Shown piece after piece: positions 1-64,000 of a DNA stretch of 64,000 bases (the first letter of the stretch is position 1; each line of letters opens with the position of its first letter). The notes beneath the pieces were generated by a model. The model searched no databases and had not been told where the DNA came from. It saw only the letters and a program-made list of their open reading frames with translations. The position numbers and the translations under genes were made by a program. The stretch lies in assembly GCA_018816945.1 (NCBI GenBank), contig JAHIVC010000027.1:1-64000 (forward strand). Direction: 5' to 3'. The stretch comes from Bacteroidota bacterium. Its GTDB lineage: Bacteria; Bacteroidota; Bacteroidia; Bacteroidales; GCA-2711565.

Positions 1-2
1 CT

Positions 3-1670
3 TCTGTTTTAACGGACACCACCTATTATAGGCTGATGCAATCATCTTCTCACAATTATGCAGATAAAGCTACAAATGTTGTAACAATTTATGTTTATCC
101 ACAATTTGCAGTAGGGAGTATTTCAGATGATCAAACCGTTTGTTTCAATACAGCACCTGATTTACTCATCGGTACAGAGCCAACAGGCGGACATCTACCT
201 TATACCTACCAATGGCAACAATCTTCGGATGGCGTTAATTTTACAGATATTGCCGGTGCCAATAGCTTGAATTATCAAGCTCCGGCTATCACAGTGAAAA
301 CCTTTTTCAGGCAAATTCAAACGTCTGCAAGCAACTGTGGAAGCTTTGCAACTGATCATGTAATAATGACGATTCAAGCGCAACCAATTGTGGATATTGG
401 CGTTGATCAGGCAATGATTTGTTCAAACCAAGGCTATCAATTATTTGCTATTGCCGAAAACTATGGATCGGTGACATGGACCAGTTTAGGGGATGGAAGC
501 TTTAGCGATGTAAATATTTTAAATCCGGTTTATACGCCCGGACAGAATGATATAGCTAGTGGTTCTGTAACTTTAGTTGTTAATGCAATCGGTATTTCTG
601 CTTGTGAAATGCTCGCTTCCGATCAAATGATCCTTTCGTTTTATCCAACAATAGTGGTGAATGCCGGCAAAGACTTGACAGTTTATGAGAACTCCCAAAT
701 ACAAATCGATGCAACGGTTACGGGCTCAGGTAATTATTCTTATTTGTGGTCTCCGGCCGAATTGGTTTCTGACGCAACAATCCTAAATCCTGTCACAAAC
801 CCGATTACAGATTCAACAACCTTAATTTTACGGGTAACCGATATTGAAACAGGCTGTAGTTTTTATGATCAGGTAACTTTCAGGATTGAGCCTGGGGTAA
901 CCTATCAGATAAAAGGAGTCATTTCAACAATTGGTTTAAAAAACACTTTGCCTGTTACCAATGTGTTTTTTACAGGAATCAATAAAACAACCGTAACTAA
1001 CAATCAAGGGGAATACAGCATGATGGTACCTTCCGGTTATTCCGGTTGGGCAATCCCTTCCCGTCCCGGTTACGTTTTTGAACCCGACAGCATTGCCTTT
1101 AATTATGTTGCTGAAGATATTATTGAACAAAATTATGGTGGTGCTTTTTATATGCGGGCGAAAGCTACTCCCGATTCGATCATTGCCGGACAAAGTGTTC
1201 AATTATCGGTCGAGCTGGTTAATTCTACAAATCCGATAACAGTTTGCAGCTGGCAGGATGAAAACGGTGAGTTTAGTACTGAAAAAAGCCCCTCGGTAGC
1301 ACCAACACAAAGCACACTTTACACAGTCTATATTCAAGATGCGTACGAAAAAACATTTGATACTGTCAGGGTTTATGTGTCAACAACTACCGGCATTGAT
1401 GATCAAAAGACAAACGAAGATAAAATATCGCTTTATCCAAATCCGACAAGAAACATTGTCCACATCGAAATTGGTGGCGTATTGGATGCTCAAATAATTT
1501 CTATCGTAAATCCAAATGGAATCCTTGTCAGGCAAATAAAATTGCCAAAATCAGTATATGATCAGAAAGTCGAAATCAACCTTGAAAATCTGATTAAAGG
1601 TTCTTATTACCTATTAATCACAAATAGCAAAGGTGAATTGATTGCCACCAAAAAAGTGATAAAAATCTGA
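3..1670 (+). CDS. Secreted Ig/PKD-like protein with type IX sorting domain, 5' end outside window
   Basis: The reading frame is open from the first bases of the window, so the true start lies upstream; an internal ATG at 36 is not convincing as a start. About 555 residues are visible. They consist of beta-rich repeats resembling Ig-like/PKD-like domains (Tyr/Trp-Gln patterns such as YTYQWQQSSDG and SYLWSPAELV), and a carboxypeptidase-like/FN3-like stretch follows. The last 80 or so residues are a type A T9SS C-terminal sorting domain beginning LYPNPTRN and ending GSYYLLITNSKGELIATKKV. Proteins with this tail are exported by Sec, cross the outer membrane through the type IX system, and are attached to the surface or released. 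The role of the passenger is unknown; adhesion or a structural surface function is a guess. A shared terminator hairpin follows the stop. Confidence 0.85.
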   Translation, partial: SVLTDTTYYRLMQSSSHNYADKATNVVTIYVYPQFAVGSISDDQTVCFNTAPDLLIGTEPTGGHLPYTYQWQQSSDGVNFTDIAGANSLNYQAPAITVKTFFRQIQTSASNCGSFATDHVIMTIQAQPIVDIGVDQAMICSNQGYQLFAIAENYGSVTWTSLGDGSFSDVNILNPVYTPGQNDIASGSVTLVVNAIGISACEMLASDQMILSFYPTIVVNAGKDLTVYENSQIQIDATVTGSGNYSYLWSPAELVSDATILNPVTNPITDSTTLILRVTDIETGCSFYDQVTFRIEPGVTYQIKGVISTIGLKNTLPVTNVFFTGINKTTVTNNQGEYSMMVPSGYSGWAIPSRPGYVFEPDSIAFNYVAEDIIEQNYGGAFYMRAKATPDSIIAGQSVQLSVELVNSTNPITVCSWQDENGEFSTEKSPSVAPTQSTLYTVYIQDAYEKTFDTVRVYVSTTTGIDDQKTNEDKISLYPNPTRNIVHIEIGGVLDAQIISIVNPNGILVRQIKLPKSVYDQKVEINLENLIKGSYYLLITNSKGELIATKKVIKI

Positions 1671-1703
1671 TTGGGAAGTCCTTAATTATTCATCAAAAAC
1701 AAT

Positions 1704-1740
1704 AAAAAAGAGTTCAACCATAAATGTTGAGCTCTTTTTT
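1704..1740. terminator. Bidirectional terminator between T9SS protein and fakAB
   Basis: GAGTTCAAC and GTTGAGCTC form a stem with one G-T pair, flanked by an A-run on the left and a T-run on the right. It can therefore end transcripts from both convergent genes. The last bases overlap the TAA stop of the minus-strand gene. Confidence 0.8.
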
Positions 1741-3547
1741 ATTCAACTAGTATTGACACTGCAACAATTCCCGGACCTGTATTGGCACCTAAAACAGGCG
1801 ATGCTTCACGCATAAAAAGAGGTTCTTTTTTAAAAATACCGGTCAGCTCTTTTGCATACTCTTCAGCCGTTATTAAATTATCGGCATGTGTAATGGCATA
1901 TTCCCATATTTGATTATTTGCAGCCATTTTAATCGCGTGCTTTAAAATATTTTTTTTACTGCCATTTTCAGTAAATGATTTTTCCATTAAAACTGATTTT
2001 CCATTCTTATCAACACTAATGACGGGTTTTAGATTGAGTAAGTTTCCGATAAATCCCTTCAAAGGATTAACACGACCGCTGCGCGCGATATATTTAAGTG
2101 ATTTAACACTCACATATATTTCAGATTTTTGAATCCAATCTTGTGTCAATAAGATCAATTGCTCATGATTATATTTACCAGATTCTATAGCCTTTGCTAA
2201 TCTTAATACAACAAGTCCTAACCCTGCTGTCAGAAGCTTTGAGTCAATAACCGTGATATTAGTTTTGGTTTGTAAACCTATTGATTTTGCAGCCTTTTGG
2301 CTATTAGAAAATGTACCGCTCATTGCGTTACTTAGTTGAACCGCAATGATTGAATCATAATGTGAGCTTAAAAAAGAATATTTGTTTGAGAACAGCTCGA
2401 AAGTAGGTTGAGCAGTAGTAGGATTTTTTTTAAGATTATGAAACATCTTGTAAAACTTTTCTGCTTTTAAAGTCACTCGATCTAAATAATAGCTGTCACC
2501 GATATGAACCGTGAGTGGAACAACGTTTATTTGATGTTTTTGAATGAATTCGTCAGGTAAATCACAGGTTGAGTCTGTGACAATAGCGATTGGAGCTAAT
2601 CTATTGGTCATTACCTGATTTTGCATGACCATATCATCCACTTTCTGGTAAGTGATATCGCCATACTTATGGATTTCTTCGAATAAATTTGCAGGATCAT
2701 CGGTATGAATGTGTATTCTTAGTTTTGCTTGAGAACCTGCAATAACCAATGAATCGCCCATTTCCTGTATCTTATTTAAAATGAGTTTTTTGTCAAGTTT
2801 TATACCTTCTAACATTGCTTCTGTACAGTACCGAAAATTAATCTCATCGTGAGAAATTAATTCAGCTTCAACTGATTGTACTTTTATAATATTTCGGGCA
2901 GGAAGGATTCTTTTGACTTCTCCATGATTAAAAAAATCAATCATTCCTTCAAGAAAAACTACAAAACCTTTTGCCCCTGAATCAACCACCTTTGCCTTTT
3001 TAAGAACTTCCAATTTTTCAGTTGTTTCTTTTAATGATTTAGTTGCTGAATGCAATGATTCTGCTATTAGTTGCTGAAAGTCATCAAATTTATCTTTAAC
3101 TCTATCAATATGCTCCACCCATTCACGCATTACTGTGATCATGGTACCTTCAACAGGGTTTGCAATAGCTTCGTATGCATATTTTATTGATTCAACCAAG
3201 ATAGCCGCAAATGATTTTACATTGATCGGTTGATCTGCTTTTATTTCATTACTAAAGCCATACAAAAATTGAGCGAAGATAATTCCGGAATTACCTCTTG
3301 CTCCAACGAGAGCTGCATTTGCGATGGCATCAGCTGTTTGTTTAAGGCTATTTGTAGGGATGGTTGTATCGATGATGGCCCTCATTGTGGAGGTCAAATT
3401 TGTTCCTGTATCAGCATCAGCCACCGGGAAGACATTAATTTTATTCAACAAATCCTGATTGTCGAAAATTCTTTGTGCCCCTGCCAGAAAGCTATAGTAT
3501 AATTGCTTTCCATCAAGTTCTTTTCTATTGGGAATATATCTAGACAA
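1739..3547 (-). CDS. Fatty acid kinase-like fusion: DAK2 (FakA) plus DegV (FakB)
   Basis: The 602 residues combine two proteins that are separate in Firmicutes. Residues about 1-190 are a DhaL/DAK2 kinase domain, with the Asp-rich metal/ATP motif DADTGTNLTSTM and GARGNSGIIFAQFL. About 200-310 is the FakA middle region (HIHTDDPANLFEEI). From about 315 to the end is a DegV/FakB fatty-acid-binding domain starting AIVTDSTCDLP. In the Fak system FakB presents a bound fatty acid to FakA for phosphorylation to acyl-phosphate, feeding exogenous fatty acids into phospholipid synthesis. The fusion would make kinase and carrier one polypeptide; that role is inferred from the families. The start is supported by a TATATTTG promoter element 31 bases upstream. 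It converges on the T9SS gene. Confidence 0.85.
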   Translation of the reverse strand: MSRYIPNRKELDGKQLYYSFLAGAQRIFDNQDLLNKINVFPVADADTGTNLTSTMRAIIDTTIPTNSLKQTADAIANAALVGARGNSGIIFAQFLYGFSNEIKADQPINVKSFAAILVESIKYAYEAIANPVEGTMITVMREWVEHIDRVKDKFDDFQQLIAESLHSATKSLKETTEKLEVLKKAKVVDSGAKGFVVFLEGMIDFFNHGEVKRILPARNIIKVQSVEAELISHDEINFRYCTEAMLEGIKLDKKLILNKIQEMGDSLVIAGSQAKLRIHIHTDDPANLFEEIHKYGDITYQKVDDMVMQNQVMTNRLAPIAIVTDSTCDLPDEFIQKHQINVVPLTVHIGDSYYLDRVTLKAEKFYKMFHNLKKNPTTAQPTFELFSNKYSFLSSHYDSIIAVQLSNAMSGTFSNSQKAAKSIGLQTKTNITVIDSKLLTAGLGLVVLRLAKAIESGKYNHEQLILLTQDWIQKSEIYVSVKSLKYIARSGRVNPLKGFIGNLLNLKPVISVDKNGKSVLMEKSFTENGSKKNILKHAIKMAANNQIWEYAITHADNLITAEEYAKELTGIFKKEPLFMREASPVLGANTGPGIVAVSILVE

Positions 3548-3577
3548 AATAGTATGATTTAGTTATTTAGTGCGATA

Positions 3578-3585
3578 CAAATATA
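3578..3585 (-). promoter_or_regulatory. TATATTTG -7 promoter element for fakAB fusion
   Basis: An exact match to the Bacteroidota -7 consensus TAnnTTTG on the minus strand, 31 bases before the ATG of the DAK2-DegV gene. Confidence 0.6.
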
Positions 3586-3830
3586 ATAATTCCTAATAAT
3601 AGTTAATAATTTATTTGATGTTGTTAAGCTCAGATATACAATGACATATATAATAACTAGATATATTTAACGCTTATATTTATGGTTCGTATAATATTCT
3701 AATTATGCCGGATAGGTGAGAAAAAAATAGATTTTGTATGGCTATTGAAACCTAATACTATTAAAGCTTGTATAAATATTAAAGACCTTAAAAAATACAT
3801 TGTAATTTATATTGTCAGCAGAATATTTAA
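3586..3830. other. AT-rich intergenic region, no gene seen
   Basis: This is the rest of the 375-base gap between the divergent fakAB fusion and the DUF1573 gene. I see no open frame with gene character, no tRNA fold and no strong hairpin; it probably holds only upstream promoter sequence. Confidence 0.5.
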
Positions 3831-3838
3831 TATCTTTG
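3831..3838 (+). promoter_or_regulatory. TATCTTTG -7 element upstream of DUF1573 gene
   Basis: A consensus TAnnTTTG element on the plus strand. It is 85 bases before the ATG, so the leader would be longer than for most genes in the window. Confidence 0.5.
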
Positions 3839-3922
3839 TATCTTATAAATTGGCAGGTTCTACATTCAAAATAAATAAAAAATTAAGGATATAGTTCAAT
3901 TTATCAACTAAATAATAGAAAT

Positions 3923-4372
3923 ATGAAAAAGTTTATATTAATCCTTGGCATTTTCCTGTTTTCATCTGTAATAGTAAATGCACAGGAAACTAAGGATGAG
4001 AATCCAAACGCGCCACAAATAAAATTTGAAACCTTAATACACGATTATGGTAAAATTCTTAAAGATAGTGATGGTAAATTCAAGTTTATCTTTACCAATT
4101 CAGGTCTGGAACCTTTAATTTTATCACAACCTCGTTCTTCGTGTGGTTGCACCGTTCCAACCTGGCCAAAAAAGCCAATACTTCCAGGTAAATCAGATGA
4201 AATAGAGGTAACTTATGTTACTAATCGGGTAGGGCCCTTTGCAAAAACAGTTACAATCATGTCAAATGCCAAAACTCCGATTGTAGTTTTAAAAATACAG
4301 GGTGAAGTTGTTGAGAAACTTGTAGATGGTACACCATCAAAAAATAGTGGATCAGCCCCAACCAGTAAATAA
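3923..4372 (+). CDS. DUF1573 secreted protein
   Basis: A 149-residue protein with an N-terminal signal peptide (hydrophobic residues 5-17, cut near VNA-QE). The DUF1573 domain covers roughly residues 30-130: KFETLIHDYGKI, then FIFTNSGLEPLILSQPRSSCGC and a second half ending FAKTVTIMSNAKTPIVVLKIQG. This is an Ig-like/ASH-type beta-sandwich common in Bacteroidota, with a conserved CGC near residue 74. The family is exported to the periplasm or outer membrane; its molecular function is not established. The C-terminal 20 residues are low complexity (Ser/Pro/Lys). A hairpin terminator separates it from the downstream aminotransferase, so it is probably transcribed alone. Confidence 0.9.
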   Translation: MKKFILILGIFLFSSVIVNAQETKDENPNAPQIKFETLIHDYGKILKDSDGKFKFIFTNSGLEPLILSQPRSSCGCTVPTWPKKPILPGKSDEIEVTYVTNRVGPFAKTVTIMSNAKTPIVVLKIQGEVVEKLVDGTPSKNSGSAPTSK

Positions 4373-4390
4373 ACCTAATTAAATAACATG

Positions 4391-4420
4391 ATCCCGTCTA
4401 AGTCAGGCGGGATTTAATTT
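4391..4420 (+). terminator. Intrinsic terminator after DUF1573 gene
   Basis: ATCCCGTC (4391-4398) pairs with GGCGGGAT (4406-4413) around a 7-base loop, with one G-T pair, followed by TTTAATTTTT. It sits 18 bases after the DUF1573 stop and just before the aminotransferase ATG. Confidence 0.75.
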
Positions 4421-4430
4421 TTGATTCGAT

Positions 4431-5630
4431 ATGCCAAAGATTTCATTAAAAGGGCAGAAAATGCCCGAATCTCCAATTCGTAAATTGGTTCCTTATGCAG
4501 AGAAGACCAAAAGTAAAGGAATTAAAGTGCATCATTTAAATATTGGTCAACCAGACATTAAAACTCCGGAAGTAGCATTGAACGCCATCAGAAATTTTGA
4601 TCAAAAAGTGGTTGCTTACAGTCATTCTGCGGGTATTTTATCCTATCGTCAGAAGATGTTGAAGTATTATGAAAAACATGATATTCATATTACAGCCGAC
4701 GATATTATTGTTACTGCAGGAGCATCTGAAGCAATATTATTTGCAATGCAAACCTGTTTGGATCCCGGAGATGAAATAATTATTCCGGAACCTTTCTATG
4801 CAAATTATAATGGCTTTGCTATTAATTCAGGGGTTACGGTCAAACCTATTTTCTCAAGCATTGAAACTGGGTTTGCTTTACCGGCGATGGCTGAATTTGA
4901 GAAGGCTATTACACCAAAAACAAAAGCCATTATGATTTGTAATCCTAATAATCCGACTGGGTATCTTTATTCAAAAGAAGAACTGGAGGTTTTACAGGAA
5001 TTGGTTAAAAAGTATGATTTATATTTGATTGCTGATGAAGTATATCGTGAATTTGTTTATGATGGACATAAACACTATTCAGCAATGTATTTAAAGGAAA
5101 TTGAAAACAACGTTATTTTGATCGACTCCGTTTCGAAAAGATATAGCGCGTGCGGCGTTAGGATTGGATGTATAATTTCTAAAAATAAGGAAGTAATGCA
5201 AACGGCACTAAAATTTGCACAAGCTCGATTGAGTCCTCCCACATTTGGTCAGGTTGCCGCTGAAGCCGCTATTGATACTCCGGAATCATATTTTACTGAA
5301 GTTGGTGCAGAATACATTGCAAGACGAAATGTTGTTGTAGAAGGTATTAATAAGATTAAAGGTGCATATTGTCCAAATCCGGCCGGTGCTTTTTATGTGG
5401 TAGCTAAATTGCCCATCGATAATTCAGATAAATTCTGCAAATGGTTGCTCGAAGATTTTAGTTATAAAAACGAAACTGTAATGTTAGCGCCTGCTTCCGG
5501 ATTTTATTCAACTCAGGGTAGGGGACTTGACGAAGTGAGAATCAGCTATGTTTTAAACTGTGATGATTTAAGAAGTTCCATCAAATGTTTGGATGAAGCA
5601 CTTAAAGTTTATCCTGGAAGAACAATTTAA
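4431..5630 (+). CDS. Class I/II pyridoxal-phosphate aminotransferase (aspartate aminotransferase-like)
   Basis: A 399-residue fold-type I aminotransferase. Visible family marks are the N-terminal HLNIGQPD, the substrate/cofactor segment NPNNPTG near residue 175, the PLP-ring aspartate in LIADEVYREF near 205, the Schiff-base lysine in SVSKRYS near 235, and a C-terminal VRISY that probably holds the carboxylate-binding arginine. Length and motifs fit the aspartate/tyrosine/aromatic group that Bacteroidota genomes usually label AspC or PatA. It would move amino groups between an amino acid and 2-oxoglutarate in the cytoplasm. The exact substrate cannot be read from sequence. It stands alone, after a terminator and convergent with namZ. 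Confidence 0.9.
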   Translation: MPKISLKGQKMPESPIRKLVPYAEKTKSKGIKVHHLNIGQPDIKTPEVALNAIRNFDQKVVAYSHSAGILSYRQKMLKYYEKHDIHITADDIIVTAGASEAILFAMQTCLDPGDEIIIPEPFYANYNGFAINSGVTVKPIFSSIETGFALPAMAEFEKAITPKTKAIMICNPNNPTGYLYSKEELEVLQELVKKYDLYLIADEVYREFVYDGHKHYSAMYLKEIENNVILIDSVSKRYSACGVRIGCIISKNKEVMQTALKFAQARLSPPTFGQVAAEAAIDTPESYFTEVGAEYIARRNVVVEGINKIKGAYCPNPAGAFYVVAKLPIDNSDKFCKWLLEDFSYKNETVMLAPASGFYSTQGRGLDEVRISYVLNCDDLRSSIKCLDEALKVYPGRTI

Positions 5631-5642
5631 TAAAAAATAGAC

Positions 5643-6848
5643 TTATTCAAAATCAGGGTAAAGTAAATATTTTGCCCTGATTTTTTTGTATTCCTTTATG
5701 TCGCTTTGCCAGCTCCTCCTGATTTCAGCTTCACTCATTCCTTCAATAATTTGCTGTCTCAGTAAATCTTGTCCAACGAGATTCTCAAAATAGGCCTTGA
5801 AAAACTCATCCTTGTTCCCAAAATCCTGATAAAACTGGATTATCCATTTCAAATTTATTTTTTTATCTGCAAAAATTTGTTTTAAATCTATATTTTTTAA
5901 ATTGATGCCATAACATTTTTGACCCTTAAGTGGAGGGTTTATGCTCGCTTCAGGAATACTCTGTGGTGTAAATGAAAAATCTTTTTTACTGTAATTTGGA
6001 TGTCCTGCAACCTGAAATGGAAACGAAGTCCCTCTGCCTATACTGACTATGGTTCCTTCGAATAAAGCAAGTGAAGGATATAAAAGTACAGAAGAAAATG
6101 TAGGAAGGTTTGGAGAAGGCTTAATAGGTAAATCCATTGTAAGTGAATGGGTGTAGTTTTTTACGGTTATCACTTCTAATTTACATTTCAACTTATTTTC
6201 TAACCACGACTCACCATTAACCATCATCGCATATTCACCAAGGGTCATCCCATGCACAATTGGCACAGGGTGCATTCCAACAAAGGATTTATGGTTAGAT
6301 TCTAAAATTGGCCCATCCACATAAAAACCATTAGGATTTGGTCGATCAAATATAAGTAAGGGAATATTGTTTTCAGCGCAAGCTTCCATCACATATGTCA
6401 TTGTTGATAGGTATGTGTAAAACCGAATTCCGACATCCTGAATGTCAAAAATAACAATATCGATATCTTTCAAATCTTCAACAGTTGGCTTTTTATGGTT
6501 TCCGTATAGTGAAGTTATCGGGAGGCCTGTTTTGGAATCACGTTGATCATCTATTAATTCACCATCTGATTTATCGCCCCTAAAACCATGCTCAGGACAA
6601 AATACTTTTTTTAGACCTAATCCTAATTCGACTAAAATATCAACCGAATGTTTATCTCTGACCAAAGAAGTGTGATTAGCAACAATTGCAATGCGTTTAC
6701 CTTTCAATATAGGTAGGTAAATGTCAGATTGAGCAGCACCTACGATCAAATCATTGTAGGGAACAATGGTCACTTTTTTACTTGATTCGGCAGTTTGGCA
6801 TGCACTTAACGAGCAAATGATAATTAGGAGTTTTGAGATTGATTTCAT
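5643..6848 (-). CDS. namZ: NamZ-type exo-beta-N-acetylmuramidase (DUF1343) lipoprotein
   Basis: A 401-residue DUF1343 protein. Lipobox LSAC places the lipidated cysteine at residue 17, so it is probably a membrane-anchored periplasmic or outer-membrane lipoprotein. The body has family signatures: KRIAIVANHTSLV, KKVFCPEHGFRGD, VDLVIFD-like IVIFDIQDVGIRFYTY, LLIFDRPNPNG, the histidine-rich VGMHPVPIVHGMT, and SIGRGTSFPFQ. Characterised members release N-acetylmuramic acid from the non-reducing ends of peptidoglycan fragments, a step of cell-wall recycling. The next gene cluster contains an Mpl-type ligase, which fits the same theme. Its ATG is only 25 bases from the start of the divergent permease gene, so its promoter must overlap that gene. 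Confidence 0.88.
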   Translation of the reverse strand: MKSISKLLIIICSLSACQTAESSKKVTIVPYNDLIVGAAQSDIYLPILKGKRIAIVANHTSLVRDKHSVDILVELGLGLKKVFCPEHGFRGDKSDGELIDDQRDSKTGLPITSLYGNHKKPTVEDLKDIDIVIFDIQDVGIRFYTYLSTMTYVMEACAENNIPLLIFDRPNPNGFYVDGPILESNHKSFVGMHPVPIVHGMTLGEYAMMVNGESWLENKLKCKLEVITVKNYTHSLTMDLPIKPSPNLPTFSSVLLYPSLALFEGTIVSIGRGTSFPFQVAGHPNYSKKDFSFTPQSIPEASINPPLKGQKCYGINLKNIDLKQIFADKKINLKWIIQFYQDFGNKDEFFKAYFENLVGQDLLRQQIIEGMSEAEIRRSWQSDIKEYKKIRAKYLLYPDFE

Positions 6849-6852
6849 TTTC

Positions 6853-6860
6853 TATCTTTG
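6853..6860 (+). promoter_or_regulatory. TATCTTTG -7 element for FtsX-type permease
   Basis: A consensus TAnnTTTG lying in the 25-base gap between the divergent start codons, with TTTG at 6832-6835 as a possible -33 box. It is 13 bases before the GTG at 6874 and rules out the ATG at 6766 as the start. Confidence 0.65.
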
Positions 6861-6873
6861 TAAAAAAAATAAT

Positions 6874-8100
6874 GTGAATACGGCTTTATTTATTGCTAAA
6901 AGAATCAGCTCTTCCCGAAAAAACAGCTTCTCCCGTCCAATTATTCGTATTGCGATTGCCGGAGTAAGTCTGGGAATAGCAGTAATGATTATTTCTATTG
7001 CCGTCGTCACCGGATTCCAAACACAAATAAGAGATAAAGTTATTGGTTTTGGCTCGCATATACAAATCAATAAATACGATTTCAACTCTTCATACGAAGC
7101 AGCACCCATCAGTAAAAATCAACATTTCTATCCTAAGATTGATAGTGTTGAAGGAATCAGGCACATCCAGGTTTATGCTTATAAGGCAGGAATCATCAAA
7201 ACCGAAGATCATATACAAGGGGTTGTTTTAAAAGGTGTAGGAACTGATTTTGACTTTTCATTCTTCAATAAAAATCTGATCGAGGGTAAAGCCTTTGAAT
7301 TAGATTCAAATTCCAGATCAACTGAGGTTTTAATCTCTAAAAATATTGCTTCAAAAATCAATCTGAAAGTGGGTGACGATTTACGGATGTATTTTGTGTC
7401 GTCAGATCAAAGTGGTGTTCGGGGTAGGATGTTTAGCATTAGTGGAATTTACGAAACAGGATTGTCAGAATTTGATGAGATATTTGTAATCGGCGATATT
7501 GCGCAAATTCAGCGTCTAAATGGCTGGGAACCTGATCAGATTGCCGGGTTTGAAATATTGTTAGATGATTTTAATGAAATTGACAGATTAAGTGATTATG
7601 TTTATGGAGAAATTGGGTATGATTTAAATGCACAAAGCATCAAGAAGGTTTATCCGCATATTTTTGATTGGTTACAACTTATGGATATGAATGTATTCAT
7701 CATACTGGCATTAATGATTTTGGTTTCAGGGATTACCATGATTTCAATTTTATTAATTGTGATTTTGGAAAGAACCAGTATGATTGGCATTCTTAAATCT
7801 TTCGGTGCCAGAAATATCTTAATAAGAAAACTATTTATTTATAATGCTATCCATATCATTGGAAGGGGAATGTTTTATGGGAATACGCTTGGATTAGCAA
7901 TTTGTGTTATCCAGCAAAAATTCGGGATTATGAACCTGGATCAGGAATCCTACTATATCTCTGTAGTTCCAATCAATATAGATATTGCATCGATCGTCAT
8001 CATCAATATCCTTACTTTTATTATTTGTAGTTTGATACTAATCATTCCGTCTTTAATAATAGGCAAAATATCCCCACTTAAAGCCATCAGATTTAGCTAG
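6874..8100 (+). CDS. ABC transporter permease, FtsX/LolC-E family
   Basis: A 408-residue membrane protein from the GTG at 6874. An ATG at 6766 is in frame but lies inside the divergent namZ signal sequence and upstream of the -7 element, so I reject it. The order is: a short basic N-terminus, one transmembrane helix (IRIAIAGVSLGIAVMIISIAVVT), a long periplasmic MacB-PCD-like domain (about residues 50-270), then three helices with the FtsX signature ILERTSMIGILKSFGARN and the closing KISPLKAIRFS. This layout matches LolC/LolE-type lipoprotein-release permeases. In Bacteroidota this family is usually only annotated as ABC permease. No ATPase gene is adjacent. Lipoprotein trafficking is plausible but not shown. 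Confidence 0.85.
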   Translation: MNTALFIAKRISSSRKNSFSRPIIRIAIAGVSLGIAVMIISIAVVTGFQTQIRDKVIGFGSHIQINKYDFNSSYEAAPISKNQHFYPKIDSVEGIRHIQVYAYKAGIIKTEDHIQGVVLKGVGTDFDFSFFNKNLIEGKAFELDSNSRSTEVLISKNIASKINLKVGDDLRMYFVSSDQSGVRGRMFSISGIYETGLSEFDEIFVIGDIAQIQRLNGWEPDQIAGFEILLDDFNEIDRLSDYVYGEIGYDLNAQSIKKVYPHIFDWLQLMDMNVFIILALMILVSGITMISILLIVILERTSMIGILKSFGARNILIRKLFIYNAIHIIGRGMFYGNTLGLAICVIQQKFGIMNLDQESYYISVVPINIDIASIVIINILTFIICSLILIIPSLIIGKISPLKAIRFS

Positions 8101-8133
8101 ATATTTGAAAAAGAATTGATTGTTCGGAAGTTC

Positions 8134-8838
8134 CTATTTTTTATGTAGTCCGCACTCTTTGGTATCCGGATTCTCCCACCACCATCTTCCCGCACGGCTG
8201 TCTTCACCTTTTCTGATCGCTCTTGTACAAGGTTGGCAACCTATACTTAAAAATCCCTGATCGTGTAAGGTATTATAAGGAATATTATTTTCTTTAATAT
8301 ATGCCCAAATATGTTCTTCTGTCCAATCAATTAATGGATTGATTTTTATAAGTCCGTTTAAGGGGTCCCATTCTACAATATTCATTTCAGTTCTGGTTGG
8401 AGATTGCTCTCTTCTCAATCCGGTGATCCAAACATCCATGCCTTCCAATGCCCGTTTCAAAGGATTGATTTTTCGGATATTGCAACATAACTTTCGATTT
8501 TCGATATTTTCATAAAATAAGTTGACACCTTTATCTTTAACCATGGCTTCAACTTCATGGGTTTCAGGAAAATAAATATCAATTGGAATTTTATATCGAT
8601 GACGACTCTTGTCAATTAGTTCATATGTTTCCGGGAAAATCCTTCCTGTATCTAGCGTAAAGACTTTAATTTCTTTACTAATAACCGAAAGCATTTGAAG
8701 TATAACCTGATCTTCTGCACCAAAACTTGATGCAAAAGCAATTCGTTTTTGGAACCTAACTAAGAAATATGTGATGATTTCAACCGCTGACGAATTTTTA
8801 AGTTCAAGATTCAATTTTTTTATTTGTTCAAAATTCAT
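8134..8838 (-). CDS. cysH: Adenylyl-sulfate (APS) reductase, assimilatory, CysH family
   Basis: A 234-residue PP-loop protein. The nucleotide loop is ASSFGAEDQVIL near residue 38, followed by FTLDTGRIFPETYEL. It has both cysteine pairs of the [4Fe-4S] type, CC at 118-119 and GCQPC near 203, which points to APS rather than PAPS as substrate. The catalytic cysteine is in the C-terminal KECGLH. It would reduce APS to sulfite with electrons from thioredoxin, in cytoplasmic sulfate assimilation. No other sulfate gene (ATP sulfurylase, sulfite reductase, transporter) lies in the window, so it is a stand-alone gene here. A TATATTTG element sits 23 bases before its ATG. It is divergent from the Mpl-type ligase. 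Confidence 0.92.
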   Translation of the reverse strand: MNFEQIKKLNLELKNSSAVEIITYFLVRFQKRIAFASSFGAEDQVILQMLSVISKEIKVFTLDTGRIFPETYELIDKSRHRYKIPIDIYFPETHEVEAMVKDKGVNLFYENIENRKLCCNIRKINPLKRALEGMDVWITGLRREQSPTRTEMNIVEWDPLNGLIKINPLIDWTEEHIWAYIKENNIPYNTLHDQGFLSIGCQPCTRAIRKGEDSRAGRWWWENPDTKECGLHKK

Positions 8839-8860
8839 ATTTCTTTATATTTATGAGAGG

Positions 8861-8868
8861 CAAATATA
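8861..8868 (-). promoter_or_regulatory. TATATTTG -7 element for cysH
   Basis: A consensus -7 element on the minus strand, 23 bases before the cysH ATG. Confidence 0.6.
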
Positions 8869-8878
8869 ATTATAATTG

Positions 8879-8886
8879 TACATTTG
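8879..8886 (+). promoter_or_regulatory. TACATTTG -7 element for Mpl-type ligase
   Basis: A consensus TAnnTTTG on the plus strand, 22 bases before the ATG at 8908 and only 10 bases from the opposing cysH element. Confidence 0.6.
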
Positions 8887-8907
8887 ATTTAAGCAAATAA
8901 ATAAAGA

Positions 8908-10269
8908 ATGAGAATTCATTTTATTGCCATTGGCGGGGCTGCAATGCACAACCTTGCCATCGCGCTTCACAAAAAAGGTGATATTGTTACCGGATCAGAT
9001 GATGAAATTTTTAATCCATCGAGAGCAAGGCTAGCCAACTATGGCTTGTTACCGGAAAGTATTGGCTGGAATCAAAATCGAATAGGAAGGGGTTTAGATG
9101 CCATAATTCTTGGAATGCATGCCAGAGCTGATAATCCGGAACTTCTGAAAGCGAAAGAATTAGGTTTGAGAATCTATTCTTATCCTGAATTCTTATATGA
9201 ACATGCAAAGAACAAAACGAGGATCGTAATTGGCGGAAGTCATGGTAAAACCACCATTACAGCGATGGTTTTACATGTATTAAAACAAGCCGGAATTGAA
9301 ACCGACTATATGGTAGGTGCTCAGCTGGACGGATTTGAAGTGATGGTAAGATTGTCGGATACTGCAAAATTCATGGTCTTTGAAGGAGACGAATATTTGA
9401 CATCGCCACTTGATCTTCGACCAAAATTCCATTTATACAGGCCTCATATTGCATTGATTAGTGGTATCGCATGGGATCATATTAATGTTTTCCCAACTTT
9501 TGAAAATTACGTGGATCAATTCAGGATTTTCATCAACTTGATCGAGAAAGGGGGAAGTTTGGTTTATTGTCAGTGTGACGAAATATTGAATAAACTCGTT
9601 AATGAAACAAAGTCAAATGTTCAATTAAAACCATACAACTTACCGAATTATCAGATTATAGAAGGCAAAACATATTTGAACATTGATTCGATGCAGGTGC
9701 CACTTGAAATTTTTGGCGAGCATAACCTGCTTAATTTGAACGGTGCCCGTAATATTTGTAATGAAATTAAGGTTAGCGATGAAACGTTTTACAATGCCAT
9801 AAAGAGTTTTAAAGGAGCATCAAACAGACTTGAATTAATTGCCAAAGATCGATTCACGACTTTATTTAAAGATTTTGCACATTCACCATCTAAATTGAGG
9901 GCCACTATTAATGCTGTTAAAAATCAATATCCGGAGCGTGATTTGGTTGCCTGTATGGAGCTGCACACATTTAGTAGTTTGAATCAGGATTTTTTAAAAG
10001 AATATAGCGGAAGTATGGATAAAGCAGATTTTGCTTTTGTATATTATAATCCCGAAACCTTAAAACATAAAAATCTGCCTGCTCTATCTCCTGATCTGGT
10101 CAGGAAGGCATTTAATCATCGTAACCTCAAAGTTTACAGCGATTCAGAAGTCTTGATCAGTTATTTGTTAAATCATAATTGGAAGAATAGAAATCTGATT
10201 TTGATGTCATCGGGCAATTTTGACGGACTTGATTACCCATCATTTTCACGAAATATTTTACAGGGATAA
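8908..10269 (+). CDS. mpl: Mpl-type Mur ligase (UDP-MurNAc tripeptide ligase)
   Basis: A 453-residue Mur ligase. The N-terminal Rossmann-like domain starts MRIHFIAIGGAAMHNLAIAL, as in MurC/Mpl. The ATP P-loop is GGSHGKTTITAM near residue 110. The middle domain has FEGDEYLTSPLDLRPKF and ISGIAWDHINVFPT, and the C-terminal domain has FKDFAHSPSKLRATI and a final MSSGNFDGL. The EGDEY and DFAHSP forms are those of Mpl rather than MurC. Mpl joins recycled L-Ala-gamma-D-Glu-meso-Dap to UDP-MurNAc in the cytoplasm. MurC is the alternative, but the segment ALILGMHARADNPEL-like and overall pattern favour Mpl. A strong hairpin terminator follows. Confidence 0.85.
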   Translation: MRIHFIAIGGAAMHNLAIALHKKGDIVTGSDDEIFNPSRARLANYGLLPESIGWNQNRIGRGLDAIILGMHARADNPELLKAKELGLRIYSYPEFLYEHAKNKTRIVIGGSHGKTTITAMVLHVLKQAGIETDYMVGAQLDGFEVMVRLSDTAKFMVFEGDEYLTSPLDLRPKFHLYRPHIALISGIAWDHINVFPTFENYVDQFRIFINLIEKGGSLVYCQCDEILNKLVNETKSNVQLKPYNLPNYQIIEGKTYLNIDSMQVPLEIFGEHNLLNLNGARNICNEIKVSDETFYNAIKSFKGASNRLELIAKDRFTTLFKDFAHSPSKLRATINAVKNQYPERDLVACMELHTFSSLNQDFLKEYSGSMDKADFAFVYYNPETLKHKNLPALSPDLVRKAFNHRNLKVYSDSEVLISYLLNHNWKNRNLILMSSGNFDGLDYPSFSRNILQG

Positions 10270-10270
10270 C

Positions 10271-10303
10271 AAAAAAGGGAAGCCAAATAGCTTCCCCTTT
10301 TTT
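10271..10303. terminator. Bidirectional terminator between mpl and rho
   Basis: AAAAGGGAAGC pairs with GCTTCCCCTTTT around the short loop CAAATA, with A-runs and T-runs on either side. It serves both convergent genes. Confidence 0.85.
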
Positions 10304-10320
10304 ATGTTATTTTGAGTAAT

Positions 10321-12081
10321 TTACCCATTCATCGAAATCAGAAATTCTTCATTACTCTGTGTGAATTTAATTCTGTCTTTCAGAAATTCCATTGCTTCTA
10401 AAGGAGTCATGTCTGCTAAATGGTTTCTTAAAACCCAAATTCGTTGTAAGGTTTCTTTATCGAGCAATAAGTCTTCGCGACGTGTACTTGATGCAACAAT
10501 ATCAATTGCAGGATAAACGCGTTTGTTCGATAGTTTACGATCAAGCTGAAGTTCCATGTTACCGGTACCTTTAAATTCTTCGAAGATAACCTCATCCATT
10601 TTTGATCCGGTATCGATCAATGCGGTTGCTATGATGGTTAATGAACCACCATTTTCAATTTTACGTGCAGCTCCAAAAAATCGTTTGGGTTTCTGTAATG
10701 CATTTGCTTCAACACCTCCTGATAAAACTTTACCCGAAGCAGGAGAAACAGTATTGTAAGCTCTGGCCAAACGGGTTATAGAATCTAGCAAAATTACAAC
10801 ATCATGACCACATTCAACCATTCGCTTGGCTTTTTCGAGTACGATATTGGCAATTTTAACGTGTCTTTCTGCAGGCTCATCAAATGTTGAAGAAATAACT
10901 TCGGCTCTTACGCTTCTGGCCATGTCTGTCACTTCCTCAGGACGCTCATCAATCAATAAAATGATTAAATAAGCTTCAGGGTGGTTTGCAGCGATAGCAT
11001 TGGCAACCTCTTTCAACAAAACGGTTTTACCTGTTTTTGGCTGAGCTACGATTAATCCTCTTTGTCCTTTACCGATTGGCGTAAACATATCAATAATACG
11101 TGTCGACATGGTTTCTCCGGAATGTCCGGTAAGTTTAAATTTTTCTTCAGGAAATAAGGGAGTCAAATAATCGAAAGGAATACGATCCCTTACTTCTTCA
11201 GGTCTTTTGCCATTGATTAACTCAACTTTTATCAGTGGGAAATATTTTTCACTTTCTTTTGGTGGACGAATTGTTCCCTGAACAGTATCACCGGTTTTTA
11301 AACCAAAAAGTTTAATCTGTGATTGAGATACATAAATATCATCTGGTGAATTCAAATAATTATAATCTGATGATCTTAAAAAGCCATAACCATCCTGCAT
11401 AATTTCTAAAACTCCTTCACTTGAAACAATACCTTCAAAATCAAATGAATATTGAGGACGTTTTCTTGATTCGGATGGAGCAATTCTCTCTGATTGAGGC
11501 ATGTCGGATTTAATGTCTGCCTGCTTTTCATCAAATTGAATTAATTCATCTTCAATTGGAGTCTGAAAATCTTCTTTAGGTTGCTGTTCAACTCTTTCGT
11601 CAACTCTCCGCTTGAAATCTTTTGGTTTATGCACAACTCTTTCAACAGGAGCAGATTGGGTCGTAAGATTTTCCTTTGGTATAAGAGCAGGTTGTGGTTC
11701 TTCTCTTGCAAATAGCTCTTTTGGTTGCTCCCACTTGTTTTCATTTTCGCTTTTAAGGTTAATGATTTTTTTATCCTTTTTATCAATAGGAGAAGTTGAA
11801 GCCAAAAGTTCATCTTTTTTTACAAAATCTTTAACTTCTTTTTCCTGGGAATTATTTCCACCAATACCCGGAATTCGAGCCCGTTTGCTTTTAAAAACTT
11901 TTTTCGATTCCTTTTTTTCTTTTTTTAATACTTCTTCGGTAGGATTTAAAGCCTGAAAGTCAAGGATCTGATAAATTAGGTCTTGTTTCAAAAGTTTATC
12001 AACTTTTGGAATATTCAACTGCTTAGCGATGTCTCTTAGGTCGGAAACCAGCTTGCTGTTTAATTCAATGATATCGTACAT
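10321..12081 (-). CDS. rho: Transcription termination factor Rho with long disordered insert
   Basis: A 586-residue Rho, longer than the about 420 residues of the E. coli protein. The Rho N-terminal helical domain is residues 1-45. Then comes a charged, low-complexity insert (about 55-205, rich in Lys, Glu, Gln, Ser, Pro) of the kind seen in Bacteroidota. The RNA-binding domain follows ([20 protein letters not shown]) and then the RecA-type ATPase, with Walker [33 protein letters not shown], and [16 protein letters not shown]. It is a hexameric RNA helicase that ends transcription. The promoter element is about 125 bases upstream, giving a long untranslated leader, which could allow self-regulation. 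It converges on mpl. Confidence 0.95.
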
Positions 12082-12205
12082 TTAAATTTAAATTTAATTT
12101 TTAATTTTCTCAATTAGTCAAAAAATAGCGGAAAATATGGGATTTGATAAGCCAATAGATTTTTTCAGAATAAAAGTTGTAGGTTCACTTGGAATTTTAT
12201 GAGCG

Positions 12206-12213
12206 CAAATATA
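12206..12213 (-). promoter_or_regulatory. TATATTTG -7 element for rho
   Basis: A consensus -7 element on the minus strand, 125 bases before the rho ATG, implying a leader of about 120 bases. The stretch between is very AT-rich with no clear hairpin. Confidence 0.5.
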
Positions 12214-12337
12214 ACTAATTAAATTTAATTATGCACGATTTTTATGCACAATATCCATTTTAATTGATTATTAATGAATATTTTTAAAAAATTTCATAGA
12301 ATTTCTTAAAAGTTAAAGCGGATTGAATTATGATTTT

Positions 12338-12345
12338 TATATTTG
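12338..12345 (+). promoter_or_regulatory. TATATTTG -7 element for DUF4293 gene
   Basis: A consensus element placed 17 bases before the ATG at 12363. It lies inside the longer open frame that begins at 12330, so it decides for the downstream start. Confidence 0.65.
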
Positions 12346-12362
12346 TGACAAAAATTAATAAA

Positions 12363-12833
12363 ATGATTCAACGCATTCAAACACTCTATCTTTTTGCTGT
12401 TAGCATAATAATGGGTTTAATGTTTTTCTTCCCTATTGCCGGATATTATGGTGAATTAAACACGCTAAAATTCACTTTATTAGGTGTTGAGAATATGGTT
12501 CCGGATTCGACATTGGTTTTTTCCACTTATACAACTTTTCCTTTATTGGTAATAGTTTTAGGTGTTATCATCATATCAATTGCGATTATATTTCAATACA
12601 AATACCGAATAAAGCAGATGAAATGGATAAAAATAAATATCCTGTTGAATACCATTCTGATCATGGGTATCTTTATTATTTATTCGAGATGGTTACAATC
12701 AACCTCTGAAGCGAGCGAATCATTTCAAACTGCAGCATTCTTTCCATTGATTTCATTGATGTTTCTGGTATTGGCTTATAGGGCAATTCGTAGAGATGAA
12801 AAACTGGTAAGGTCGGCCGATAGATTAAGATAA
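12363..12833 (+). CDS. DUF4293 integral membrane protein
   Basis: A 156-residue protein starting MIQRIQTLYLF, the usual start of the DUF4293 family. Four hydrophobic helices are visible: residues about 6-26 (LYLFAVSIIMGLMFFFPIAG), 55-80 (TFPLLVIVLGVIIISIAIIF), 90-108 and 118-135, followed by a basic C-terminal tail (YRAIRRDEKLVRSADRLR). The family is found almost only in Bacteroidota and has no known function. An upstream in-frame ATG at 12330 is rejected because a -7 element lies between the two. It is divergent from rho and convergent with the phosphoesterase; the stops are 8 bases apart. Confidence 0.85.
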   Translation: MIQRIQTLYLFAVSIIMGLMFFFPIAGYYGELNTLKFTLLGVENMVPDSTLVFSTYTTFPLLVIVLGVIIISIAIIFQYKYRIKQMKWIKINILLNTILIMGIFIIYSRWLQSTSEASESFQTAAFFPLISLMFLVLAYRAIRRDEKLVRSADRLR

Positions 12834-12840
12834 GGTTTTC

Positions 12841-13341
12841 TTATAAGGAAGCTCTTTCAATTTCCATTATTTCTAAATCAGCAATCCTGTCTTTATCGAT
12901 GGTAAAGCGTGTAAAAGTAATTACATTATGTAATCCGTTTTTACCTGCAGCCCCGGGGTTCACATGAAGCAGATTAAGTTTTTTATCATTCATTACTTTT
13001 AAAATGTGTGAATGCCCTGAAATGAAAAGCTTAACTTTTTCGCGAATGAGAATTTCCTTGATCCCTTTTGCATATCTACCCGGATAGCCGCCAATATGCG
13101 TCATTAAAACTTTTAATCCTTCACGTATAAAAATCCTGTTTTCTGGTAACGAAACTCTAAGATCATGACCGTCAATGTTTCCATACACTGCATATAAAGG
13201 CTTAAACGAAGCTAAATTCTTTGCAGTTTCTAAATTGCCTATATCACCGGCATGCCAGATTTCATCAACTTCCTTAAAAAAATCGAACACCTTCGGATGA
13301 ATATATCCATGCGTATCCGAAAGTAATCCGATTTTTATCAT
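12841..13341 (-). CDS. Metallophosphoesterase, YfcE/MJ0936 type
   Basis: A 166-residue calcineurin-like phosphoesterase. The metal-ligand motifs are all present: LLSDTHG (residues 6-12), HAGDIGN near 31, YGNIDGHD near 55, MTHIGG near 81 and SGHSH near 107. The short single-domain form matches the YfcE/Vps29-like group, which hydrolyses phosphodiesters with manganese or nickel; the physiological substrate is not known. The next gene upstream on the same strand is the MscS channel, 23 bases away, so the two may be cotranscribed, with the channel first. Confidence 0.9.
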   Translation of the reverse strand: MIKIGLLSDTHGYIHPKVFDFFKEVDEIWHAGDIGNLETAKNLASFKPLYAVYGNIDGHDLRVSLPENRIFIREGLKVLMTHIGGYPGRYAKGIKEILIREKVKLFISGHSHILKVMNDKKLNLLHVNPGAAGKNGLHNVITFTRFTIDKDRIADLEIMEIERASL

Positions 13342-13364
13342 AAAATTTTAATTATTGAACTTGA

Positions 13365-14183
13365 CTATTTCTGAGAAATTATATGAACATCTTGCTGAGG
13401 ATAAGGAATTGAGATTCCTTCATGATCAAAGGCTTTTTTAACTTTTTCCTGAAGATCGAAATATACATCCCAATAATCAGTAACATTTACCCAGGGGCGA
13501 ACCACAAAATTAATCGAGCTATCTGCCAATTCGGATACTGCGATTACCGGTTCTGGTGATTTTAAAATCCTCGCATCTGCTTCAATTGTTTGTTTCAATA
13601 CAGCTTTTGTTTTATCAATATTATCTTGATAACCGGTTCCAAATTTCAGATCAACCCGACGTGTTAATTGTGCTGAATAATTAACCACCGATGAATTTGA
13701 TAAGGCACCATTGGGTATAATAATCGTTTTATTATCAGGAGTTGTAAGAATTGTGTTAAAAACATGGATTAATTGTACAACTCCTGCATGACCCTGAGCT
13801 TCAATATAATCGCCCACTTTAAAAGGTTTAAAGAGGAAAATGAGTACCCCACCTGCAAAGTTTTGTAAAGAACCGGACAGGGCCATACCAACTGCTAAAC
13901 CTGCTGCTCCAAGAACAGCAATAAATGAGGTCATTTCTACTCCGACCATTCCCATGACGCTAATAATCAATAATATTTTAAGGAAAATCCCCATAAAACT
14001 TGTTAAAAAAGGCTGCAAACTTGGATCAATATTTCCTCTCGAAATTATTCTTTTAAGTCCCTTAATCAATATACTTATTACCCATAAGCCAATAATTAAG
14101 GTGATTAAGGCTAATAATAATTGTGGGCCATATTTTAATAACAAATCTGTAGCATAATCTGAATACTTCGACATTTTTTCCAT
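13365..14183 (-). CDS. Small-conductance mechanosensitive channel (MscS family)
   Basis: A 272-residue protein starting MEKMSKYSDYA; a start three codons later is also possible. Three transmembrane helices are visible: residues about 16-38, 57-80 and the pore helix about 82-110, with the Gly/Ala-rich pore pattern VLGAAGLAVGMALSGSLQNFAGG that is diagnostic for MscS. A beta domain follows (FKVGDYIEAQGHAGVV) and then the alpha/beta vestibule region ending VHIISQK. It would open under membrane tension and release solutes on osmotic downshift. The longer open frame from 14246 begins upstream of a TATATTTG promoter element (14234-14241), so I reject it. The length is like E. coli MscS (286). Confidence 0.93.
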   Translation of the reverse strand: MEKMSKYSDYATDLLLKYGPQLLLALITLIIGLWVISILIKGLKRIISRGNIDPSLQPFLTSFMGIFLKILLIISVMGMVGVEMTSFIAVLGAAGLAVGMALSGSLQNFAGGVLIFLFKPFKVGDYIEAQGHAGVVQLIHVFNTILTTPDNKTIIIPNGALSNSSVVNYSAQLTRRVDLKFGTGYQDNIDKTKAVLKQTIEADARILKSPEPVIAVSELADSSINFVVRPWVNVTDYWDVYFDLQEKVKKAFDHEGISIPYPQQDVHIISQK

Positions 14184-14233
14184 GAATAAGATTTTATGTA
14201 AAATAATTATTTGAGGTCTAGAATAATTGAATA

Positions 14234-14241
14234 CAAATATA
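14234..14241 (-). promoter_or_regulatory. TATATTTG -7 element for MscS gene
   Basis: A consensus -7 element on the minus strand, 51 bases before the chosen ATG. It sits inside the longer open frame and excludes the start at 14246. Confidence 0.55.
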
Positions 14242-14328
14242 ATCATTAATTTAACCTTTGGAATTCATCACTGAATTGCTTGAATATTTTAGCAAAATAT
14301 TGATACTTTTACACAACAAAACTTTATT

Positions 14329-15639
14329 ATGGAATTTATCTATTTAATTTCCGGGCTAATCATTGGGGGGACCTTGCTATATTTCCTATCAAATACGCGT
14401 TTTATGAAGAAGCAGCTAGGTCTTGAGAGTGAAAATAGGATGCTACGATCCGGTGAGCTTTTTTTAAAAGAAAAGTTAGACGAACTAAATCGCCAAATAG
14501 CAAACAAAGAAAATCAAATTCTTGAATTAACCTCACAATTAAGTGGTAAAAGTTCAGATTTATCGCATCTCACCGAAAGATTAAATGAACAAAAACAAGA
14601 CGTTGAAAAGCTTCAGGATAAATTTAGAATAGAATTCAAGAATTTGGCAAATGAGATTTTAGAAGAAAAATCACAGAAATTTACTCAACAAAATAGAGTT
14701 AATTTGGATGAGATACTCAAGCCTTTAGGCGAAAAAATTAAAGATTTTGAAAGGAAAGTTGAAGATACTTATGATAAAGAATCGAAATTGAGATTTTCGC
14801 TAAAAGAAGAGATAAAAAGGCTTGAAGAGTTGAATCAGCAGGTAAGTCGTGATACGGTTAATCTAACCAAAGCTTTAAAGGGTGATTCAAAAGCACAGGG
14901 TAATTGGGGCGAAGTTGTTTTGGAGAGTATCCTTGAAAAATCAGGATTGGTTAAGGATCGCGAATATTTTGTACAATCTTCATATGCTACCGAAGATGGA
15001 AAAAGAATTCAACCTGACGTGATCGTTACATATCCCGGAAAGCGCAATGTTGTAATTGATTCAAAAGTATCGTTAACGGCATACGAAAGATACACCTCTT
15101 TAGAAGCAGAAGATTTACGTGAAAAAGCGTACAAGGAGCATATCATCTCACTCAAAAGTCATATCAATGATTTGAGCTTAAAAAACTACCAGGATTTATA
15201 CCAGCTTAATAGCCTTGATTTTATTATGATGTTTTTACCATTGGAACCTGCCTATTTATTAGCGGTTCAGCGTGAACCGGAATTGTGGAATTATGCCTAT
15301 GATAAGCGCATTTTGTTAATTAGCCCTACTAATTTAATTGCTGCATTAAAAATGGTGGAAAGTTTATGGAGACAAGAATATCAAGGTCAGAATGTTAAAG
15401 AGATTGCCCGTCAAAGTGGTGATTTATATGATAAATTTGTTAGTTTGGTTGAAGATTTAATAGATGTTGGAAATAAATTAAAAGCGACTCAAAAGTCTTA
15501 TGAAGCATCTATGAATAAGCTTCATTCGGGTAAAGGCAACTTGCTTAATCGGGTTGAAAATATAAAGAAACTTGGTGCGAAAACCACAAAAATAATGCCT
15601 GATAGATTGTTAGAACGACTTGAAAATGAAGTTGAATAA
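14329..15639 (+). CDS. rmuC: RmuC family DNA recombination protein
   Basis: A 436-residue protein: one N-terminal transmembrane helix (residues 2-20), a long coiled coil (about 30-180, rich in Glu/Lys/Gln heptads), then the RmuC domain with its signature GNWGEVVLESILEKSGL near residue 190, VIDSKVSLTAYERY near 240, and the segment LFLPLEPAYLLAVQ-like MMFLPLEPAYLLAV near 300. RmuC is a predicted nuclease-fold protein that limits recombination at inverted repeats. It is followed 14 bases later by rlmB, probably in one transcript. Upstream there is only a weak -7-like TACTTTTA. Confidence 0.93.
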   Translation: MEFIYLISGLIIGGTLLYFLSNTRFMKKQLGLESENRMLRSGELFLKEKLDELNRQIANKENQILELTSQLSGKSSDLSHLTERLNEQKQDVEKLQDKFRIEFKNLANEILEEKSQKFTQQNRVNLDEILKPLGEKIKDFERKVEDTYDKESKLRFSLKEEIKRLEELNQQVSRDTVNLTKALKGDSKAQGNWGEVVLESILEKSGLVKDREYFVQSSYATEDGKRIQPDVIVTYPGKRNVVIDSKVSLTAYERYTSLEAEDLREKAYKEHIISLKSHINDLSLKNYQDLYQLNSLDFIMMFLPLEPAYLLAVQREPELWNYAYDKRILLISPTNLIAALKMVESLWRQEYQGQNVKEIARQSGDLYDKFVSLVEDLIDVGNKLKATQKSYEASMNKLHSGKGNLLNRVENIKKLGAKTTKIMPDRLLERLENEVE

Positions 15640-15653
15640 TTAAAATTGCTATT

Positions 15654-16403
15654 TTGAATAAGGAAGAAATTATTTTTGGAACAAGGGCAATCATTGAAGC
15701 CATCAAATCAGGAAAAGAAGTTGATAAGGTATATGTACGGAATGGCTTGAGAAATCAGCTATTTATAGAATTGAATGAATTACTGAAAGAATATAATATC
15801 CCTATTCAAAGTGTCCCGATCGAGAAATTAAATCGAATCACTACTAAAAATCATCAGGGCACCATTGCCTTTATTTCACCTGTTTCATTTCAACCCATCG
15901 AGGAAATAATACCGCTTATTTATGAAAAAGGGGAGATCCCATTAATCCTGATTCTAGATCGGGTAACGGATGTTAGGAATTTAGGAGCTATTAGCCGCAC
16001 AGTTGAATGTACCGGTGCTCATGCGATTGTAATTCCTGCCCGTGGAAGTGCTCAAATCAATTCTGAAGCAATTAAAGCATCTGCAGGCGCATTAAATTTA
16101 GTGCCGGTTTGTAGGTCATTTAATTTAAAAGAAACCATTGATTTTTTAAAAGAGAGTGGATTACAGATTGTAGCTGCAACTGAGAAAACGGATATAAATT
16201 ATACTGAAGTTGATTATCATCAACCTACTGCAATTATTATGGGATCGGAGGATCGGGGTATTTCTGAGGAGTATTTAAAAAAATCCGATCATCAGGTTAG
16301 TATTCCAATTTTAGGAAAAATCGAATCTTTGAATGTTTCGGTAGCTTCAGCAGTGATACTCTACGAAGTGATTCGTCAGCGGAGCAAAACAGAATTGTGT
16401 TAA
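15654..16403 (+). CDS. rlmB: 23S rRNA 2'-O-methyltransferase RlmB (SpoU/TrmH family)
   Basis: A 249-residue SPOUT methyltransferase. The N-terminal L30e-like RNA-binding domain starts EEIIFGTRAIIEAI. The three SPOUT motifs are clear: DRVTDVRNLGAISRTVE near residue 104, AIIMGSEDRGISEE near 193, and the C-terminal SIPILGKIESLNVSVASAV that forms the knotted SAM site. RlmB methylates G2251 (E. coli numbering) of 23S rRNA; another SpoU-family target is possible. The start must be the TTG at 15654, because a stop in this frame lies at 15633 and there is no ATG or GTG between. It follows rmuC by 14 bases and is ended by a strong terminator. Confidence 0.88.
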   Translation: MNKEEIIFGTRAIIEAIKSGKEVDKVYVRNGLRNQLFIELNELLKEYNIPIQSVPIEKLNRITTKNHQGTIAFISPVSFQPIEEIIPLIYEKGEIPLILILDRVTDVRNLGAISRTVECTGAHAIVIPARGSAQINSEAIKASAGALNLVPVCRSFNLKETIDFLKESGLQIVAATEKTDINYTEVDYHQPTAIIMGSEDRGISEEYLKKSDHQVSIPILGKIESLNVSVASAVILYEVIRQRSKTELC

Positions 16404-16410
16404 ACGGCAA

Positions 16411-16440
16411 AAAAAAAGTCCCTACAAAGGGACTTTCTCT
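16411..16440. terminator. Bidirectional terminator between rlmB and rplS
   Basis: A perfect 9-base stem AAAGTCCCT / AGGGACTTT with the tetraloop ACAA, preceded by an A-run. It lies between two convergent genes. Confidence 0.9.
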
Positions 16441-16454
16441 AAATTTTTTTAAAA

Positions 16455-16808
16455 TTATCTTCTGGCTTCTTTAATTCTGGCTTTCTTGCCTCTCAATGCT
16501 CTAAGATAAAAAATTCTTGCCCTGCGAACAACACCTCTTTTGTTTACTGCAATTGAATCAATAAAAGGGGATGCTAATGGGAAAATTCTTTCTACACCAA
16601 CATTGTTAGAGATTTTTCGAACTGTAAAGGTTTCTGTAGCCCCACTTCCTGATCTTTGCAATACGATCCCTTGATAATTTTGCAACCTTTCTTTATCGCC
16701 TTCTTTAATTTTATATGTAACAGTAATGGTGTCTCCTGCCTTAAAATTTGGGTATTCTTTTACAGTGGTTAAGTCTTCAACATGCTGTAACAACTCGTTC
16801 TTGCTCAT
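16455..16808 (-). CDS. rplS: 50S ribosomal protein L19
   Basis: A 117-residue protein with the full L19 pattern: [56 protein letters not shown] and the basic end [21 protein letters not shown]19 sits at the 30S-50S interface. In many bacteria it is next to trmD and rpsP; here it is a single gene, with trmD about 6 kb away. A TATATTTG element lies 38 bases upstream of its ATG. Confidence 0.97.
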
Positions 16809-16845
16809 CTTATTGCTTTTATATGGGTTTCTTCAAAAATGAGTG

Positions 16846-16853
16846 CAAATATA
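16846..16853 (-). promoter_or_regulatory. TATATTTG -7 element for rplS
   Basis: A consensus -7 element on the minus strand, 38 bases before the rplS ATG. Confidence 0.6.
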
Positions 16854-16907
16854 CGGACATATTTTTGATTAAAACAATTATCAATAAAAAATATATAAAT
16901 AATAAAG

Positions 16908-19304
16908 CTATTCATGCCTTAAACTATCAACGGTATTAGTGTTAATTGCCCTTAATAATCTATAAATCATACTCAGGAACGAAAAGAAAATTGTAATCCC
17001 TATTGCAACTATATACGGAAATATCGAAAACGGCATTTGATATGGAAACGAATTTAACCAACTGCCCAAAATATAGTAGCTTATCGGCCATGAAATAATA
17101 TTGGCTATCAATATTAAGCTTAAATATTCTTTAGCAAATAAATAATTTATTGAAAGAGCATTAGATCCAAGAGCTTTTCTGATTCCAATCTCTTTTGTTC
17201 TTGAATTGGTAGTAAAACTAATGAGTCCATAAATACCTAAACATGCAATAATAATCGCAAGCAGTGCCAGATATAAAATAACTTCTGTTAGTTTCATCTC
17301 TTCCTGATATAAGTTGGCGATTTCATTTTCAACAAATTTGTATTCAAACAATAATTCAGGAAAAACTATCTTAAATTGAGCATTTAGAAATGAAATAGTC
17401 TGTGAAATGTCAGTGGGTGAAATTCTTACTGAAACACTCCAGCCATCATCGTTCTTATTAAATAAGCGAATAATCATTGGAGTAATTTCATTGTGAGCCG
17501 ATTTAAAATGAAAATCTTTTACAACCCCAACAATTGTAATTCGATTTCCAACGACCCCCCCTCGATAATCACCGCCATAGAGAATTTTTTTCCCAATAGG
17601 ATCTTCAAATCCTATAATTTTAAGTGCCGCTTCATTAATGATTCCAAGGTTTCCTTCAACGGTTGTGTCAATTTGAGGCCCAATAAAACCTTCACCAGAG
17701 ATTAATTTCATTTTATAGGTATCGATAAAATATTGATCTGCATGATTATTATTAATTCGGGAACGTTTTCTTTCTTCACCTACATCCCAGGCAAATCTCG
17801 TCCAATTTGTTGAATTTGATATTGGATAATCATGCACACTTGCATTGATAATATTGGGGTTTTGTAAAATTTGATCTCTGAAAAAATTAATATTTTTCAT
17901 TGATGCTCCATCAACGTTTATCCGTAGAACATTTTCTACATTATACCCCAAGTCTTTATTTTGCATATAATTAACTTGCTGGTAGATACCAATCGCCCCA
18001 ATAATAAAGCTCGCAGAGATAATAAATTGTATGCCAACCAGAAATTTACGCAAGAATGATTTGTTTGATTTGTTCCCATCTTTAAGTTTTAGAACACTTA
18101 ACGGTTCAGCATTTGCAATAATGAGAGCAGGGTATATCCCAGAGAAGAATCCCAGTAAAATTGTTATTCCGATAATCAAAGCTAAAAGCTTAAAATTTGC
18201 GATATATTCAAAATCCAACTCACGATTCACGATTTGATTGAACCATGGTAAAAGAGTTTCGAAAAGAACAAACGCGATAATCATACTAAATACTGCAATT
18301 AATAATGATTCTGCCATGAACTGACAAATTAATAATGGTTTATTTGCTCCAATGATTTTCCGAAGACCAACTTCCTTTGTTCGACGGGTTGAATACGCAA
18401 TGGAAAGATTGGTAAAATTTACTCCTGCCATGATTAAAATAAATAGAGCCAGGGCAGAAAGTACATAAACACTGTTTATCGACCCCCTGACTGCGTAATC
18501 ATCAGTTATTTTTGAATATAAATGTATTTCTTTAACAGGACGTGTTAATAATTGATTTTCTGTTTTTTCATTCCACCATACTTTTAAGATGTTTTTAATT
18601 TTTGCATTAAATGCTTCTATATTGTGATTTGGCTTGAGCATAATATAGCATCTAACCCAATTACTTCCCCAATCTTTAAATACCCTGTCCCCGCCCGTTT
18701 CTGTTAGGGTATTAGCTGATTGCAAAGCATTGAAATCCAGATGAGAGTTTTTAGGAGGGTCTTTTAGGATGGCTGTAATTTTATAGGTCACTCCGTTATT
18801 ATTTAGCGTTTTCCCCAGTGGGTCTTCGTTAGCAAAAAGTACTTTTGCCAGGGTTTCTGATAAAACAATAGAATAAGGTTCGGTTAAAGCATTGTTCATA
18901 TCACCTTTCAAAATAGGATAGGTGAACATTTTAAAGAAATCATTGTCAGTTAAAATAGATTTGACTTCAAAATCATCGCCATTTGGTGTTTTTATAGAAT
19001 TGGTCTTGTAAATAAAGCGAATGGAAGATTCTATTTCAGGGAATTTATCTATCATAGCCTGGGCTGTGGGGGTCGGGGTTCCAACCATTCGTTCTTCTCT
19101 ACCTCCTTCAATCATTATTTGTTCGACCCTATATAAGCGATCTGAATTTTGTTGAAAGTTATCAAAACTTAGTTCGAATTGAAGGTATAGTACCAATGCA
19201 ATAAATACTGCTAATGCTATTGATAAACCCAATATATTAACCAGGGTATAGGATTTATTTTTACTCAGACTGCGCAATGTTGTTTTTAAGAAATTTGACC
19301 ACAT
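16908..19304 (-). CDS. MacB/FtsX-type ABC transporter permease, two-domain
   Basis: A 798-residue membrane protein with the duplicated MacB-PCD/FtsX layout: helix 1 (YTLVNILGLSIALAVFIALVL, about 18-40), a periplasmic domain, helices near 280, 330, 375 and 420, a second periplasmic domain, then three C-terminal helices. Each FtsX block has the family signature, TRRTKEVGLRKIIGANK and SRTKEIGIRKALGSN. The length and the ending VDSLRHE are typical of the large Bacteroidota permease families thought to act in efflux or envelope stress. No ATPase or periplasmic adaptor gene is nearby, so its partners must be encoded elsewhere. The divergent sigma-54 regulator and kinase may control it; that link comes only from position. 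Confidence 0.88.
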   Translation of the reverse strand: MWSNFLKTTLRSLSKNKSYTLVNILGLSIALAVFIALVLYLQFELSFDNFQQNSDRLYRVEQIMIEGGREERMVGTPTPTAQAMIDKFPEIESSIRFIYKTNSIKTPNGDDFEVKSILTDNDFFKMFTYPILKGDMNNALTEPYSIVLSETLAKVLFANEDPLGKTLNNNGVTYKITAILKDPPKNSHLDFNALQSANTLTETGGDRVFKDWGSNWVRCYIMLKPNHNIEAFNAKIKNILKVWWNEKTENQLLTRPVKEIHLYSKITDDYAVRGSINSVYVLSALALFILIMAGVNFTNLSIAYSTRRTKEVGLRKIIGANKPLLICQFMAESLLIAVFSMIIAFVLFETLLPWFNQIVNRELDFEYIANFKLLALIIGITILLGFFSGIYPALIIANAEPLSVLKLKDGNKSNKSFLRKFLVGIQFIISASFIIGAIGIYQQVNYMQNKDLGYNVENVLRINVDGASMKNINFFRDQILQNPNIINASVHDYPISNSTNWTRFAWDVGEERKRSRINNNHADQYFIDTYKMKLISGEGFIGPQIDTTVEGNLGIINEAALKIIGFEDPIGKKILYGGDYRGGVVGNRITIVGVVKDFHFKSAHNEITPMIIRLFNKNDDGWSVSVRISPTDISQTISFLNAQFKIVFPELLFEYKFVENEIANLYQEEMKLTEVILYLALLAIIIACLGIYGLISFTTNSRTKEIGIRKALGSNALSINYLFAKEYLSLILIANIISWPISYYILGSWLNSFPYQMPFSIFPYIVAIGITIFFSFLSMIYRLLRAINTNTVDSLRHE

Positions 19305-19330
19305 ATTAATTTTTGTTTATTTAAAGATAT

Positions 19331-19345
19331 ACTAAATTTGTGCCA
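19331..19345 (-). promoter_or_regulatory. Weak sigma-54-like promoter candidate for the permease
   Basis: On the minus strand TGGCAC matches the -24 box exactly, but after the correct 5-base gap the -12 box reads TAGT instead of TTGC. A near-match to the housekeeping -7 box (TATCTTTA, 19322-19329) overlaps the same area, so the choice of sigma factor is open. Confidence 0.25.
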
Positions 19346-19478
19346 TTCATCGTAATATATTTGCTATCAATTAGTAAGGCTTGCCGGTTGTAATTTTATC
19401 ATTATTTTGCTGTTCAATTATTAAACACTTACCGTTCATGTTTTAAATATTTCATATTTTTAGCAAAAGTTTATTCTA

Positions 19479-20834
19479 ATGTTTGGAAACATTTTAGTGG
19501 TAGACGACGATCCCGTGATATTGGAATCTATTGCATTATTGTTAAAATATGAATCATCACAAGTAGATACTTTGATCAATCCACAACAAATCAATGACTA
19601 TCTAGATAAAACCTCTTATGAATTAATACTACTTGATATGAATTTTTCTCCAGGGAAGAGTTCTGGTAGTGAAGGTATTTATTGGTTAAAAAAAGTATTA
19701 AAAAGTGATCCGGATGCCATCGTGTTAATGATTACGGCTTTTGCAGATATCAAGCTTGCGGTAGAAGCGATGAAACAGGGTGCTACAGATTTTATTCAAA
19801 AACCATGGACTGGCGAAAAGCTTATTGCTACGCTTAAAGCGGCTCAGCAAATAAAATTATCGCAACAAAGGATTAAATCATTGGAGTTCTCAAATCGATC
19901 ATTAAGAGAGAATATGAGTCGGTTTTATCCTGAAATTATAGGAGATTCAGAACCATTAAAAAAACTGTTAAAAGAGATTGAAAAAGTTGCTAAAACAGAT
20001 GCAAATGTCCTAATAACAGGTGAAAATGGTACTGGAAAAGAGTTATTTGCGCGTCAGTTACATCTCTTATCAAAACGAAAAAATGAAATTTTTTTAAATA
20101 TCGATTTGGGTGCCATTTCCGATAGTTTATTTGAAAGTGAATTGTTCGGACATAAAAAAGGTTCTTTTACGGATGCAAAGGAGAATAGGGTTGGCCGCTT
20201 TGAAGCTGCTAATGGAGGAACCTTGTTTCTGGATGAAATTGGGAACCTGCCTATTTCTTCACAAGCCAGATTGCTTCATGTTGTCCAAAACCATGAAATT
20301 ATAAAAATTGGCACAAATAGAAGCACTAAAATAGATGTCAGGTTTATTTCAGCGACAAATAAAGATTTATTTGAACTTATTGAAAAAGGGCTTTTTCGGG
20401 AGGATTTATTATATAGAATTAGAACTGTGCATATTGAAGTTCCGGCCTTAAGAGACAGGGGGCAAGATATAATCGTTTTGACCAACTATTTTCTAAATAA
20501 ATATGCTACTAAATATGAAAAAGATGACTTGACAATAAATAAACAAGCATATCAAAAATTATTAAATTATAGTTGGCCTGGCAATGTAAGGGAATTAGAA
20601 CATGTGATCGAAAATGCGGTAGTTTTAAGTGAAACGAAGGTTTTATCCAATGATGACTTTCCGCTGCGCACACATCAAAACCTTTCGGATGAAGATTTAA
20701 ATTTGGTTGAAGTCGAAAAAAAAATTATACTAAAAGCTTTGGATAAACATAAAGGTAACTATACATATGCCGCCAATGAATTAGGGATTTCAAGGACTAC
20801 TTTATACTTAAAATTAAAGCGCTATGATTTATAA
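19479..20834 (+). CDS. Sigma-54-dependent response regulator (NtrC family)
   Basis: A 451-residue three-domain activator. The receiver domain is residues 1-120, with acidic pocket VDDDP (8-12), phospho-acceptor Asp53 in LLDMNF, and Lys108 in IQKPW. The AAA+ domain has Walker A GENGTGKE (181-188), the sigma-54 contact loop as GSFTDA (228-233; the textbook form is GAFTGA), Walker B FLDEIG (250-255) and the WPGNVRELEHVIENAV lid. The C-terminal Fis-type helix-turn-helix is NYTYAANELGISRTTLYLKL. When phosphorylated by its kinase it should activate sigma-54 promoters. The kinase gene overlaps its end by 11 bases. The divergent permease is the likely target. Confidence 0.95.
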   Translation: MFGNILVVDDDPVILESIALLLKYESSQVDTLINPQQINDYLDKTSYELILLDMNFSPGKSSGSEGIYWLKKVLKSDPDAIVLMITAFADIKLAVEAMKQGATDFIQKPWTGEKLIATLKAAQQIKLSQQRIKSLEFSNRSLRENMSRFYPEIIGDSEPLKKLLKEIEKVAKTDANVLITGENGTGKELFARQLHLLSKRKNEIFLNIDLGAISDSLFESELFGHKKGSFTDAKENRVGRFEAANGGTLFLDEIGNLPISSQARLLHVVQNHEIIKIGTNRSTKIDVRFISATNKDLFELIEKGLFREDLLYRIRTVHIEVPALRDRGQDIIVLTNYFLNKYATKYEKDDLTINKQAYQKLLNYSWPGNVRELEHVIENAVVLSETKVLSNDDFPLRTHQNLSDEDLNLVEVEKKIILKALDKHKGNYTYAANELGISRTTLYLKLKRYDL

Positions 20835-22191
20835 TCGTTTTAGCCTCATTATCGTTGTAAGATCTTGCCTGTTATTACTTAGCTGTATCCTTTTTGCATT
20901 TGTTTTTTTTAAATCAGATCGGTTTTTCACTTTACTTTTTTTAGGAGGAATAATCATTGCTCAAGTTTTGTTATTGGTTTATTTTCTTAACACCACAAAT
21001 CGAGATTTAGCAAGGTTTCTTTTAAATATCCAGGAAAGTGATACCTCGCTTAGCTTTAATTCTAAAAAAATTGAATATAACTTCAAAGGGATTCACCATA
21101 GTTTTAAAAAGATTAATGCAGAAATTCAAAAAATTAAAATAGACCGAGAATCGAAAATCCATTTTTTAAATAATGTGGTAAATCATTTAGGTGTAGCCTT
21201 TATGGCCTATGATAATCAGGGGGAAATATTATTACTAAATTCAGCAGCCCAACAACTCTTTTCAGTTGATCGGCCAAAGTTTATTTCTCACATTCATATT
21301 GATAATAAAGAGTTTCATGATTTTATCTCGCAGATGCCAACAAATTATCAAGGCGTATACAATTATAAAGATGATGACAATGATATAACGCCACTTTTGG
21401 TGCGCAGTTCTGAATTTATACTGATGGGAAATCAGATAAGGCTGGTGTCTTTTCAAAGTATAAAGTCTCAACTTGATGGAAATGAAATGGAGTCCTGGCA
21501 AAAATTAATGCGTGTTCTGGCACATGAGATTGCAAATTCACTTACACCAATTACAATGTTGGGCAGCAACATTCGTCAAAGAATGATCAACTATATGAAA
21601 CTGCTATCTGAGGGAGGGAAAATTACAGAAAACATTACCAATGATGTGATAAGAAGTGCTGAACTTATTGAGCAAAGAGGTAACCGATTGATTGAATTTA
21701 TTAATAATTATAAAAGCTACGCTAGACTACCAAAGCCTTCATTTTCAATAGTGAGAGTGAAAGATTTGTTTGATCAGATAGATGCATTCTATCAAAAACA
21801 ATTTAAAAGTGAAGAGATTCAATTCGAGCGTTATTTAGATGATCAAGCACAACTATATATTGATATGAGTTTAATGGAGCAGGTTTTGATTAATTTAATC
21901 CAAAACTCCATCGATGCATTAAGAAATATTGAACATAAAAAGATTGAATTAATTTATAAATGCCAGCAGAATAATGATCTGATTCAGGTGATAGATAATG
22001 GTATTGGGATTTCTGAAGAAATCATTGAGCATATTTTCATCCCGTTTTTCACGACGAAAAATAGCGGTTCAGGAGTTGGATTAAGTCTATCAAAAAACAT
22101 TTTGCATATGCATCAGGGTACAATTTCTATTCAATCAAAACCTAATATAAAAACCATTATTAGTTTAAAAATCCCAAAAAAATCAGAATAA
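20824..22191 (+). CDS. Membrane sensor histidine kinase, partner of the NtrC-type regulator
   Basis: A 455-residue kinase that overlaps the regulator gene by 11 bases, so the pair is translationally coupled. Two transmembrane helices (about 6-29 and 34-55) are joined by a very short loop, so there is almost no periplasmic sensor and the signal is likely intramembrane or cytoplasmic. A PAS-like region follows (about 115-215, VAFMAYDNQGEILLLNSAA). The H-box is LAHEIANSLTPI, with phospho-acceptor His234. The ATPase domain has the N-box LINLIQNSIDAL, the G1 box DNGIGI and the G2 box GSGVGLSLSKNI. The HEIANSLTPI form is that of NtrB/NtrY-like kinases, which fits an NtrC partner. Confidence 0.95.
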   Translation: MIYNRFSLIIVVRSCLLLLSCILFAFVFFKSDRFFTLLFLGGIIIAQVLLLVYFLNTTNRDLARFLLNIQESDTSLSFNSKKIEYNFKGIHHSFKKINAEIQKIKIDRESKIHFLNNVVNHLGVAFMAYDNQGEILLLNSAAQQLFSVDRPKFISHIHIDNKEFHDFISQMPTNYQGVYNYKDDDNDITPLLVRSSEFILMGNQIRLVSFQSIKSQLDGNEMESWQKLMRVLAHEIANSLTPITMLGSNIRQRMINYMKLLSEGGKITENITNDVIRSAELIEQRGNRLIEFINNYKSYARLPKPSFSIVRVKDLFDQIDAFYQKQFKSEEIQFERYLDDQAQLYIDMSLMEQVLINLIQNSIDALRNIEHKKIELIYKCQQNNDLIQVIDNGIGISEEIIEHIFIPFFTTKNSGSGVGLSLSKNILHMHQGTISIQSKPNIKTIISLKIPKKSE

Positions 22192-22203
22192 AATATATTA
22201 CTT

Positions 22204-22884
22204 TTAATCTTTATCAAAAAGCTTTGGCCTTCTGGTTTTGGTTCTTACATACGCTTGATCCAGTTTCCATTTCTGTATTTCTTTATCATTTCCCGAAAGC
22301 AGAATATCAGGAACCTGCATCCCTTTATATTCCCTCGGTCGCGTATAAACAGGCGGCGATAGCAATTGATCCTGAAATGAATCGGATAGGGCAGAGGTTT
22401 CATCACCTAATACGCCCGGTATCAATCTTACAATACTGTCGGTAAAAGCAGCAGCAGCTAATTCACCTCCTGATAAAACATAATCCCCAATTGAAATTTC
22501 GCGGGTAATCAAATGTTGCCTGACACGTTCATCGACACCCTTATAATGCCCACATAATAAAATAATGTTTTTCAGACTTGAAAACTGATTTGCCAATGGC
22601 TGATTAAATAACTCACCATCCGGACTTAAATAGATAATTTCATCATAATCCGTTTTTGATTTTAGGGCTGTAATACAATTATCAATGGGTTCAATCATCA
22701 TCACCATTCCGGCACCACCCCCAAATGCATAATCATCAACACTTTTATATTTATTATTTGAATATGCCCTTAAATCGTGCAGGTTGATGCTCACAAGTTC
22801 TTTATCCTGGGCACGTTTTAATATGGAATGATTAAATATCCCATCAAACATTGCAGGAAATAAAGTAATGATATCAATTTTCAT
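22204..22884 (-). CDS. trmD: tRNA (guanine-37-N1)-methyltransferase TrmD
   Basis: A 226-residue SPOUT methyltransferase starting [17 protein letters not shown], with the TrmD substrate motif [14 protein letters not shown] near residue 50, the knot [13 protein letters not shown] near 110, and [31 protein letters not shown]-type sequence near 130 (read in two halves, [13 protein letters not shown] and VRLIPGVLG). The C-terminal [16 protein letters not shown]-like tail is reduced to [19 protein letters not shown]. It makes m1G37 in tRNAs reading CNN codons and prevents +1 frameshifting. It stands alone; the common neighbours rpsP and rimM are not here. A TATTTTTG element is 26 bases upstream. 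Confidence 0.96.
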
Positions 22885-22909
22885 TCAGTTAGTGTTTGTA
22901 ATAATTTGA

Positions 22910-22917
22910 CAAAAATA
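22910..22917 (-). promoter_or_regulatory. TATTTTTG -7 element for trmD
   Basis: A consensus TAnnTTTG on the minus strand, 26 bases before the trmD ATG. Confidence 0.55.
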
Positions 22918-22987
22918 GCTAAATATTAAAGTATTTTTGGCTTAAATATCAGATATTTGAGAATCATTATCCTAACGAGTTTCGAAT

Positions 22988-24709
22988 ATGAACCTAAATG
23001 GATTTAAAATAATTATCATTAGTTTGTCTCTTACCATTCAATTGCAAACACTAACCGCGCAAGTGATTGGTGACGTGTATTTTGTAAAATTTACAGATAA
23101 GGCCCGAGTCCCATATTCGATCAATAATCCTTCCCAATTTTTGTCAGGAAAGGCGCTGAATCGACGGTCAAAAGATAATATTCCAATAAGTTCGCAGGAT
23201 TTGCCAGTTGACCGATCATATATTGATTTAGTTAGTGATGCGGGTGCTAAAATCATGTTCATCACTAAATGGATGAATGGAATCGGAATATCCTCAGTTG
23301 ATCAGGAAGGATTAGAAACAATTAGGAATTTACCTTTTGTGGAGAGAGTTGAACAGATACATAACAATTTGTCGGTATTTGGAGAAAGTTCTGCAGACTT
23401 GCTTAAAACTGCTACTATTAACAATGAAGTAAATAAGGATGAGGTAGAATCAGTATTAAGCACAAGCAAATTAAAAAATGATGAATTAATTGCAAATTTA
23501 GATTATGGTTTTGCTGAAACCCAAATTAAAATGTTGAATGGTGATTTCATGCATCAACGTGGGTTTTTAGGAGAGAATATAACAATTGCAGTCCTTGATA
23601 ACGGCTTTTTAAATGTGAATAACTTAGATGCATTTGACAGCTTATGGTTCAATAATCAGGTTATTAGCACTCGTGATTTTGTAATAAACGACCAAATCCA
23701 GTTTAATGCCGGTGATCATGGTGCAAAAGTATTATCCATCATGGCAGCTAATAAACCCGGCGTGTATATAGGAACGGCACCAAAAGCGAATTATCATTTG
23801 ATTCGAACTGAGATTGATGGTTCTGAATCATTATTAGAAGAATATTTGTGGATGTGTGGTGCTGAGTATGCCGATAGCGTGGGGGCGGATATTATTAATT
23901 CGTCGCTGGGATACACCGAATTTGATGATGTAACCCAGAATCATCATTATTCAGATATGGACGGAAATACAACAATTGTTACCAGGGCAGCTGATATTGC
24001 TGCCTCAAAAGGGATTTTGGTTGTTAACAGTGCCGGAAACTCTGCCAATAAACCCTGGCGATATATTGGTGCTCCTGCCGATGGCGATAGTGTCCTGGCT
24101 GTTGGTGCTGTGGATGAAAACAGGATCTGGGCACAATTTAGTTCAATTGGCCCAACTGCAGACGGGAGAACAAAGCCCAATATTGTAGCCCAAGGCAAAA
24201 ATACAGCCATCATTCAAAACAATGGTTCGGTTGTTTTCGGTAATGGAACTTCATTTTCTGCTCCAATAATAGCAGGACTTTCAGCTTGTTTATGGCAAAG
24301 TAGGCCCGACCTGAATAATATGCAAATCAAAGAAAGCATAGAAAAAAGTGCCAATCTTTATTATTGGCCGGATTCGCATTATGGTTATGGATTGCCCGAT
24401 TTTAATATGGCTATGCAACTTGTACTAATGCTTACTATTTCAGAAAACATTAGCCCTTCATTATTGAAAATTTTCCCAAATCCGTTTATCAATAATCCAA
24501 AGCTAATTGTGTTTTCAAGTACACTTGAGATGACAAATCTGACCATATCGGATATTTCTGGCAAAATGGTAATATCTTCAGACTATGAATTACATCAAGG
24601 CTTAAACGATATTCATATATCGAATTTAAATTTCCTGTCAGCGGGGGTGTATATCATTCACCTTAAAAATTCTGATCAAAACCTTTTCAGTAAAATAATC
24701 AAGCTTTAA
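22988..24709 (+). CDS. Subtilisin-like (S8) serine protease with type IX sorting domain
   Basis: A 573-residue secreted protease. The signal peptide spans residues 1-24 (cut after LTA). An inhibitor-like propeptide covers about 30-130 (VYFVKFTDKA ... FVERVEQI). The S8 catalytic domain follows, with Asp204 in AVLDNGF, His244 in DHGAKVLSIM, oxyanion Asn351 in NSAGN and nucleophile Ser422 in NGTSFSAP. The usual HGT is HGA here, a mild change. The last 80 or so residues are a type A T9SS sorting domain (KIFPNPFINNP ... GVYIIHLKNSDQNLFSKII). It should act outside the cell or on the surface, probably in protein breakdown. Upstream I see only a near-match promoter box (GATATTTG). Confidence 0.93.
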   Translation: MNLNGFKIIIISLSLTIQLQTLTAQVIGDVYFVKFTDKARVPYSINNPSQFLSGKALNRRSKDNIPISSQDLPVDRSYIDLVSDAGAKIMFITKWMNGIGISSVDQEGLETIRNLPFVERVEQIHNNLSVFGESSADLLKTATINNEVNKDEVESVLSTSKLKNDELIANLDYGFAETQIKMLNGDFMHQRGFLGENITIAVLDNGFLNVNNLDAFDSLWFNNQVISTRDFVINDQIQFNAGDHGAKVLSIMAANKPGVYIGTAPKANYHLIRTEIDGSESLLEEYLWMCGAEYADSVGADIINSSLGYTEFDDVTQNHHYSDMDGNTTIVTRAADIAASKGILVVNSAGNSANKPWRYIGAPADGDSVLAVGAVDENRIWAQFSSIGPTADGRTKPNIVAQGKNTAIIQNNGSVVFGNGTSFSAPIIAGLSACLWQSRPDLNNMQIKESIEKSANLYYWPDSHYGYGLPDFNMAMQLVLMLTISENISPSLLKIFPNPFINNPKLIVFSSTLEMTNLTISDISGKMVISSDYELHQGLNDIHISNLNFLSAGVYIIHLKNSDQNLFSKIIKL

Positions 24710-24736
24710 TCACAGGGGCAGAAATCACATTAAAAG

Positions 24737-24769
24737 TCTTGATACTTGTATCTTGGGTCTTGTATCTCA
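24737..24769. repeat. Heptad word repeat TCTTGnn, copy 1
   Basis: TCTTG (or ACTTG) recurs about every 7 bases four times between the subtilase stop and the polymerase promoter. The same repeat occurs at 43120-43154. Confidence 0.6.
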
Positions 24770-24821
24770 AATTCAAATCAAAATTTACTTATCAAAATCA
24801 ATCACACATTTCCACTATCCT

Positions 24822-24829
24822 TATCTTTG
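24822..24829 (+). promoter_or_regulatory. TATCTTTG -7 element immediately before dnaE-like start
   Basis: A consensus TAnnTTTG whose last base is only 4 bases before the ATG at 24834, so the message should start at or almost at the start codon (leaderless). It excludes the longer frame from 24753. Confidence 0.6.
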
Positions 24830-24833
24830 TTTC

Positions 24834-27776
24834 ATGCTCCTAAACTGCCATACCTATTTCAGTTATAAATTTGGCATACTCTCCATTGAAGAGTTGATAA
24901 CGGAAGCATTGAAAAATAATTATACAGAGCTATGTCTGACTGATATCAACAGCACATCCGCTTGTATTGATTTTATCAGAATCAGCAAAGAGAAGGGATT
25001 AAAACCCATCGTCGGTATTGATTTCAGAAATGGAGTTGACCAAAAGTATATTGGCATCGCAAAAAACAATAAAGGATTTCAGGAGCTGAACGAACACCTA
25101 ACTGAGCATTTGCATCAGGAAAAAGTTTTTGAGAATGATGCCCCTCATTTTGAAAATGCATTTATTATATATCCTTTCATACCAAATCAACTCAAAAAGC
25201 TGAAGGAAAATGAGTTTGTCGGTATTAAACCTGAACAGGTGAACAAATTGGTAGTTTCACCATGGAGAGATCATCCGTATAAATTACTCATTTTTCATCC
25301 CGTTACTTTCAGGTATCAGCGCGACTTTAATATTCATCGCTTACTGCGAACCATCGATAAAAACACGCTACTTACGCTTTTACCATCAAGCGAACAAAGC
25401 TCACCCAACGAAATAATGCCTGACAAAACGGAGCAATTCAAATTCTGGGATGCTTATCCTCAACTGATTAACAATACCCGAAATTTTATCGACCAATGTT
25501 CGATTGATTTTGAATATGGTAAATCAAAAAACAAGGCTTGCTATACTTCTTCCAGAGCAGACGATTATGAATTGTTAAAACAAGAAGTTGAAAAAGGGGT
25601 CCTTTACCGTTTTGGAGTTGCTTCAAGTGCAGTGCGTGACAGAATCAATCTGGAGTTAAAAGTCATCCAACAAATGGATTTTTGTTCTTACTTTTTGATC
25701 AATTGGGATTTGGTGAAATTTGCCCGAAATCAGGGTTATCATTATGTCGGTAGGGGAAGTGGTGCCAATAGTATGTTGGCTTATTTATTGCGGATTACAG
25801 ACGTTGATCCCATTGAACTTGATTTGTATTTCGAGCGATTTATCAATCCTTCGCGTAGCAGCCCTCCCGATTTTGACCTGGATTTTGCCTCACGCGAACG
25901 CGATGCCGTCACCAAATATATTTTCGACCGTCATGGCTGGAAACACACGGCTTTAGTTGGTTCATACAATACTTTTCAGTATCGTTCAATGATTCGAGAA
26001 TTAGGCAAAGTATTTGGACTTCCGCCCGAAGATATCGATGAATTGCAAGCGAATAAAGCCCGAAGAGACCTCGATCATATCGGCAAACTGGTATTGGGAT
26101 ATGGTCAGTTGATAAAAGATTTTCCAAGTCATTTAAGTGTGCATTCCAGTGGAATTTTGATTTCAGAAGAACCGATTACCGCTTATTGTGCAACCATGAT
26201 GCCACCCAAAGGTTTTCCAACTACACATTTCAGCATGCTGGAAGCCGAAGATTTAGGACTTGCAAAATTTGATATTTTGGGTCAACGTGGAATTAGCAAG
26301 ATTAAGGATACGGTAGATATGGTGGCTCATCGTACCAAAATTAACATCGATATTCATCAACTCGAACAATTTAAATGTGATCCAAAAGTCCGATCTTTAT
26401 TGAAACAAGGGATGGCTATTGGTTGTTTCTATATTGAATCGCCAGCGATGCGTATGCTTTTAAGAAAGCTTGAAGCAGAAGATTATTTGCGTTTGGTAGC
26501 AGCAAGTTCAATTATTCGTCCGGGGGTTGCCAAGAGCGGCATGATGCGCGAATACATTTTAAGATACCGCGATCCGGAAAGGAGGGAGGTTGCCAGAAAA
26601 GCGTTACCGGAACTGTATAAATTACTGGAAGAAACTTATGGGGTGATGGTTTATCAGGAGGATGTGTTGAAAGTTGCTCACCTTTTTGCTAATTTGACGC
26701 TTGCTGAAGCAGATATTCTTCGTCGGGGAATGTCCTGGAAATTCAAGCAGCGAAACGAATTTCATAAAGTACGGGATAAGTTTTTTGAAAATTGCAATAC
26801 AAAAGGATATCCTGATACCACGATCACCGCAATTTGGGAGCAGATCGAAAGTTTTGCTAATTATGCTTTTTCAAAAGGCCATTCTGCCTCTTACGCGGTC
26901 GAAAGCTTTCAGGCTTTGTATTTAAAAGCTTATTATCCACTCGAATATATGACCGCAACGGTCAATAATGGAGGAGGATTTTACCATACGGAATTATATT
27001 TGCATGAAGCCCGAATGCATGGAGCCATTATTGAAGCTCCCTGTATTAATCAAAGTGATGGTCCATGTATATTAATTGATAAGCAGATTTATATTGGTTT
27101 GGCATTTATCAAGAATTTCGAAACTAATAGTATCAGAAATATCCTAAAAGAAAGACAAAACGGAGTTTTTACATCATTAGAAGAATTTGTCAGAAGGATT
27201 GAAATAAGCCTTGACCAACTCATTATTTTAATCAAAGTTGGTGGATTTAGAATGTTAAATTCAAATAAAAAAGAATTGCTTTGGGAAGCTCATCTTTATT
27301 TATCGAAAGGGAAGAAATCGAAACCCGCAAAGCAACTATTTAAAGAGAAAGCTAAACGTTATCATTTACCTGATCTTAACCATCTTCCGATTGAAGATGC
27401 ATTTGATGAAATCGACTTGCTTGGATTTCCGGTAAAAACTTCACCATTTGATCTCTTAAAAGAAAAACCTGATCTTCAACTGAGAGCTAAAGATTTGAAA
27501 TCGAAAATAGGCAAACAAGTTGAAATACTCGCATATTTGGTACATGTGAAAGGTACCATGACCGGGGAGGGTAAACGTATGAGTTTTGGAGTGTTCATTG
27601 ATTTGGATGGGGAATGGGTCGATACGGTTCAGTTTCCTGAAACAGTTAAACAATACCCGTTTCTGGGATATGGGTGCTATATTTTAAAAGGCAAGGTTGT
27701 TGAAGAGTTTGGCTTTATCAGTATTGAAATAAATTGGCATAAACGATTAAAAAATCTAACTATAGATGATTACTAA
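24834..27776 (+). CDS. DNA polymerase III alpha subunit-like (second, short DnaE)
   Basis: A 980-residue C-family polymerase from the ATG at 24834. The order is: PHP domain (LLNCHTYFSYKFGILSIEE), palm with YVGRGSGANSMLAYLL and catalytic Asp residues in PPDFDLDF (about 344-351), fingers with IRPGVAKSGMMREY and GVMVYQEDVLKVA, helix-hairpin-helix region, and an OB-like domain at the end. The length is well below the main replicative DnaE (about 1200 in this phylum), so this is probably the accessory polymerase, often linked to mutagenic repair. The first histidine of the PHP HxH motif is replaced (NCH instead of HxH), so proofreading-type metal binding is doubtful. No imuA/imuB-like gene is nearby. 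Its G+C is somewhat above that of its neighbours. Confidence 0.9.
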   Translation: MLLNCHTYFSYKFGILSIEELITEALKNNYTELCLTDINSTSACIDFIRISKEKGLKPIVGIDFRNGVDQKYIGIAKNNKGFQELNEHLTEHLHQEKVFENDAPHFENAFIIYPFIPNQLKKLKENEFVGIKPEQVNKLVVSPWRDHPYKLLIFHPVTFRYQRDFNIHRLLRTIDKNTLLTLLPSSEQSSPNEIMPDKTEQFKFWDAYPQLINNTRNFIDQCSIDFEYGKSKNKACYTSSRADDYELLKQEVEKGVLYRFGVASSAVRDRINLELKVIQQMDFCSYFLINWDLVKFARNQGYHYVGRGSGANSMLAYLLRITDVDPIELDLYFERFINPSRSSPPDFDLDFASRERDAVTKYIFDRHGWKHTALVGSYNTFQYRSMIRELGKVFGLPPEDIDELQANKARRDLDHIGKLVLGYGQLIKDFPSHLSVHSSGILISEEPITAYCATMMPPKGFPTTHFSMLEAEDLGLAKFDILGQRGISKIKDTVDMVAHRTKINIDIHQLEQFKCDPKVRSLLKQGMAIGCFYIESPAMRMLLRKLEAEDYLRLVAASSIIRPGVAKSGMMREYILRYRDPERREVARKALPELYKLLEETYGVMVYQEDVLKVAHLFANLTLAEADILRRGMSWKFKQRNEFHKVRDKFFENCNTKGYPDTTITAIWEQIESFANYAFSKGHSASYAVESFQALYLKAYYPLEYMTATVNNGGGFYHTELYLHEARMHGAIIEAPCINQSDGPCILIDKQIYIGLAFIKNFETNSIRNILKERQNGVFTSLEEFVRRIEISLDQLIILIKVGGFRMLNSNKKELLWEAHLYLSKGKKSKPAKQLFKEKAKRYHLPDLNHLPIEDAFDEIDLLGFPVKTSPFDLLKEKPDLQLRAKDLKSKIGKQVEILAYLVHVKGTMTGEGKRMSFGVFIDLDGEWVDTVQFPETVKQYPFLGYGCYILKGKVVEEFGFISIEINWHKRLKNLTIDDY

Positions 27777-27780
27777 ATTG

Positions 27781-27970
27781 CAAATTGGTGTATCAGTAAA
27801 TTAGTGAATTAGAAAAATTAACCAAGGATACTTCGACTCTGCTCAGTGTCCTACGATTATTACATTTTCAAATTGACATATTTTCAAATCATCAAATTCC
27901 CAATCCACTAATTCACTATTCTTCTTCACAAATTTACCAATCAACTCATTAACTAATTTCTTTTCAAGCT
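27781..27970. repeat. Low-complexity intergenic segment with 11-base inverted repeat and REP-like core
   Basis: TAGTGAATTAG (27802-27812) and CTAATTCACTA (27908-27918) are exact inverted repeats. Between them lies ACTTCGACTCTGCTCAGTGT, which resembles the short palindromic CTTCGAC-n-GCTCAG elements seen between genes in many bacteria. ATTAGTGA/ATTGGT words recur on both sides. Confidence 0.45.
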
Positions 27971-27996
27971 TTTCTCATTCATGTTGATTAAAGCAG

Positions 27997-28004
27997 TAAT
28001 TTTG
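27997..28004 (+). promoter_or_regulatory. TAATTTTG -7 element for typA
   Basis: A consensus TAnnTTTG, 18 bases before the ATG at 28023 and inside the longer open frame from 27981; it decides for the downstream start. Confidence 0.6.
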
Positions 28005-28022
28005 CACCTCCAAAAAATTAGT

Positions 28023-29807
28023 ATGCAATCAATTCGAAATATAGCCATTATCGCACACGTAGATCATGGCAAAACAACCTTAGTTGATAAGATCATAGCC
28101 GAATGTAAGACGCTTGATCAAAGAAAAGAAGTAACAGATTTGCTGTTGGACAGCAACGATTTAGAACGCGAAAGAGGGATTACTATTCTATCAAAAAATG
28201 TATCTGTAAATTATAAAAATGTTAAAATAAATATTATTGATACACCCGGACACGCTGATTTCAGTGGTGAAGTTGAGAGGGTTTTAAAGATGGCCGATGG
28301 TGTATTATTACTGGTTGATGCTTTCGAAGGGCCGATGCCTCAGACCCGATTTGTATTGAACAAAGCACTCATGCTTGGATTAAAGCCAATTGTAGTAATC
28401 AATAAAGTTGATAAATTTAACTGCCGACCTGAAGAAGTACAACAGGATGTTTTTGAGTTAATGTATAACCTTGATGCAACAGAAGATCAGTTAGATTTTG
28501 TGACAATATTCGGTTCATCAAAGCAAGGTTGGATGACAACTAATCTGAGCATACCTTCAACCAATGTTATCCCATTGCTCGATTCAATTCTGAAAAATGT
28601 TCCTGAAGCGCCTTACCGTGAGGGATCTCCACAAATGCAGATTTCATCCTTGGATCACTCAAATTATGTAGGTAGGATTTCTATCGGACGAATTTTTAGA
28701 GGTGACCTGTACGAAGGAAAATATTACACATTATGTCAAAAAGCAGGAAAGCGGGCAAAGGTAAAAATAAAGGAATTATTCGTTTTTGAAGGTCTTGGTA
28801 AAACAAAGGTACAGCAAGCCCGATCAGGTGATATTTGTGCTATTGTGGGGTTTGATGAATTCGAAATAGGCGATACCCTTGCCGATCTGGATGCTCCTGA
28901 ACCTTTGCCACGAATCGCTATCGACGAGCCTACCATGAGTATGTTGTTTGTAATTAATAATTCACCCTTTCTGGGTCAGGAAGGTAAATTTGTTACATCA
29001 CGTCACTTGCGTGATCGACTGTTTAAGGAAATGGAAAAAAACCTTGCATTAAAAGTTGAATTAACGGATAAGGAGGATCGTTTTTCCGTGTTCGGCAGGG
29101 GAATACTCCATCTCTCCATTTTAATTGAGACCATGCGTAGAGAAGGTTATGAATTTCAGGTTGGTAAACCAAAAGTGATTTTTAAAACCATAGATGACAT
29201 TAAATGTGAGCCTTTTGAAGCCTTAGTTATTGATGTTCCTGAACAATTTGCCGGAAAAGCAATCGAACTTGTTTCTCAAAAGAAAGGTGACTTGCTTGTC
29301 ATGGAACCAAAAAGTGATTTACTGCATCTTGAGTTTATTATTCCTGCCCGTGGTTTGATTGGGTTAAGAAATAATGTTTTGACGGCTACAACCGGTACTG
29401 CTGTTATGACTCACCGTTTTAGTGGTTATCAAGCCTATAAAGGCGAAATAAACGAAAGAATGGCTGGATCACTGATAGCGATTGAAGGAGGACAAGCTTT
29501 GGCTTACGCACTTTTCAGGCTATCGGATAGAGGTAAGTTTTTCATTGATCCGGGTGAACAAATCTATAAAGGACAAGTTATTGGAGAGCACACCCGTGAT
29601 AATGATATAGATGTAGCTGCTACAAAAGGCAAGAAGTTGACAAATATGCGTGCATCGGGTACAGATGAATCTACTAAAGTATCGCCAAAAATTCAATTTT
29701 CATTGGAAGAAGCCATGGAATACATTAAAGAGGACGAATACCTCGAAATAACCCCAAAGAGTCTTCGGATGCGAAAAATTAGTTATAAAGTAGCTAAGTT
29801 TCAGTAA
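28023..29807 (+). CDS. typA: Ribosome-associated GTPase TypA/BipA
   Basis: A 594-residue translational GTPase starting [20 protein letters not shown]; the family always begins this way, so the frame from 27981 is too long. The G motifs are G1 [10 protein letters not shown]2 ERGITI, G3 DTPGHADF and G4 NKVDK. EF-G-like domains follow, with [20 protein letters not shown], and the TypA-specific C-terminal domain with [25 protein letters not shown] and VGEHTRDND-type [14 protein letters not shown]. TypA binds ribosomes and helps assembly and growth under stress or in the cold. A strong terminator follows. Confidence 0.96.
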
Positions 29808-29828
29808 TACCAATTATAAAATGAACAG

Positions 29829-29865
29829 AAAAGGATGGTTCTCAGATTAGGGCCATCCTTTTTTT
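29829..29865 (+). terminator. Intrinsic terminator after typA
   Basis: AAAAGGATGG pairs with CCATCCTTTT around a 14-base loop and runs straight into a T-tract. It insulates typA from the arginine operon. Confidence 0.9.
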
Positions 29866-30033
29866 GTACAAAAAAGCTGACTAGAATGAGTAGTTTTCAA
29901 TTCAAAACATTTTTCATTGACCCATAATAAGTGACAAATTAATAGTTTATTATAGATGAGATTTACGATTTATACTTAAAAAGAAACATTCTCTTTTTAT
30001 TTTTTTAAATTTTGAGATGATTACTATTTTTTC

Positions 30034-30063
30034 TTGATATTTTATAAAAACTATTTACATTTG
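30034..30063 (+). promoter_or_regulatory. Promoter of the arginine leader/operon
   Basis: TTG (30034-30036) as -33 box, a 19-base spacer, then TACATTTG (30056-30063) as -7 box. This is the best-matched promoter in the window and lies 9 bases before the leader ORF ATG, so the 5' untranslated part is only a few bases. Confidence 0.75.
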
Positions 30064-30072
30064 CCCCCATCT

Positions 30073-30183
30073 ATGGATAAGACAACGACATACCAGATTT
30101 TAAAACTACAGCATATGCATGTAGCCGGTATTGTTACGCCTTTAACTTCCTTATTAAGACATAGACGCCCGTCCCGGGCATAA
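30073..30183 (+). CDS. Candidate arginine leader peptide (36 aa)
   Basis: A 36-codon ORF beginning MDKTTTYQILKLQ and ending LLRHRRPSRA. Four of its last eight codons are arginine: AGA at 30157 and 30163, CGC at 30166, CGG at 30175. It begins 9 bases after a well-formed promoter and stops 84 bases before the first gene of an arginine biosynthesis operon. The arginine codons lie in and beside a GC-rich hairpin (30167-30179), and a second hairpin follows the stop. This is the layout of a ribosome-mediated attenuator, in which ribosomes stalled for arginyl-tRNA change the downstream RNA fold. The peptide itself need have no function. I know of no described family for it; the call rests on context. 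Confidence 0.65.
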   Translation: MDKTTTYQILKLQHMHVAGIVTPLTSLLRHRRPSRA

Positions 30184-30210
30184 TTTATTTTGCAGGGTTA
30201 CGTACCCTGC
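30167..30210 (+). promoter_or_regulatory. Attenuator-like hairpins before the arginine operon
   Basis: Hairpin 1: GCCCG (30167-30171) with CGGGC (30175-30179), loop TCC, covering the last arginine codons. Hairpin 2: GCAGGGT (30192-30198) with ACCCTGC (30204-30210), loop TACGT. CGTCCC (30170-30175) could instead pair with GGG and ACG in 30195-30202, breaking both hairpins. The T-tract after hairpin 2 is poor, so it may work by a route other than classical intrinsic termination. Confidence 0.5.
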
Positions 30211-30266
30211 CGTTTCATTATACATTCTCGTATTTATTACATTTTTAATCTAAGATTTTAGTTTCA

Positions 30267-30932
30267 ATGAAAATTATAGTAAGTGTGGCTAATGTTAGTC
30301 ACCTAAAATTTGCTGCTTCAATTTGCAAGATGATTGAAGAAGCATCAAAAATAAGAGGTACCGGTATTGCCAAACGTGAACCGGCTTATATAAGCCAAAA
30401 AATCACCGAAGGCAAATCTGTGATTGCAACCCATAACGATCAAGTGGTTGGTTACTGTTACATCGAAAGTTGGGAAGGGCAGAAATTTGTTGCCAATTCA
30501 GGACTCATCGTACATCCTGATTATCGCAAAACGGGCCTTGCAAGAGAAATCAAAAGTGCCATCTTCGAATTGTCGGTTAAAAAATTCCCGAATGCCAAAC
30601 TTTTCGGGATCACTACCAGTTTAGCCGTGATGAAAATTAACTCCGACCTAGGTTACAGGCCGGTAACATTTGCTGAACTCACCATGGATGATGCATTCTG
30701 GAAAGGTTGTGAAGGTTGTGTTAATCATGATATACTGATGCGTACAAAGCGAAGCATGTGTTTATGTACAGGGATGGTTTGTGTCCCTTCAGCATTGCCA
30801 ATAAATAATTACCAGGTCAGAAGGAAAATATCCTGGGAAAATTTCAAAATTTTTCTTGTCGAACGCAGAAAACGATTAAAAACCAAATCAAAAGAATATC
30901 CAATTTTAAAAAAGTTTGAAAATGAAAAATAA
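30267..30932 (+). CDS. GNAT acetyltransferase, probable N-acetylglutamate synthase of the arginine operon
   Basis: A 221-residue GNAT protein, first gene of the arginine operon. The acetyl-CoA fold is visible: IATHNDQVVGYCYIESWE, then the pyrophosphate loop region VHPDYRKTGLAREIKSAIFE. The C-terminal part has an unusual cysteine cluster, GCEGC and MCLCTGM. In Bacteroidota a GNAT protein of this size at the head of arginine genes is thought to replace ArgA and acylate glutamate; some members of the phylum use succinyl instead of acetyl groups, and sequence alone does not decide which. It overlaps argG by 11 bases. The ATG at 30267 follows the leader hairpins by 57 bases. Confidence 0.82.
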   Translation: MKIIVSVANVSHLKFAASICKMIEEASKIRGTGIAKREPAYISQKITEGKSVIATHNDQVVGYCYIESWEGQKFVANSGLIVHPDYRKTGLAREIKSAIFELSVKKFPNAKLFGITTSLAVMKINSDLGYRPVTFAELTMDDAFWKGCEGCVNHDILMRTKRSMCLCTGMVCVPSALPINNYQVRRKISWENFKIFLVERRKRLKTKSKEYPILKKFENEK

Positions 30933-32118
30933 TAAGGTAGTGCTTGCGTATAGCGGAGGGCTGGATACTTCATACTGTTTAAAGTATTTGGTGAAAGAAA
31001 AAAAATTAGAGGTTTATTCCGCCATTGTAAATACAGGAGGTTTTTCTGAGGATGAACTTAATCAACTTGAAGAGAAAGCCTATACTTTGGGGGCAACCCA
31101 GCATATTTGCTTACAAGAAACCGAAGCATATTATGAGAAAATCATAAAATATTTAATTTATGGCAATGTTTTAAAGAATAATACTTATCCTTTATCGGTA
31201 AGTGCTGAAAGGGTGTACCAGGCAATTTCACTGGTTAAATATGCGAAGCAAATAAAAGCAGGATCTATTGCTCATGGAAGTACAGGTGCCGGAAATGATC
31301 AGGTCCGTTTTGATTTGATTTTCCAACTAATTGCGCCTGGAATTAAAATCTTAACGCCAACCCGCGATTTGCAGCTTTCTCGTGAAAATGAAATCCTTTA
31401 TTTGAAAAAGAACGGATTCGAAATCAATTTAAAAACATCTGAATACTCCATTAACAAAGGTTTATGGGGAACGAGTGTTGGCGGCAAGGAAACACTTACT
31501 TCTCATCAATCATTGCCTGAAAATGCCTATCCCAGTCAAGTAATTGAAACAAAACCAAAGCAAATTAAAATTGAATTTAGAAATGGTCAGCTGTATGGGT
31601 TGAATCGAAAAAAAATGACACCGATAGCGTGCATACAGTCATTAGAAGCAATTGCAAAAGAATATGCAATAGGGCGGGATATTCATGTTGGGGATACTAT
31701 TATCGGGATAAAAGGCAGGGTTGGTTTCGAAGCAGCTGCAGCAAGTATTATCATTAAGGCACATCACCATCTTGAAAAACATACCTTATCAAAATGGCAA
31801 CTACATTATAAAGAACAAATTGCAAGTTGGTACGGAATGTTTATCCACGAGTCCCAGTACCTTGATCCGGTCATGCGAAATTTAGAAGCCTTTTTGGAAG
31901 ATTCTCAAAAGTATGTGTCAGGAATTGTGAATATTGAATTACATCCATACAGGTTTAATATCCTCGGTATTAAATCTCAGCATGACTTAATGAATCCTGA
32001 ATTTGGATCTTATGGCGAAATGAATCGTGATTGGAGCAGTGATGATGTAAAAGGATTCACAAAAATTTTGGCCAACCCTATTCGAATTTTTAACAAAGTA
32101 AATAAGATATCATGTTAA
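30922..32118 (+). CDS. argG: Argininosuccinate synthase
   Basis: A 398-residue ATP-dependent ligase starting MKNNKVVLAYSGGLDTSY; a TTG two codons upstream (30916) is possible but unneeded. The PP-loop AYSGGLDTS, the substrate segment IAHGSTGAGNDQVRFD, and SEYSINKGLWGTSVGGKE match ArgG. It joins citrulline and aspartate with ATP to make argininosuccinate, the seventh step of arginine synthesis. It overlaps the GNAT gene upstream by 11 bases and argC downstream by 7, so the three are translationally coupled. Confidence 0.96.
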   Translation: MKNNKVVLAYSGGLDTSYCLKYLVKEKKLEVYSAIVNTGGFSEDELNQLEEKAYTLGATQHICLQETEAYYEKIIKYLIYGNVLKNNTYPLSVSAERVYQAISLVKYAKQIKAGSIAHGSTGAGNDQVRFDLIFQLIAPGIKILTPTRDLQLSRENEILYLKKNGFEINLKTSEYSINKGLWGTSVGGKETLTSHQSLPENAYPSQVIETKPKQIKIEFRNGQLYGLNRKKMTPIACIQSLEAIAKEYAIGRDIHVGDTIIGIKGRVGFEAAAASIIIKAHHHLEKHTLSKWQLHYKEQIASWYGMFIHESQYLDPVMRNLEAFLEDSQKYVSGIVNIELHPYRFNILGIKSQHDLMNPEFGSYGEMNRDWSSDDVKGFTKILANPIRIFNKVNKISC

Positions 32119-33089
32119 AGGTAGGCATAATCGGAGGCAGCGGATTCGTAGCCGGCGAATTAATCAGGTGTTTGCTTCATCACCCAGAAGTAAAGATCGA
32201 TTTTGTTTATAGTCACACGAATGCAGGGGAACCGATCAATAAAATTCATCAGGATTTGTTTGCATATCCAGATTTGAAATTTACAGACAAAGTCAATTTA
32301 AATGCAGATGTTGTATTTCTTTGCCTTGGTCACGGTAATTCAATGAAGTTTTTAGAACAACATCAATTTTCAGCAAAAACAAAAATCATCGATTTAAGTA
32401 ATGATTTTCGTTTGGAAAATGATGCTAATTTCAGCGACAGAAAATTTATCTACGGACTGGTAGAATTGAACAAGCATAAAATTGAGACCGCTCAAAATAT
32501 TGCCAGTCCGGGCTGTTTTGCAACAGCGATTCAGTTAGCCGTATTACCCCTCATTAAATATTCAGCAGTATTGAATGATCTTCATATTAGTGCCATTACC
32601 GGATCTACCGGGGCAGGTCAATCATTAACCCAAACAACTGCCCATAGCTGGAGAACCAACAATATTTCTGTTTACAAAGCTTTCACGCACCAGCACCTTG
32701 CAGAAATAAAAGAAACAATTTCCGGTTTCAGGGATTCAGAAACTCAGGAAATTAATTTCATTCCTTACAGAGGGGATTTCACACGCGGAATTTTCTCGAG
32801 CATTTATACCGAATCGGAATACAGTGAAAAAGAGCTTGTAGCGATGTATAAAGATTTTTATAAGGATGCAATGTTTACCCATATTACTATGAACGAACTC
32901 AATCTCAAACAAGTAGTAAATACAAATCACTGCTTAATCCAGGTACAGAAAATCGGGAATAAGGTACTCATCAATTCAGCCATCGATAATTTATTGAAAG
33001 GGGCAGCAGGGCAGGCCATTCAAAATATGAACCTCATGTGTGGACTTGATGAATCGTTGGGATTGAAGTTAAAGGCAAATTATTTTTAG
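32112..33089 (+). CDS. argC: N-acetyl-gamma-glutamyl-phosphate reductase
   Basis: A 325-residue NADP-dependent reductase. The Rossmann start is KVGIIGGSGFVAGELIRCL, and the catalytic cysteine is in NIASPGCFATAIQLA near residue 136. TGSTGAGQSL and FTHQHLAEI are further family marks, and the C-terminal half has VLINSAIDNLLKGAAGQAIQNMN. It reduces the acyl-glutamyl phosphate made by ArgB to the semialdehyde. The ATG lies inside the end of argG (7-base overlap). A 19-base gap leads to argD. Confidence 0.96.
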   Translation: MLKVGIIGGSGFVAGELIRCLLHHPEVKIDFVYSHTNAGEPINKIHQDLFAYPDLKFTDKVNLNADVVFLCLGHGNSMKFLEQHQFSAKTKIIDLSNDFRLENDANFSDRKFIYGLVELNKHKIETAQNIASPGCFATAIQLAVLPLIKYSAVLNDLHISAITGSTGAGQSLTQTTAHSWRTNNISVYKAFTHQHLAEIKETISGFRDSETQEINFIPYRGDFTRGIFSSIYTESEYSEKELVAMYKDFYKDAMFTHITMNELNLKQVVNTNHCLIQVQKIGNKVLINSAIDNLLKGAAGQAIQNMNLMCGLDESLGLKLKANYF

Positions 33090-33108
33090 TATTATAAATT
33101 AAAAAGAT

Positions 33109-34254
33109 ATGAAAATGTTTGATGTTTATCCACGATACCCAATCAATATCGTAAAAAGCAAAGGTGTCTATCTCTGGGACGACAAAGATCAGAAATACCT
33201 TGATTTATATGGCGGACATGGAGTTATCTCCATTGGACATGCCCATCCGGCATATCTTTCAGCCATTCAAAAACAAATTAAAAAAATAGGGTTTTATTCC
33301 AATTCTATTGAAATTCCATTACAACAGGAATTTGCTGATCTATTATCGGATTTGAGTTCCTACGATAGCTATAGATTGTTTTTATGTAATTCGGGTTCAG
33401 AAGCCAACGAAAATGCCCTAAAGCTCGCTTCGTTCCATAGCGGGAAAAAAAAGGTTATTGCATTTAAGAACAGTTTTCACGGTAGGACTTCTGCCTCTGT
33501 TAATGTTACGAATCAGCCTAATATTTCCGCACCGATTAATAAAGAACAATTTCCGGTTGATTTTATTGAACTGAACAATGAAATACAGTTGTTTGATAAG
33601 CTAAATACTGATGATATATGTGCCGTAATAATTGAAGGAATACAAGGAGTCGGAGGGCTTGATATGGCATCGGAAACCTATTTAAAATTGCTTTCCAATC
33701 TTTGCATCGAAAAAGGGATCGTCCTGATCATTGATGAAATCCAAAGTGGATTTGGCAGGAGCGGGAAGTTTTTTGCTCACCAACATACAGGAATCAAAGC
33801 TGATATAATTACAATGGCCAAGGGAATGGGTAATGGATTTCCTGTTGCAGGATTACTTATCAACCCTGCCATAAAAGTTAAGCATGGCATGCTCGGAACT
33901 ACATTTGGGGGTAATCACCTGGCATGCGCCGCAGGAATTTCTGTAGTAAAAACACTTAGAAAGGAAAAACTGATTGAAAATGCGGAAAAGATAGGCAAGC
34001 TGTTAGTAAACGAACTCAAAAAGATTCCGTCAATCAAACAAATAAAAGGAAAAGGCTTGATGCTGGGTGTTGAATTTGAGTTTGCAGCCAAACCGATTCT
34101 CGAACGACTCTTAATTGAACATCATATTTTTACCGGATCATCTGCCAATCCAAATCTGTTGAGGATATTACCTCCGTTATCGATTACATATGAGGAAATC
34201 AAAGTTTTTCCGGAAGCTCTAAAAAGTGTTTTAAAATCAATGAAGCAGGAATAA
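33109..34254 (+). CDS. argD: Acetylornithine (acylornithine) aminotransferase
   Basis: A 381-residue class III aminotransferase. Marks are YLDLYGGHGVISIGHAHP, the cofactor phosphate site FLCNSGSEANENALKLA, KNSFHGRTSASV, the PLP aspartate in LIIDEIQSGFGRSGKFFA, and the Schiff-base lysine in ITMAKGMGNGFP near residue 243. GTTFGGNHLACAAG follows. It transaminates the semialdehyde from ArgC to N-acylornithine. Two ATG codons (33109 and 33115) could start it. The stop overlaps the argB ATG in TAATG. In many relatives the carbamoyltransferase gene comes next; here it does not. Confidence 0.95.
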   Translation: MKMFDVYPRYPINIVKSKGVYLWDDKDQKYLDLYGGHGVISIGHAHPAYLSAIQKQIKKIGFYSNSIEIPLQQEFADLLSDLSSYDSYRLFLCNSGSEANENALKLASFHSGKKKVIAFKNSFHGRTSASVNVTNQPNISAPINKEQFPVDFIELNNEIQLFDKLNTDDICAVIIEGIQGVGGLDMASETYLKLLSNLCIEKGIVLIIDEIQSGFGRSGKFFAHQHTGIKADIITMAKGMGNGFPVAGLLINPAIKVKHGMLGTTFGGNHLACAAGISVVKTLRKEKLIENAEKIGKLLVNELKKIPSIKQIKGKGLMLGVEFEFAAKPILERLLIEHHIFTGSSANPNLLRILPPLSITYEEIKVFPEALKSVLKSMKQE

Positions 34255-35033
34255 TGAAAACACAACTGGATATCATAAAGATTGGTGGAAATTTGATTGA
34301 TGACGAATCTTCTTTAACCAACTTTCTAAACCATTTCTCTGCAAACAAAACCTTGAAAATTCTGGTTCATGGAGGAGGAAGATCAGCTACTCAACTAAGC
34401 GAAAGGCTAGGTATTAAGACTCAAATGCTAGAAGGAAGAAGAATTACCAATGAGGAAGATCTGGAGGTTGTTACGATGGTTTACGCGGGATTGATCAACA
34501 AGAAGATCGTGGCAGAACTCCAGCATTATGGTTGCAACGCCATTGGTTTATCAGGTTGTGACATGAATAGTATTTTAGCAAAAAAACGGCATCATCCTTA
34601 TATTGATTTTGGCTTTGTTGGCGATATCGAGAAGGTAAATGTCAGTAACATCGACCTGTTGTTAAAAAATGGATTTTGCCCAGTGTTTTCGGCCATCACG
34701 CACGATGGCCGAGGACAATTGCTAAATACGAATGCTGATACGGTAGCCGCTCAACTTGCCATTTCGTTCAGTGAAACTTATAATGTCAGGTTGTTATATT
34801 GTTTTGAGAAAAATGGTGTGTTGTCAAACCCGGAAGATGATTTTTCTGTCATTCCTTTTTTAGATAAAGATCTTTATCAGGAGTTGAAAACAGCTGGAGC
34901 AATATCAAAAGGGATGATCCCAAAATTGGATAATTGTTTTGAAGCACTCGTGATGGGTGTATCTGAAATTAACATTGGTGGTTCCGGAATGATGAATCCA
35001 ATAGCTTTTAATTTTACTAAATTGTCACTTTAG
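34254..35033 (+). CDS. argB: Acetylglutamate (acylglutamate) kinase
   Basis: A 259-residue amino-acid kinase with DIIKIGGNLIDD at the start, the glycine-rich substrate loop LVHGGGRSATQLSERLG, GRRITNEEDLEVVTMVYAG, the nucleotide-side AGAISKGMIPKLDNCFEAL, and a final INIGGSGMM. It phosphorylates N-acylglutamate, the second step of the pathway. Members of this phylum may prefer N-succinylglutamate. There is no N-terminal extension of the kind associated with arginine-inhibited ArgB, so feedback control at this enzyme is uncertain. It starts within the argD stop and is followed 2 bases later by argE. Confidence 0.94.
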   Translation: MKTQLDIIKIGGNLIDDESSLTNFLNHFSANKTLKILVHGGGRSATQLSERLGIKTQMLEGRRITNEEDLEVVTMVYAGLINKKIVAELQHYGCNAIGLSGCDMNSILAKKRHHPYIDFGFVGDIEKVNVSNIDLLLKNGFCPVFSAITHDGRGQLLNTNADTVAAQLAISFSETYNVRLLYCFEKNGVLSNPEDDFSVIPFLDKDLYQELKTAGAISKGMIPKLDNCFEALVMGVSEINIGGSGMMNPIAFNFTKLSL

Positions 35034-35035
35034 AT

Positions 35036-36097
35036 ATGGATATACATATACTTAAAAAAGAATCAATTGAATTATTAAAACAATTGGTTTCAACTCCATC
35101 TTTTTCAAGCGAAGAAATGGAAACAGCAGCTTTAATCATTTCATATTTCGGGTCAAAGAAAATTGAAATTTCAAGAAACAAAAATAACGTTTGGGTACAT
35201 AACAAATATTTTAATGAACTAAAACCAACAATACTTTTAAATTCTCACCATGATACTGTCAGGCCAAATGAGGGTTATAAAAGAGATCCGTTTGATGCTC
35301 AAATTCTAGACGGAAAGTTATTCGGACTGGGAAGTAATGATGCAGGAGCAAGCCTGGTTTCATTGTTGGCTTTATTCATGCATTTTTATGAACGGGAAGA
35401 TTTGAAGTATAACTTAATATTTTCGGCAACAGGTGAAGAAGAAAGTTCAGGAACAAATGGGCTGAATAGTATTCTTCAGTATTTACCCGAATTGGATTTT
35501 GCGGTTGTTGGGGAGCCTACGGGCATGCAGCTTGCCATTGCAGAAAAAGGCTTATTGGTTATCGATGCTTATGCTCCCGGAATTGCCGGGCACGCTGCAC
35601 ATTCAAATACCGATAACGCCATTTATAATGCAATACAGGATATTGATTGGATCAGAAATTACGAATTTTCAGAAATTTCTGAATTACTTGGTAAAGTAAA
35701 AATGACCGTAACACAAATTGATGCCGGAAGGGAACATAATGTAGTTCCGGGTACCTGTCATTTTACAATAGATGTTAGGGTTACTGAGAAATATAGTAAT
35801 CGGGAGGTTTTTAAATATATTGATAAGCACACGATTAGTAAATTAAAGGCCAGATCCTTTAACCTCAATTCTTCATCCATAAATCCCAATCATGCAATTG
35901 TAAAGGCAGGGGTGGAGTCGGGCCGTAAAACCTATGGATCACCAACATTATCAGATCAATCGGTACTTGACTGTCCGTCATTAAAGCTAGGACCAGGCGA
36001 ATCTACCCGATCTCATCAGGCTGATGAGTTCATTAAAATTGAGGAGATCAATGAAGCCATAGATTTATATATAAAAATATTTGATAAAATACTTTAA
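35036..36097 (+). CDS. argE: Acetylornithine deacetylase-type M20 metallopeptidase
   Basis: A 353-residue M20 family hydrolase. The metal ligands are visible: LLNSHHDTV near residue 70, GLGSNDAGASLVSLLAL near 101, and the catalytic ATGEEESSGTNGL near 132, with VVGEPTGMQLA and the dimerisation part GIAGHAAHS. LGPGESTRSHQADE gives the final histidine. In the operon it should remove the acyl group from N-acylornithine or, in relatives with an acylornithine carbamoyltransferase, from N-acylcitrulline. Specificity is inferred from context. It begins 2 bases after argB. Confidence 0.92.
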   Translation: MDIHILKKESIELLKQLVSTPSFSSEEMETAALIISYFGSKKIEISRNKNNVWVHNKYFNELKPTILLNSHHDTVRPNEGYKRDPFDAQILDGKLFGLGSNDAGASLVSLLALFMHFYEREDLKYNLIFSATGEEESSGTNGLNSILQYLPELDFAVVGEPTGMQLAIAEKGLLVIDAYAPGIAGHAAHSNTDNAIYNAIQDIDWIRNYEFSEISELLGKVKMTVTQIDAGREHNVVPGTCHFTIDVRVTEKYSNREVFKYIDKHTISKLKARSFNLNSSSINPNHAIVKAGVESGRKTYGSPTLSDQSVLDCPSLKLGPGESTRSHQADEFIKIEEINEAIDLYIKIFDKIL

Positions 36098-36107
36098 ATA
36101 ATTTAAG

Positions 36108-37394
36108 ATGAAACTTTGGGATAAAGGGTTTGATACCCATCAAAAGATAGAAAAATTTACGGTTGGAAACGATCGTATTTTAGATTTGAAACTGGCAAAA
36201 TTTGATGTGATCGGAAGCATGACACATGCTGAAATGCTTGCCAAAATAGGAATTCTAAAACAGGCAGAACTTAAGGAGATAATATCGGGATTGGCAACAA
36301 TTGCTGAAAATATCGAAAATGATTCTTTCACCATTGAAAACGATTTTGAAGATGTACATAGTAAGATTGAATTCGAACTGACTGCAATGATTGGAGATGC
36401 AGCCAAGAAAATTCATACTGCACGATCGCGAAACGATCAGGTTTTGGTTGCTTTGCATTTATATATCAAAGATGAGATCATGAAGATTAAGGCTTTGATG
36501 GAAACCCTCTTCAATACACTGATTGGATTAAGTGAAAAATATCAGACGGTCCTGATGCCAGGGTACACCCATTTCCAAATTGCCATGCCATCATCGTTTG
36601 GATTATGGTTTTCGGCCTATGCGGAGAACTTAATTGATGATGTCATCATGCTTAATGCTGCCTTCAAAATTGCAGATCAAAATCCATTAGGTTCAGCGGC
36701 AGGTTATGGAAGCTCGTATCCCATCGATCGTCAAATGACTACTGATTTGCTTGGTTTTGAAACCTTAAAATACAATGTGATTGCAGCACAGATGAGCAGA
36801 GGCAAACTTGAAAAAACCTTATCCTTTGCCTTATCTTCGTTAGCTTTAACCTTGTCGAAATTTGCAATGGATATTTGCTTAAATAATAGTCAGAATTTTA
36901 AATTTATCAGTTTTCCAAACGAACTGACCACGGGTTCCAGCATCATGCCTCACAAAAAAAATCCTGATGTATTTGAATTGATCCGGGCCAATTGTAATAG
37001 AATCCAGGCATTGCCCACACAAATTTCTATGATAACTACAAATCTTCCTTCTGGTTATCATCGTGATTTCCAAATATTAAAAGAGGAAATCATGAATTCA
37101 ATCGATTTAATGAAGGATAATTTAGAAATTTTCAATTTCATGATATCAAAAATTGAAATTAACACAACAATTTTGTTCGATCCGATTTACGACAGTCTTT
37201 ACAGCGTTGAAGAAGTAAATAAACTCGTGATGCAAGGAATAAGCTTCAGGGAAGCATATAAAAAAGTAGCTCATGACATTGCTTCAGGAGATTACTCGCC
37301 CGATAAAATATTGAAGCATACACATATAGGCAGCATTGGCAATCTATGTTTGGACAAGATTAAGGATAAGTTTGATAAATATAACAAGCTTTAA
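36108..37394 (+). CDS. argH: Argininosuccinate lyase
   Basis: A 428-residue member of the fumarase/aspartase superfamily. Marks are EDVHSKIEFELT, HTARSRNDQVLVALHLY, MPGYTHFQIAMPSSFGLW, SAAGYGSSYPIDR and the superfamily signature GSSIMPHKKNPDVFELIRA near residue 283. It splits argininosuccinate into arginine and fumarate, the last step. It is the last gene of the operon, 10 bases after argE. I see no clear terminator before the convergent unknown gene 31 bases on. Confidence 0.96.
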   Translation: MKLWDKGFDTHQKIEKFTVGNDRILDLKLAKFDVIGSMTHAEMLAKIGILKQAELKEIISGLATIAENIENDSFTIENDFEDVHSKIEFELTAMIGDAAKKIHTARSRNDQVLVALHLYIKDEIMKIKALMETLFNTLIGLSEKYQTVLMPGYTHFQIAMPSSFGLWFSAYAENLIDDVIMLNAAFKIADQNPLGSAAGYGSSYPIDRQMTTDLLGFETLKYNVIAAQMSRGKLEKTLSFALSSLALTLSKFAMDICLNNSQNFKFISFPNELTTGSSIMPHKKNPDVFELIRANCNRIQALPTQISMITTNLPSGYHRDFQILKEEIMNSIDLMKDNLEIFNFMISKIEINTTILFDPIYDSLYSVEEVNKLVMQGISFREAYKKVAHDIASGDYSPDKILKHTHIGSIGNLCLDKIKDKFDKYNKL

Positions 37395-37425
37395 TTCTTT
37401 ACCAATAGTTGTTTTCTCCCAAATT

Positions 37426-38040
37426 TCATGGATCATTTCCAGCATCAATTGGTTTCCTGCATTTTTTCGAGAAATAATTTAAAACATTTTGAATAGAGAA
37501 TTCAGATTCTGACGAATCATGTGTTTTAACAGGGCGGAGAAAATTGATCATTGATTTTATCCATTTAATCATTTTTTGGCTTTTGATATTCAGTTTTACT
37601 TGCTCAGCATCATTCGTTATAACAACTTCTTTTGTGATTGGTAAATGTGAGTGTGTAAATTTATCACATTTACTCTGATCAAATTCAAGCGTTTCAACAT
37701 CCAAAATGAAGCTCAATTGGAAATGTCGTAGGCAATCTTCTGTTTTTTTTACCAAATAATTTACCAATCTATTTATTCCAGTAGTATTTTGGAATCTACC
37801 TATTTGGATCCTTTGATAATGAAAATCCTTGCTAGAAACAATAATTGGAGTCAGATCTTCTTCAATGAAATCCTGGAATAAAAAGTCTTGAGTAGCATCA
37901 CTGTGCTCAAAAATTAAGTATTCAGTCGCTTGCATAAATTTGGTAATAAGCTTATCCCATATTGATTTTCCTTCTGATGCTGGCATGGGTTCGAAGATGT
38001 ATTCAGATTTTAGTTCAATTTGTTGGAATGTTGATTTCAT
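37426..38040 (-). CDS. Unknown protein, 204 aa
   Basis: I do not recognise this protein. It has no signal peptide, no clear transmembrane helix and no known motif. The first half is acidic (HSDATQDFLFQDFIEEDL) and the C-terminal third is basic with a helix rich in Lys/Ile (KSQKMIKWIKSMINFLRPV). It looks soluble and cytoplasmic. It reads away from a neighbouring unknown gene (38301-39461), and the 260 bases between them hold a repeated CTTAATTA motif, so the two may be co-regulated. It is convergent with argH. Confidence 0.65.
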   Translation of the reverse strand: MKSTFQQIELKSEYIFEPMPASEGKSIWDKLITKFMQATEYLIFEHSDATQDFLFQDFIEEDLTPIIVSSKDFHYQRIQIGRFQNTTGINRLVNYLVKKTEDCLRHFQLSFILDVETLEFDQSKCDKFTHSHLPITKEVVITNDAEQVKLNIKSQKMIKWIKSMINFLRPVKTHDSSESEFSIQNVLNYFSKKCRKPIDAGNDP

Positions 38041-38165
38041 AACACTGAATTTTTATGCTTAAAATTTTTATTCAATAGTTTTCAATTTTAAAATGAATTA
38101 AAGTCCAGATGCAAGAATACGAATCTTAACAGACACATATCAAGCTATTTAAGTTTTATTTAATG

Positions 38166-38269
38166 CTTAATTAATTGATTAAGTGACTTAATTAAGTTCA
38201 TTTAAATTCATTTTTTATCACTTAATTATTTTAACATAAATACTTAATAATTAGGTAAAGGCTTAATTA
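38166..38269. promoter_or_regulatory. Array of CTTAATTA motifs in a divergent promoter region
   Basis: CTTAATTA occurs at 38166, 38187, 38221 and 38262, with the variant CTTAATAA at 38243. The copy at 38187 is part of the perfect 12-base palindrome ACTTAATTAAGT (38186-38197). Spacings are 21, 34, 22 and 19 bases, mostly near two helical turns. This resembles an operator array for a dimeric DNA-binding protein; random AT-richness is the alternative. Confidence 0.45.
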
Positions 38270-38275
38270 TTATAT

Positions 38276-38283
38276 TATATTTG
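38276..38283 (+). promoter_or_regulatory. TATATTTG -7 element for the 386-aa gene
   Basis: A consensus TAnnTTTG, 17 bases before the ATG at 38301 and just downstream of the CTTAATTA array. Confidence 0.6.
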
Positions 38284-38300
38284 TCGTAAATATTCCTTAA

Positions 38301-39461
38301 ATGAATTATCGTTATACATTTATCGGATGCGATTATGAGAACATTTTACAAAATGTTCAGTTCATTGTGCCCGGAATTAATAAGATAATAGCGATATATA
38401 AACCTTCTGTAACGGATGATATAAAAGCAATCATGCGCGCCAGGCCGGATAAATCAGAAGAAACTGAACCCTTATTGATTATCGATCGTTTGGATCGCAT
38501 ATCCAAACTGAGAACACCTCAAAAACGTTTTGATTGGATGGCAGAGCATGAAATTGGAATCGAAAAAGATCGTTCAATTATCGAAAAAACCGAAATTTTT
38601 GACGAGCTCAATAAAAACATTTTATTACTGCGTTTTAAAAATGAATTTGACGGGTTACATGATTTATTGCTGATTTACTTAAATCCAAATCAGGGAAATT
38701 ATGGATTAAGTTTATCAAATAAGGCAGTGGCGAGTGCTCAAAAAAGTATTATTGAATATCATATGTTCAATGCCTTTAACTCGTTTATAATTTTAAATCG
38801 GAAAAATAGAGAAATTCAACAAAGAATTAATGCCGATACCCATGCCATCATTCAGGAAAATAGAAGATTGATTGAGAAACTGAGATTGCTTGAAAATAGC
38901 AATCATGAAAATTTAAAGAATCTTGCCTATAAATATTGTGCCGAATTATCTGTAAAATATAAAAAGAAATATCTTCTGTCTGAATTAGCAATTGAGAAGA
39001 TAAAAGAGTTTAAAGGAAATATAAGCCATTTATATACGATAATCAAAAATGCCATTATTTTTGCCGAAAATAACAGTTTACAAACCCATCCTGATATCAA
39101 TTATATTGATGATTGGCATATTAATCTTACAAATTTTGAAGTTAAAGAAACAGAGGAAATTGTTGTTCATTCATTCTCCGATCAAAAATATGCCAATACC
39201 ATTGCATTACTCGATCGACTAGAAAATGGAGCAAAGATTGTCCTTAGTAAAAAAGAAAAACTTACAGGGATTAATGTTGGCGGAGCATGCAATCGACCGA
39301 TGAAAGCACCCGGAATCACTGACGCTTTAAGTAATCATAGATCAAAAATTCTTACACTTTTCCAAAAATATCCGGATAAGTGGGAAATCATTCGTAAAGA
39401 ATTTACCCCCATTAAAAATCTGGTCATTTCATCACTAAAAAATGATCAGCTAAGTGCTTAA
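38301..39461 (+). CDS. Unknown protein with GAF-like N-terminus and bEBP-lid-like segment, no ATPase
   Basis: I do not recognise this 386-residue protein as a named family. Residues 1-165 look like a single alpha/beta sensor-type domain (KNILLLRFKNEFDGLHDLLL), possibly GAF-like. Residues about 166-203 are a coiled coil. Residues about 205-258 (YLLSELAIEKIKEFKGNISH and following TIIKNAIIFAENN) resemble the helical lid that follows the AAA+ core in sigma-54 activators (LSxxAxxxLxxYxWPGNVRELxNVIExAV). There is no Walker A, Walker B or GAFTGA loop. The C-terminal part (297-375, ALLDRLENGAKIVLSKKEKL, then NHRSKILTLFQKYPDKW) is basic and conserved-looking. A sensor or regulator derived from a sigma-54 activator is a guess. 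Confidence 0.6.
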   Translation: MNYRYTFIGCDYENILQNVQFIVPGINKIIAIYKPSVTDDIKAIMRARPDKSEETEPLLIIDRLDRISKLRTPQKRFDWMAEHEIGIEKDRSIIEKTEIFDELNKNILLLRFKNEFDGLHDLLLIYLNPNQGNYGLSLSNKAVASAQKSIIEYHMFNAFNSFIILNRKNREIQQRINADTHAIIQENRRLIEKLRLLENSNHENLKNLAYKYCAELSVKYKKKYLLSELAIEKIKEFKGNISHLYTIIKNAIIFAENNSLQTHPDINYIDDWHINLTNFEVKETEEIVVHSFSDQKYANTIALLDRLENGAKIVLSKKEKLTGINVGGACNRPMKAPGITDALSNHRSKILTLFQKYPDKWEIIRKEFTPIKNLVISSLKNDQLSA

Positions 39462-39566
39462 ATGCAAATTAAAATTCAAACCTATTTCAAAATTGGATTT
39501 GAGTGCCAAAGCATATAGCCATTATGAGAAGGATGAATTAATCAATTTTATTGTCATCAATTCAGT

Positions 39567-39574
39567 TAACTTTG
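39567..39574 (+). promoter_or_regulatory. TAACTTTG -7 element for ABC-F gene
   Basis: A consensus TAnnTTTG, 17 bases before the ATG at 39592. Confidence 0.6.
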
Positions 39575-39591
39575 CATTCAATTTTTAAAAT

Positions 39592-41478
39592 ATGAATATA
39601 TTATCAATAGAGGGATTAAGCCGGCAATTTGGGGAACGGGAGCTGTTCAGGGATATTAGTTTTGGACTGGAGAAAGGGGAGAAGGTTGCTTTAATAGCGC
39701 CTAATGGAACGGGAAAATCAACCATTTTAAAGATTATTGCAGGAAAGGACGAAGCAAATCAGGGAAGGGTAATCCTCAATCCTGACATCGTTTGGGCTTA
39801 CCTGGATCAAGAACCTTCATTTGATAATAACTTAAGCATTAATGAGTACATCCGCGGAACACATTCTGAAGTACTGAAAATTATCAGGAATTACGAAGAA
39901 GCTGTTGCGGCACAAAGTGAAACCTGGGATAAGGAATCGCAAAAAAAATATGATCTTGCCTCTGCTTTAATGGATCAACATCAGGGATGGGATTATGAAC
40001 GCAGATTGGAACAATTGCTCAGCCTTTTCAAAATTACCGATTTGGATCAAAATATTGGCGAATTATCAGGAGGGCAGAGAAAAAGATTGGCTCTGGCTTT
40101 GGTATTACTTGAGAATCCGGATTTATTGATTTTAGATGAGCCTACTAACCACCTTGATATTGAAATGATTGAATGGCTGGAAAAATATCTCGAGAAATCG
40201 AATACAACCTTACTGATGGTAACTCACGACCGGTATTTTCTGGATCGTATTTGTACGCAAATTCTGGAACTTGCCAATGGTAAAATCTATACGCATCAGG
40301 GCAATTACGCTTTTTATGTTGAACAATCAGCAGTAAGGGAAGAAGTAGAACAAACAGAAATCCTGAAGGCACGTAAACTTATGAAAAAAGAGTTGGAATG
40401 GATGCGCAGAATGCCCAAGGCAAGAACCCACAAATCCAAATCCAGAATTGATTCATTTTATGAAATAAAAGAGCGTGCTAGTGCAAATTTAATCGAACAG
40501 GAAATTAATCTTGACATCAAGAGCCAGCGTATTGGTGGAAAAATAGTAGAAGTTAAAAATGTAAGTAAAAGCTTTGATGATAGGGTGCTGATTAAGAATT
40601 TTGATTACAATTTTTTAAAGGGCGATCGCATCGGAGTTATTGGGAATAACGGAAGCGGAAAATCGACCTTTTTAAATTTAATCACGCAAAACTTAGTACC
40701 TGATTCGGGTAAAATCATTAAAGGAGAAACCATCAAATTTGGGTATTACAAACAGGAGGGAATCACTTTCGAAGGTGATCAAAAAATGCTTGATTTGGTT
40801 AAAGAAACTGCAGAAGTAATTCAGCTTGGAAAAGAGAAAAGCCTCACGGCATCACAATTTCTGCATCACTTCATGTTTAGTGCACAGATGCAGCATTCTC
40901 CGGTTTCACTGCTAAGTGGAGGAGAAAAAAGGCGGCTTTATTTACTCATGGTGCTGATTCAGAATCCTAATTTTCTTATTCTGGATGAGCCTACAAATGA
41001 TTTGGATTTACTTACTTTAAACAAGTTAGAGGAGTTTTTGCTTTCTTATCAGGGTTGCCTGATGCTGGTTTCTCATGATCGTTATTTTATGGATAAACTG
41101 GTTGATCACATTTTTATTTTTGATGGTGAGGGATCAGTGAAAGATTTTGCCGGAAATTATACCCAATATCGCAATGAGATTGTTTTACCTGATGCTCAAA
41201 ATAAGCAGAAAAAGGAAAAGGTAGTAAAACAGCAGGTCAAAAAGGTGCAGATTGAAGAAAAAAGGAAATTAACTTTTAAGGAGCAAAGAGAATTTGAACA
41301 ACTAGAAAAAGAGATCCCCACTCTGGAAAAAGAGAAAAAAGCATGTGCAGAAATATTAAATTCCGGAACACAGGATTATCAAGCATTACAAACAGCCTCT
41401 GACCGGATTAGCGAAATTATAAGCACGCTTGAAGAAAAAGAAATGCGCTGGCTTGAATTGTCGGAATATCTTGGGTAA
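39592..41478 (+). CDS. ABC-F family ATPase (Uup-like)
   Basis: A 628-residue protein with two ABC ATPase domains and no membrane part. Domain 1 has Walker A APNGTGKST (about 36-44), signature LSGGQRKRLALAL and Walker B LLILDEPTNHLD. The inter-domain linker is basic and helical (WMRRMPKARTHKSKSRID). Domain 2 has GNNGSGKST, LLSGGEKRRLYLL and LILDEPTNDLD. A C-terminal coiled coil (about 545-625) is typical of Uup-type members. ABC-F proteins act on ribosomes, or in Uup's case also on branched DNA intermediates, rather than in transport. Resistance-type functions cannot be told from sequence. A -7 element lies 17 bases upstream. Confidence 0.92.
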   Translation: MNILSIEGLSRQFGERELFRDISFGLEKGEKVALIAPNGTGKSTILKIIAGKDEANQGRVILNPDIVWAYLDQEPSFDNNLSINEYIRGTHSEVLKIIRNYEEAVAAQSETWDKESQKKYDLASALMDQHQGWDYERRLEQLLSLFKITDLDQNIGELSGGQRKRLALALVLLENPDLLILDEPTNHLDIEMIEWLEKYLEKSNTTLLMVTHDRYFLDRICTQILELANGKIYTHQGNYAFYVEQSAVREEVEQTEILKARKLMKKELEWMRRMPKARTHKSKSRIDSFYEIKERASANLIEQEINLDIKSQRIGGKIVEVKNVSKSFDDRVLIKNFDYNFLKGDRIGVIGNNGSGKSTFLNLITQNLVPDSGKIIKGETIKFGYYKQEGITFEGDQKMLDLVKETAEVIQLGKEKSLTASQFLHHFMFSAQMQHSPVSLLSGGEKRRLYLLMVLIQNPNFLILDEPTNDLDLLTLNKLEEFLLSYQGCLMLVSHDRYFMDKLVDHIFIFDGEGSVKDFAGNYTQYRNEIVLPDAQNKQKKEKVVKQQVKKVQIEEKRKLTFKEQREFEQLEKEIPTLEKEKKACAEILNSGTQDYQALQTASDRISEIISTLEEKEMRWLELSEYLG

Positions 41479-41572
41479 AGGATGATTGATTATTTTTTAA
41501 TGTTGATTGTCGAATAATGCATTAGTAGCGTTTAAACTATGTATGAAAAATAGAAAAACGTGACTCTAAAAG

Positions 41573-42727
41573 TTATTCTAAGCTGAACTTCTCCTCTAAC
41601 ATTTCGATGCATGCAATTGCATCTTTTGAGAAAACGGGATATTTTTCATTTTTTAAAGCTGCTTTTTGGTAAAGTTTAAAAAATGTAAAAGGATTTCTTG
41701 ATACCATTCTGATACTTTGCTCTCCAAATTCTTCAATGATTGCATTGCACATGTAAAAACCTGTTTGATGCCCCGACCGGGGAATCATTCTGCTGAATCG
41801 CCTTGAAAATATTTGTGCAGAATCAGATAGGTTTATAATTTCAACAAATAATGAATCCATACTTCTGATTAAGTCGGGTTGCATGGCTAAATAATTTAAA
41901 TATTGTTCACCTTCCCTTGTGTCAGCATAACATCCCGGATCAAAATATTGATTGACCTTATCAATTTGATCGGCTATACCTTCGTTAGCTATTTGATTCA
42001 TGATCCAAATTAAAGAAGAGTAGGGATCAGTGTCATCCGGAAAACGAAATTCATCCTTTTTATTTCGGTAGTAATGAAAAGCTTCGTGGGCATACAATAA
42101 CTGAAAACTAAAATGCTTGTTAAAACCTTTATTTATCATACAATCCAGTGCATTATTATCTCTGATATCATCGGTCTTTAAAAAACTATTCAGACTTAAA
42201 ATAATTGGATCATAACCCCTGGAATCATTAAAGATCAAAAAAGCAACTTTTGGAAAACCCTCAAACTTTTCATCTGGAAGAAAACGAGCAGCTTCCTTCA
42301 TGGCAAATTCGCTTAAATCAAGTCTTTTATACGCATCGACTAAATCCAATAATTGCGTTTTCTGCTTTGGAACATTTTCATAAGCTTCTAACAATGAAGT
42401 AACCCATGAGGTCCACCAAGAACCTTTGCGATCAATTTTGACCAAAATATCATTGATATCTTTTGAGTATCCGGGTAGGTATGCAGCCCTAAAAACCTCT
42501 TGAAACCTGATTGGTTTCCGCAACTCATTATCTAAAAGCGTTTTATAAGCAGGAGTCTCAAATAAATCAGCCCATTGGCTGGCTATAGGTTCTTTTCCAG
42601 ATTGCAATTGCTCCATCACAATGAAATGTTGATAAATGGCAGAAAAGTCAAGATTTTTAGAAGATTCCTGAGCATTTGACAAGCAATGAAATCCAACTAA
42701 TAAAGTAATAAATAATATACGCTTCAT
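41573..42727 (-). CDS. Secreted putative zinc peptidase (DUF5700)
   Basis: A 384-residue protein with a signal peptide (residues 1-19, cut SNA-QE). A gluzincin-like zinc site is present: HEAFH at 214-218 followed by NEGIAD with Glu249. This pattern, with YAHEAFHYY, fits the DUF5700 family of putative zinc-dependent peptidases in Bacteroidota. The rest is helical and without other known motifs. It has no type IX sorting tail, so it is probably periplasmic. The substrate is unknown. It stands alone between the ABC-F gene (convergent) and ywbE (divergent). Confidence 0.75.
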   Translation of the reverse strand: MKRILFITLLVGFHCLSNAQESSKNLDFSAIYQHFIVMEQLQSGKEPIASQWADLFETPAYKTLLDNELRKPIRFQEVFRAAYLPGYSKDINDILVKIDRKGSWWTSWVTSLLEAYENVPKQKTQLLDLVDAYKRLDLSEFAMKEAARFLPDEKFEGFPKVAFLIFNDSRGYDPIILSLNSFLKTDDIRDNNALDCMINKGFNKHFSFQLLYAHEAFHYYRNKKDEFRFPDDTDPYSSLIWIMNQIANEGIADQIDKVNQYFDPGCYADTREGEQYLNYLAMQPDLIRSMDSLFVEIINLSDSAQIFSRRFSRMIPRSGHQTGFYMCNAIIEEFGEQSIRMVSRNPFTFFKLYQKAALKNEKYPVFSKDAIACIEMLEEKFSLE

Positions 42728-42806
42728 AAATAAATGCCTTTTGTTTAAAAGACTAACTTTTAAGATGATTGTTACATTTTACTCCTTAATCTTCATTCAA
42801 TTAGTG

Positions 42807-42814
42807 TAAGTTTG
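42807..42814 (+). promoter_or_regulatory. TAAGTTTG -7 element for ywbE
   Basis: A consensus TAnnTTTG, 26 bases before the ATG at 42841. Confidence 0.6.
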
Positions 42815-42840
42815 CAAAATCATATTTAAGATATCTCATA

Positions 42841-43044
42841 ATGGATGGAACTAAAAAAGCAAATATCAAGATTGGCTCAGAAGTTAAAATTGTGCTTAAA
42901 GAAGATCAGCGAAGTGGAGCATTAACTGAAGGATTTGTAAAAAATATCTTAACAAAATCCACTGAGCATCATCATGGAATTAAGGTAAGGCTGGAGGATG
43001 GGCGGATTGGCAGGGTGAAAGAAATAATTTTGAATGATGAATGA
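42841..43044 (+). CDS. YwbE family protein (DUF2196)
   Basis: A 67-residue beta-rich protein covering the whole YwbE/DUF2196 family: IKIGSEVKIVLKEDQRSGAL, then TEGFVKNILTKS and HHHGIKVRLEDGRIGRVKEI. The family is widespread in Firmicutes and Bacteroidota and has an SH3-like or KOW-like look, but its function is not known. It is a monocistronic gene, with its own promoter element and followed by a GC-rich hairpin. Confidence 0.9.
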   Translation: MDGTKKANIKIGSEVKIVLKEDQRSGALTEGFVKNILTKSTEHHHGIKVRLEDGRIGRVKEIILNDE

Positions 43045-43046
43045 TG

Positions 43047-43078
43047 CCCGCCCTTTCCGAACGGAACGTTCGGGCGGG
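43047..43078. repeat. GC-rich composite hairpin after ywbE
   Basis: The outer arms are CCCGC (43047-43051) and GCGGG (43074-43078). The inner arms are CCGAAC (43057-43062) and GTTCGG (43068-43073), with loop GGAAC and a 5-base bulge. There is no T-run, so it is as likely a dispersed palindromic repeat as a terminator. Confidence 0.55.
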
Positions 43079-43194
43079 AGTTATGAATTATGAGTGATGA
43101 GTTATGAATTTTGAAATAATCTTGTATCTTGAATCTTGAATCTTGTGTCTTACTAATTATTTACTACTAACTACTGTCTACATTCTACTACCTA
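43079..43194. repeat. Mosaic of short word repeats between ywbE and dus
   Basis: Three kinds of near-tandem words follow one another: TTATGAATTATGAGTGATGA-type words (43081-43110), five heptads TCTTGTA/TCTTGAA/TCTTGTG (43120-43154), and CTACTAA-type words (43162-43194). The third runs up to the stop of the dus gene. No coding potential is seen. Confidence 0.6.
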
Positions 43195-44166
43195 CTAACC
43201 AACATCATCATCTATAAATCCAATATTCAGATTAACTCTCACCGCTTCATTATAAGCGATCAGCGTTTTGGCTTTTTTAATTCGTTTTTGAGCTTTGTGG
43301 GCATCTTCAAATGAATTTGAGAAATACTCCCAAAAAGAAATCATTTTTATTAATAGGTGCTTTTCTCCTGATAAATGAGAAGCATAGCTTTCCATTAGAT
43401 AGTTATGAAACTCAAGAAAAACTTTTTTATGGTTTTCCGGAAGTTCCTTTGAATCAGTCTTTATCATTGCTGAAAGAAAGGGGTTCGCAATCAATCCTCT
43501 GCCAATCATCCATCTATTGATTTGTGGAAATCGAACACTTATTTCCTTAAACATTTTTAGACTATTCAAATCGCCGTTATAAACCAGCTTTTGCTTAGAC
43601 AGACTTATACAATTTTCAAAGGCATTAATATTAGCTTTCCCTTTATACATTTGCGTTGCAGTGCGTGCGTGAATGATAATCTCAGTTAAAGGGTAATCGT
43701 TAAGTAATGGCAATGATTGAATGCTTTCATCCTCACTTTCAAACCCCAATCGCATTTTTATCGACAATTTATTTTGCATTTTAGGCAGAACCTCATCCAG
43801 GATTGAAATTATTTTATCCGGATTTTTTAATAAAGCCGAACCTAAACCACGCTTTGTAATCATAGGGTGGGGGCAACCAAGATTCCAGTTTATTTCTTCA
43901 TAACCTAAATCAAAAAGGTAATTTGCCAGATACAGAAAATCATTGGCATTATTACACATTACCTGAGGGATTAACTTAACTCCTTGATTATTTTCGGGAT
44001 TTACATCTCTGATTTGTGAATTTTTTAATTTGCTCTCACCATCAAGTTTAATCCAAGGTGAGAAATATTGATCTACATTACTAAAATATTTTTGATAGGC
44101 ATTTCGGAAATGAAAGTCGGTAAAGCCCTGCAAGGGTGCGAGATAAATTTGAGGTTTCAATTCCAT
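43195..44166 (-). CDS. tRNA-dihydrouridine synthase family protein
   Basis: A 323-residue FMN-dependent TIM-barrel enzyme, taken from the ATG at 44166 (MELKPQIYLAPLQGFTDFHF); the frame extends upstream to 44205 but without family similarity. Marks are the FMN site YLAPLQGFTD, EINWNLGCPHPMITKRGLGSALL with the catalytic cysteine near residue 103, LSIKMRLGFE, the histidine in IIIHARTATQMYKG, and the phosphate-binding MIGRGLIANPFL. It reduces uridine to dihydrouridine in tRNA. Which position (DusA/B/C type) is not clear. Its 3' end runs into the word-repeat segment. It is divergent from the DEAD-box gene. Confidence 0.92.
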   Translation of the reverse strand: MELKPQIYLAPLQGFTDFHFRNAYQKYFSNVDQYFSPWIKLDGESKLKNSQIRDVNPENNQGVKLIPQVMCNNANDFLYLANYLFDLGYEEINWNLGCPHPMITKRGLGSALLKNPDKIISILDEVLPKMQNKLSIKMRLGFESEDESIQSLPLLNDYPLTEIIIHARTATQMYKGKANINAFENCISLSKQKLVYNGDLNSLKMFKEISVRFPQINRWMIGRGLIANPFLSAMIKTDSKELPENHKKVFLEFHNYLMESYASHLSGEKHLLIKMISFWEYFSNSFEDAHKAQKRIKKAKTLIAYNEAVRVNLNIGFIDDDVG

Positions 44167-44226
44167 GATATAAAAGTAGAAAAAGTATGAACGCGAAGTA
44201 TTCATCTCTTACAATTTGAAATTCGG

Positions 44227-44234
44227 TATCTTTG
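44227..44234 (+). promoter_or_regulatory. TATCTTTG -7 element for DEAD-box helicase gene
   Basis: A consensus element 17 bases before the ATG at 44252 and inside the longer frame from 44216, so it decides for the downstream start. Confidence 0.65.
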
Positions 44235-44251
44235 CCGGATATTTATTTTAT

Positions 44252-45490
44252 ATGAAATTTGAACAATACCGCATCGACGAAGGAATAAAAAAGGCTATTT
44301 CAAAACTTGGGTACAAAAAGCCAACAGATATTCAATATAAATCTATTCCTCCCATTCTTAAAGGTGAGGATGTTTTGGCTATTGCCCAAACAGGAACAGG
44401 CAAAACAGCTGCTTTTGCAATCCCAATCCTGCACATTTTACAGGATCGCAAAATTGAAGGTCGCCCGGATGGGGTGAAATGTTTGGTGATGGCACCCACG
44501 CATGAATTGGCTTTGCAAATCGAGAGTGTTTTTTATCAACTGGGAAGACATACCCGTATTACCTCTTTTTGTATTCATGGCGGGGTTGATCAGGAGCCAC
44601 AAATTAAACAACTTAATAAAGGAGTGGATGTTTTAATAGCCACACCGGGAAGAATGTTTGATCTCGTAAGTCAGAAAGTGCTTAACTTGGATCGGATTGA
44701 AATTTTGGTTTTGGATGAGGCCGATCATATGTTGGACCTGGGGTTCATCAAGGATATCCGCGATTTGATGCGTCATCTTCCCAAAAAACGACAAACACTT
44801 TTCTTTTCTGCAACAATCAACGAAAAGATTAAAAACCTGGCCTATTCACTTGTAACCGATGCAATTCGGATTCAAATTTCACCAAAAGATCCTGTGGCGA
44901 AAAATATCGAACATGCCGTCGCATTTGTCGAAATGGATGATAAACGATTCTTTTTGGAAGATCTTTTAAAAAATAATTTAGAAAAGAAAATATTGGTTTT
45001 TGTGAGGACCAAGGTTAGGGCAGAACGGGTTAAAAAAGCCATGGAAAGGGTTGAAATAGTTACGAATACGATTCACAGCGATATCATGCAGGAAGAACGT
45101 GAACGGACCATGCAGGATTTCAGAACCGGTAATTTAAAAGTTTTAATTGCTACAGATGTAAGTGCCAGAGGAATCGACATCCCTAATGTTGAATACGTCA
45201 TCAATTATGACTTGCCCGACTCTGCTGAATATTATGTGCATAGGGTAGGCCGTACCGGCCGTGGCAATCAAAAAGGACAAGCCATTTCATTTTGCAGTAA
45301 CGAAGAAAAACCATTACTCGAAGAAATAGAAAAAAACCTGGGAAAACCGATACACAGAATAGAAATTTCGAAAAACGATTATCAAATCACTTTGGATTTT
45401 TCGGACGATAAACCTCACGATTGGAAGGCTCTCTTAGAAGAAGCCGAAGGTTTCAACGCTAAACGAAAGAAAAAGAAGAAGAAGAAATAA
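44252..45490 (+). CDS. DEAD-box RNA helicase (RhlE-like)
   Basis: A 412-residue helicase starting MKFEQYRIDEG. All motifs are present in order: Q motif GYKKPTDIQ, motif I AQTGTGKT, Ia PTHELALQ, TPGR, II DEADHM, III SAT, IV ILVFVRTK, V ATDVSARGID and VI HRVGRTGR. A C-terminal lysine-rich tail (KRKKKKKKK) follows. This short form matches the RhlE group common in Bacteroidota, which acts in ribosome assembly and RNA turnover. The msrA gene follows after 44 bases. Confidence 0.94.
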   Translation: MKFEQYRIDEGIKKAISKLGYKKPTDIQYKSIPPILKGEDVLAIAQTGTGKTAAFAIPILHILQDRKIEGRPDGVKCLVMAPTHELALQIESVFYQLGRHTRITSFCIHGGVDQEPQIKQLNKGVDVLIATPGRMFDLVSQKVLNLDRIEILVLDEADHMLDLGFIKDIRDLMRHLPKKRQTLFFSATINEKIKNLAYSLVTDAIRIQISPKDPVAKNIEHAVAFVEMDDKRFFLEDLLKNNLEKKILVFVRTKVRAERVKKAMERVEIVTNTIHSDIMQEERERTMQDFRTGNLKVLIATDVSARGIDIPNVEYVINYDLPDSAEYYVHRVGRTGRGNQKGQAISFCSNEEKPLLEEIEKNLGKPIHRIEISKNDYQITLDFSDDKPHDWKALLEEAEGFNAKRKKKKKKK

Positions 45491-45523
45491 ATGGAATAAT
45501 GAAATAGTGAAATAATGAAATTC

Positions 45524-45528
45524 GGAGG
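45524..45528 (+). promoter_or_regulatory. Shine-Dalgarno GGAGG before msrA
   Basis: GGAGG lies 6 bases before the ATG at 45535. Strong Shine-Dalgarno sequences are rare in this window, so it favours this ATG over the one at 45553. Confidence 0.5.
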
Positions 45529-45534
45529 AATTAT

Positions 45535-46185
45535 ATGATTAGAGACATTAATATGAAAAAAACTATTCTACTGATCATTTTTCTATCAGGATTAATTAAT
45601 GGTCAGGCTGAAATTGATCCGAATAATCAATTATCGGAAAATAACAATATGAAGAAAAGGGAAACTGCTGTTTTTGGAGCTGGATGCTTTTGGTGTGTTG
45701 AAGCCGTATTTCAAACTTTAAAAGGCGTATATGCAGTTGAACCCGGATATACAGGTGGTTCAACAAAAAATCCGACCTATTACGATGTAATTACAGGAAC
45801 AACAGGGCATGCAGAAGTTGCCCGGATTACATTTGACCCTGATGAGGTTTCTTTTGAATTTTTATTGTCCGTATTTTTTCAAACCCACGATCCAACAACC
45901 TTGAATTATCAAGGTGCTGATATAGGAAATCAATATCGCTCGGCCATATTTTATACTTCTGACGAACAAAAACAGATGGCTGAAAAAATAATTTCAGAAC
46001 TGAATGACGCTCAAGCTTATCCAAATAAAATTGTAACTGAAGTAACAGCTTTAAAGATATTTTACTTGGCAGAAGATTACCATAAAAATTATTTTATCAC
46101 AAATCCCGAACAGGCATATTGTAAATTCGTGATTCAACCGAAAATGGAAAAATTTAAAAAGGTTTTCAAGGATTATTTGAAATAG
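45535..46185 (+). CDS. msrA: Exported peptide-methionine (S)-S-oxide reductase MsrA
   Basis: A 216-residue protein, or 210 from the second ATG at 45553. A hydrophobic signal peptide (KKTILLIIFLSGLINGQA) precedes the MsrA domain, so this is a periplasmic or envelope form; there is no lipobox. The catalytic cysteine is in GAGCFWC, and GYTGGSTKNPTYYDV, TGHAEVARI, FFQTHDPTTLNYQG, GNQYRSAIFY and LAEDYHKNYF are all MsrA marks. It repairs oxidised methionine with electrons from a thioredoxin-like partner. No MsrB domain is fused. The usual choice would be the start at MKKT, but a GGAGG sequence supports 45535. Confidence 0.93.
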   Translation: MIRDINMKKTILLIIFLSGLINGQAEIDPNNQLSENNNMKKRETAVFGAGCFWCVEAVFQTLKGVYAVEPGYTGGSTKNPTYYDVITGTTGHAEVARITFDPDEVSFEFLLSVFFQTHDPTTLNYQGADIGNQYRSAIFYTSDEQKQMAEKIISELNDAQAYPNKIVTEVTALKIFYLAEDYHKNYFITNPEQAYCKFVIQPKMEKFKKVFKDYLK

Positions 46186-46312
46186 CTTAGAATTCAAACA
46201 TAATGTTTATTCTCAATCCACAAATTCCTTAACATAAAATCTTTATCGATTGCAGAATTTTATTATTATTGTCTTATAATTAATATTATGTTAAATAGCA
46301 TATTTAATAAAA

Positions 46313-46342
46313 TAGGGGAACAAGTAAATACTTATTCCCCTA
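46313..46342. terminator. Terminator between msrA and TPR gene
   Basis: TAGGGGAA (46313-46320) pairs with TTCCCCTA (46335-46342). An inner AAGTA/TACTT continues the stem after one mismatch. It lies between convergent genes. Confidence 0.75.
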
Positions 46343-46361
46343 ATAATTTTATGAATAAAGA

Positions 46362-47558
46362 TTACTGTTGATCAGGAGTTCCTATTTCTGCTAATTTATC
46401 ATTAACAGCTTTGTATTTTTCAGTCTGCCCTGTTCTCGAATAAATCTGTTTTAAAGAATACAGCGTATTATAATCATCGCCTTTAAGTTTTAAAGCACTT
46501 TCCAAATATGGTAAAGCAGTTTGTAAAAAACCATCACCTTTTTCTTTAGTCGCGTTATAATTTTTATCATTATATGGCAGTGCATCGGCTTTACCAAGAT
46601 AGAAAACACCTTTATTAAAATATAGGGCTCCTAAATTATAAATTGCATTAAAAAAATCAGCTTGAAGTTCTATGGCTTTTAAATATGCAGCTTCACTTTG
46701 ATCAAAAGCTGATAATCGCTCCTCATCCGTGAGATCTTCATTATTAAAGATTATATCGTACATTGTACCAACGGCTTGATAAACTGTAGGATTAGAATCA
46801 TCAAAAGTCAACGCTAATTTCAGGTTTTCCAATGCTTTTTCAGTTTGAGCCGTTTCCAGATAAATATTGGTTTCAGCAATAATTATGTTGAAATCGGTAG
46901 GGAATATTTTTCTTCCTTTTTGAATAATTTCCAAAGCTTGAATTGTATCCCCTTCTGTTTTTAAAATATTTGCATATGAATAATAAACCACTACACTTTC
47001 ATAGTTCATGGCAGCTAATTTTTCATAATTTAGTTTAGCTTTATCCAATACATTGCCTTTCTCATAAGACATGGCACCATTAATCAGCGCTGTTGTATCA
47101 ATACGGCCACTTAGTCCTGCAATTGTAAATGACTTATCGAATAATTGCCCTGCTTCCGAAAATACCTCTGAGTTATATTTTAGAACTGCAAGGTTAAAAT
47201 AAACTTCAGATGCGATTGTGAAATAAGCGGTCAAATCCTCTTTAAGCTCATTGGTAACATCTAATTCTTTTGCTTTTAATAAGGCGTTATATCCAATCTC
47301 GGCAGATTCTTCGTTACTAATTTTAATAAGGTCAGCGATCGGACTTCTTGCGATTTCAAAATAAATTTGTCCCTTGTATAACCAAGTTTTGGAATCATTT
47401 ATCGTTTTTTCATTTTCACTTGCCGCATCAATTGCTTCTTTGGCCTTTAGTAAATTGCCACTTTTCAAAAAATTGAAAGCAGAGTTTCTTTTTCCTGTTT
47501 GCGCATGGGTCAGTCCAAATACGATGAGCAAACTTAACAGAATTGCGTATTTCTTCAT
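46362..47558 (-). CDS. Secreted TPR-repeat protein
   Basis: A 398-residue protein from the ATG at 47558, with a signal peptide (KKYAILLSLLIVFGLTHAQ, cut HA-QT). The remainder is a helical solenoid with about seven to nine TPR-like units, for example AKEAIDAASENEKTINDSKT, ALEIIQKGRKIFPTDFNIII, and ALENLKLALTFDDSNPTVYQ. TPR proteins act as scaffolds; this one is probably periplasmic, with an unknown partner. The frame extends to 47615 but a TATATTTG element at 47590-47597 lies there, so the shorter start is right. It ends near a shared terminator. Confidence 0.85.
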   Translation of the reverse strand: MKKYAILLSLLIVFGLTHAQTGKRNSAFNFLKSGNLLKAKEAIDAASENEKTINDSKTWLYKGQIYFEIARSPIADLIKISNEESAEIGYNALLKAKELDVTNELKEDLTAYFTIASEVYFNLAVLKYNSEVFSEAGQLFDKSFTIAGLSGRIDTTALINGAMSYEKGNVLDKAKLNYEKLAAMNYESVVVYYSYANILKTEGDTIQALEIIQKGRKIFPTDFNIIIAETNIYLETAQTEKALENLKLALTFDDSNPTVYQAVGTMYDIIFNNEDLTDEERLSAFDQSEAAYLKAIELQADFFNAIYNLGALYFNKGVFYLGKADALPYNDKNYNATKEKGDGFLQTALPYLESALKLKGDDYNTLYSLKQIYSRTGQTEKYKAVNDKLAEIGTPDQQ

Positions 47559-47589
47559 AATATTACTTTTTACGATTTTTTTTATCGCG

Positions 47590-47597
47590 CAAATATA
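47590..47597 (-). promoter_or_regulatory. TATATTTG -7 element for TPR gene
   Basis: A consensus -7 element on the minus strand, 32 bases before the chosen ATG. Confidence 0.6.
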
Positions 47598-47653
47598 CAT
47601 ATTTGCTAAATTCAAAAATCAATGATTACTTATTTTTAAACGTTTTATATTGT

Positions 47654-50197
47654 CTATTCTTCAATTTCCTTGCCAATCTCTTCATTATTGATATTTTCAT
47701 CCTCAATATCTTCATTATCAGGATTGTCTATGTCCTTAAATTCATCATCATCACCAACGATAACTGCAACCTTTGCAACTGATGCAATTGAATCATCATC
47801 TTTGAGGTTAATTAAACGAACTCCCTGAGTAGCTCTTCCCATTACTCTTAAATCTTCGACGGATAGTCTGATAATCAAACCTGATCTGTTGATAATCATT
47901 AAGTCATCATTATCCTGAACATCTTTGATCGCAATTAAAGATCCTGTTTTTTCGGTAATATTGATGGTTTTAACACCTTTACCTCCTCTATTCGTAATAC
48001 GGTAATCTTCTACCGATGAACGTTTTCCATAACCATTTTCTGAAACAACAAGAATATCTGCATTATCTTCATTAATACAAATCATGCCGATAACTTCGTC
48101 TTTGGGCCCTCCCAAACTAATGCCCCTCACCCCTGCTGCATTTCGTCCCATTGGCCGTACATTTGATTCATTAAACCTAATTGCCTTACCCGATTTTAGG
48201 GCCATTATAATCTCGCTCTTACCGGTTGTAAGTCTGGCCTCAAGTAATTGATCACCTTCGTTAATTGTAATTGCATTAATACCATTTTGACGCGGACGGG
48301 AATATGCTTCAAGAGAAGTTTTTTTGATGGTACCTCGTTGGGTTGCGAGTATAATAAAATTATTTTCAACGTATTCTTTATCCTTAATGTCCTTAACATT
48401 GATGAATGCTCTTACTTTATCGTCGGGATCAATGTTGATCATATTTTGTATGGCGCGACCCTTAGAAGTTTTACCACCCTCGGGTATTTCGAATACTCTT
48501 AACCAGAAACACTTACCTTTCTCTGTAAAGAATAGCATATAATTGTGCATAGAAGCAACAAACAGATGTTCCAGAAAATCTTCGTCGCGATTACCGCTTC
48601 CTTTTGCTCCACGCCCTCCCCTTTTCTGTTGGCGGTATTCAGAAAGTTGGGTACGTTTTACATAACCCATATGTGAAATCGTCAGAAGTACGTCATCGTC
48701 AGGAATTGTATCTTCAATCTTAAAGTCTTCAGCTGAATAAATAATTTGACTTCGTGAGCTATCTCCATATTTTTCTTTAATCTCGGCTAGCTCTGCTTTA
48801 ATGATTCCCATTCGCATGGATTCGTTACCCAGTATTTCTTTGTAAATTTCAATTTGTTTGATTAATTCATCAAATTCAAGTTTGATCTTATCGCGCTCAA
48901 GCCCGGTTAATTTCTGGAGTCTCATATCCAGGATTGCCCGTGCTTGTATCTCTGAAAGTTCAAATTCCTTCATCAATCCATTTCTGGCCTCTTCAGGGGT
49001 TCTTGAAGCACGAATCAATGCAATTACTTCATCCAAATGATCTAATGCAACAAGCAAGCCTTCCAGAACATGTGCTTTTTTCTCCGCTTCGGCCAGTTCA
49101 TACTTTGTGCGTCTTATCACCACTTCATGACGATGTTCAACAAAGTAATGGATCATGTCTTTTAAATTCAACATTTGTGGTCGACCTTTAACCAAAGCAA
49201 TGTTATTTACACTGAATGAGGATTGTAGGGCCGTTAATTGATATAATTTGTTTAGGACAACATTGGTTACAGCATCCTTCCTTAATTCGTACACAATCCT
49301 GATCCCATTCCGATCGGATTCATCTCTTAAATCAGAAATTCCAACAATTTTTTTATCGTTAACTAAATCAGCAGTTTTTTTGATCATTTCTGCTTTGTTC
49401 ACCTGATAAGGTATTGAAGTTACAATGATGCTTTCACGACCGGTTGAACTTATTTCAACTGTTGATTCACCTCTCATCATTACCCTACCCCTGCCGGTTT
49501 CAAAAGCTTCCCTAACACCTTCATATCCATAAATCAAAGCTCCGGTAGGAAAATCGGGTGCTTTGATAAATTTCATCAATTCAGGAATTGTAATTTCATT
49601 ATTATCTATATAAGCGATAGTTCCGTCAATTACTTCAGACAAATTATGAGGTGGCATATTCGTTGCCATACCTACAGCAATACCCGACGCTCCATTGATC
49701 AATAAATTTGGGATTCGTGTTGGAAGAACGACAGGTTCTTTGAGTGAATCATCAAAATTAAGCTGAAAATCAACAGTATCTTTTTCAATATCCGCTAACA
49801 TTTCCTCGGCAATCTTTTGCAAACGTGCTTCTGTATAACGCATAGCAGCCGGGCTATCACCATCAATCGAACCGAAGTTTCCCTGCCCGTCAACTAAAGG
49901 ATAACGAAGAGACCATTCCTGTGCCATTCGAACCATGGCATCATATACAGATGTATCACCATGAGGGTGGTATTTACCTAAAACCTCTCCAACTATACGA
50001 GCTGACTTTTTGTGGGCACGGTTTGATAAAACGCCCAAATCAAGCATTCCATATAATACTCTTCTATGCACCGGCTTCAATCCATCACGCACATCAGGTA
50101 AGGCCCTTGACACAATAACCGACATCGAATAATCAATGTAGGCCGATTTCATTTGATCTTCAATATTTACCTTCAGAATCTTGCTTCCTTCTTCCAT
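47654..50197 (-). CDS. gyrA: DNA gyrase subunit A
   Basis: An 847-residue type IIA topoisomerase subunit. The breakage-reunion domain starts [20 protein letters not shown]-like [20 protein letters not shown], with the quinolone region [14 protein letters not shown] (Thr where E. coli has Ser83) and the catalytic tyrosine in [11 protein letters not shown]. The C-terminal beta-pinwheel contains the GyrA box [10 protein letters not shown], which marks gyrase rather than ParC/topo IV. The last 40 residues are a very acidic tail ([20 protein letters not shown]). With GyrB it adds negative supercoils. It is followed by the TPR gene after a short gap. The upstream -7 box is a variant, TACTTTCG (50256-50263). 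Confidence 0.96.
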
Positions 50198-50531
50198 ATT
50201 CTTATTAACTTAATCTTCTGTATATTAATCAATTATGTTTATTGGTTATAACATACGAAAGTACTAATTATTTCCGTTAGCTCCCAGTTTTTTAAGCACT
50301 TTTTATTACTAACACTTGCATGTTGATAATAATTGTCCGATCTGATTTTATACTATCCAGAAGCACTTATTTTTAGATAAGTCTAAAAAGCTGAATTTCA
50401 GTTGCTGAGAAGCTTGTTTCATGATGTAATTTAAGATTAATGCTTCTGGTTTTTTAGTGGCATTATTATTGATTGACCATATTAGACAGATATTGATTAT
50501 TTTTGTAATAATTTTGAATAAAACAGCATAT
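50198..50531. other. Divergent gyrA-clpC intergenic region
   Basis: This 334-base gap has a variant -7 box for gyrA (TACTTTCG, 50256-50263, minus strand) and the clpC promoter near 50498. I see no small gene, hairpin or repeat in the remainder. Confidence 0.5.
50498..50505 (+). promoter_or_regulatory. TATTTTTG -7 element for clpC
   Basis: A consensus TAnnTTTG, 26 bases before the ATG at 50532 and inside the longer frame from 50457. TTG at 50473-50475 could be its -33 box (spacer 22). Confidence 0.55.
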
Positions 50532-53087
50532 ATGGAAGCGAAGTTTTCACAGAGAGTAAAAAATGTTTTGACCTTTAGTCGTGAAGAAGCCATCCGGCTA
50601 GGAAACAGTTACATAGGACTTGAACATCTTTTACTGGGAATTATCAGGGAAGGCAATGGGATGGCAATACAAATACTTAAATATTTTGGGGCAGATATAG
50701 ACGAAATCAGAAGAACTATTGAGGCTTCCATTAGAAATGCTGAAAAATCTTATAAGAAACCCGAAAATATACCATTAATTAAACAAGCGGAAAGAGCTTT
50801 GAAAATTACCTATCTTGAAGCTAAGCTTTTTAACAGTGAATTAATTGGTACTGAACATCTAATGCTTGCTATATTAAAGGATGAAGACAATTTAGTTACC
50901 CGTTCACTCAAGAAACGAGGCATTGATTATGAGTCCGTTAAAGATGAGGTCAAAGCATTGACAATGAAAAATGAAGACACGGAAATTACACCAAGTGCTG
51001 AAATCCCAAATGATCCAACCGACGACGATTATGATGATATTGGTAAAAGTTACGGTGGTGGAAGTACAAAAAAAGTTCAGGATTCAAAATCCAAAACTCC
51101 GGTATTGGATAATTTCGGACATGATTTAACGCTTGCCGCTGAAGAAAACAGGCTTGATCCAATTGTTGGCAGGGAGAAAGAATTAGAACGTATTGCACAG
51201 ATATTAAGCAGAAGAAAGAAAAATAACCCCATATTAATAGGTGAGCCGGGTGTTGGCAAATCTGCTATTGCAGAAGGATTAGCTTTACGGATAATTAATC
51301 GTAAGGTATCAAGGGCCTTATTTAATAAAAGGGTAATTACGTTGGATCTCGCATCTCTGGTTGCCGGTACCAAGTATCGTGGCCAATTTGAAGAACGAAT
51401 GAAGGCCGTTTTAAACGAACTGGAAAAAAATCCGAACATCATCATTTTCATTGATGAAATCCATACCATCGTTGGAGCAGGAAATGCATCAGGTGCATTG
51501 GATGCTTCTAACATGTTTAAGCCGGCTCTTGCACGTGGAGAAATTCAATGTATAGGTGCGACAACCCTGAATGAATACAGGCAATATATCGAAAAAGACG
51601 GGGCACTTGAACGTAGATTTCAGAAGGTTCTGATTGACCCGACAACTCCGGAAGAAACAGTTGAAATCCTCAATAACATAAAGGAAAAATACGAGGACCA
51701 TCATCTTGTTACATATACCCCTGAAGCAATTAAAGCCTGTGTAACTTTAACAACAAGATATATCAGTGATCGTTTTCTGCCAGATAAAGCAATTGATGCT
51801 TTAGATGAAGCAGGTTCGCGAGTTCACATCACAAATATCCATGTTCCTGTTGAAATCATTAATATTGAAAGCCGGATTGAAGAAACAAGGCTCAAGAAAA
51901 CAAAGGCAATTAACAGCCAAAAATTTGAGGAGGCTGCCGAATTTCGTGATTTAGAGAAGAAGTTACAATCGCAACTTGAAGATGAAAAGAAAAGATGGGA
52001 GGAAGAATCCAAAATTCATCGCGAAACCGTTCAGGAAGAAAATGTTGCGGAAGTTATTGCCATGATGACAGGTGTGCCCGTGCAGCGGATTGCGCAAAAT
52101 GAAGGCGACAGACTCATAAACATGGAAACGGAGCTTGCGGATTCTGTAATTGGACAAAGTGAAGCTATTAAAAAAGTAGCTAAAGCAATCCGAAGAAATC
52201 GGGCAGGACTGAAAGATCCGAATAAACCTATTGGAACATTTGTATTCCTGGGACCAACCGGGGTCGGGAAAACATATTTGGCGAAAGTATTGGCGCAATT
52301 TCTTTTTGACTCCGAAGACGCCCTCGTTCGTGTCGACATGAGTGAATATATGGAGAAATTTGCCGTTTCACGTCTTGTCGGGGCTCCTCCCGGATACGTA
52401 GGTTATGAAGAAGGCGGACAATTGACCGAAAAAGTTAGGCGTAAGCCCTACTCAATAGTATTACTTGATGAAATTGAAAAAGCTCATCCGGATGTGTTCC
52501 ATTTATTACTTCAAGTATTGGATGATGGCGTATTGACAGATAGTCTTGGCAGAAAAATTGATTTCAAAAATACCATCATCATCATGACTTCAAACATTGG
52601 ATCGCGTCAACTTAAAGATTTCGGCACCGGTGTTGGGTTTTCTACAGCTGCAAAAAATGCTTCAAAAGCAAATTATGCAACAGGTGTCATTGAAAATGCG
52701 CTTAAACGTGCTTTTGCACCTGAATTTTTAAACAGGATCGATGATGTTATTATTTTCGAGAAATTAGAACGTGAAGACATTCATAAAATCATCGATATTG
52801 AATTGAAAAACCTTCTAACACGCGTTTATGATTTAGGTTATCAAATGAAGGTTTCATCAGCAGCGAAAGATTTTATCGCGGAAAAAGGATGGGATGCGCA
52901 ATTTGGCGCCCGACCTCTAAAAAGAGCTATTCAAAAGCATATCGAGGATCCATTAGCGGAAGAAATCATCAAAATTAAGATGGTTGAAGGCGATATAATC
53001 AATGTGGATTACAGCGAGAAAAAGAAGGAAATTTTCATTAAAATAAGCAAGCCTAAATTGCCGGCAAAACAAGTCAAAAGTAAATAG
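50532..53087 (+). CDS. clpC: ClpC family AAA+ unfoldase
   Basis: An 851-residue Hsp100 protein from the ATG at 50532 (MEAKFSQRVKNVL). Two Clp N repeats cover residues about 5-145. AAA+ domain 1 has GEPGVGKSAIAEGL and IIFIDEIHTIVGAG. A UVR-type middle segment (NSQKFEEAAEFRDLEKKLQS) marks ClpC rather than ClpA or ClpB. AAA+ domain 2 has GPTGVGKTYLAKVLA, GAPPGYVGYEEGG and the Clp C-terminal lid. It unfolds proteins for ClpP. No CtsR/McsA/McsB regulators are nearby, in contrast to Firmicutes. It is divergent from gyrA and ends about 200 bases before the acyl-CoA dehydrogenase gene. Confidence 0.95.
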   Translation: MEAKFSQRVKNVLTFSREEAIRLGNSYIGLEHLLLGIIREGNGMAIQILKYFGADIDEIRRTIEASIRNAEKSYKKPENIPLIKQAERALKITYLEAKLFNSELIGTEHLMLAILKDEDNLVTRSLKKRGIDYESVKDEVKALTMKNEDTEITPSAEIPNDPTDDDYDDIGKSYGGGSTKKVQDSKSKTPVLDNFGHDLTLAAEENRLDPIVGREKELERIAQILSRRKKNNPILIGEPGVGKSAIAEGLALRIINRKVSRALFNKRVITLDLASLVAGTKYRGQFEERMKAVLNELEKNPNIIIFIDEIHTIVGAGNASGALDASNMFKPALARGEIQCIGATTLNEYRQYIEKDGALERRFQKVLIDPTTPEETVEILNNIKEKYEDHHLVTYTPEAIKACVTLTTRYISDRFLPDKAIDALDEAGSRVHITNIHVPVEIINIESRIEETRLKKTKAINSQKFEEAAEFRDLEKKLQSQLEDEKKRWEEESKIHRETVQEENVAEVIAMMTGVPVQRIAQNEGDRLINMETELADSVIGQSEAIKKVAKAIRRNRAGLKDPNKPIGTFVFLGPTGVGKTYLAKVLAQFLFDSEDALVRVDMSEYMEKFAVSRLVGAPPGYVGYEEGGQLTEKVRRKPYSIVLLDEIEKAHPDVFHLLLQVLDDGVLTDSLGRKIDFKNTIIIMTSNIGSRQLKDFGTGVGFSTAAKNASKANYATGVIENALKRAFAPEFLNRIDDVIIFEKLEREDIHKIIDIELKNLLTRVYDLGYQMKVSSAAKDFIAEKGWDAQFGARPLKRAIQKHIEDPLAEEIIKIKMVEGDIINVDYSEKKKEIFIKISKPKLPAKQVKSK

Positions 53088-53200
53088 GTTCTTAAGTTTT
53101 TCATAATTTAAAATGTCGTCTTATTAAGTCTCTAACCCTGTTTTGGTCCAGGAACAAGATATATTTTGTCTATTCGTTTGAATATGAATATTTTAAAATT

Positions 53201-53231
53201 TTGCTTCTTATATTCTTGATCATTATATTTG
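53201..53231 (+). promoter_or_regulatory. Promoter of the long acyl-CoA dehydrogenase gene
   Basis: TTG (53201-53203), a 20-base spacer and TATATTTG (53224-53231). The ATG is 60 bases downstream. Confidence 0.65.
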
Positions 53232-53290
53232 CGCTTTTTAAAATTTTACGATATTCATATTAATAATTCAACTAATTAAAACACCTTAAA

Positions 53291-55099
53291 ATGGCAAATG
53301 ATCAACTAATCAAAGGGGGTGAATTTTTATTGACGGAAGCCCAAGCTAATGAAACTTTTATTCCTGAAGAATTTGATGAAGAACAACGTATGATTGTTCA
53401 AACCTGTGAAGATTTTTTAGAAGCAGAGATCTATCCTAATCTTGATCGTATTGATGAAAAAGAAGCTGGTTTAATGCCTGGTTTATTGGCAAAAGCAGGA
53501 GAACTGGGACTGCTCGGAATTTCAGTACCTGAAGAATATAATGGATTTAATCAAAGCTTTATTACAAATATGAGAGCTAATGAAGCCATGGGCGCTGCCA
53601 ATTCATTTTCGGTTGCATTTATGTGCCACACAGGTATTGGGACCTTACCTATTCTTTATTACGGTAATGAAGAACAAAAACAAAAATATGTACCTCAATT
53701 AGCCAGTGGTGAATTAAAAGCCTCTTATTGTTTGACTGAACCAGGAGCAGGATCTGATGCAAATTCAGGAACTACAAGAGCCGTATTATCTGAAGATGGA
53801 AAACACTATATTTTAAATGGCCAGAAAATGTGGATCACCAATGGTGGATTTGCTGATGTTCAAACTGTTTTTGCGAAAATTGATAACGATCGGGTTTTAA
53901 GTGCTTTTATTGTCGAAAGAGCTTGGGAAGGTGTAGTTATTAACCCGGAAGAAAAAAAAATGGGGATTAAAGGTTCATCTACTACCCAGATATTTTACAA
54001 TGATGTCAAGGTTCCTGTTGAAAACCTTCTCGGAAAAAGAGGTGAAGGATTCCGTATCGCATTAAATATTCTACATATTGGAAGAATTAAATTGGGAGCT
54101 ACCGTTATTGGAGCTGCCAAAAGCGCAATCAATCACTCGGTAAAATATGCCAATGAACGTAAACAGTTTTCGCAACCAATTTCTAATTTTGGAGCGATAC
54201 AACATAAACTTGCCGAACAGGTAATCCAAACCTTTGTTACCGAATCTACGGTTTATCGTGCCAGTAAAGATGTAAATGATACAATTGAAGCTTACAAAGC
54301 TGAAGGAATGGCATATGGAGAAGCAAACATCAAAGGAACCGCTCAATTTGCAATAGAATGTGCATTGTTAAAAGTATTAGGTTCAGAAGCACTGGATTAT
54401 GTTGTTGATGAAGCTGTTCAGGTTTTTGGCGGGATGGGATATTCTGCTGAAGGACCTGTTGATAAAGCTTATCGTGATTCAAGAATCAACCGGATTTTTG
54501 AGGGAACCAATGAAATTAACCGTTTGTTGATTGTTGATACCGTTTTGAAAAGATCGATGAAAGGCGAAATTAATTTATTCGAAGAAGCAAAAAAAGTAGT
54601 TGAAGCTTTAAACGATACTGTTAGCCATGAATTTGTCATTCAAAATTATTTTGAGGAAAAACGGGGATATATTAAAAACTTTAAGGACGCTGTTTTAATG
54701 GTATTGGGAGTTTCTTCCGAGCATTTCAAACGTAAGTTTGATCAGGAACAAGAAATTTGGATGAATATTTCAGATATGATTATTCAACTTTACGGATGCG
54801 AATCTACCATGTTAAGAGTAGAGAAATTTGAAAAAATGAAAGAAGACAGTGATGATAATGGTGACAGCAATGGAAAATTAAACCTTAATAAACTCATATT
54901 AGATGTAAATGTTTATGATGCTGCCGATCGTATTTATAAAGCCGGAGCCGATGCCATTAATTCATTTACAACAGGAAAACAGCAGCAATTGCTATTAAAT
55001 GCACTTGCTAAATTCACACGGGTAGCACCTGTAAATGTTAAAGAGGCGCGAAAAGCAATTGCTTTAAAGCTCATCGACGATAACTGTTATAAATTCTAA
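53291..55099 (+). CDS. Acyl-CoA dehydrogenase, long form (about 600 aa)
   Basis: A 602-residue flavoprotein. The first 400 residues are a complete acyl-CoA dehydrogenase: YCLTEPGAGSDANSGTT, MWITNGGFADVQTVFAK, the linker KGSSTTQIFYNDVKVPVEN, QPISNFGAIQHKLAEQ and the active-site segment RIFEGTNEINRLLI. An added 180-residue helical C-terminal domain follows, as in very-long-chain/ACAD9-type enzymes and many Bacteroidota homologues. It should oxidise fatty acyl-CoA with FAD and pass electrons to an electron-transfer flavoprotein. Chain length cannot be read. It converges on a second acyl-CoA dehydrogenase, with a shared terminator between. Confidence 0.93.
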   Translation: MANDQLIKGGEFLLTEAQANETFIPEEFDEEQRMIVQTCEDFLEAEIYPNLDRIDEKEAGLMPGLLAKAGELGLLGISVPEEYNGFNQSFITNMRANEAMGAANSFSVAFMCHTGIGTLPILYYGNEEQKQKYVPQLASGELKASYCLTEPGAGSDANSGTTRAVLSEDGKHYILNGQKMWITNGGFADVQTVFAKIDNDRVLSAFIVERAWEGVVINPEEKKMGIKGSSTTQIFYNDVKVPVENLLGKRGEGFRIALNILHIGRIKLGATVIGAAKSAINHSVKYANERKQFSQPISNFGAIQHKLAEQVIQTFVTESTVYRASKDVNDTIEAYKAEGMAYGEANIKGTAQFAIECALLKVLGSEALDYVVDEAVQVFGGMGYSAEGPVDKAYRDSRINRIFEGTNEINRLLIVDTVLKRSMKGEINLFEEAKKVVEALNDTVSHEFVIQNYFEEKRGYIKNFKDAVLMVLGVSSEHFKRKFDQEQEIWMNISDMIIQLYGCESTMLRVEKFEKMKEDSDDNGDSNGKLNLNKLILDVNVYDAADRIYKAGADAINSFTTGKQQQLLLNALAKFTRVAPVNVKEARKAIALKLIDDNCYKF

Positions 55100-55115
55100 G
55101 CTTACCAAATCTCAT

Positions 55116-55153
55116 AAAAAAATCCCCCCGATATGATCGAGGGGATTTTTTTA
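55116..55153. terminator. Bidirectional terminator between the two acyl-CoA dehydrogenase genes
   Basis: AATCCCC-C-CGAT pairs with ATCG-A-GGGGATT around ATG, with A-run and T-run flanks. It serves both convergent genes. Confidence 0.88.
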
Positions 55154-55167
55154 TTCACATATTATCA

Positions 55168-56313
55168 TCACAATTTTAAAATTGCTTTTGAAATTACAAT
55201 ACGTTGAACCTGATTAGTCCCTTCGTAAATCTGACAAAGTTTCACATCTCGCATGATTTTTTCTACACCAAATTCAGTAGAATATCCATCCCCTCCCATT
55301 ACCTGAACTGCATTTGTTGCAATTTCCATAGCTGCATCAGAAGCATAAAGTTTTGACATTGCGGATAATTTAGATGCAGATCTTACACCGTTATCATATT
55401 CCCATGCGGCTTTCCAAGTTACCATTCGCGCAGCTTCAAGCGAAGTAGCCATGTCGGCTAACATAAATCCTATAGCCTGATTAGATGCAATGGGTTTGCC
55501 AAATTGAATTCTTTTTTTCGACCAATCTCTTGAAATTTCGTAGGCTTCACGCGCTGCACCAACACTCAACGCAGCAACACCGGTACGAGTACGATCAAAA
55601 GTTTTCATGGCAAATAAAAAGCCGTGTCCTTCTAATCCCAACCTGTTCTCTATAGGAACCTCAACATCAGTAAAAATAATTTCATTTTGAACAGAAGCTT
55701 TTTGTCCCATTTTTTCTAAATGAGGTTTGATCTCTATACCCGGTAAATTAGAAGGAACCACAAAAGCAGTTAAACTTCTTGATCCTTTTTCAGGATCGGT
55801 TTGCGCAAAAACAGTGAAAAATGAAGCAACCTCACCATTGGTTATAAACCGTTTATGACCGTTCAGTATATATTTATCACCATGAAGTATTGCCGTGGAT
55901 TTAATGCCCTGAACATCAGATCCGGCATTAGGTTCGGTTAAACAATAAGCCGCAACCGCCTTTTCTTCAACAATTTGTCCGAAAAACTTGTTCTGTTGTT
56001 GCTCGTTGGCAGCCAATAACATTGGAGTTAAAGCTAAGGTATTTGCATCAATACAAATTCCGATTCCGATACAAGCCGCACCTAATTCTTCGGAAGCCAA
56101 TGCACTATCAAAAATATTAAATCCATTTCCACCAAATTTTTTAGGCATAGGGCCGTTCATGATCCCTTCGCCATATGCTTTCTTAACAATATCCCACGGA
56201 AATTCCGCTAACTTATCATACTTAAGACGCTCAGGCCTGATTACTCTATCGGCAAATTCACGGTATTTCTCAACGATTTGCTGCTGTTCATTTGTTAATG
56301 AAAAATCTATCAT
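55168..56313 (-). CDS. Acyl-CoA dehydrogenase, short form
   Basis: A 381-residue acyl-CoA dehydrogenase of standard length. Marks are AAYCLTEPNAGSDVQGI, FITNGEVASFFTVFAQ, MGQKASVQNEIIFTDVEVP, QFGKPIASNQAIGFMLADM, and the C-terminal CQIYEGTNQVQRIVI with the catalytic-base glutamate, as in short-chain and medium-chain enzymes. It should be a homotetramer that takes short or medium chain or branched acyl-CoA. No partner genes (etfAB, hydratase, thiolase) are adjacent. A TATATTTG element lies about 90 bases upstream (56405-56412). Confidence 0.93.
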   Translation of the reverse strand: MIDFSLTNEQQQIVEKYREFADRVIRPERLKYDKLAEFPWDIVKKAYGEGIMNGPMPKKFGGNGFNIFDSALASEELGAACIGIGICIDANTLALTPMLLAANEQQQNKFFGQIVEEKAVAAYCLTEPNAGSDVQGIKSTAILHGDKYILNGHKRFITNGEVASFFTVFAQTDPEKGSRSLTAFVVPSNLPGIEIKPHLEKMGQKASVQNEIIFTDVEVPIENRLGLEGHGFLFAMKTFDRTRTGVAALSVGAAREAYEISRDWSKKRIQFGKPIASNQAIGFMLADMATSLEAARMVTWKAAWEYDNGVRSASKLSAMSKLYASDAAMEIATNAVQVMGGDGYSTEFGVEKIMRDVKLCQIYEGTNQVQRIVISKAILKL

Positions 56314-56404
56314 TTTTAAAAAGAATTATAGGTTAATTTTGATTTATTTTAGTATAAAACAGATAATCTTATGCACCTGTTAATGCCAGTTGTTACCTTG
56401 TTAA

Positions 56405-56412
56405 CAAATATA
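56405..56412 (-). promoter_or_regulatory. TATATTTG -7 element upstream of short acyl-CoA dehydrogenase
   Basis: A consensus -7 element on the minus strand, 92 bases before the ATG. No nearer candidate is visible. Confidence 0.45.
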
Positions 56413-56552
56413 AATAAATTTATCAAAATATCGATATATGAATAAAATTAAGTGTTGAAAACTGTCATAATACAACGATGATATATAATTATAAGCTAAA
56501 TTTAAGCTCTAAAATTGTACAATAAATTGAAATCTATTTAATTATTAAGATA

Positions 56553-57656
56553 ATGCAAAATTTTTCGTTTCACATCCCAACAAAAATAATTTTCGGGACT
56601 GGTAATATTTCTATGCTGCCATTAGAAATCCCAGATTCAACTACTTCAATTTTAATTGTTACGGATCAAAATTTACATCGAAACACAGGTATTATAAATC
56701 ATATAAGAATGCTGTTATCAAATTACAATGTTTTTGTCTTTGATCAAATTGAAGAAAACCCATCCATTGAATCGGTGGATATTGGAGCTGATTTTGCCAA
56801 GAAACATTTTATCGATTTGATACTCGGTATTGGCGGTGGTTCAAGTATGGATGCAGCTAAGGGAATTGCTTTAACTGTGACAAATGATGTGCGTTTTGAA
56901 TCATTCCTAAACGGAGAAGTTCCAATAAATCAACCTTTGCCCTTCATTTGTATACCAACCACTTCAGGTACCGGAAGCGAAGTGACACCTTTTGCTGTTT
57001 TTACCGATAAAGTTGATGAATCAAAGAAAGGATATTCACATCCAAGCATTTTCCCGTTAATTTCCGTTATTGATCCGGAGCTAACTTATTCTATGCCTGA
57101 AAGCGTTAGAATAAATACCGGGTTGGATGTGCTTGCTCATGCTTCAGAAGCCTATCTCTCATTAGATTCCAATATGCTAAATGATCAAATTGCTTTAGAA
57201 AGCGTCAGACTTGTAATTTCAAATTTACCTTTGGCAGTAAAAGGAAATCTATCCGCCATTAATTTAATGGCCTATGCTTCTGTATTGGCTGGTATTGCTA
57301 TTACTCATGCCAGTACTATTTTGCCTCACATTATGGGCTATCCGTTAACTGTTTTTCATCAAATACCGCATGGTAAAGCAAGTATATTAACTCTTCCGGC
57401 ATTTCTCGATTTCTTAGAGAAAATTGAGGAATCGGAACAAAAAGTAAGAAATCTGAAATCAATATTTAATTTAGGAGGAGGATTATCAGAATTTTTGAAA
57501 ACCCTCGGTATTTCGCCTAAGTTAAGCGATTATGGAGTAAACGAAGAAGAAATTGACTTATTTATTGAAAAGACAATACATAAGGGCGACATCAAAATTA
57601 CACCAGGTAATATTGATCGTAATATCGTTCGTAATCTTTATTATGATTCCCTATAA
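56553..57656 (+). CDS. Iron-containing (group III) alcohol dehydrogenase
   Basis: A 367-residue dehydrogenase. The N-terminal NAD(P) domain has FGTGNIS, then LILGIGGGSSMDAAKGIAL, the group III glycine motif near residue 95, and IPTTSGTGSEVTPFAVF. The metal site is made by Asp and His in NTGLDVLAHASEAY and His in ILPHIMGYPLTVFHQIPHGK. It reversibly oxidises a primary alcohol or reduces an aldehyde; iron or another divalent metal is needed. The substrate is unknown, with butanol- or lactaldehyde-type enzymes as candidates. It is a single gene, convergent with the outer-membrane protein gene 12 bases on. Confidence 0.93.
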   Translation: MQNFSFHIPTKIIFGTGNISMLPLEIPDSTTSILIVTDQNLHRNTGIINHIRMLLSNYNVFVFDQIEENPSIESVDIGADFAKKHFIDLILGIGGGSSMDAAKGIALTVTNDVRFESFLNGEVPINQPLPFICIPTTSGTGSEVTPFAVFTDKVDESKKGYSHPSIFPLISVIDPELTYSMPESVRINTGLDVLAHASEAYLSLDSNMLNDQIALESVRLVISNLPLAVKGNLSAINLMAYASVLAGIAITHASTILPHIMGYPLTVFHQIPHGKASILTLPAFLDFLEKIEESEQKVRNLKSIFNLGGGLSEFLKTLGISPKLSDYGVNEEEIDLFIEKTIHKGDIKITPGNIDRNIVRNLYYDSL

Positions 57657-57668
57657 TTATTTTGAAGA

Positions 57669-58349
57669 TTATAACTTTAAACGAAATCCGAAATTCGCAA
57701 GAATGTATGAAATTGGTCTTTTGTCAACTCTAATATCATTGGCTGTCCAAAATGTAAATTCAGCATTTGCATGATTATAGGATGAATGCACAATCAAGCT
57801 CCACCCCTCCCTTATTTCATATTCTAAATCGAGTGAGATTTGATATACGAATGTATAATCTATGGCTGAAGTAATTTCGAAATATTCCGGTCCAAATAAA
57901 AAATACTTTGGTTTATTCAACTGGTAAGGAGTTTGAATATTCATCATGCCGGCATTTACACCTCCTTGTAGTTTAATTTTTTGGAGAATGGCTTTTTCAT
58001 AAAAAACTCCACCCATCGCAGTAAGCGGAAGATATGGATCGGAACGAATGCTAATATCTGAAAGAAAAGGATCTGAAGCTACTTTGACCCATCCCAAACT
58101 CGCGACATCAACAGGATGAATTGATCCTCCAACCGAAATTCTCAAACCAAAAGGTGGCCTTGCCAACCAATTAATATTTAAAAGTACATTCCCTCCGGGT
58201 TTTGTAAAACTTCCTTCATTCAATATTTGCCCACTATATTTATCGATTGGCAGTGATAAGCCACTACTCACATCAATGGAAAATTTATTATTCTGACTAA
58301 ATGCAGAGAAGCTAAATAGTAAAAAGAAGTATAATAAATAGTTTTTCAT
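57669..58349 (-). CDS. Outer-membrane beta-barrel-like protein
   Basis: A 226-residue protein with a signal peptide (KNYLLYFFLLFSFSAFSQ, cut FS-QN). The remainder alternates polar and aromatic residues as in small outer-membrane barrels (FSIDVSSGLSLPIDKYS ... SISLDLEYEIREGWSLIVHS-type strand pattern) and ends in a hydrophobic strand, ILANFGFRLKL, as many porin-like proteins do. There is no recognised specific family. It lies 9 bases after a 56-residue membrane protein gene on the same strand, so the two are probably cotranscribed. Confidence 0.7.
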   Translation of the reverse strand: MKNYLLYFFLLFSFSAFSQNNKFSIDVSSGLSLPIDKYSGQILNEGSFTKPGGNVLLNINWLARPPFGLRISVGGSIHPVDVASLGWVKVASDPFLSDISIRSDPYLPLTAMGGVFYEKAILQKIKLQGGVNAGMMNIQTPYQLNKPKYFLFGPEYFEITSAIDYTFVYQISLDLEYEIREGWSLIVHSSYNHANAEFTFWTANDIRVDKRPISYILANFGFRLKL

Positions 58350-58358
58350 AGTTATAAT

Positions 58359-58529
58359 CTAAAAAGGAATGGTATAAGGATAAAGGTTAACGACCACAAT
58401 AGCCAACAGGATACCCATGATACCTATGAATAAGAAAAGATATCCGAGTGCTTTTTTCTTTTTCACGAACATGATAATTCCGATGATAAAAAATAAAATT
58501 GAAAAGATAAAAAGCTGGAGTATCATCAT
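58359..58529 (-). CDS. Small two-helix membrane protein, 56 aa
   Basis: A 56-residue ORF: MMILQLFIFSILFFIIGIIM, then FVKKKKALGYLFLFI and an end reading NLYPYTIPF. Two hydrophobic helices flank a KKKK turn, which gives a hairpin in the inner membrane with the turn in the cytoplasm. A TAGTTTTG promoter box lies 14 bases before the ATG. It is 9 bases upstream of the outer-membrane protein gene. Similar small proteins ending YLYP-x-x-x-PF are, as I recall, present in other Bacteroidota, but I could not check. Function unknown. Confidence 0.7.
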   Translation of the reverse strand: MMILQLFIFSILFFIIGIIMFVKKKKALGYLFLFIGIMGILLAIVVVNLYPYTIPF

Positions 58530-58542
58530 TTGCTTTTTTTGA

Positions 58543-58550
58543 CAAAACTA
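58543..58550 (-). promoter_or_regulatory. TAGTTTTG -7 element for the 56-aa membrane protein
   Basis: A consensus TAnnTTTG on the minus strand, 14 bases before the start codon. Confidence 0.55.
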
Positions 58551-58593
58551 ATAAAAATTGATCGTATAAAATAACAGAACAAGTGGTAAAACA

Positions 58594-58633
58594 AAAAGAG
58601 GAATCTTTCCTTATCGGGATAAATTCCTCTTTT
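58594..58633. terminator. Terminator after FKBP lipoprotein gene
   Basis: AAAAGAGGAAT (58594-58604) pairs with ATTCCTCTTTT (58623-58633), an 11-base stem. The loop holds a small TTATC/GATAA hairpin. On the minus strand it is followed by a T-rich stretch. Confidence 0.8.
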
Positions 58634-58651
58634 GTTATAAGCTATAAAAGT

Positions 58652-59971
58652 TTATTTCACTCTTTCCAAAAATTCAACTTCAAATAATAATGGTGCAAAT
58701 GGTTGAATCATAGGAGGTCTTCCTGCTGGTCCGTATGCCAATTTTGATGGAACCAACCAAATTGCTTTGCCGCCAACGCGCATTAATTTAATAGCCTCAT
58801 GCCATCCTTGTATGATTCCCGGTTTATCAACAGTAAATTCCAGAGGTTCATTTCTTGTAACGGACGAATCAATCGTATCATTATTGAGTGTGGTCAGGGT
58901 ATAGTTTACTTTAACTTTATCACCACTTATTGGGATTTCTCCCGATCCTGCTAAAGTTTCAATAAAATATAAACCACTCTCAGTAGGACTCACGATATAT
59001 TTTTTATCACTTAAATATTTTTGAATTGCTGCTTGTTCATCATCTGACAACTTCTTATTTTGAGCTTCATCTTTAGCAGCTTTCTCTTTTTGGAACACAG
59101 CCTTGTCTTTAATGTCAACGACCTCAATATCATAAACAAGTGGTGTGTATGGGCCTAATTGATCACCGGCTCCTTCTGCACCAAAAGCTAAACTTGAAGG
59201 AACAATGAAGGTTGCTTTTTCACCTACTCTCATTTGTCCAATGCCTTTATTAAAGCCTTTTGTGTCAAATTGGGTTCCATATTCAAAATCAATTAATTCA
59301 CCTTTGGTATAGGTTGTGAATAAGGTATCTCCACTTGTAAACTTTAGAGTATAATTAATAAGTATAATTAAACCATTTGCTACTTTTTTGCCGGTTCCTT
59401 TTTTGGTTTGAATGAAGTATAAACCTTCTTCATCAGGTTGGATAGTAATATAATTCGCTTTTATATACTCTTCAATTAATCCGGGCTCTTTATTACGAAT
59501 TGCTTCCATTTCAGCTTCCTTTTCCATATCTGCTTCTTCTCTGGTCTGAAATTTTTTCATTTTTATATTGAAGTAGATATAACTTGAACTATCAACATAT
59601 GAAGGTAAACTAGGGGCTCCAGCGGTAATATAGAAAAATGAATCTGCTTTTATCGCAAATTCAGCACTATCGCCGATCGCCATCATGGCTATACACTCAT
59701 AAACATCTCCGGCATATTGTGGCTCCTGCAAAATGAGTTGAAATGCCTGTGGGTTTTCATTACTGTTAAAAAGCATACTATCGCCTACTTTGTATGACAT
59801 TCCCAGTGTGACAACATCTCCGGCTTTAGGAGATAAGGAACCGATTTTTTCGAAAAACTTATAATATATGCCGGAACTTGTTTTTTTATAGCCTTTAAAC
59901 TGTGAGTTACAGGATACAGCTAAAAAAGCTATCATAAGTGAAAGGACGAGTACTAATTTTTTTTGTATCAT
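58652..59971 (-). CDS. FKBP-type peptidyl-prolyl isomerase lipoprotein with three FKBP-like units
   Basis: A 439-residue protein. Lipobox LAVSC sets the lipidated cysteine at residue 21, so it is membrane-anchored. Three FKBP-like units follow: a diverged one (about 35-145), one near 175-285 (IGQMRVGEKATFIVPSSLAF, then GAEGAGDQLGPYTPLVYDIE), and one near 320-435 (IIQGWHEAIKLMRVGGKAIW, LVPSKLAYGPAGRPPMIQPF). The second and third keep the usual isomerase pocket patterns; the first lacks them. It should speed proline isomerisation and act as a chaperone in the periplasm or at the outer membrane. It precedes a terminator. The upstream box is a variant, TATCTTCG (60025-60032). Confidence 0.9.
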   Translation of the reverse strand: MIQKKLVLVLSLMIAFLAVSCNSQFKGYKKTSSGIYYKFFEKIGSLSPKAGDVVTLGMSYKVGDSMLFNSNENPQAFQLILQEPQYAGDVYECIAMMAIGDSAEFAIKADSFFYITAGAPSLPSYVDSSSYIYFNIKMKKFQTREEADMEKEAEMEAIRNKEPGLIEEYIKANYITIQPDEEGLYFIQTKKGTGKKVANGLIILINYTLKFTSGDTLFTTYTKGELIDFEYGTQFDTKGFNKGIGQMRVGEKATFIVPSSLAFGAEGAGDQLGPYTPLVYDIEVVDIKDKAVFQKEKAAKDEAQNKKLSDDEQAAIQKYLSDKKYIVSPTESGLYFIETLAGSGEIPISGDKVKVNYTLTTLNNDTIDSSVTRNEPLEFTVDKPGIIQGWHEAIKLMRVGGKAIWLVPSKLAYGPAGRPPMIQPFAPLLFEVEFLERVK

Positions 59972-60085
59972 TTGTTTATAATTGATTGTAAGAATTAAAT
60001 GTATTTTGAACTCATTCTGAACGTGCGAAGATAATAAAATTAATATTTGTTGCCTAAGACTGGATGAACTGTTTTAAACAAATAA

Positions 60086-61099
60086 TTAAAGTATTTCATC
60101 TTTATGATTTTCAAATAGTTTGATCATCCTTTCTATGGTTTTATCCATTGATTCATACGAATTTCCTCCTGCGGCTTTCTGATGCCCGCCCCCTTCAAAG
60201 TATTTTCGTGCAAATTCATTAACCGAAAAATCATTTTTTGAACGAAATGAAATACGAATTAACTTATCGCGTTCAGTCAATAATATTGCCACATTAACTT
60301 TATCTATCGAAAGTGCATAATTAACAATCCCTTCAGTATCGCCTACCTGATGATTAAACTTATTTAAATCTTTCTTATACAAATAGATATAGGCGATACC
60401 TAAATCAGCACGTACAACAAGTCGTTCATTCAAACAAAAACCAAGCAAATTAAGCCTATCTTCTGAAAATGTGTCATAAACTAACCTATGAATGCGCTCA
60501 CCATCGACTCCTGCTTCGATTAAAGCCCCCGTAATATGATATGTCTTAGGTCGGTTACAAGAATAGCTAAAACTTCCTGTATCAGTCATTATCCCAACAT
60601 ATATCGCTTCAGCAATATTCATATTAATTAATCCTGTATCACCGGCTTGCGCGATGAGATCATATATTAATTCGGAGGTTGATGATGTTTCTATCGTTGA
60701 GTAAATCAACTCAAAATTTGTATCAGGTTCTAAATGATGATCAATCAGGATTTTTGTTCCGTTGAATTGTTCCAGAACACTTTTCATATCGCCTGTTCGG
60801 TATAATGCATTATAATCCAATGAGAAGATAGTTTCAGCTTCATCGATTAATTTTTGTGCTTTTTTTGCATCATCCTGATAGATAATTATCTCATCACTAT
60901 TTGTCAACCAGTTTAAAAATGCGGGAAAAGCATTGGGAATGATAACACTGACATTATGTTCTTTTAATTTCAGGTACTCATATAATGCTAATGAGGATCC
61001 AATGGCGTCTCCGTCAGGATTTTTATGGCTTGTAATTACAATTTTTCCTGTTGTGCCGGCTAAATGGCCGATTATTTTATCTAAATCGTTGTATGTCAA
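60086..61099 (-). CDS. nrnA: NrnA-type DHH phosphoesterase (nanoRNase/pAp phosphatase)
   Basis: A 337-residue DHH/DHHA1 protein. The DHH domain has VITSHKNPDGDAIGSSLALY (about 22-40), IFSLDYNA, ILIDHHLEPD near 117 and GIMTDTGSFSY near 168; the DHHA1 substrate domain ends with the glycine-rich EGGGHQKAAGG near 305. It degrades RNA dinucleotides to pentanucleotides and removes the 3'-phosphate from pAp, a by-product of sulfate assimilation. pAp is formed when PAPS is used; the APS-type cysH in this window would not make it. It is divergent from ndk. Confidence 0.92.
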   Translation of the reverse strand: MTYNDLDKIIGHLAGTTGKIVITSHKNPDGDAIGSSLALYEYLKLKEHNVSVIIPNAFPAFLNWLTNSDEIIIYQDDAKKAQKLIDEAETIFSLDYNALYRTGDMKSVLEQFNGTKILIDHHLEPDTNFELIYSTIETSSTSELIYDLIAQAGDTGLINMNIAEAIYVGIMTDTGSFSYSCNRPKTYHITGALIEAGVDGERIHRLVYDTFSEDRLNLLGFCLNERLVVRADLGIAYIYLYKKDLNKFNHQVGDTEGIVNYALSIDKVNVAILLTERDKLIRISFRSKNDFSVNEFARKYFEGGGHQKAAGGNSYESMDKTIERMIKLFENHKDEIL

Positions 61100-61189
61100 G
61101 ATAAATTATTAAAAAAGGTAAAGGTTTACTTTAGAATTTGTGTAAAAATACTACAAAATATTATATTATTTTCTGAAATAAATTATTCC

Positions 61190-61197
61190 TATTTTTG
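61190..61197 (+). promoter_or_regulatory. TATTTTTG -7 element for ndk
   Basis: A consensus TAnnTTTG, 27 bases before the ATG at 61225. Confidence 0.6.
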
Positions 61198-61224
61198 CTC
61201 TTACATATTAATGTTTACAGTATC

Positions 61225-61644
61225 ATGAGAGGAAATAGAACTTTTACGATGATTAAGCCCACAGCGGTAAAAAAAGGTCATATCGGCTCGATTTTGGCCA
61301 TAATTAATGATGCAGGTTTCAAAATCATTTCAATGAAATTTTTAAAGCTTTCGAAGGATCAGGCTCAACAATTTTATGCCATTCATAAAGAGAAACCATT
61401 TTATGCCGATTTGTGTACTTTTATGTCATCCGGCCCCATTGTAGCTGCCATCATAGAAAAGGATGATGCTGTAAATGCGTACAGAGAATTAATTGGTGCC
61501 ACCAATCCTGCAAATGCCAAAGAAGGAACCATCAGAAAGCTATTTGCTACCTCTCTACAGGAAAATGCCGTTCATGGCTCTGACAGTGATGAAAATGCTG
61601 TAATAGAAGGGAATTTCTTCTTTTCTGATATTGAAAAGTTTTAA
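61225..61644 (+). CDS. ndk: Nucleoside diphosphate kinase
   Basis: A 139-residue kinase from the ATG at 61225 ([18 protein letters not shown]); the frame opens at a TTG at 61195 that overlaps the promoter box. FTMIKP and [16 protein letters not shown] match; the catalytic histidine is in NAVHGSDS near residue 117. It moves the gamma-phosphate among nucleoside triphosphates by a phospho-histidine step. Its stop codon is directly adjacent to the stop of the XRE gene on the other strand, with no base between. Confidence 0.95.
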
Positions 61645-62091
61645 TTATTCCTCAGGCAGGAATTCTTTAAAAGTATTATCTGAATAGAATATCACGATCT
61701 TACTGGCTTGTTTATTTGAATTAGAAGGAATTCTATTAGTAATAGGCTGTTTTCCAATTGTTTTTGCTTTATTTTCTGTCGGCTCCAACAATATTTTTTC
61801 AGAATCATTCTTTTCTTCTTTAATTATCGGAACAACTTCTTTTTGCTTTTCATGACCACTAAATAGATTGGTGTCATTTTCTTCAATAAGCATTTTACCT
61901 TTACCCATTATTAACCAATCTGCGTTAATATCAGGATATACTTTTAATAATTTTTGGATAAAATCCAGGCTTGGTTTATTTCTGCCTGACAGCACATGTG
62001 AAATACTGGATTTCTGAACTCCGATTTCTTCAGCAAATTTTGATGAATTAATTTTATAAAATCTAAGTATTTTATTGATCCGATCAGTCAT
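61645..62091 (-). CDS. XRE-family helix-turn-helix regulator with disordered tail
   Basis: A 148-residue protein from the ATG at 62091 (MTDRINKILRFYKIN). Residues about 3-62 form an XRE/Cro-type helix-turn-helix (SSKFAEEIGVQKSSISHVLS then GRNKPSLDFIQKLLKVYP, ending INADWLIMGKG). This is the phage-repressor-like type frequent in Bacteroidota. The remaining 85 residues are charged and low complexity, ending with a short beta-like KIVIFYSDNTFKEFL. There is no S24 peptidase domain, so it is not a LexA/CI-type self-cleaving repressor. The 36-base inverted repeat upstream (62133-62168) is a likely binding site for itself. The longer frame from 62124 contains its -7 box and is rejected. Confidence 0.85.
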   Translation of the reverse strand: MTDRINKILRFYKINSSKFAEEIGVQKSSISHVLSGRNKPSLDFIQKLLKVYPDINADWLIMGKGKMLIEENDTNLFSGHEKQKEVVPIIKEEKNDSEKILLEPTENKAKTIGKQPITNRIPSNSNKQASKIVIFYSDNTFKEFLPEE

Positions 62092-62112
62092 GAGACAGGT
62101 GAATTTATTATA

Positions 62113-62120
62113 CAAATGTA
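62113..62120 (-). promoter_or_regulatory. TACATTTG -7 element for the XRE gene
   Basis: A consensus TAnnTTTG on the minus strand, 22 bases before the ATG. Identical TACATTTG boxes on the same strand occur further upstream at 62406-62413 and 62472-62479. Confidence 0.6.
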
Positions 62121-62132
62121 ACAATAATTACT

Positions 62133-62168
62133 ATAACATATGTAATTTTTAAATATTACATATGTTAT
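62133..62168. promoter_or_regulatory. 36-base inverted repeat, operator-like, upstream of XRE gene
   Basis: ATAACATATGTAAT (62133-62146) and ATTACATATGTTAT (62155-62168) are perfect 14-base inverted repeats with an 8-base spacer. Each arm also contains the palindrome ACATATGT; the two centres are 22 bases apart, two helical turns. It covers the -33 area of the XRE promoter, so autorepression is likely. Confidence 0.65.
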
Positions 62169-62530
62169 CATATTTATCAAGCGCTTATCACATTCATAAT
62201 TTACACTTAACAAACTATTATACAATCAATTAATCCTTTGTTAAAAATTAAAACAAAATTTGATGTTATAATAAAGTGTTACTTTAGATTTAATGTTTAA
62301 ATCGTTGTTATTTAGACTATATAAATTTATATTATTGATAATTAATTGTAATATTGTGAAAATTCACAAATATTGACTAACTGGTTAATTCAATTAAAAA
62401 CTTTACAAATGTAATATGTGTATTAGCTAATTGATAATTAGCATTATAATACCGTTAATTGACATGTGTCACAAATGTAAACTAATTATTATGGTTTCTT
62501 TAGATACAGCCCGATTATTGAAAGGAAATC
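62169..62530. other. AT-rich non-coding region with an operator-like palindrome
   Basis: No gene is seen. TTGTGAA and TTCACAA form an inverted repeat with a 2-base centre at 62354-62369. Two further TACATTTG boxes on the minus strand (62406-62413, 62472-62479) have no gene directly downstream except the XRE gene. A 35-codon ORF at 62491-62598 overlaps hairpins and is not convincing. Confidence 0.4.
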
Positions 62531-62534
62531 ATTT

Positions 62535-62867
62535 ATCCCGATACGCTGCGCTATCGGGATTCGTTCATCTTACAGATTTCAATGCAATTCGTTTTTGAAA
62601 TCTGAGTTTCACGAATAAAAAAAGCGCCATTACATATGACGCTTAGCTTTACCTTTTTATATTCCGCCTAGCTGGGGCATTTCGATATACTTCAACAAGT
62701 TCAGTTCAAGCTTTTCACTTCATGAAAAACTCAATGCCCTACTTAAGATGCACCCTGAGTGTTCTGCGAAGCAGAATATAATGAAGGGTACAATTAATAA
62801 TCTTATAAATCGAAGCATGGACAACCAGCCTGCATGGCTGTCTGACAGGCCTGCTAGCGCTAGCAGG
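62535..62867. repeat. Cluster of unrelated palindromes
   Basis: In order: ATCCCGATA/TATCGGGAT (62535-62560), CAGATTTCAA/TTGAAATCTG (62573-62604), AAGCG-C-CAT/ATG-A-CGCTT (62622-62644), TTCTGC-GAA-GCAGAA (62762-62776), and the perfect 18-base palindrome CCTGCTAGCGCTAGCAGG (62850-62867). The third could end transcripts. The rest look like short dispersed repeats. No coding sequence is visible here. Confidence 0.6.
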
Positions 62868-62901
62868 GAAACTGATGACTCTCTCTGAAAATATTTTCTA
62901 T

Positions 62902-63999
62902 TTATATACCTTCATATATAATCTTCAAAAACTGCCCCAATTTACTAGGTTCAAGCCAACGGGTCACAATTACAATATCGTTTTTCTCGTCAATAATAAT
63001 ATTATTTCCGCCAAAACCGGAGGCATAATAAATATTGGCCGGCACCCCTTCCATACTCCGTGGGCCCTGGTTTAACCACCACATGTAACCATAACTTCCA
63101 TAAGCTTTTGAAGGCTGCTGAACGGCTTTTACCCATGCTTTGGAAATGAGTTGTTTGCCCTGCCAATTGCCTTCCCTCAAAAAGAGTAAGCCAAATTTGG
63201 CATGATCGAGGGTATTGATAAAAAGTCCGCCGCCGGTATGGCCTCCCCCACTTACCGATTGCACCTTGATCCCATCCACGTTTACCCATGAAGTTTCGTA
63301 ACCGAACCATCGCCAGGTTGAGGAAGCACCTATCGGATCCATGATTCGCTCTTTTAATACTTGTGGTAAAGGTTTACGCCAAACTTGCAACAATGCATAA
63401 GCGGTTGCATTCACGCGGACATCGTTGTATTTATAAACCGTTCCGGGTTCGTTTAATTTTCTGTATCTCCAATCATCAATTCCTCCTTCACGTGGTGGGC
63501 GATCGGCCCAATCATGCTGGCCAAACAAAGTACCCGACCAATCGGAAGACTGTGTCAACAAATAATCCCAGGTGATCTTCGAGTTATGTTCACCCTGAAA
63601 AGTTTCATCCCATACATAATCAATCACTTTATCGTTTACATTTTGGATTAAACCATCGCCGATAGCCAAACCTGCAACGGTTGAAAGGTAGCTTTTGGTT
63701 ACACTAAAAGTCATGTCAACCCTATCCACATCGCCCCATTGAGCAATGATGTAGCCATTTTTTATGATAATTCCGGCAGGACCTCCTCGGTGTTTAGTTG
63801 GGCCAACGATGTTGATAAAAGGCTCGTTTTTAAATGATTCGTAAATGGCAATTCGCAAATCCACATTTCCGGAATATTCGTTGGCCTTAGCGAATGAAAC
63901 TGCCTCATCAAGTTTTGCAGGGTTGATTCCAACTTCCTTTGGGCTCTTGGTTTCCCAGGTTTTGTTCTTTTCAGGATAATAAAGTTTTTGTGCGTTGAG
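62902..63999 (-). CDS. Serine hydrolase, class C beta-lactamase family, 5' end outside window
   Basis: The frame remains open to the window edge beyond the GTG at 63864, so the gene is cut off; about 365 residues are visible. The penicillin-binding/beta-lactamase fold is shown by the SxxK motif in FSVTKSYLSTVAGL (active-site serine), the Tyr-Asn element in KYNDVRVNATAYALL, and a C-terminal-side GGHTGGGLF that corresponds to KTG. Members include esterases, D-amino peptidases and transesterases; hydrolysis of beta-lactams is only one possibility. Local G+C is clearly higher than in the neighbours (27 and 35 of 60 in two lines I counted, versus 20 of 60 in a typical one), which may signal transfer. 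Downstream lies the palindrome cluster. Confidence 0.85.
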   Translation of the reverse strand, partial: LNAQKLYYPEKNKTWETKSPKEVGINPAKLDEAVSFAKANEYSGNVDLRIAIYESFKNEPFINIVGPTKHRGGPAGIIIKNGYIIAQWGDVDRVDMTFSVTKSYLSTVAGLAIGDGLIQNVNDKVIDYVWDETFQGEHNSKITWDYLLTQSSDWSGTLFGQHDWADRPPREGGIDDWRYRKLNEPGTVYKYNDVRVNATAYALLQVWRKPLPQVLKERIMDPIGASSTWRWFGYETSWVNVDGIKVQSVSGGGHTGGGLFINTLDHAKFGLLFLREGNWQGKQLISKAWVKAVQQPSKAYGSYGYMWWLNQGPRSMEGVPANIYYASGFGGNNIIIDEKNDIVIVTRWLEPSKLGQFLKIIYEGI

Positions 64000-64000
64000 A

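Follow-up and report, generated by a model that had tools for sequence, protein, structure and literature searches.

In the window, that is, the whole 64,000-nucleotide stretch of Bacteroidota DNA analysed here, the region in front of the GNAT-argGCDBEH operon is a probable arginine leader-peptide attenuator, the switch of which is possibly non-classical. We consider it likely that this region is a ribosome-stalling arginine sensor of the operon, with premature transcription termination without a U-run as its end point. The arginine-sensing half of this reading is supported by comparison with related genomes.

Leader ORF, promoter, and operon

All features described here lie on the forward (+) strand. 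The candidate promoter consists of a TTG (30034..30036), which by its sequence is a candidate −33 element, and, after a spacer of 19 nt, the Bacteroidota-type −7 box TACATTTG (30056..30063; TAnnTTTG, following the consensus in the accessible part of PMC7366714). An ATG 9 nt past the box opens a leader ORF of 36 codons (30073..30183, with the TAA ending at 30183), the predicted peptide of which is MDKTTTYQILKLQHMHVAGIVTPLTSLLRHRRPSRA. Four of its last eight codons specify arginine, namely AGA at codon 29 (30157..30159), AGA at codon 31 (30163..30165), CGC at codon 32 (30166..30168), and CGG at codon 35 (30175..30177). The TTG, the box, the 19-nt spacer, the ATG 9 nt later, and the 36-codon ORF had all been proposed in a first-pass annotation, and their positions match to the base; the four Arg codons that it named can likewise be read in the sequence. 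A leader ORF with several codons for the end-product amino acid near the promoter is a feature of classical attenuators, and it is found here in the sequence, with translation predicted. The ATG is located 6–9 nt past the −7 box in 17 of 23 curated leaders, including that of the window, and the 5′ UTR would therefore comprise only a few bases; it is probably very short, with the putative transcription start placed from the sequence. According to the accessible part of PMC7366714, about 3.7% of the 5′ UTRs of B. thetaiotaomicron are shorter than 10 nt.

Among the box-linked short ORFs on both strands of the window (12–60 codons, with the start 3–36 nt past a TAnnTTTG box), 2 of 21 have at least three Arg in the last 15 codons, and one of the two is the arg leader. 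The other is linked to a box at 43025, and its start lies inside the end of a 67-codon ORF. By itself, this count is only suggestive of a real arg leader, and the case beyond chance is carried by the relatives, not by the ORF count in the window.

The operon begins with a gene for a GNAT-family acetyltransferase (30267..30932; PF00583/PF13508), followed by argG, for argininosuccinate synthase (30922..32118; PF00764 and PF20979, searched from 30925), and by genes for an argC-like semialdehyde dehydrogenase (32112..33089; PF01118/PF22698), an argD-like class III aminotransferase (33109..34254; PF00202), an argB-like amino acid kinase (34254..35033; PF00696), an argE-like M20 deacylase (35036..36097; PF01546), and an argH-like lyase (36108..37394; PF00206). 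The products match the Pfam families expected for the GNAT-argG-argC-argD-argB-argE-argH operon that had been claimed to follow the leader. The upstream neighbour of the arg promoter is a 608-codon GTPase-like ORF, which we take to be a GTPase of the TypA/BipA kind, and a GGATGG..CCATCC hairpin with a T-run, recognised by eye, lies between this ORF and the promoter. The arg operon of the window may have been acquired horizontally. In the five other genomes of the same genus (G001–G005, some of which are incomplete), an argG match was found in G004 only, at 50% identity, with argR-like stretches nearby.

Hairpins of the leader

Folding confirmed both of the hairpins that had been proposed, one over the Arg codons and one at 30192–30210. 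Hairpin 1 (GCCCG-TCC-CGGGC; 30167..30179) overlaps the last Arg/Pro codons, and hairpin 2 (GCAGGGT-TACGT-ACCCTGC; 30192..30210) starts 8 nt past the leader stop, contains UNCG in its loop, and is followed by a weak T tail. The whole leader folds mildly better than its shuffles (z = −1.79), with 10 of 200 shuffles equally low.

The compensatory hairpin changes for which an alignment of relatives had been suggested are present in hairpin 2. Across nine loci (the window, L107, L190, L027, L043, L108, L109, L110, and L112), 98.4% of the cells are paired, four of the seven pairs have changed on both sides, and the covariation score was reached by none of 500 shuffles. In this group, the loop reads U-N-C-G, with N being A, C, or U, and the stem starts 8–11 nt past the leader stop; over the 11 loci compared, hairpin 2 starts 8–12 nt past the stop codon in 10. 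Hairpin 1, compared in eight loci, has three invariant middle pairs, its outermost pair is broken in two loci and its innermost in four, and from these alignments it appears less well supported than hairpin 2.

The T-run had already been described as weak, and this description holds: the tail of hairpin 2, CGTTTCAT, is poor in T and no T-richer than its surroundings, with a mean of 3.5 T per 8 bases against a background of 3.7 over 11 loci. A permissive terminator scan (5 T in an 8-base window, 0–2 bases past the stem) lists both hairpins of the window, but by this comparison of tails over 11 loci no intrinsic terminator with a U-run lies between the leader and GNAT of the window. In the stretch from hairpin 2 to GNAT, C exceeds G in 9 of these 11 loci. 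Hairpin 1 could conceivably act as a terminator and was set aside in this role, its tail, ATAATTTATTTT, being U-rich yet interrupted. We also rejected hairpin 2 as a general terminator of its own genome, where a covariance model built from eight loci (R1) found the arg copy only, with 150 of 753 first-look candidates scored. The covariance models of Rfam 15 gave no match in the whole window at the gathering thresholds and none in 29990–30300 at E-values up to 5, so that no known RNA family (T-boxes, riboswitches, and amino acid leaders) was recognised.

Arg leaders in relatives

Our comparison covered 134 GNAT loci from related genomes, 68 without and 66 with an adjacent argR. Adjacent argR genes were called by tblastn with two argR proteins, a procedure that a very divergent argR could escape, and the 68 may include GNAT copies that are not the first gene of an arg operon. 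Loci with fewer than 150 upstream bases were left out, as was L128, which is identical to L060 near GNAT. The leader rule was fixed as a TAnnTTTG box at most 360 bases from GNAT, the first ATG 3–36 nt later, a length of 12–60 codons, and at least three Arg in the last 15. Such a leader was found in 19 of the 68 loci without adjacent argR versus 0 of the 66 that have one (Fisher p = 9e-7, ignoring relatedness), and widening the search to 900 bases upstream in the argR-adjacent loci again gave an Arg leader in 0 of 66. Other box-linked short ORFs in the same loci reach at least three late Arg in 12 of 156 cases (Fisher p = 2e-4, relatedness ignored). These loci are related and mostly metagenome-assembled, so that the counts are not independent, and 49 of the 68 loci without adjacent argR have no such leader by the fixed rule. 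The conserved leader ORF and Arg codons that were to be sought in relatives are thus present in part of the loci without adjacent argR.

The leaders vary widely in sequence. L107, whose GNAT is the closest to that of the window (73% identical), carries the leader MNKTLTYSNPKLQALRLDCISMPLFTYRSYRRPFGA, of the same length and layout as that of the window, and other leaders end in ...NNFRRFRRPFAGV (L043), ...NYRHVRRRA (L042), ...SLNRRESRR (L123), and ...GIRVRRGSSAASVLVRI (L147). A further leader, MGNKDTYQILSELQAPANGMAHYPALSRPLFPRRRSA, was found with R1 in a GNAT-argG context in another order (L190). Matches to R1 at E-values up to 0.5 occurred in 80 of 393 genomes of the order and 73 of 395 of the class and were mostly weak; those inspected were loci L161–L218 only. 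The match at L190 has an E-value of 3e-5, and L166 has one of 1e-5 although it matches none of the seven arg proteins of the window; because this locus scored so well, L190 counts by its context and leader and not by its E-value. Including f63, the Arg leaders fall under nine family codes (f1, f9, f20, f63, f65, f75, f94, f100, and f143). The named records among the relatives are mostly Bacteroidales, and of the leader-bearing loci, L030 is labelled Calditrichaceae and L043 Flavobacteriaceae.

For peptide composition, we used 23 hand-curated leaders from the 134 GNAT loci. These comprise 18 of the 19 with at least three Arg (L139, a 15-codon ORF, was left out) and five with two Arg (L027, L028, L108, L109, and L150); L118 and L148 (two Arg) and L117 (missed by the rule) stand outside the set. 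Arg accounts for 68 of 276 residues (24.6%) in the last 12 positions and for 11 of 379 (2.9%) in the rest of the peptide. The regulatory Arg codons are thus kept while the rest of the peptide diverges, as in classical attenuators, and the expectation of conserved Arg amid varying residues is borne out by Arg that stays near the stop in diverged peptides. Over the last 15 positions, there are 75 Arg codons, namely CGA (23), CGG (13), AGA (12), AGG (11), CGC (9), and CGT (7); all six Arg codons are in use, so that conservation concerns the amino acid and not its spelling. A functional small protein was rejected, since the peptides share little beyond Arg except inside close groups.

Other structures were seen in some of these loci. 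In L147 and L150, a stem spans the leader stop, and its GAGGG loop could pair with a downstream CCCTC in a possible pseudoknot recognised by eye. In L042, L060, L078, L093, and L126, a small CAGG-loop-CCTG hairpin without a T-run, unlike hairpin 2, lies 40–50 nt past the stop. Other hairpins are predicted in this group, including one over the Arg codons, and 1 of 19 pairs has changed on both sides.

ArgR and ARG-box-like sites

Arginine genes are a textbook case of control by the repressor ArgR, and argR lies directly upstream of GNAT in many of the relatives. ARG-box-like sites scoring at least 20 of 22 occur upstream of argR in 60 of 66 loci versus 2 of 21 leader loci (L107 and L125); the model was drawn by eye from some of the same argR loci, so that the 60 of 66 is partly circular and it is the contrast that matters. 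Before the operon of the window, the best score is 16 of 22, which 998 of 1000 shuffles equalled, and ArgR control of this operon was rejected because no ARG-box-like site rises above the shuffled level. As a point against the favoured reading, L107 has an ARG-box-like site of full score in addition to its Arg leader.

Another point against it is that the genome of the window contains an intact argR of 151 codons on contig C97, with a full-score ARG-box-like site before it; the sole argG match of this genome is the copy in the window. ArgR is thus present in the genome, but the arg operon of the window seems to be outside its reach, and the leader peptide probably stands in for ArgR control of this operon. 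On C97 (L158:6076-7535), a second GNAT gene adjoins the intact argR, and the site at GNAT scores 21. The two kinds of predicted control also occur together in genome G171, which has Arg leaders at L118 and, at L159, a GNAT-argG locus with argR and an upstream ARG-box-like site.

Antiterminator folding and classical controls

The first-pass annotation had proposed that CGTCCC (30170..30175) pairs with parts of 30195–30202 (GGG..ACG) when the ribosome stalls. We folded the leaders with a ribosome placed at the late Arg codons; ten were folded as full transcripts, and eleven, together with three classical Arg controls, as partial transcripts. Folded in full, each of the ten shows hairpin 2 at all of the stalls run, with the first four pairs at 0.80 or above and the fifth down to 0.63 (L028); without a ribosome, L107 is predicted to form it weakly (0.65) and L112 not at all (0.07–0.17). 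These full-transcript folds fail to separate the models, because the classical leader of L117 and the first of L118 also keep their terminators, and partial transcripts are the better test because they show what forms before the terminator is completed.

In partial transcripts of the window, the candidate antiterminator forms with a stall at codon 29, at a mean pairing probability of 0.82 and −8.0 kcal/mol, and fades to 0.41, 0.34, and 0.00 at codons 31, 32, and 35. With a slightly shorter end, the values are 0.71 (−6.4 kcal/mol) at codon 29 and then 0.35, 0.28, and 0.01. Pairing of the 5′ arm of hairpin 2 with upstream RNA reaches at least 0.75 in two of the eight group relatives (L190 and L109), peaks at 0.38–0.51 in L043, L110, and L112 (where some early Arg stalls lay outside the runs), and stays at 0.00–0.04 in L107, L027, and L108. 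Two more distant leaders gave 0.84 (L028) and 0.41 (L114). Consensus folding with hairpin 2 forbidden gave no alternative helix involving hairpin 2. The proposed CGTCCC pairing is therefore predicted for a stall at codon 29, weakens or disappears at the other Arg codons, and is poorly conserved in the group. More broadly, comparison supports the arginine-sensing leader through the kept Arg, the compensated hairpin 2, and the exclusion of adjacent argR, whereas its change of fold is a candidate, predicted for codon 29 and not conserved.

The same procedure recovered classical attenuators in the same genome. The leader MTFNKLHHHHFHTGTQARRN before hisG (L219, on C97) contains HHHHFH, the trpE leader MKNIVLNNWWWSFNTR (L220, on C15) contains WWW, and ilvD (L221, on C101) is preceded by a tandem pair of Ile/Leu/Val leaders. 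Each of these four leaders has a T-run terminator of its own and a predicted antiterminator, the latter with mean pairing probabilities of 0.72–0.81 (his), 0.56–0.62 (trp), and 0.90 and 0.96–0.97 (ilv); the pairing in the window at codon 29 (0.71–0.82) exceeds that of the trp leader. Classical Arg attenuators were found in family f63 (L117 and L118), where Arg leaders with T-run terminators and antiterminators precede GNAT-argC-argD; their antiterminator probability is 0.83–0.98 at most stalls, dropping to 0.54 and 0.01 at the final two stalls in L117. L118 carries a tandem pair of these attenuators, MKSIFQNPYRRFIKFIT and MNRYYKNPCRRCLPGL, approximately 300 bases before its GNAT gene, the start of which is near 1965. 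The arg leader of the window takes the place that a classical attenuator would occupy, but the folds tie a predicted antiterminator at best to one codon, without conservation, and there is no T-run.

Proposed mechanism and alternatives

In the mechanism that we favour, RNA polymerase would start just past the TACATTTG box, so that the first AUG would lie almost at the 5′ end of the RNA, and a ribosome would translate the 36-codon leader. With ample Arg-tRNA, the ribosome would pass the Arg cluster and leave at the stop codon, and once it had gone, hairpins 1 and 2 would fold and most transcripts would end before GNAT. With scarce Arg-tRNA, it would stall on AGA/AGA/CGC/CGG and block hairpin 1, and transcription would run on into the operon. 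We infer premature transcription termination as the outcome by analogy; against it count the tail of hairpin 2, which is no T-richer than its surroundings, and the lack of a conserved antiterminator in the folds. In the least certain step, termination would take place at hairpin 2 or shortly past it, with no U-run and perhaps with the help of Rho or a polymerase pause, Rho being the likeliest helper.

How the stalled ribosome acts may be explained in several ways. Stall-controlled Rho termination, in which the stalled ribosome covers the C-rich leader end and Rho loads once it has gone and stops transcription before GNAT, is somewhat unlikely. It would fit the lack of a U-run terminator, the excess of C over G that 9 of 11 loci show in the stretch from hairpin 2 to GNAT, and, in the accessible part of PMC6386406, the combination of an Arg-codon leader ORF and Rho control in Salmonella speF; the stretch, however, is simply AT-rich, its C and G counts are small and come without control regions, and some of the C-rich leader end would be buried in hairpin 1. 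A classical trp-type attenuator, with hairpin 2 as the terminator and CGTCCC (30170–30175) pairing with its 5′ half upon a stall, appears unlikely. The codon-29 stall does fold in this way (0.82; 0.71), above the trp leader of the same genome, classical Arg attenuators exist in f63, and the survival of hairpin 2 in full transcripts is not counter-evidence, as L117 and the first L118 leader behave likewise. Against this, the pairing is lost or weak at the other three Arg codons, it is below 0.55 at the stalls run in six of the eight other group members, and the U-run of the his, trp, and ilv terminators of this genome is absent.

It is about equally improbable that, at hairpin 2, the stalled or terminating ribosome governs not termination but the decay of the RNA or a pause of the polymerase. 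Such a role would fit the position of hairpin 2, which in 10 of 11 loci lies 8–12 nt past the stop and thus immediately in front of a terminating ribosome, and the accessible part of PMC6386406 describes arginine-dependent RNA decay via alternative folds for speF. That there is no sensor at all, the Arg codons being a by-product of GC-rich hairpins or the ORF untranslated, is very improbable. Hairpin 1 is itself made of CGC/CCG/CGG letters, and 12 of 156 other box-linked ORFs have at least three Arg; yet 53 of the 75 late Arg codons of the curated leaders are CGA, AGA, AGG, or CGT, Arg leaders exclude adjacent argR, and the ATG is 6–9 nt past the box in 17 of 23 leaders. The ribosome-stalling arginine sensor with termination lacking a U-run remains our preferred reading. 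Tentatively, and with less confidence than would favour it over its opposite, this device may represent a separate kind of switch that works by ribosome position alone, without an antiterminator (by Rho exclusion, pausing, or decay), and that replaces ArgR in several Bacteroidota lineages; it would combine a near-leaderless RNA, Arg codons over hairpin 1, and a covarying UNCG hairpin lacking a U-run 8–12 nt past the stop, while his, trp, and ilv in the same cell stay classical.

Comparison with known systems

Ribosome-mediated attenuation uses leader peptides with codons of the end-product amino acid, and leader-peptide attenuation is already known as a kind of control. The arg leader resembles the his, trp, and ilv attenuators in its promoter-proximal short ORF with end-product codons, its hairpins, and the biosynthetic operon that follows. 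In its own genome, however, the ATG of the his, trp, and first ilv leaders is 20–25 nt past the box, against 9 nt in the arg leader, and the T-run terminators of the his, trp, and two ilv leaders lie 25–46 nt past the stop, whereas hairpin 2 lies 8 nt past it and has no T-run. The his, trp, and ilv leaders also have a predicted antiterminator, whereas that of the arg leader is predicted at a single Arg codon, the first in the cluster, and is not conserved. In many relatives, the gene for ArgR/AhrC directly precedes these GNAT-arg genes and is itself preceded by ARG-box-like sites; unlike the leader, ArgR/AhrC is a DNA-binding repressor, and the operon of the window has no ARG-box-like site above shuffles.

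According to the accessible part of PMC6386406, orf34 of Salmonella speF is a 34-codon leader in which pausing at Arg codons in low arginine raises expression, and no Rho-independent terminator was found there. In the same text, speF differs in that it controls ornithine decarboxylase and not arginine synthesis, senses arginine through a pair of Arg codons at positions 12–13, acts also via the speF ribosome-binding site and RNase G, and belongs to another phylum. The DUF2618 core of orf34 (HIRRT.HIMM, by its description in that part of PMC6386406) is absent from the window peptide on direct reading. In Flavobacterium psychrophilum, of the same phylum, structured 5′ leaders before amino acid operons offer clues for leader-peptide attenuation; the conserved elements named in section 19, in the accessible part of PMC9723704, are those of pheA and hisG, with no arginine gene. 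The tandem CGG codons of E. coli argA were proposed as a sensor of arginyl-tRNA supply for an arginine-synthesis gene (accessible part of PMC10325894); unlike the present case, they lie inside the enzyme coding region, come from a model with positive feedback, and involve no leader peptide. A paper from 2010, in its accessible part, presented a Firmicutes case and stated that, as far as its authors knew, leader peptide systems other than ermC had until then been shown only in Proteobacteria and Actinobacteria (PMC2965389). We found no description of a leader attenuator of an arginine biosynthetic operon in the open-access literature searched, to which subscription papers are mostly external; a 2010 survey (Lopatovskaya and others) might hold one.

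Significance for Bacteroidota

Bacteroidota lineages appear to differ in how they control the same arg operon, some using ArgR and others a leader peptide. Both kinds occur in one genome at least once (G171), so that the exchange of repressor for attenuator is open to direct testing. Leader attenuation in Bacteroidota is little described in the accessible literature, and translation starts in this phylum do not rely on Shine–Dalgarno sequences. An arg device without a classical U-run terminator would therefore raise the question of how Bacteroidota turn a stalled ribosome into an expression decision.
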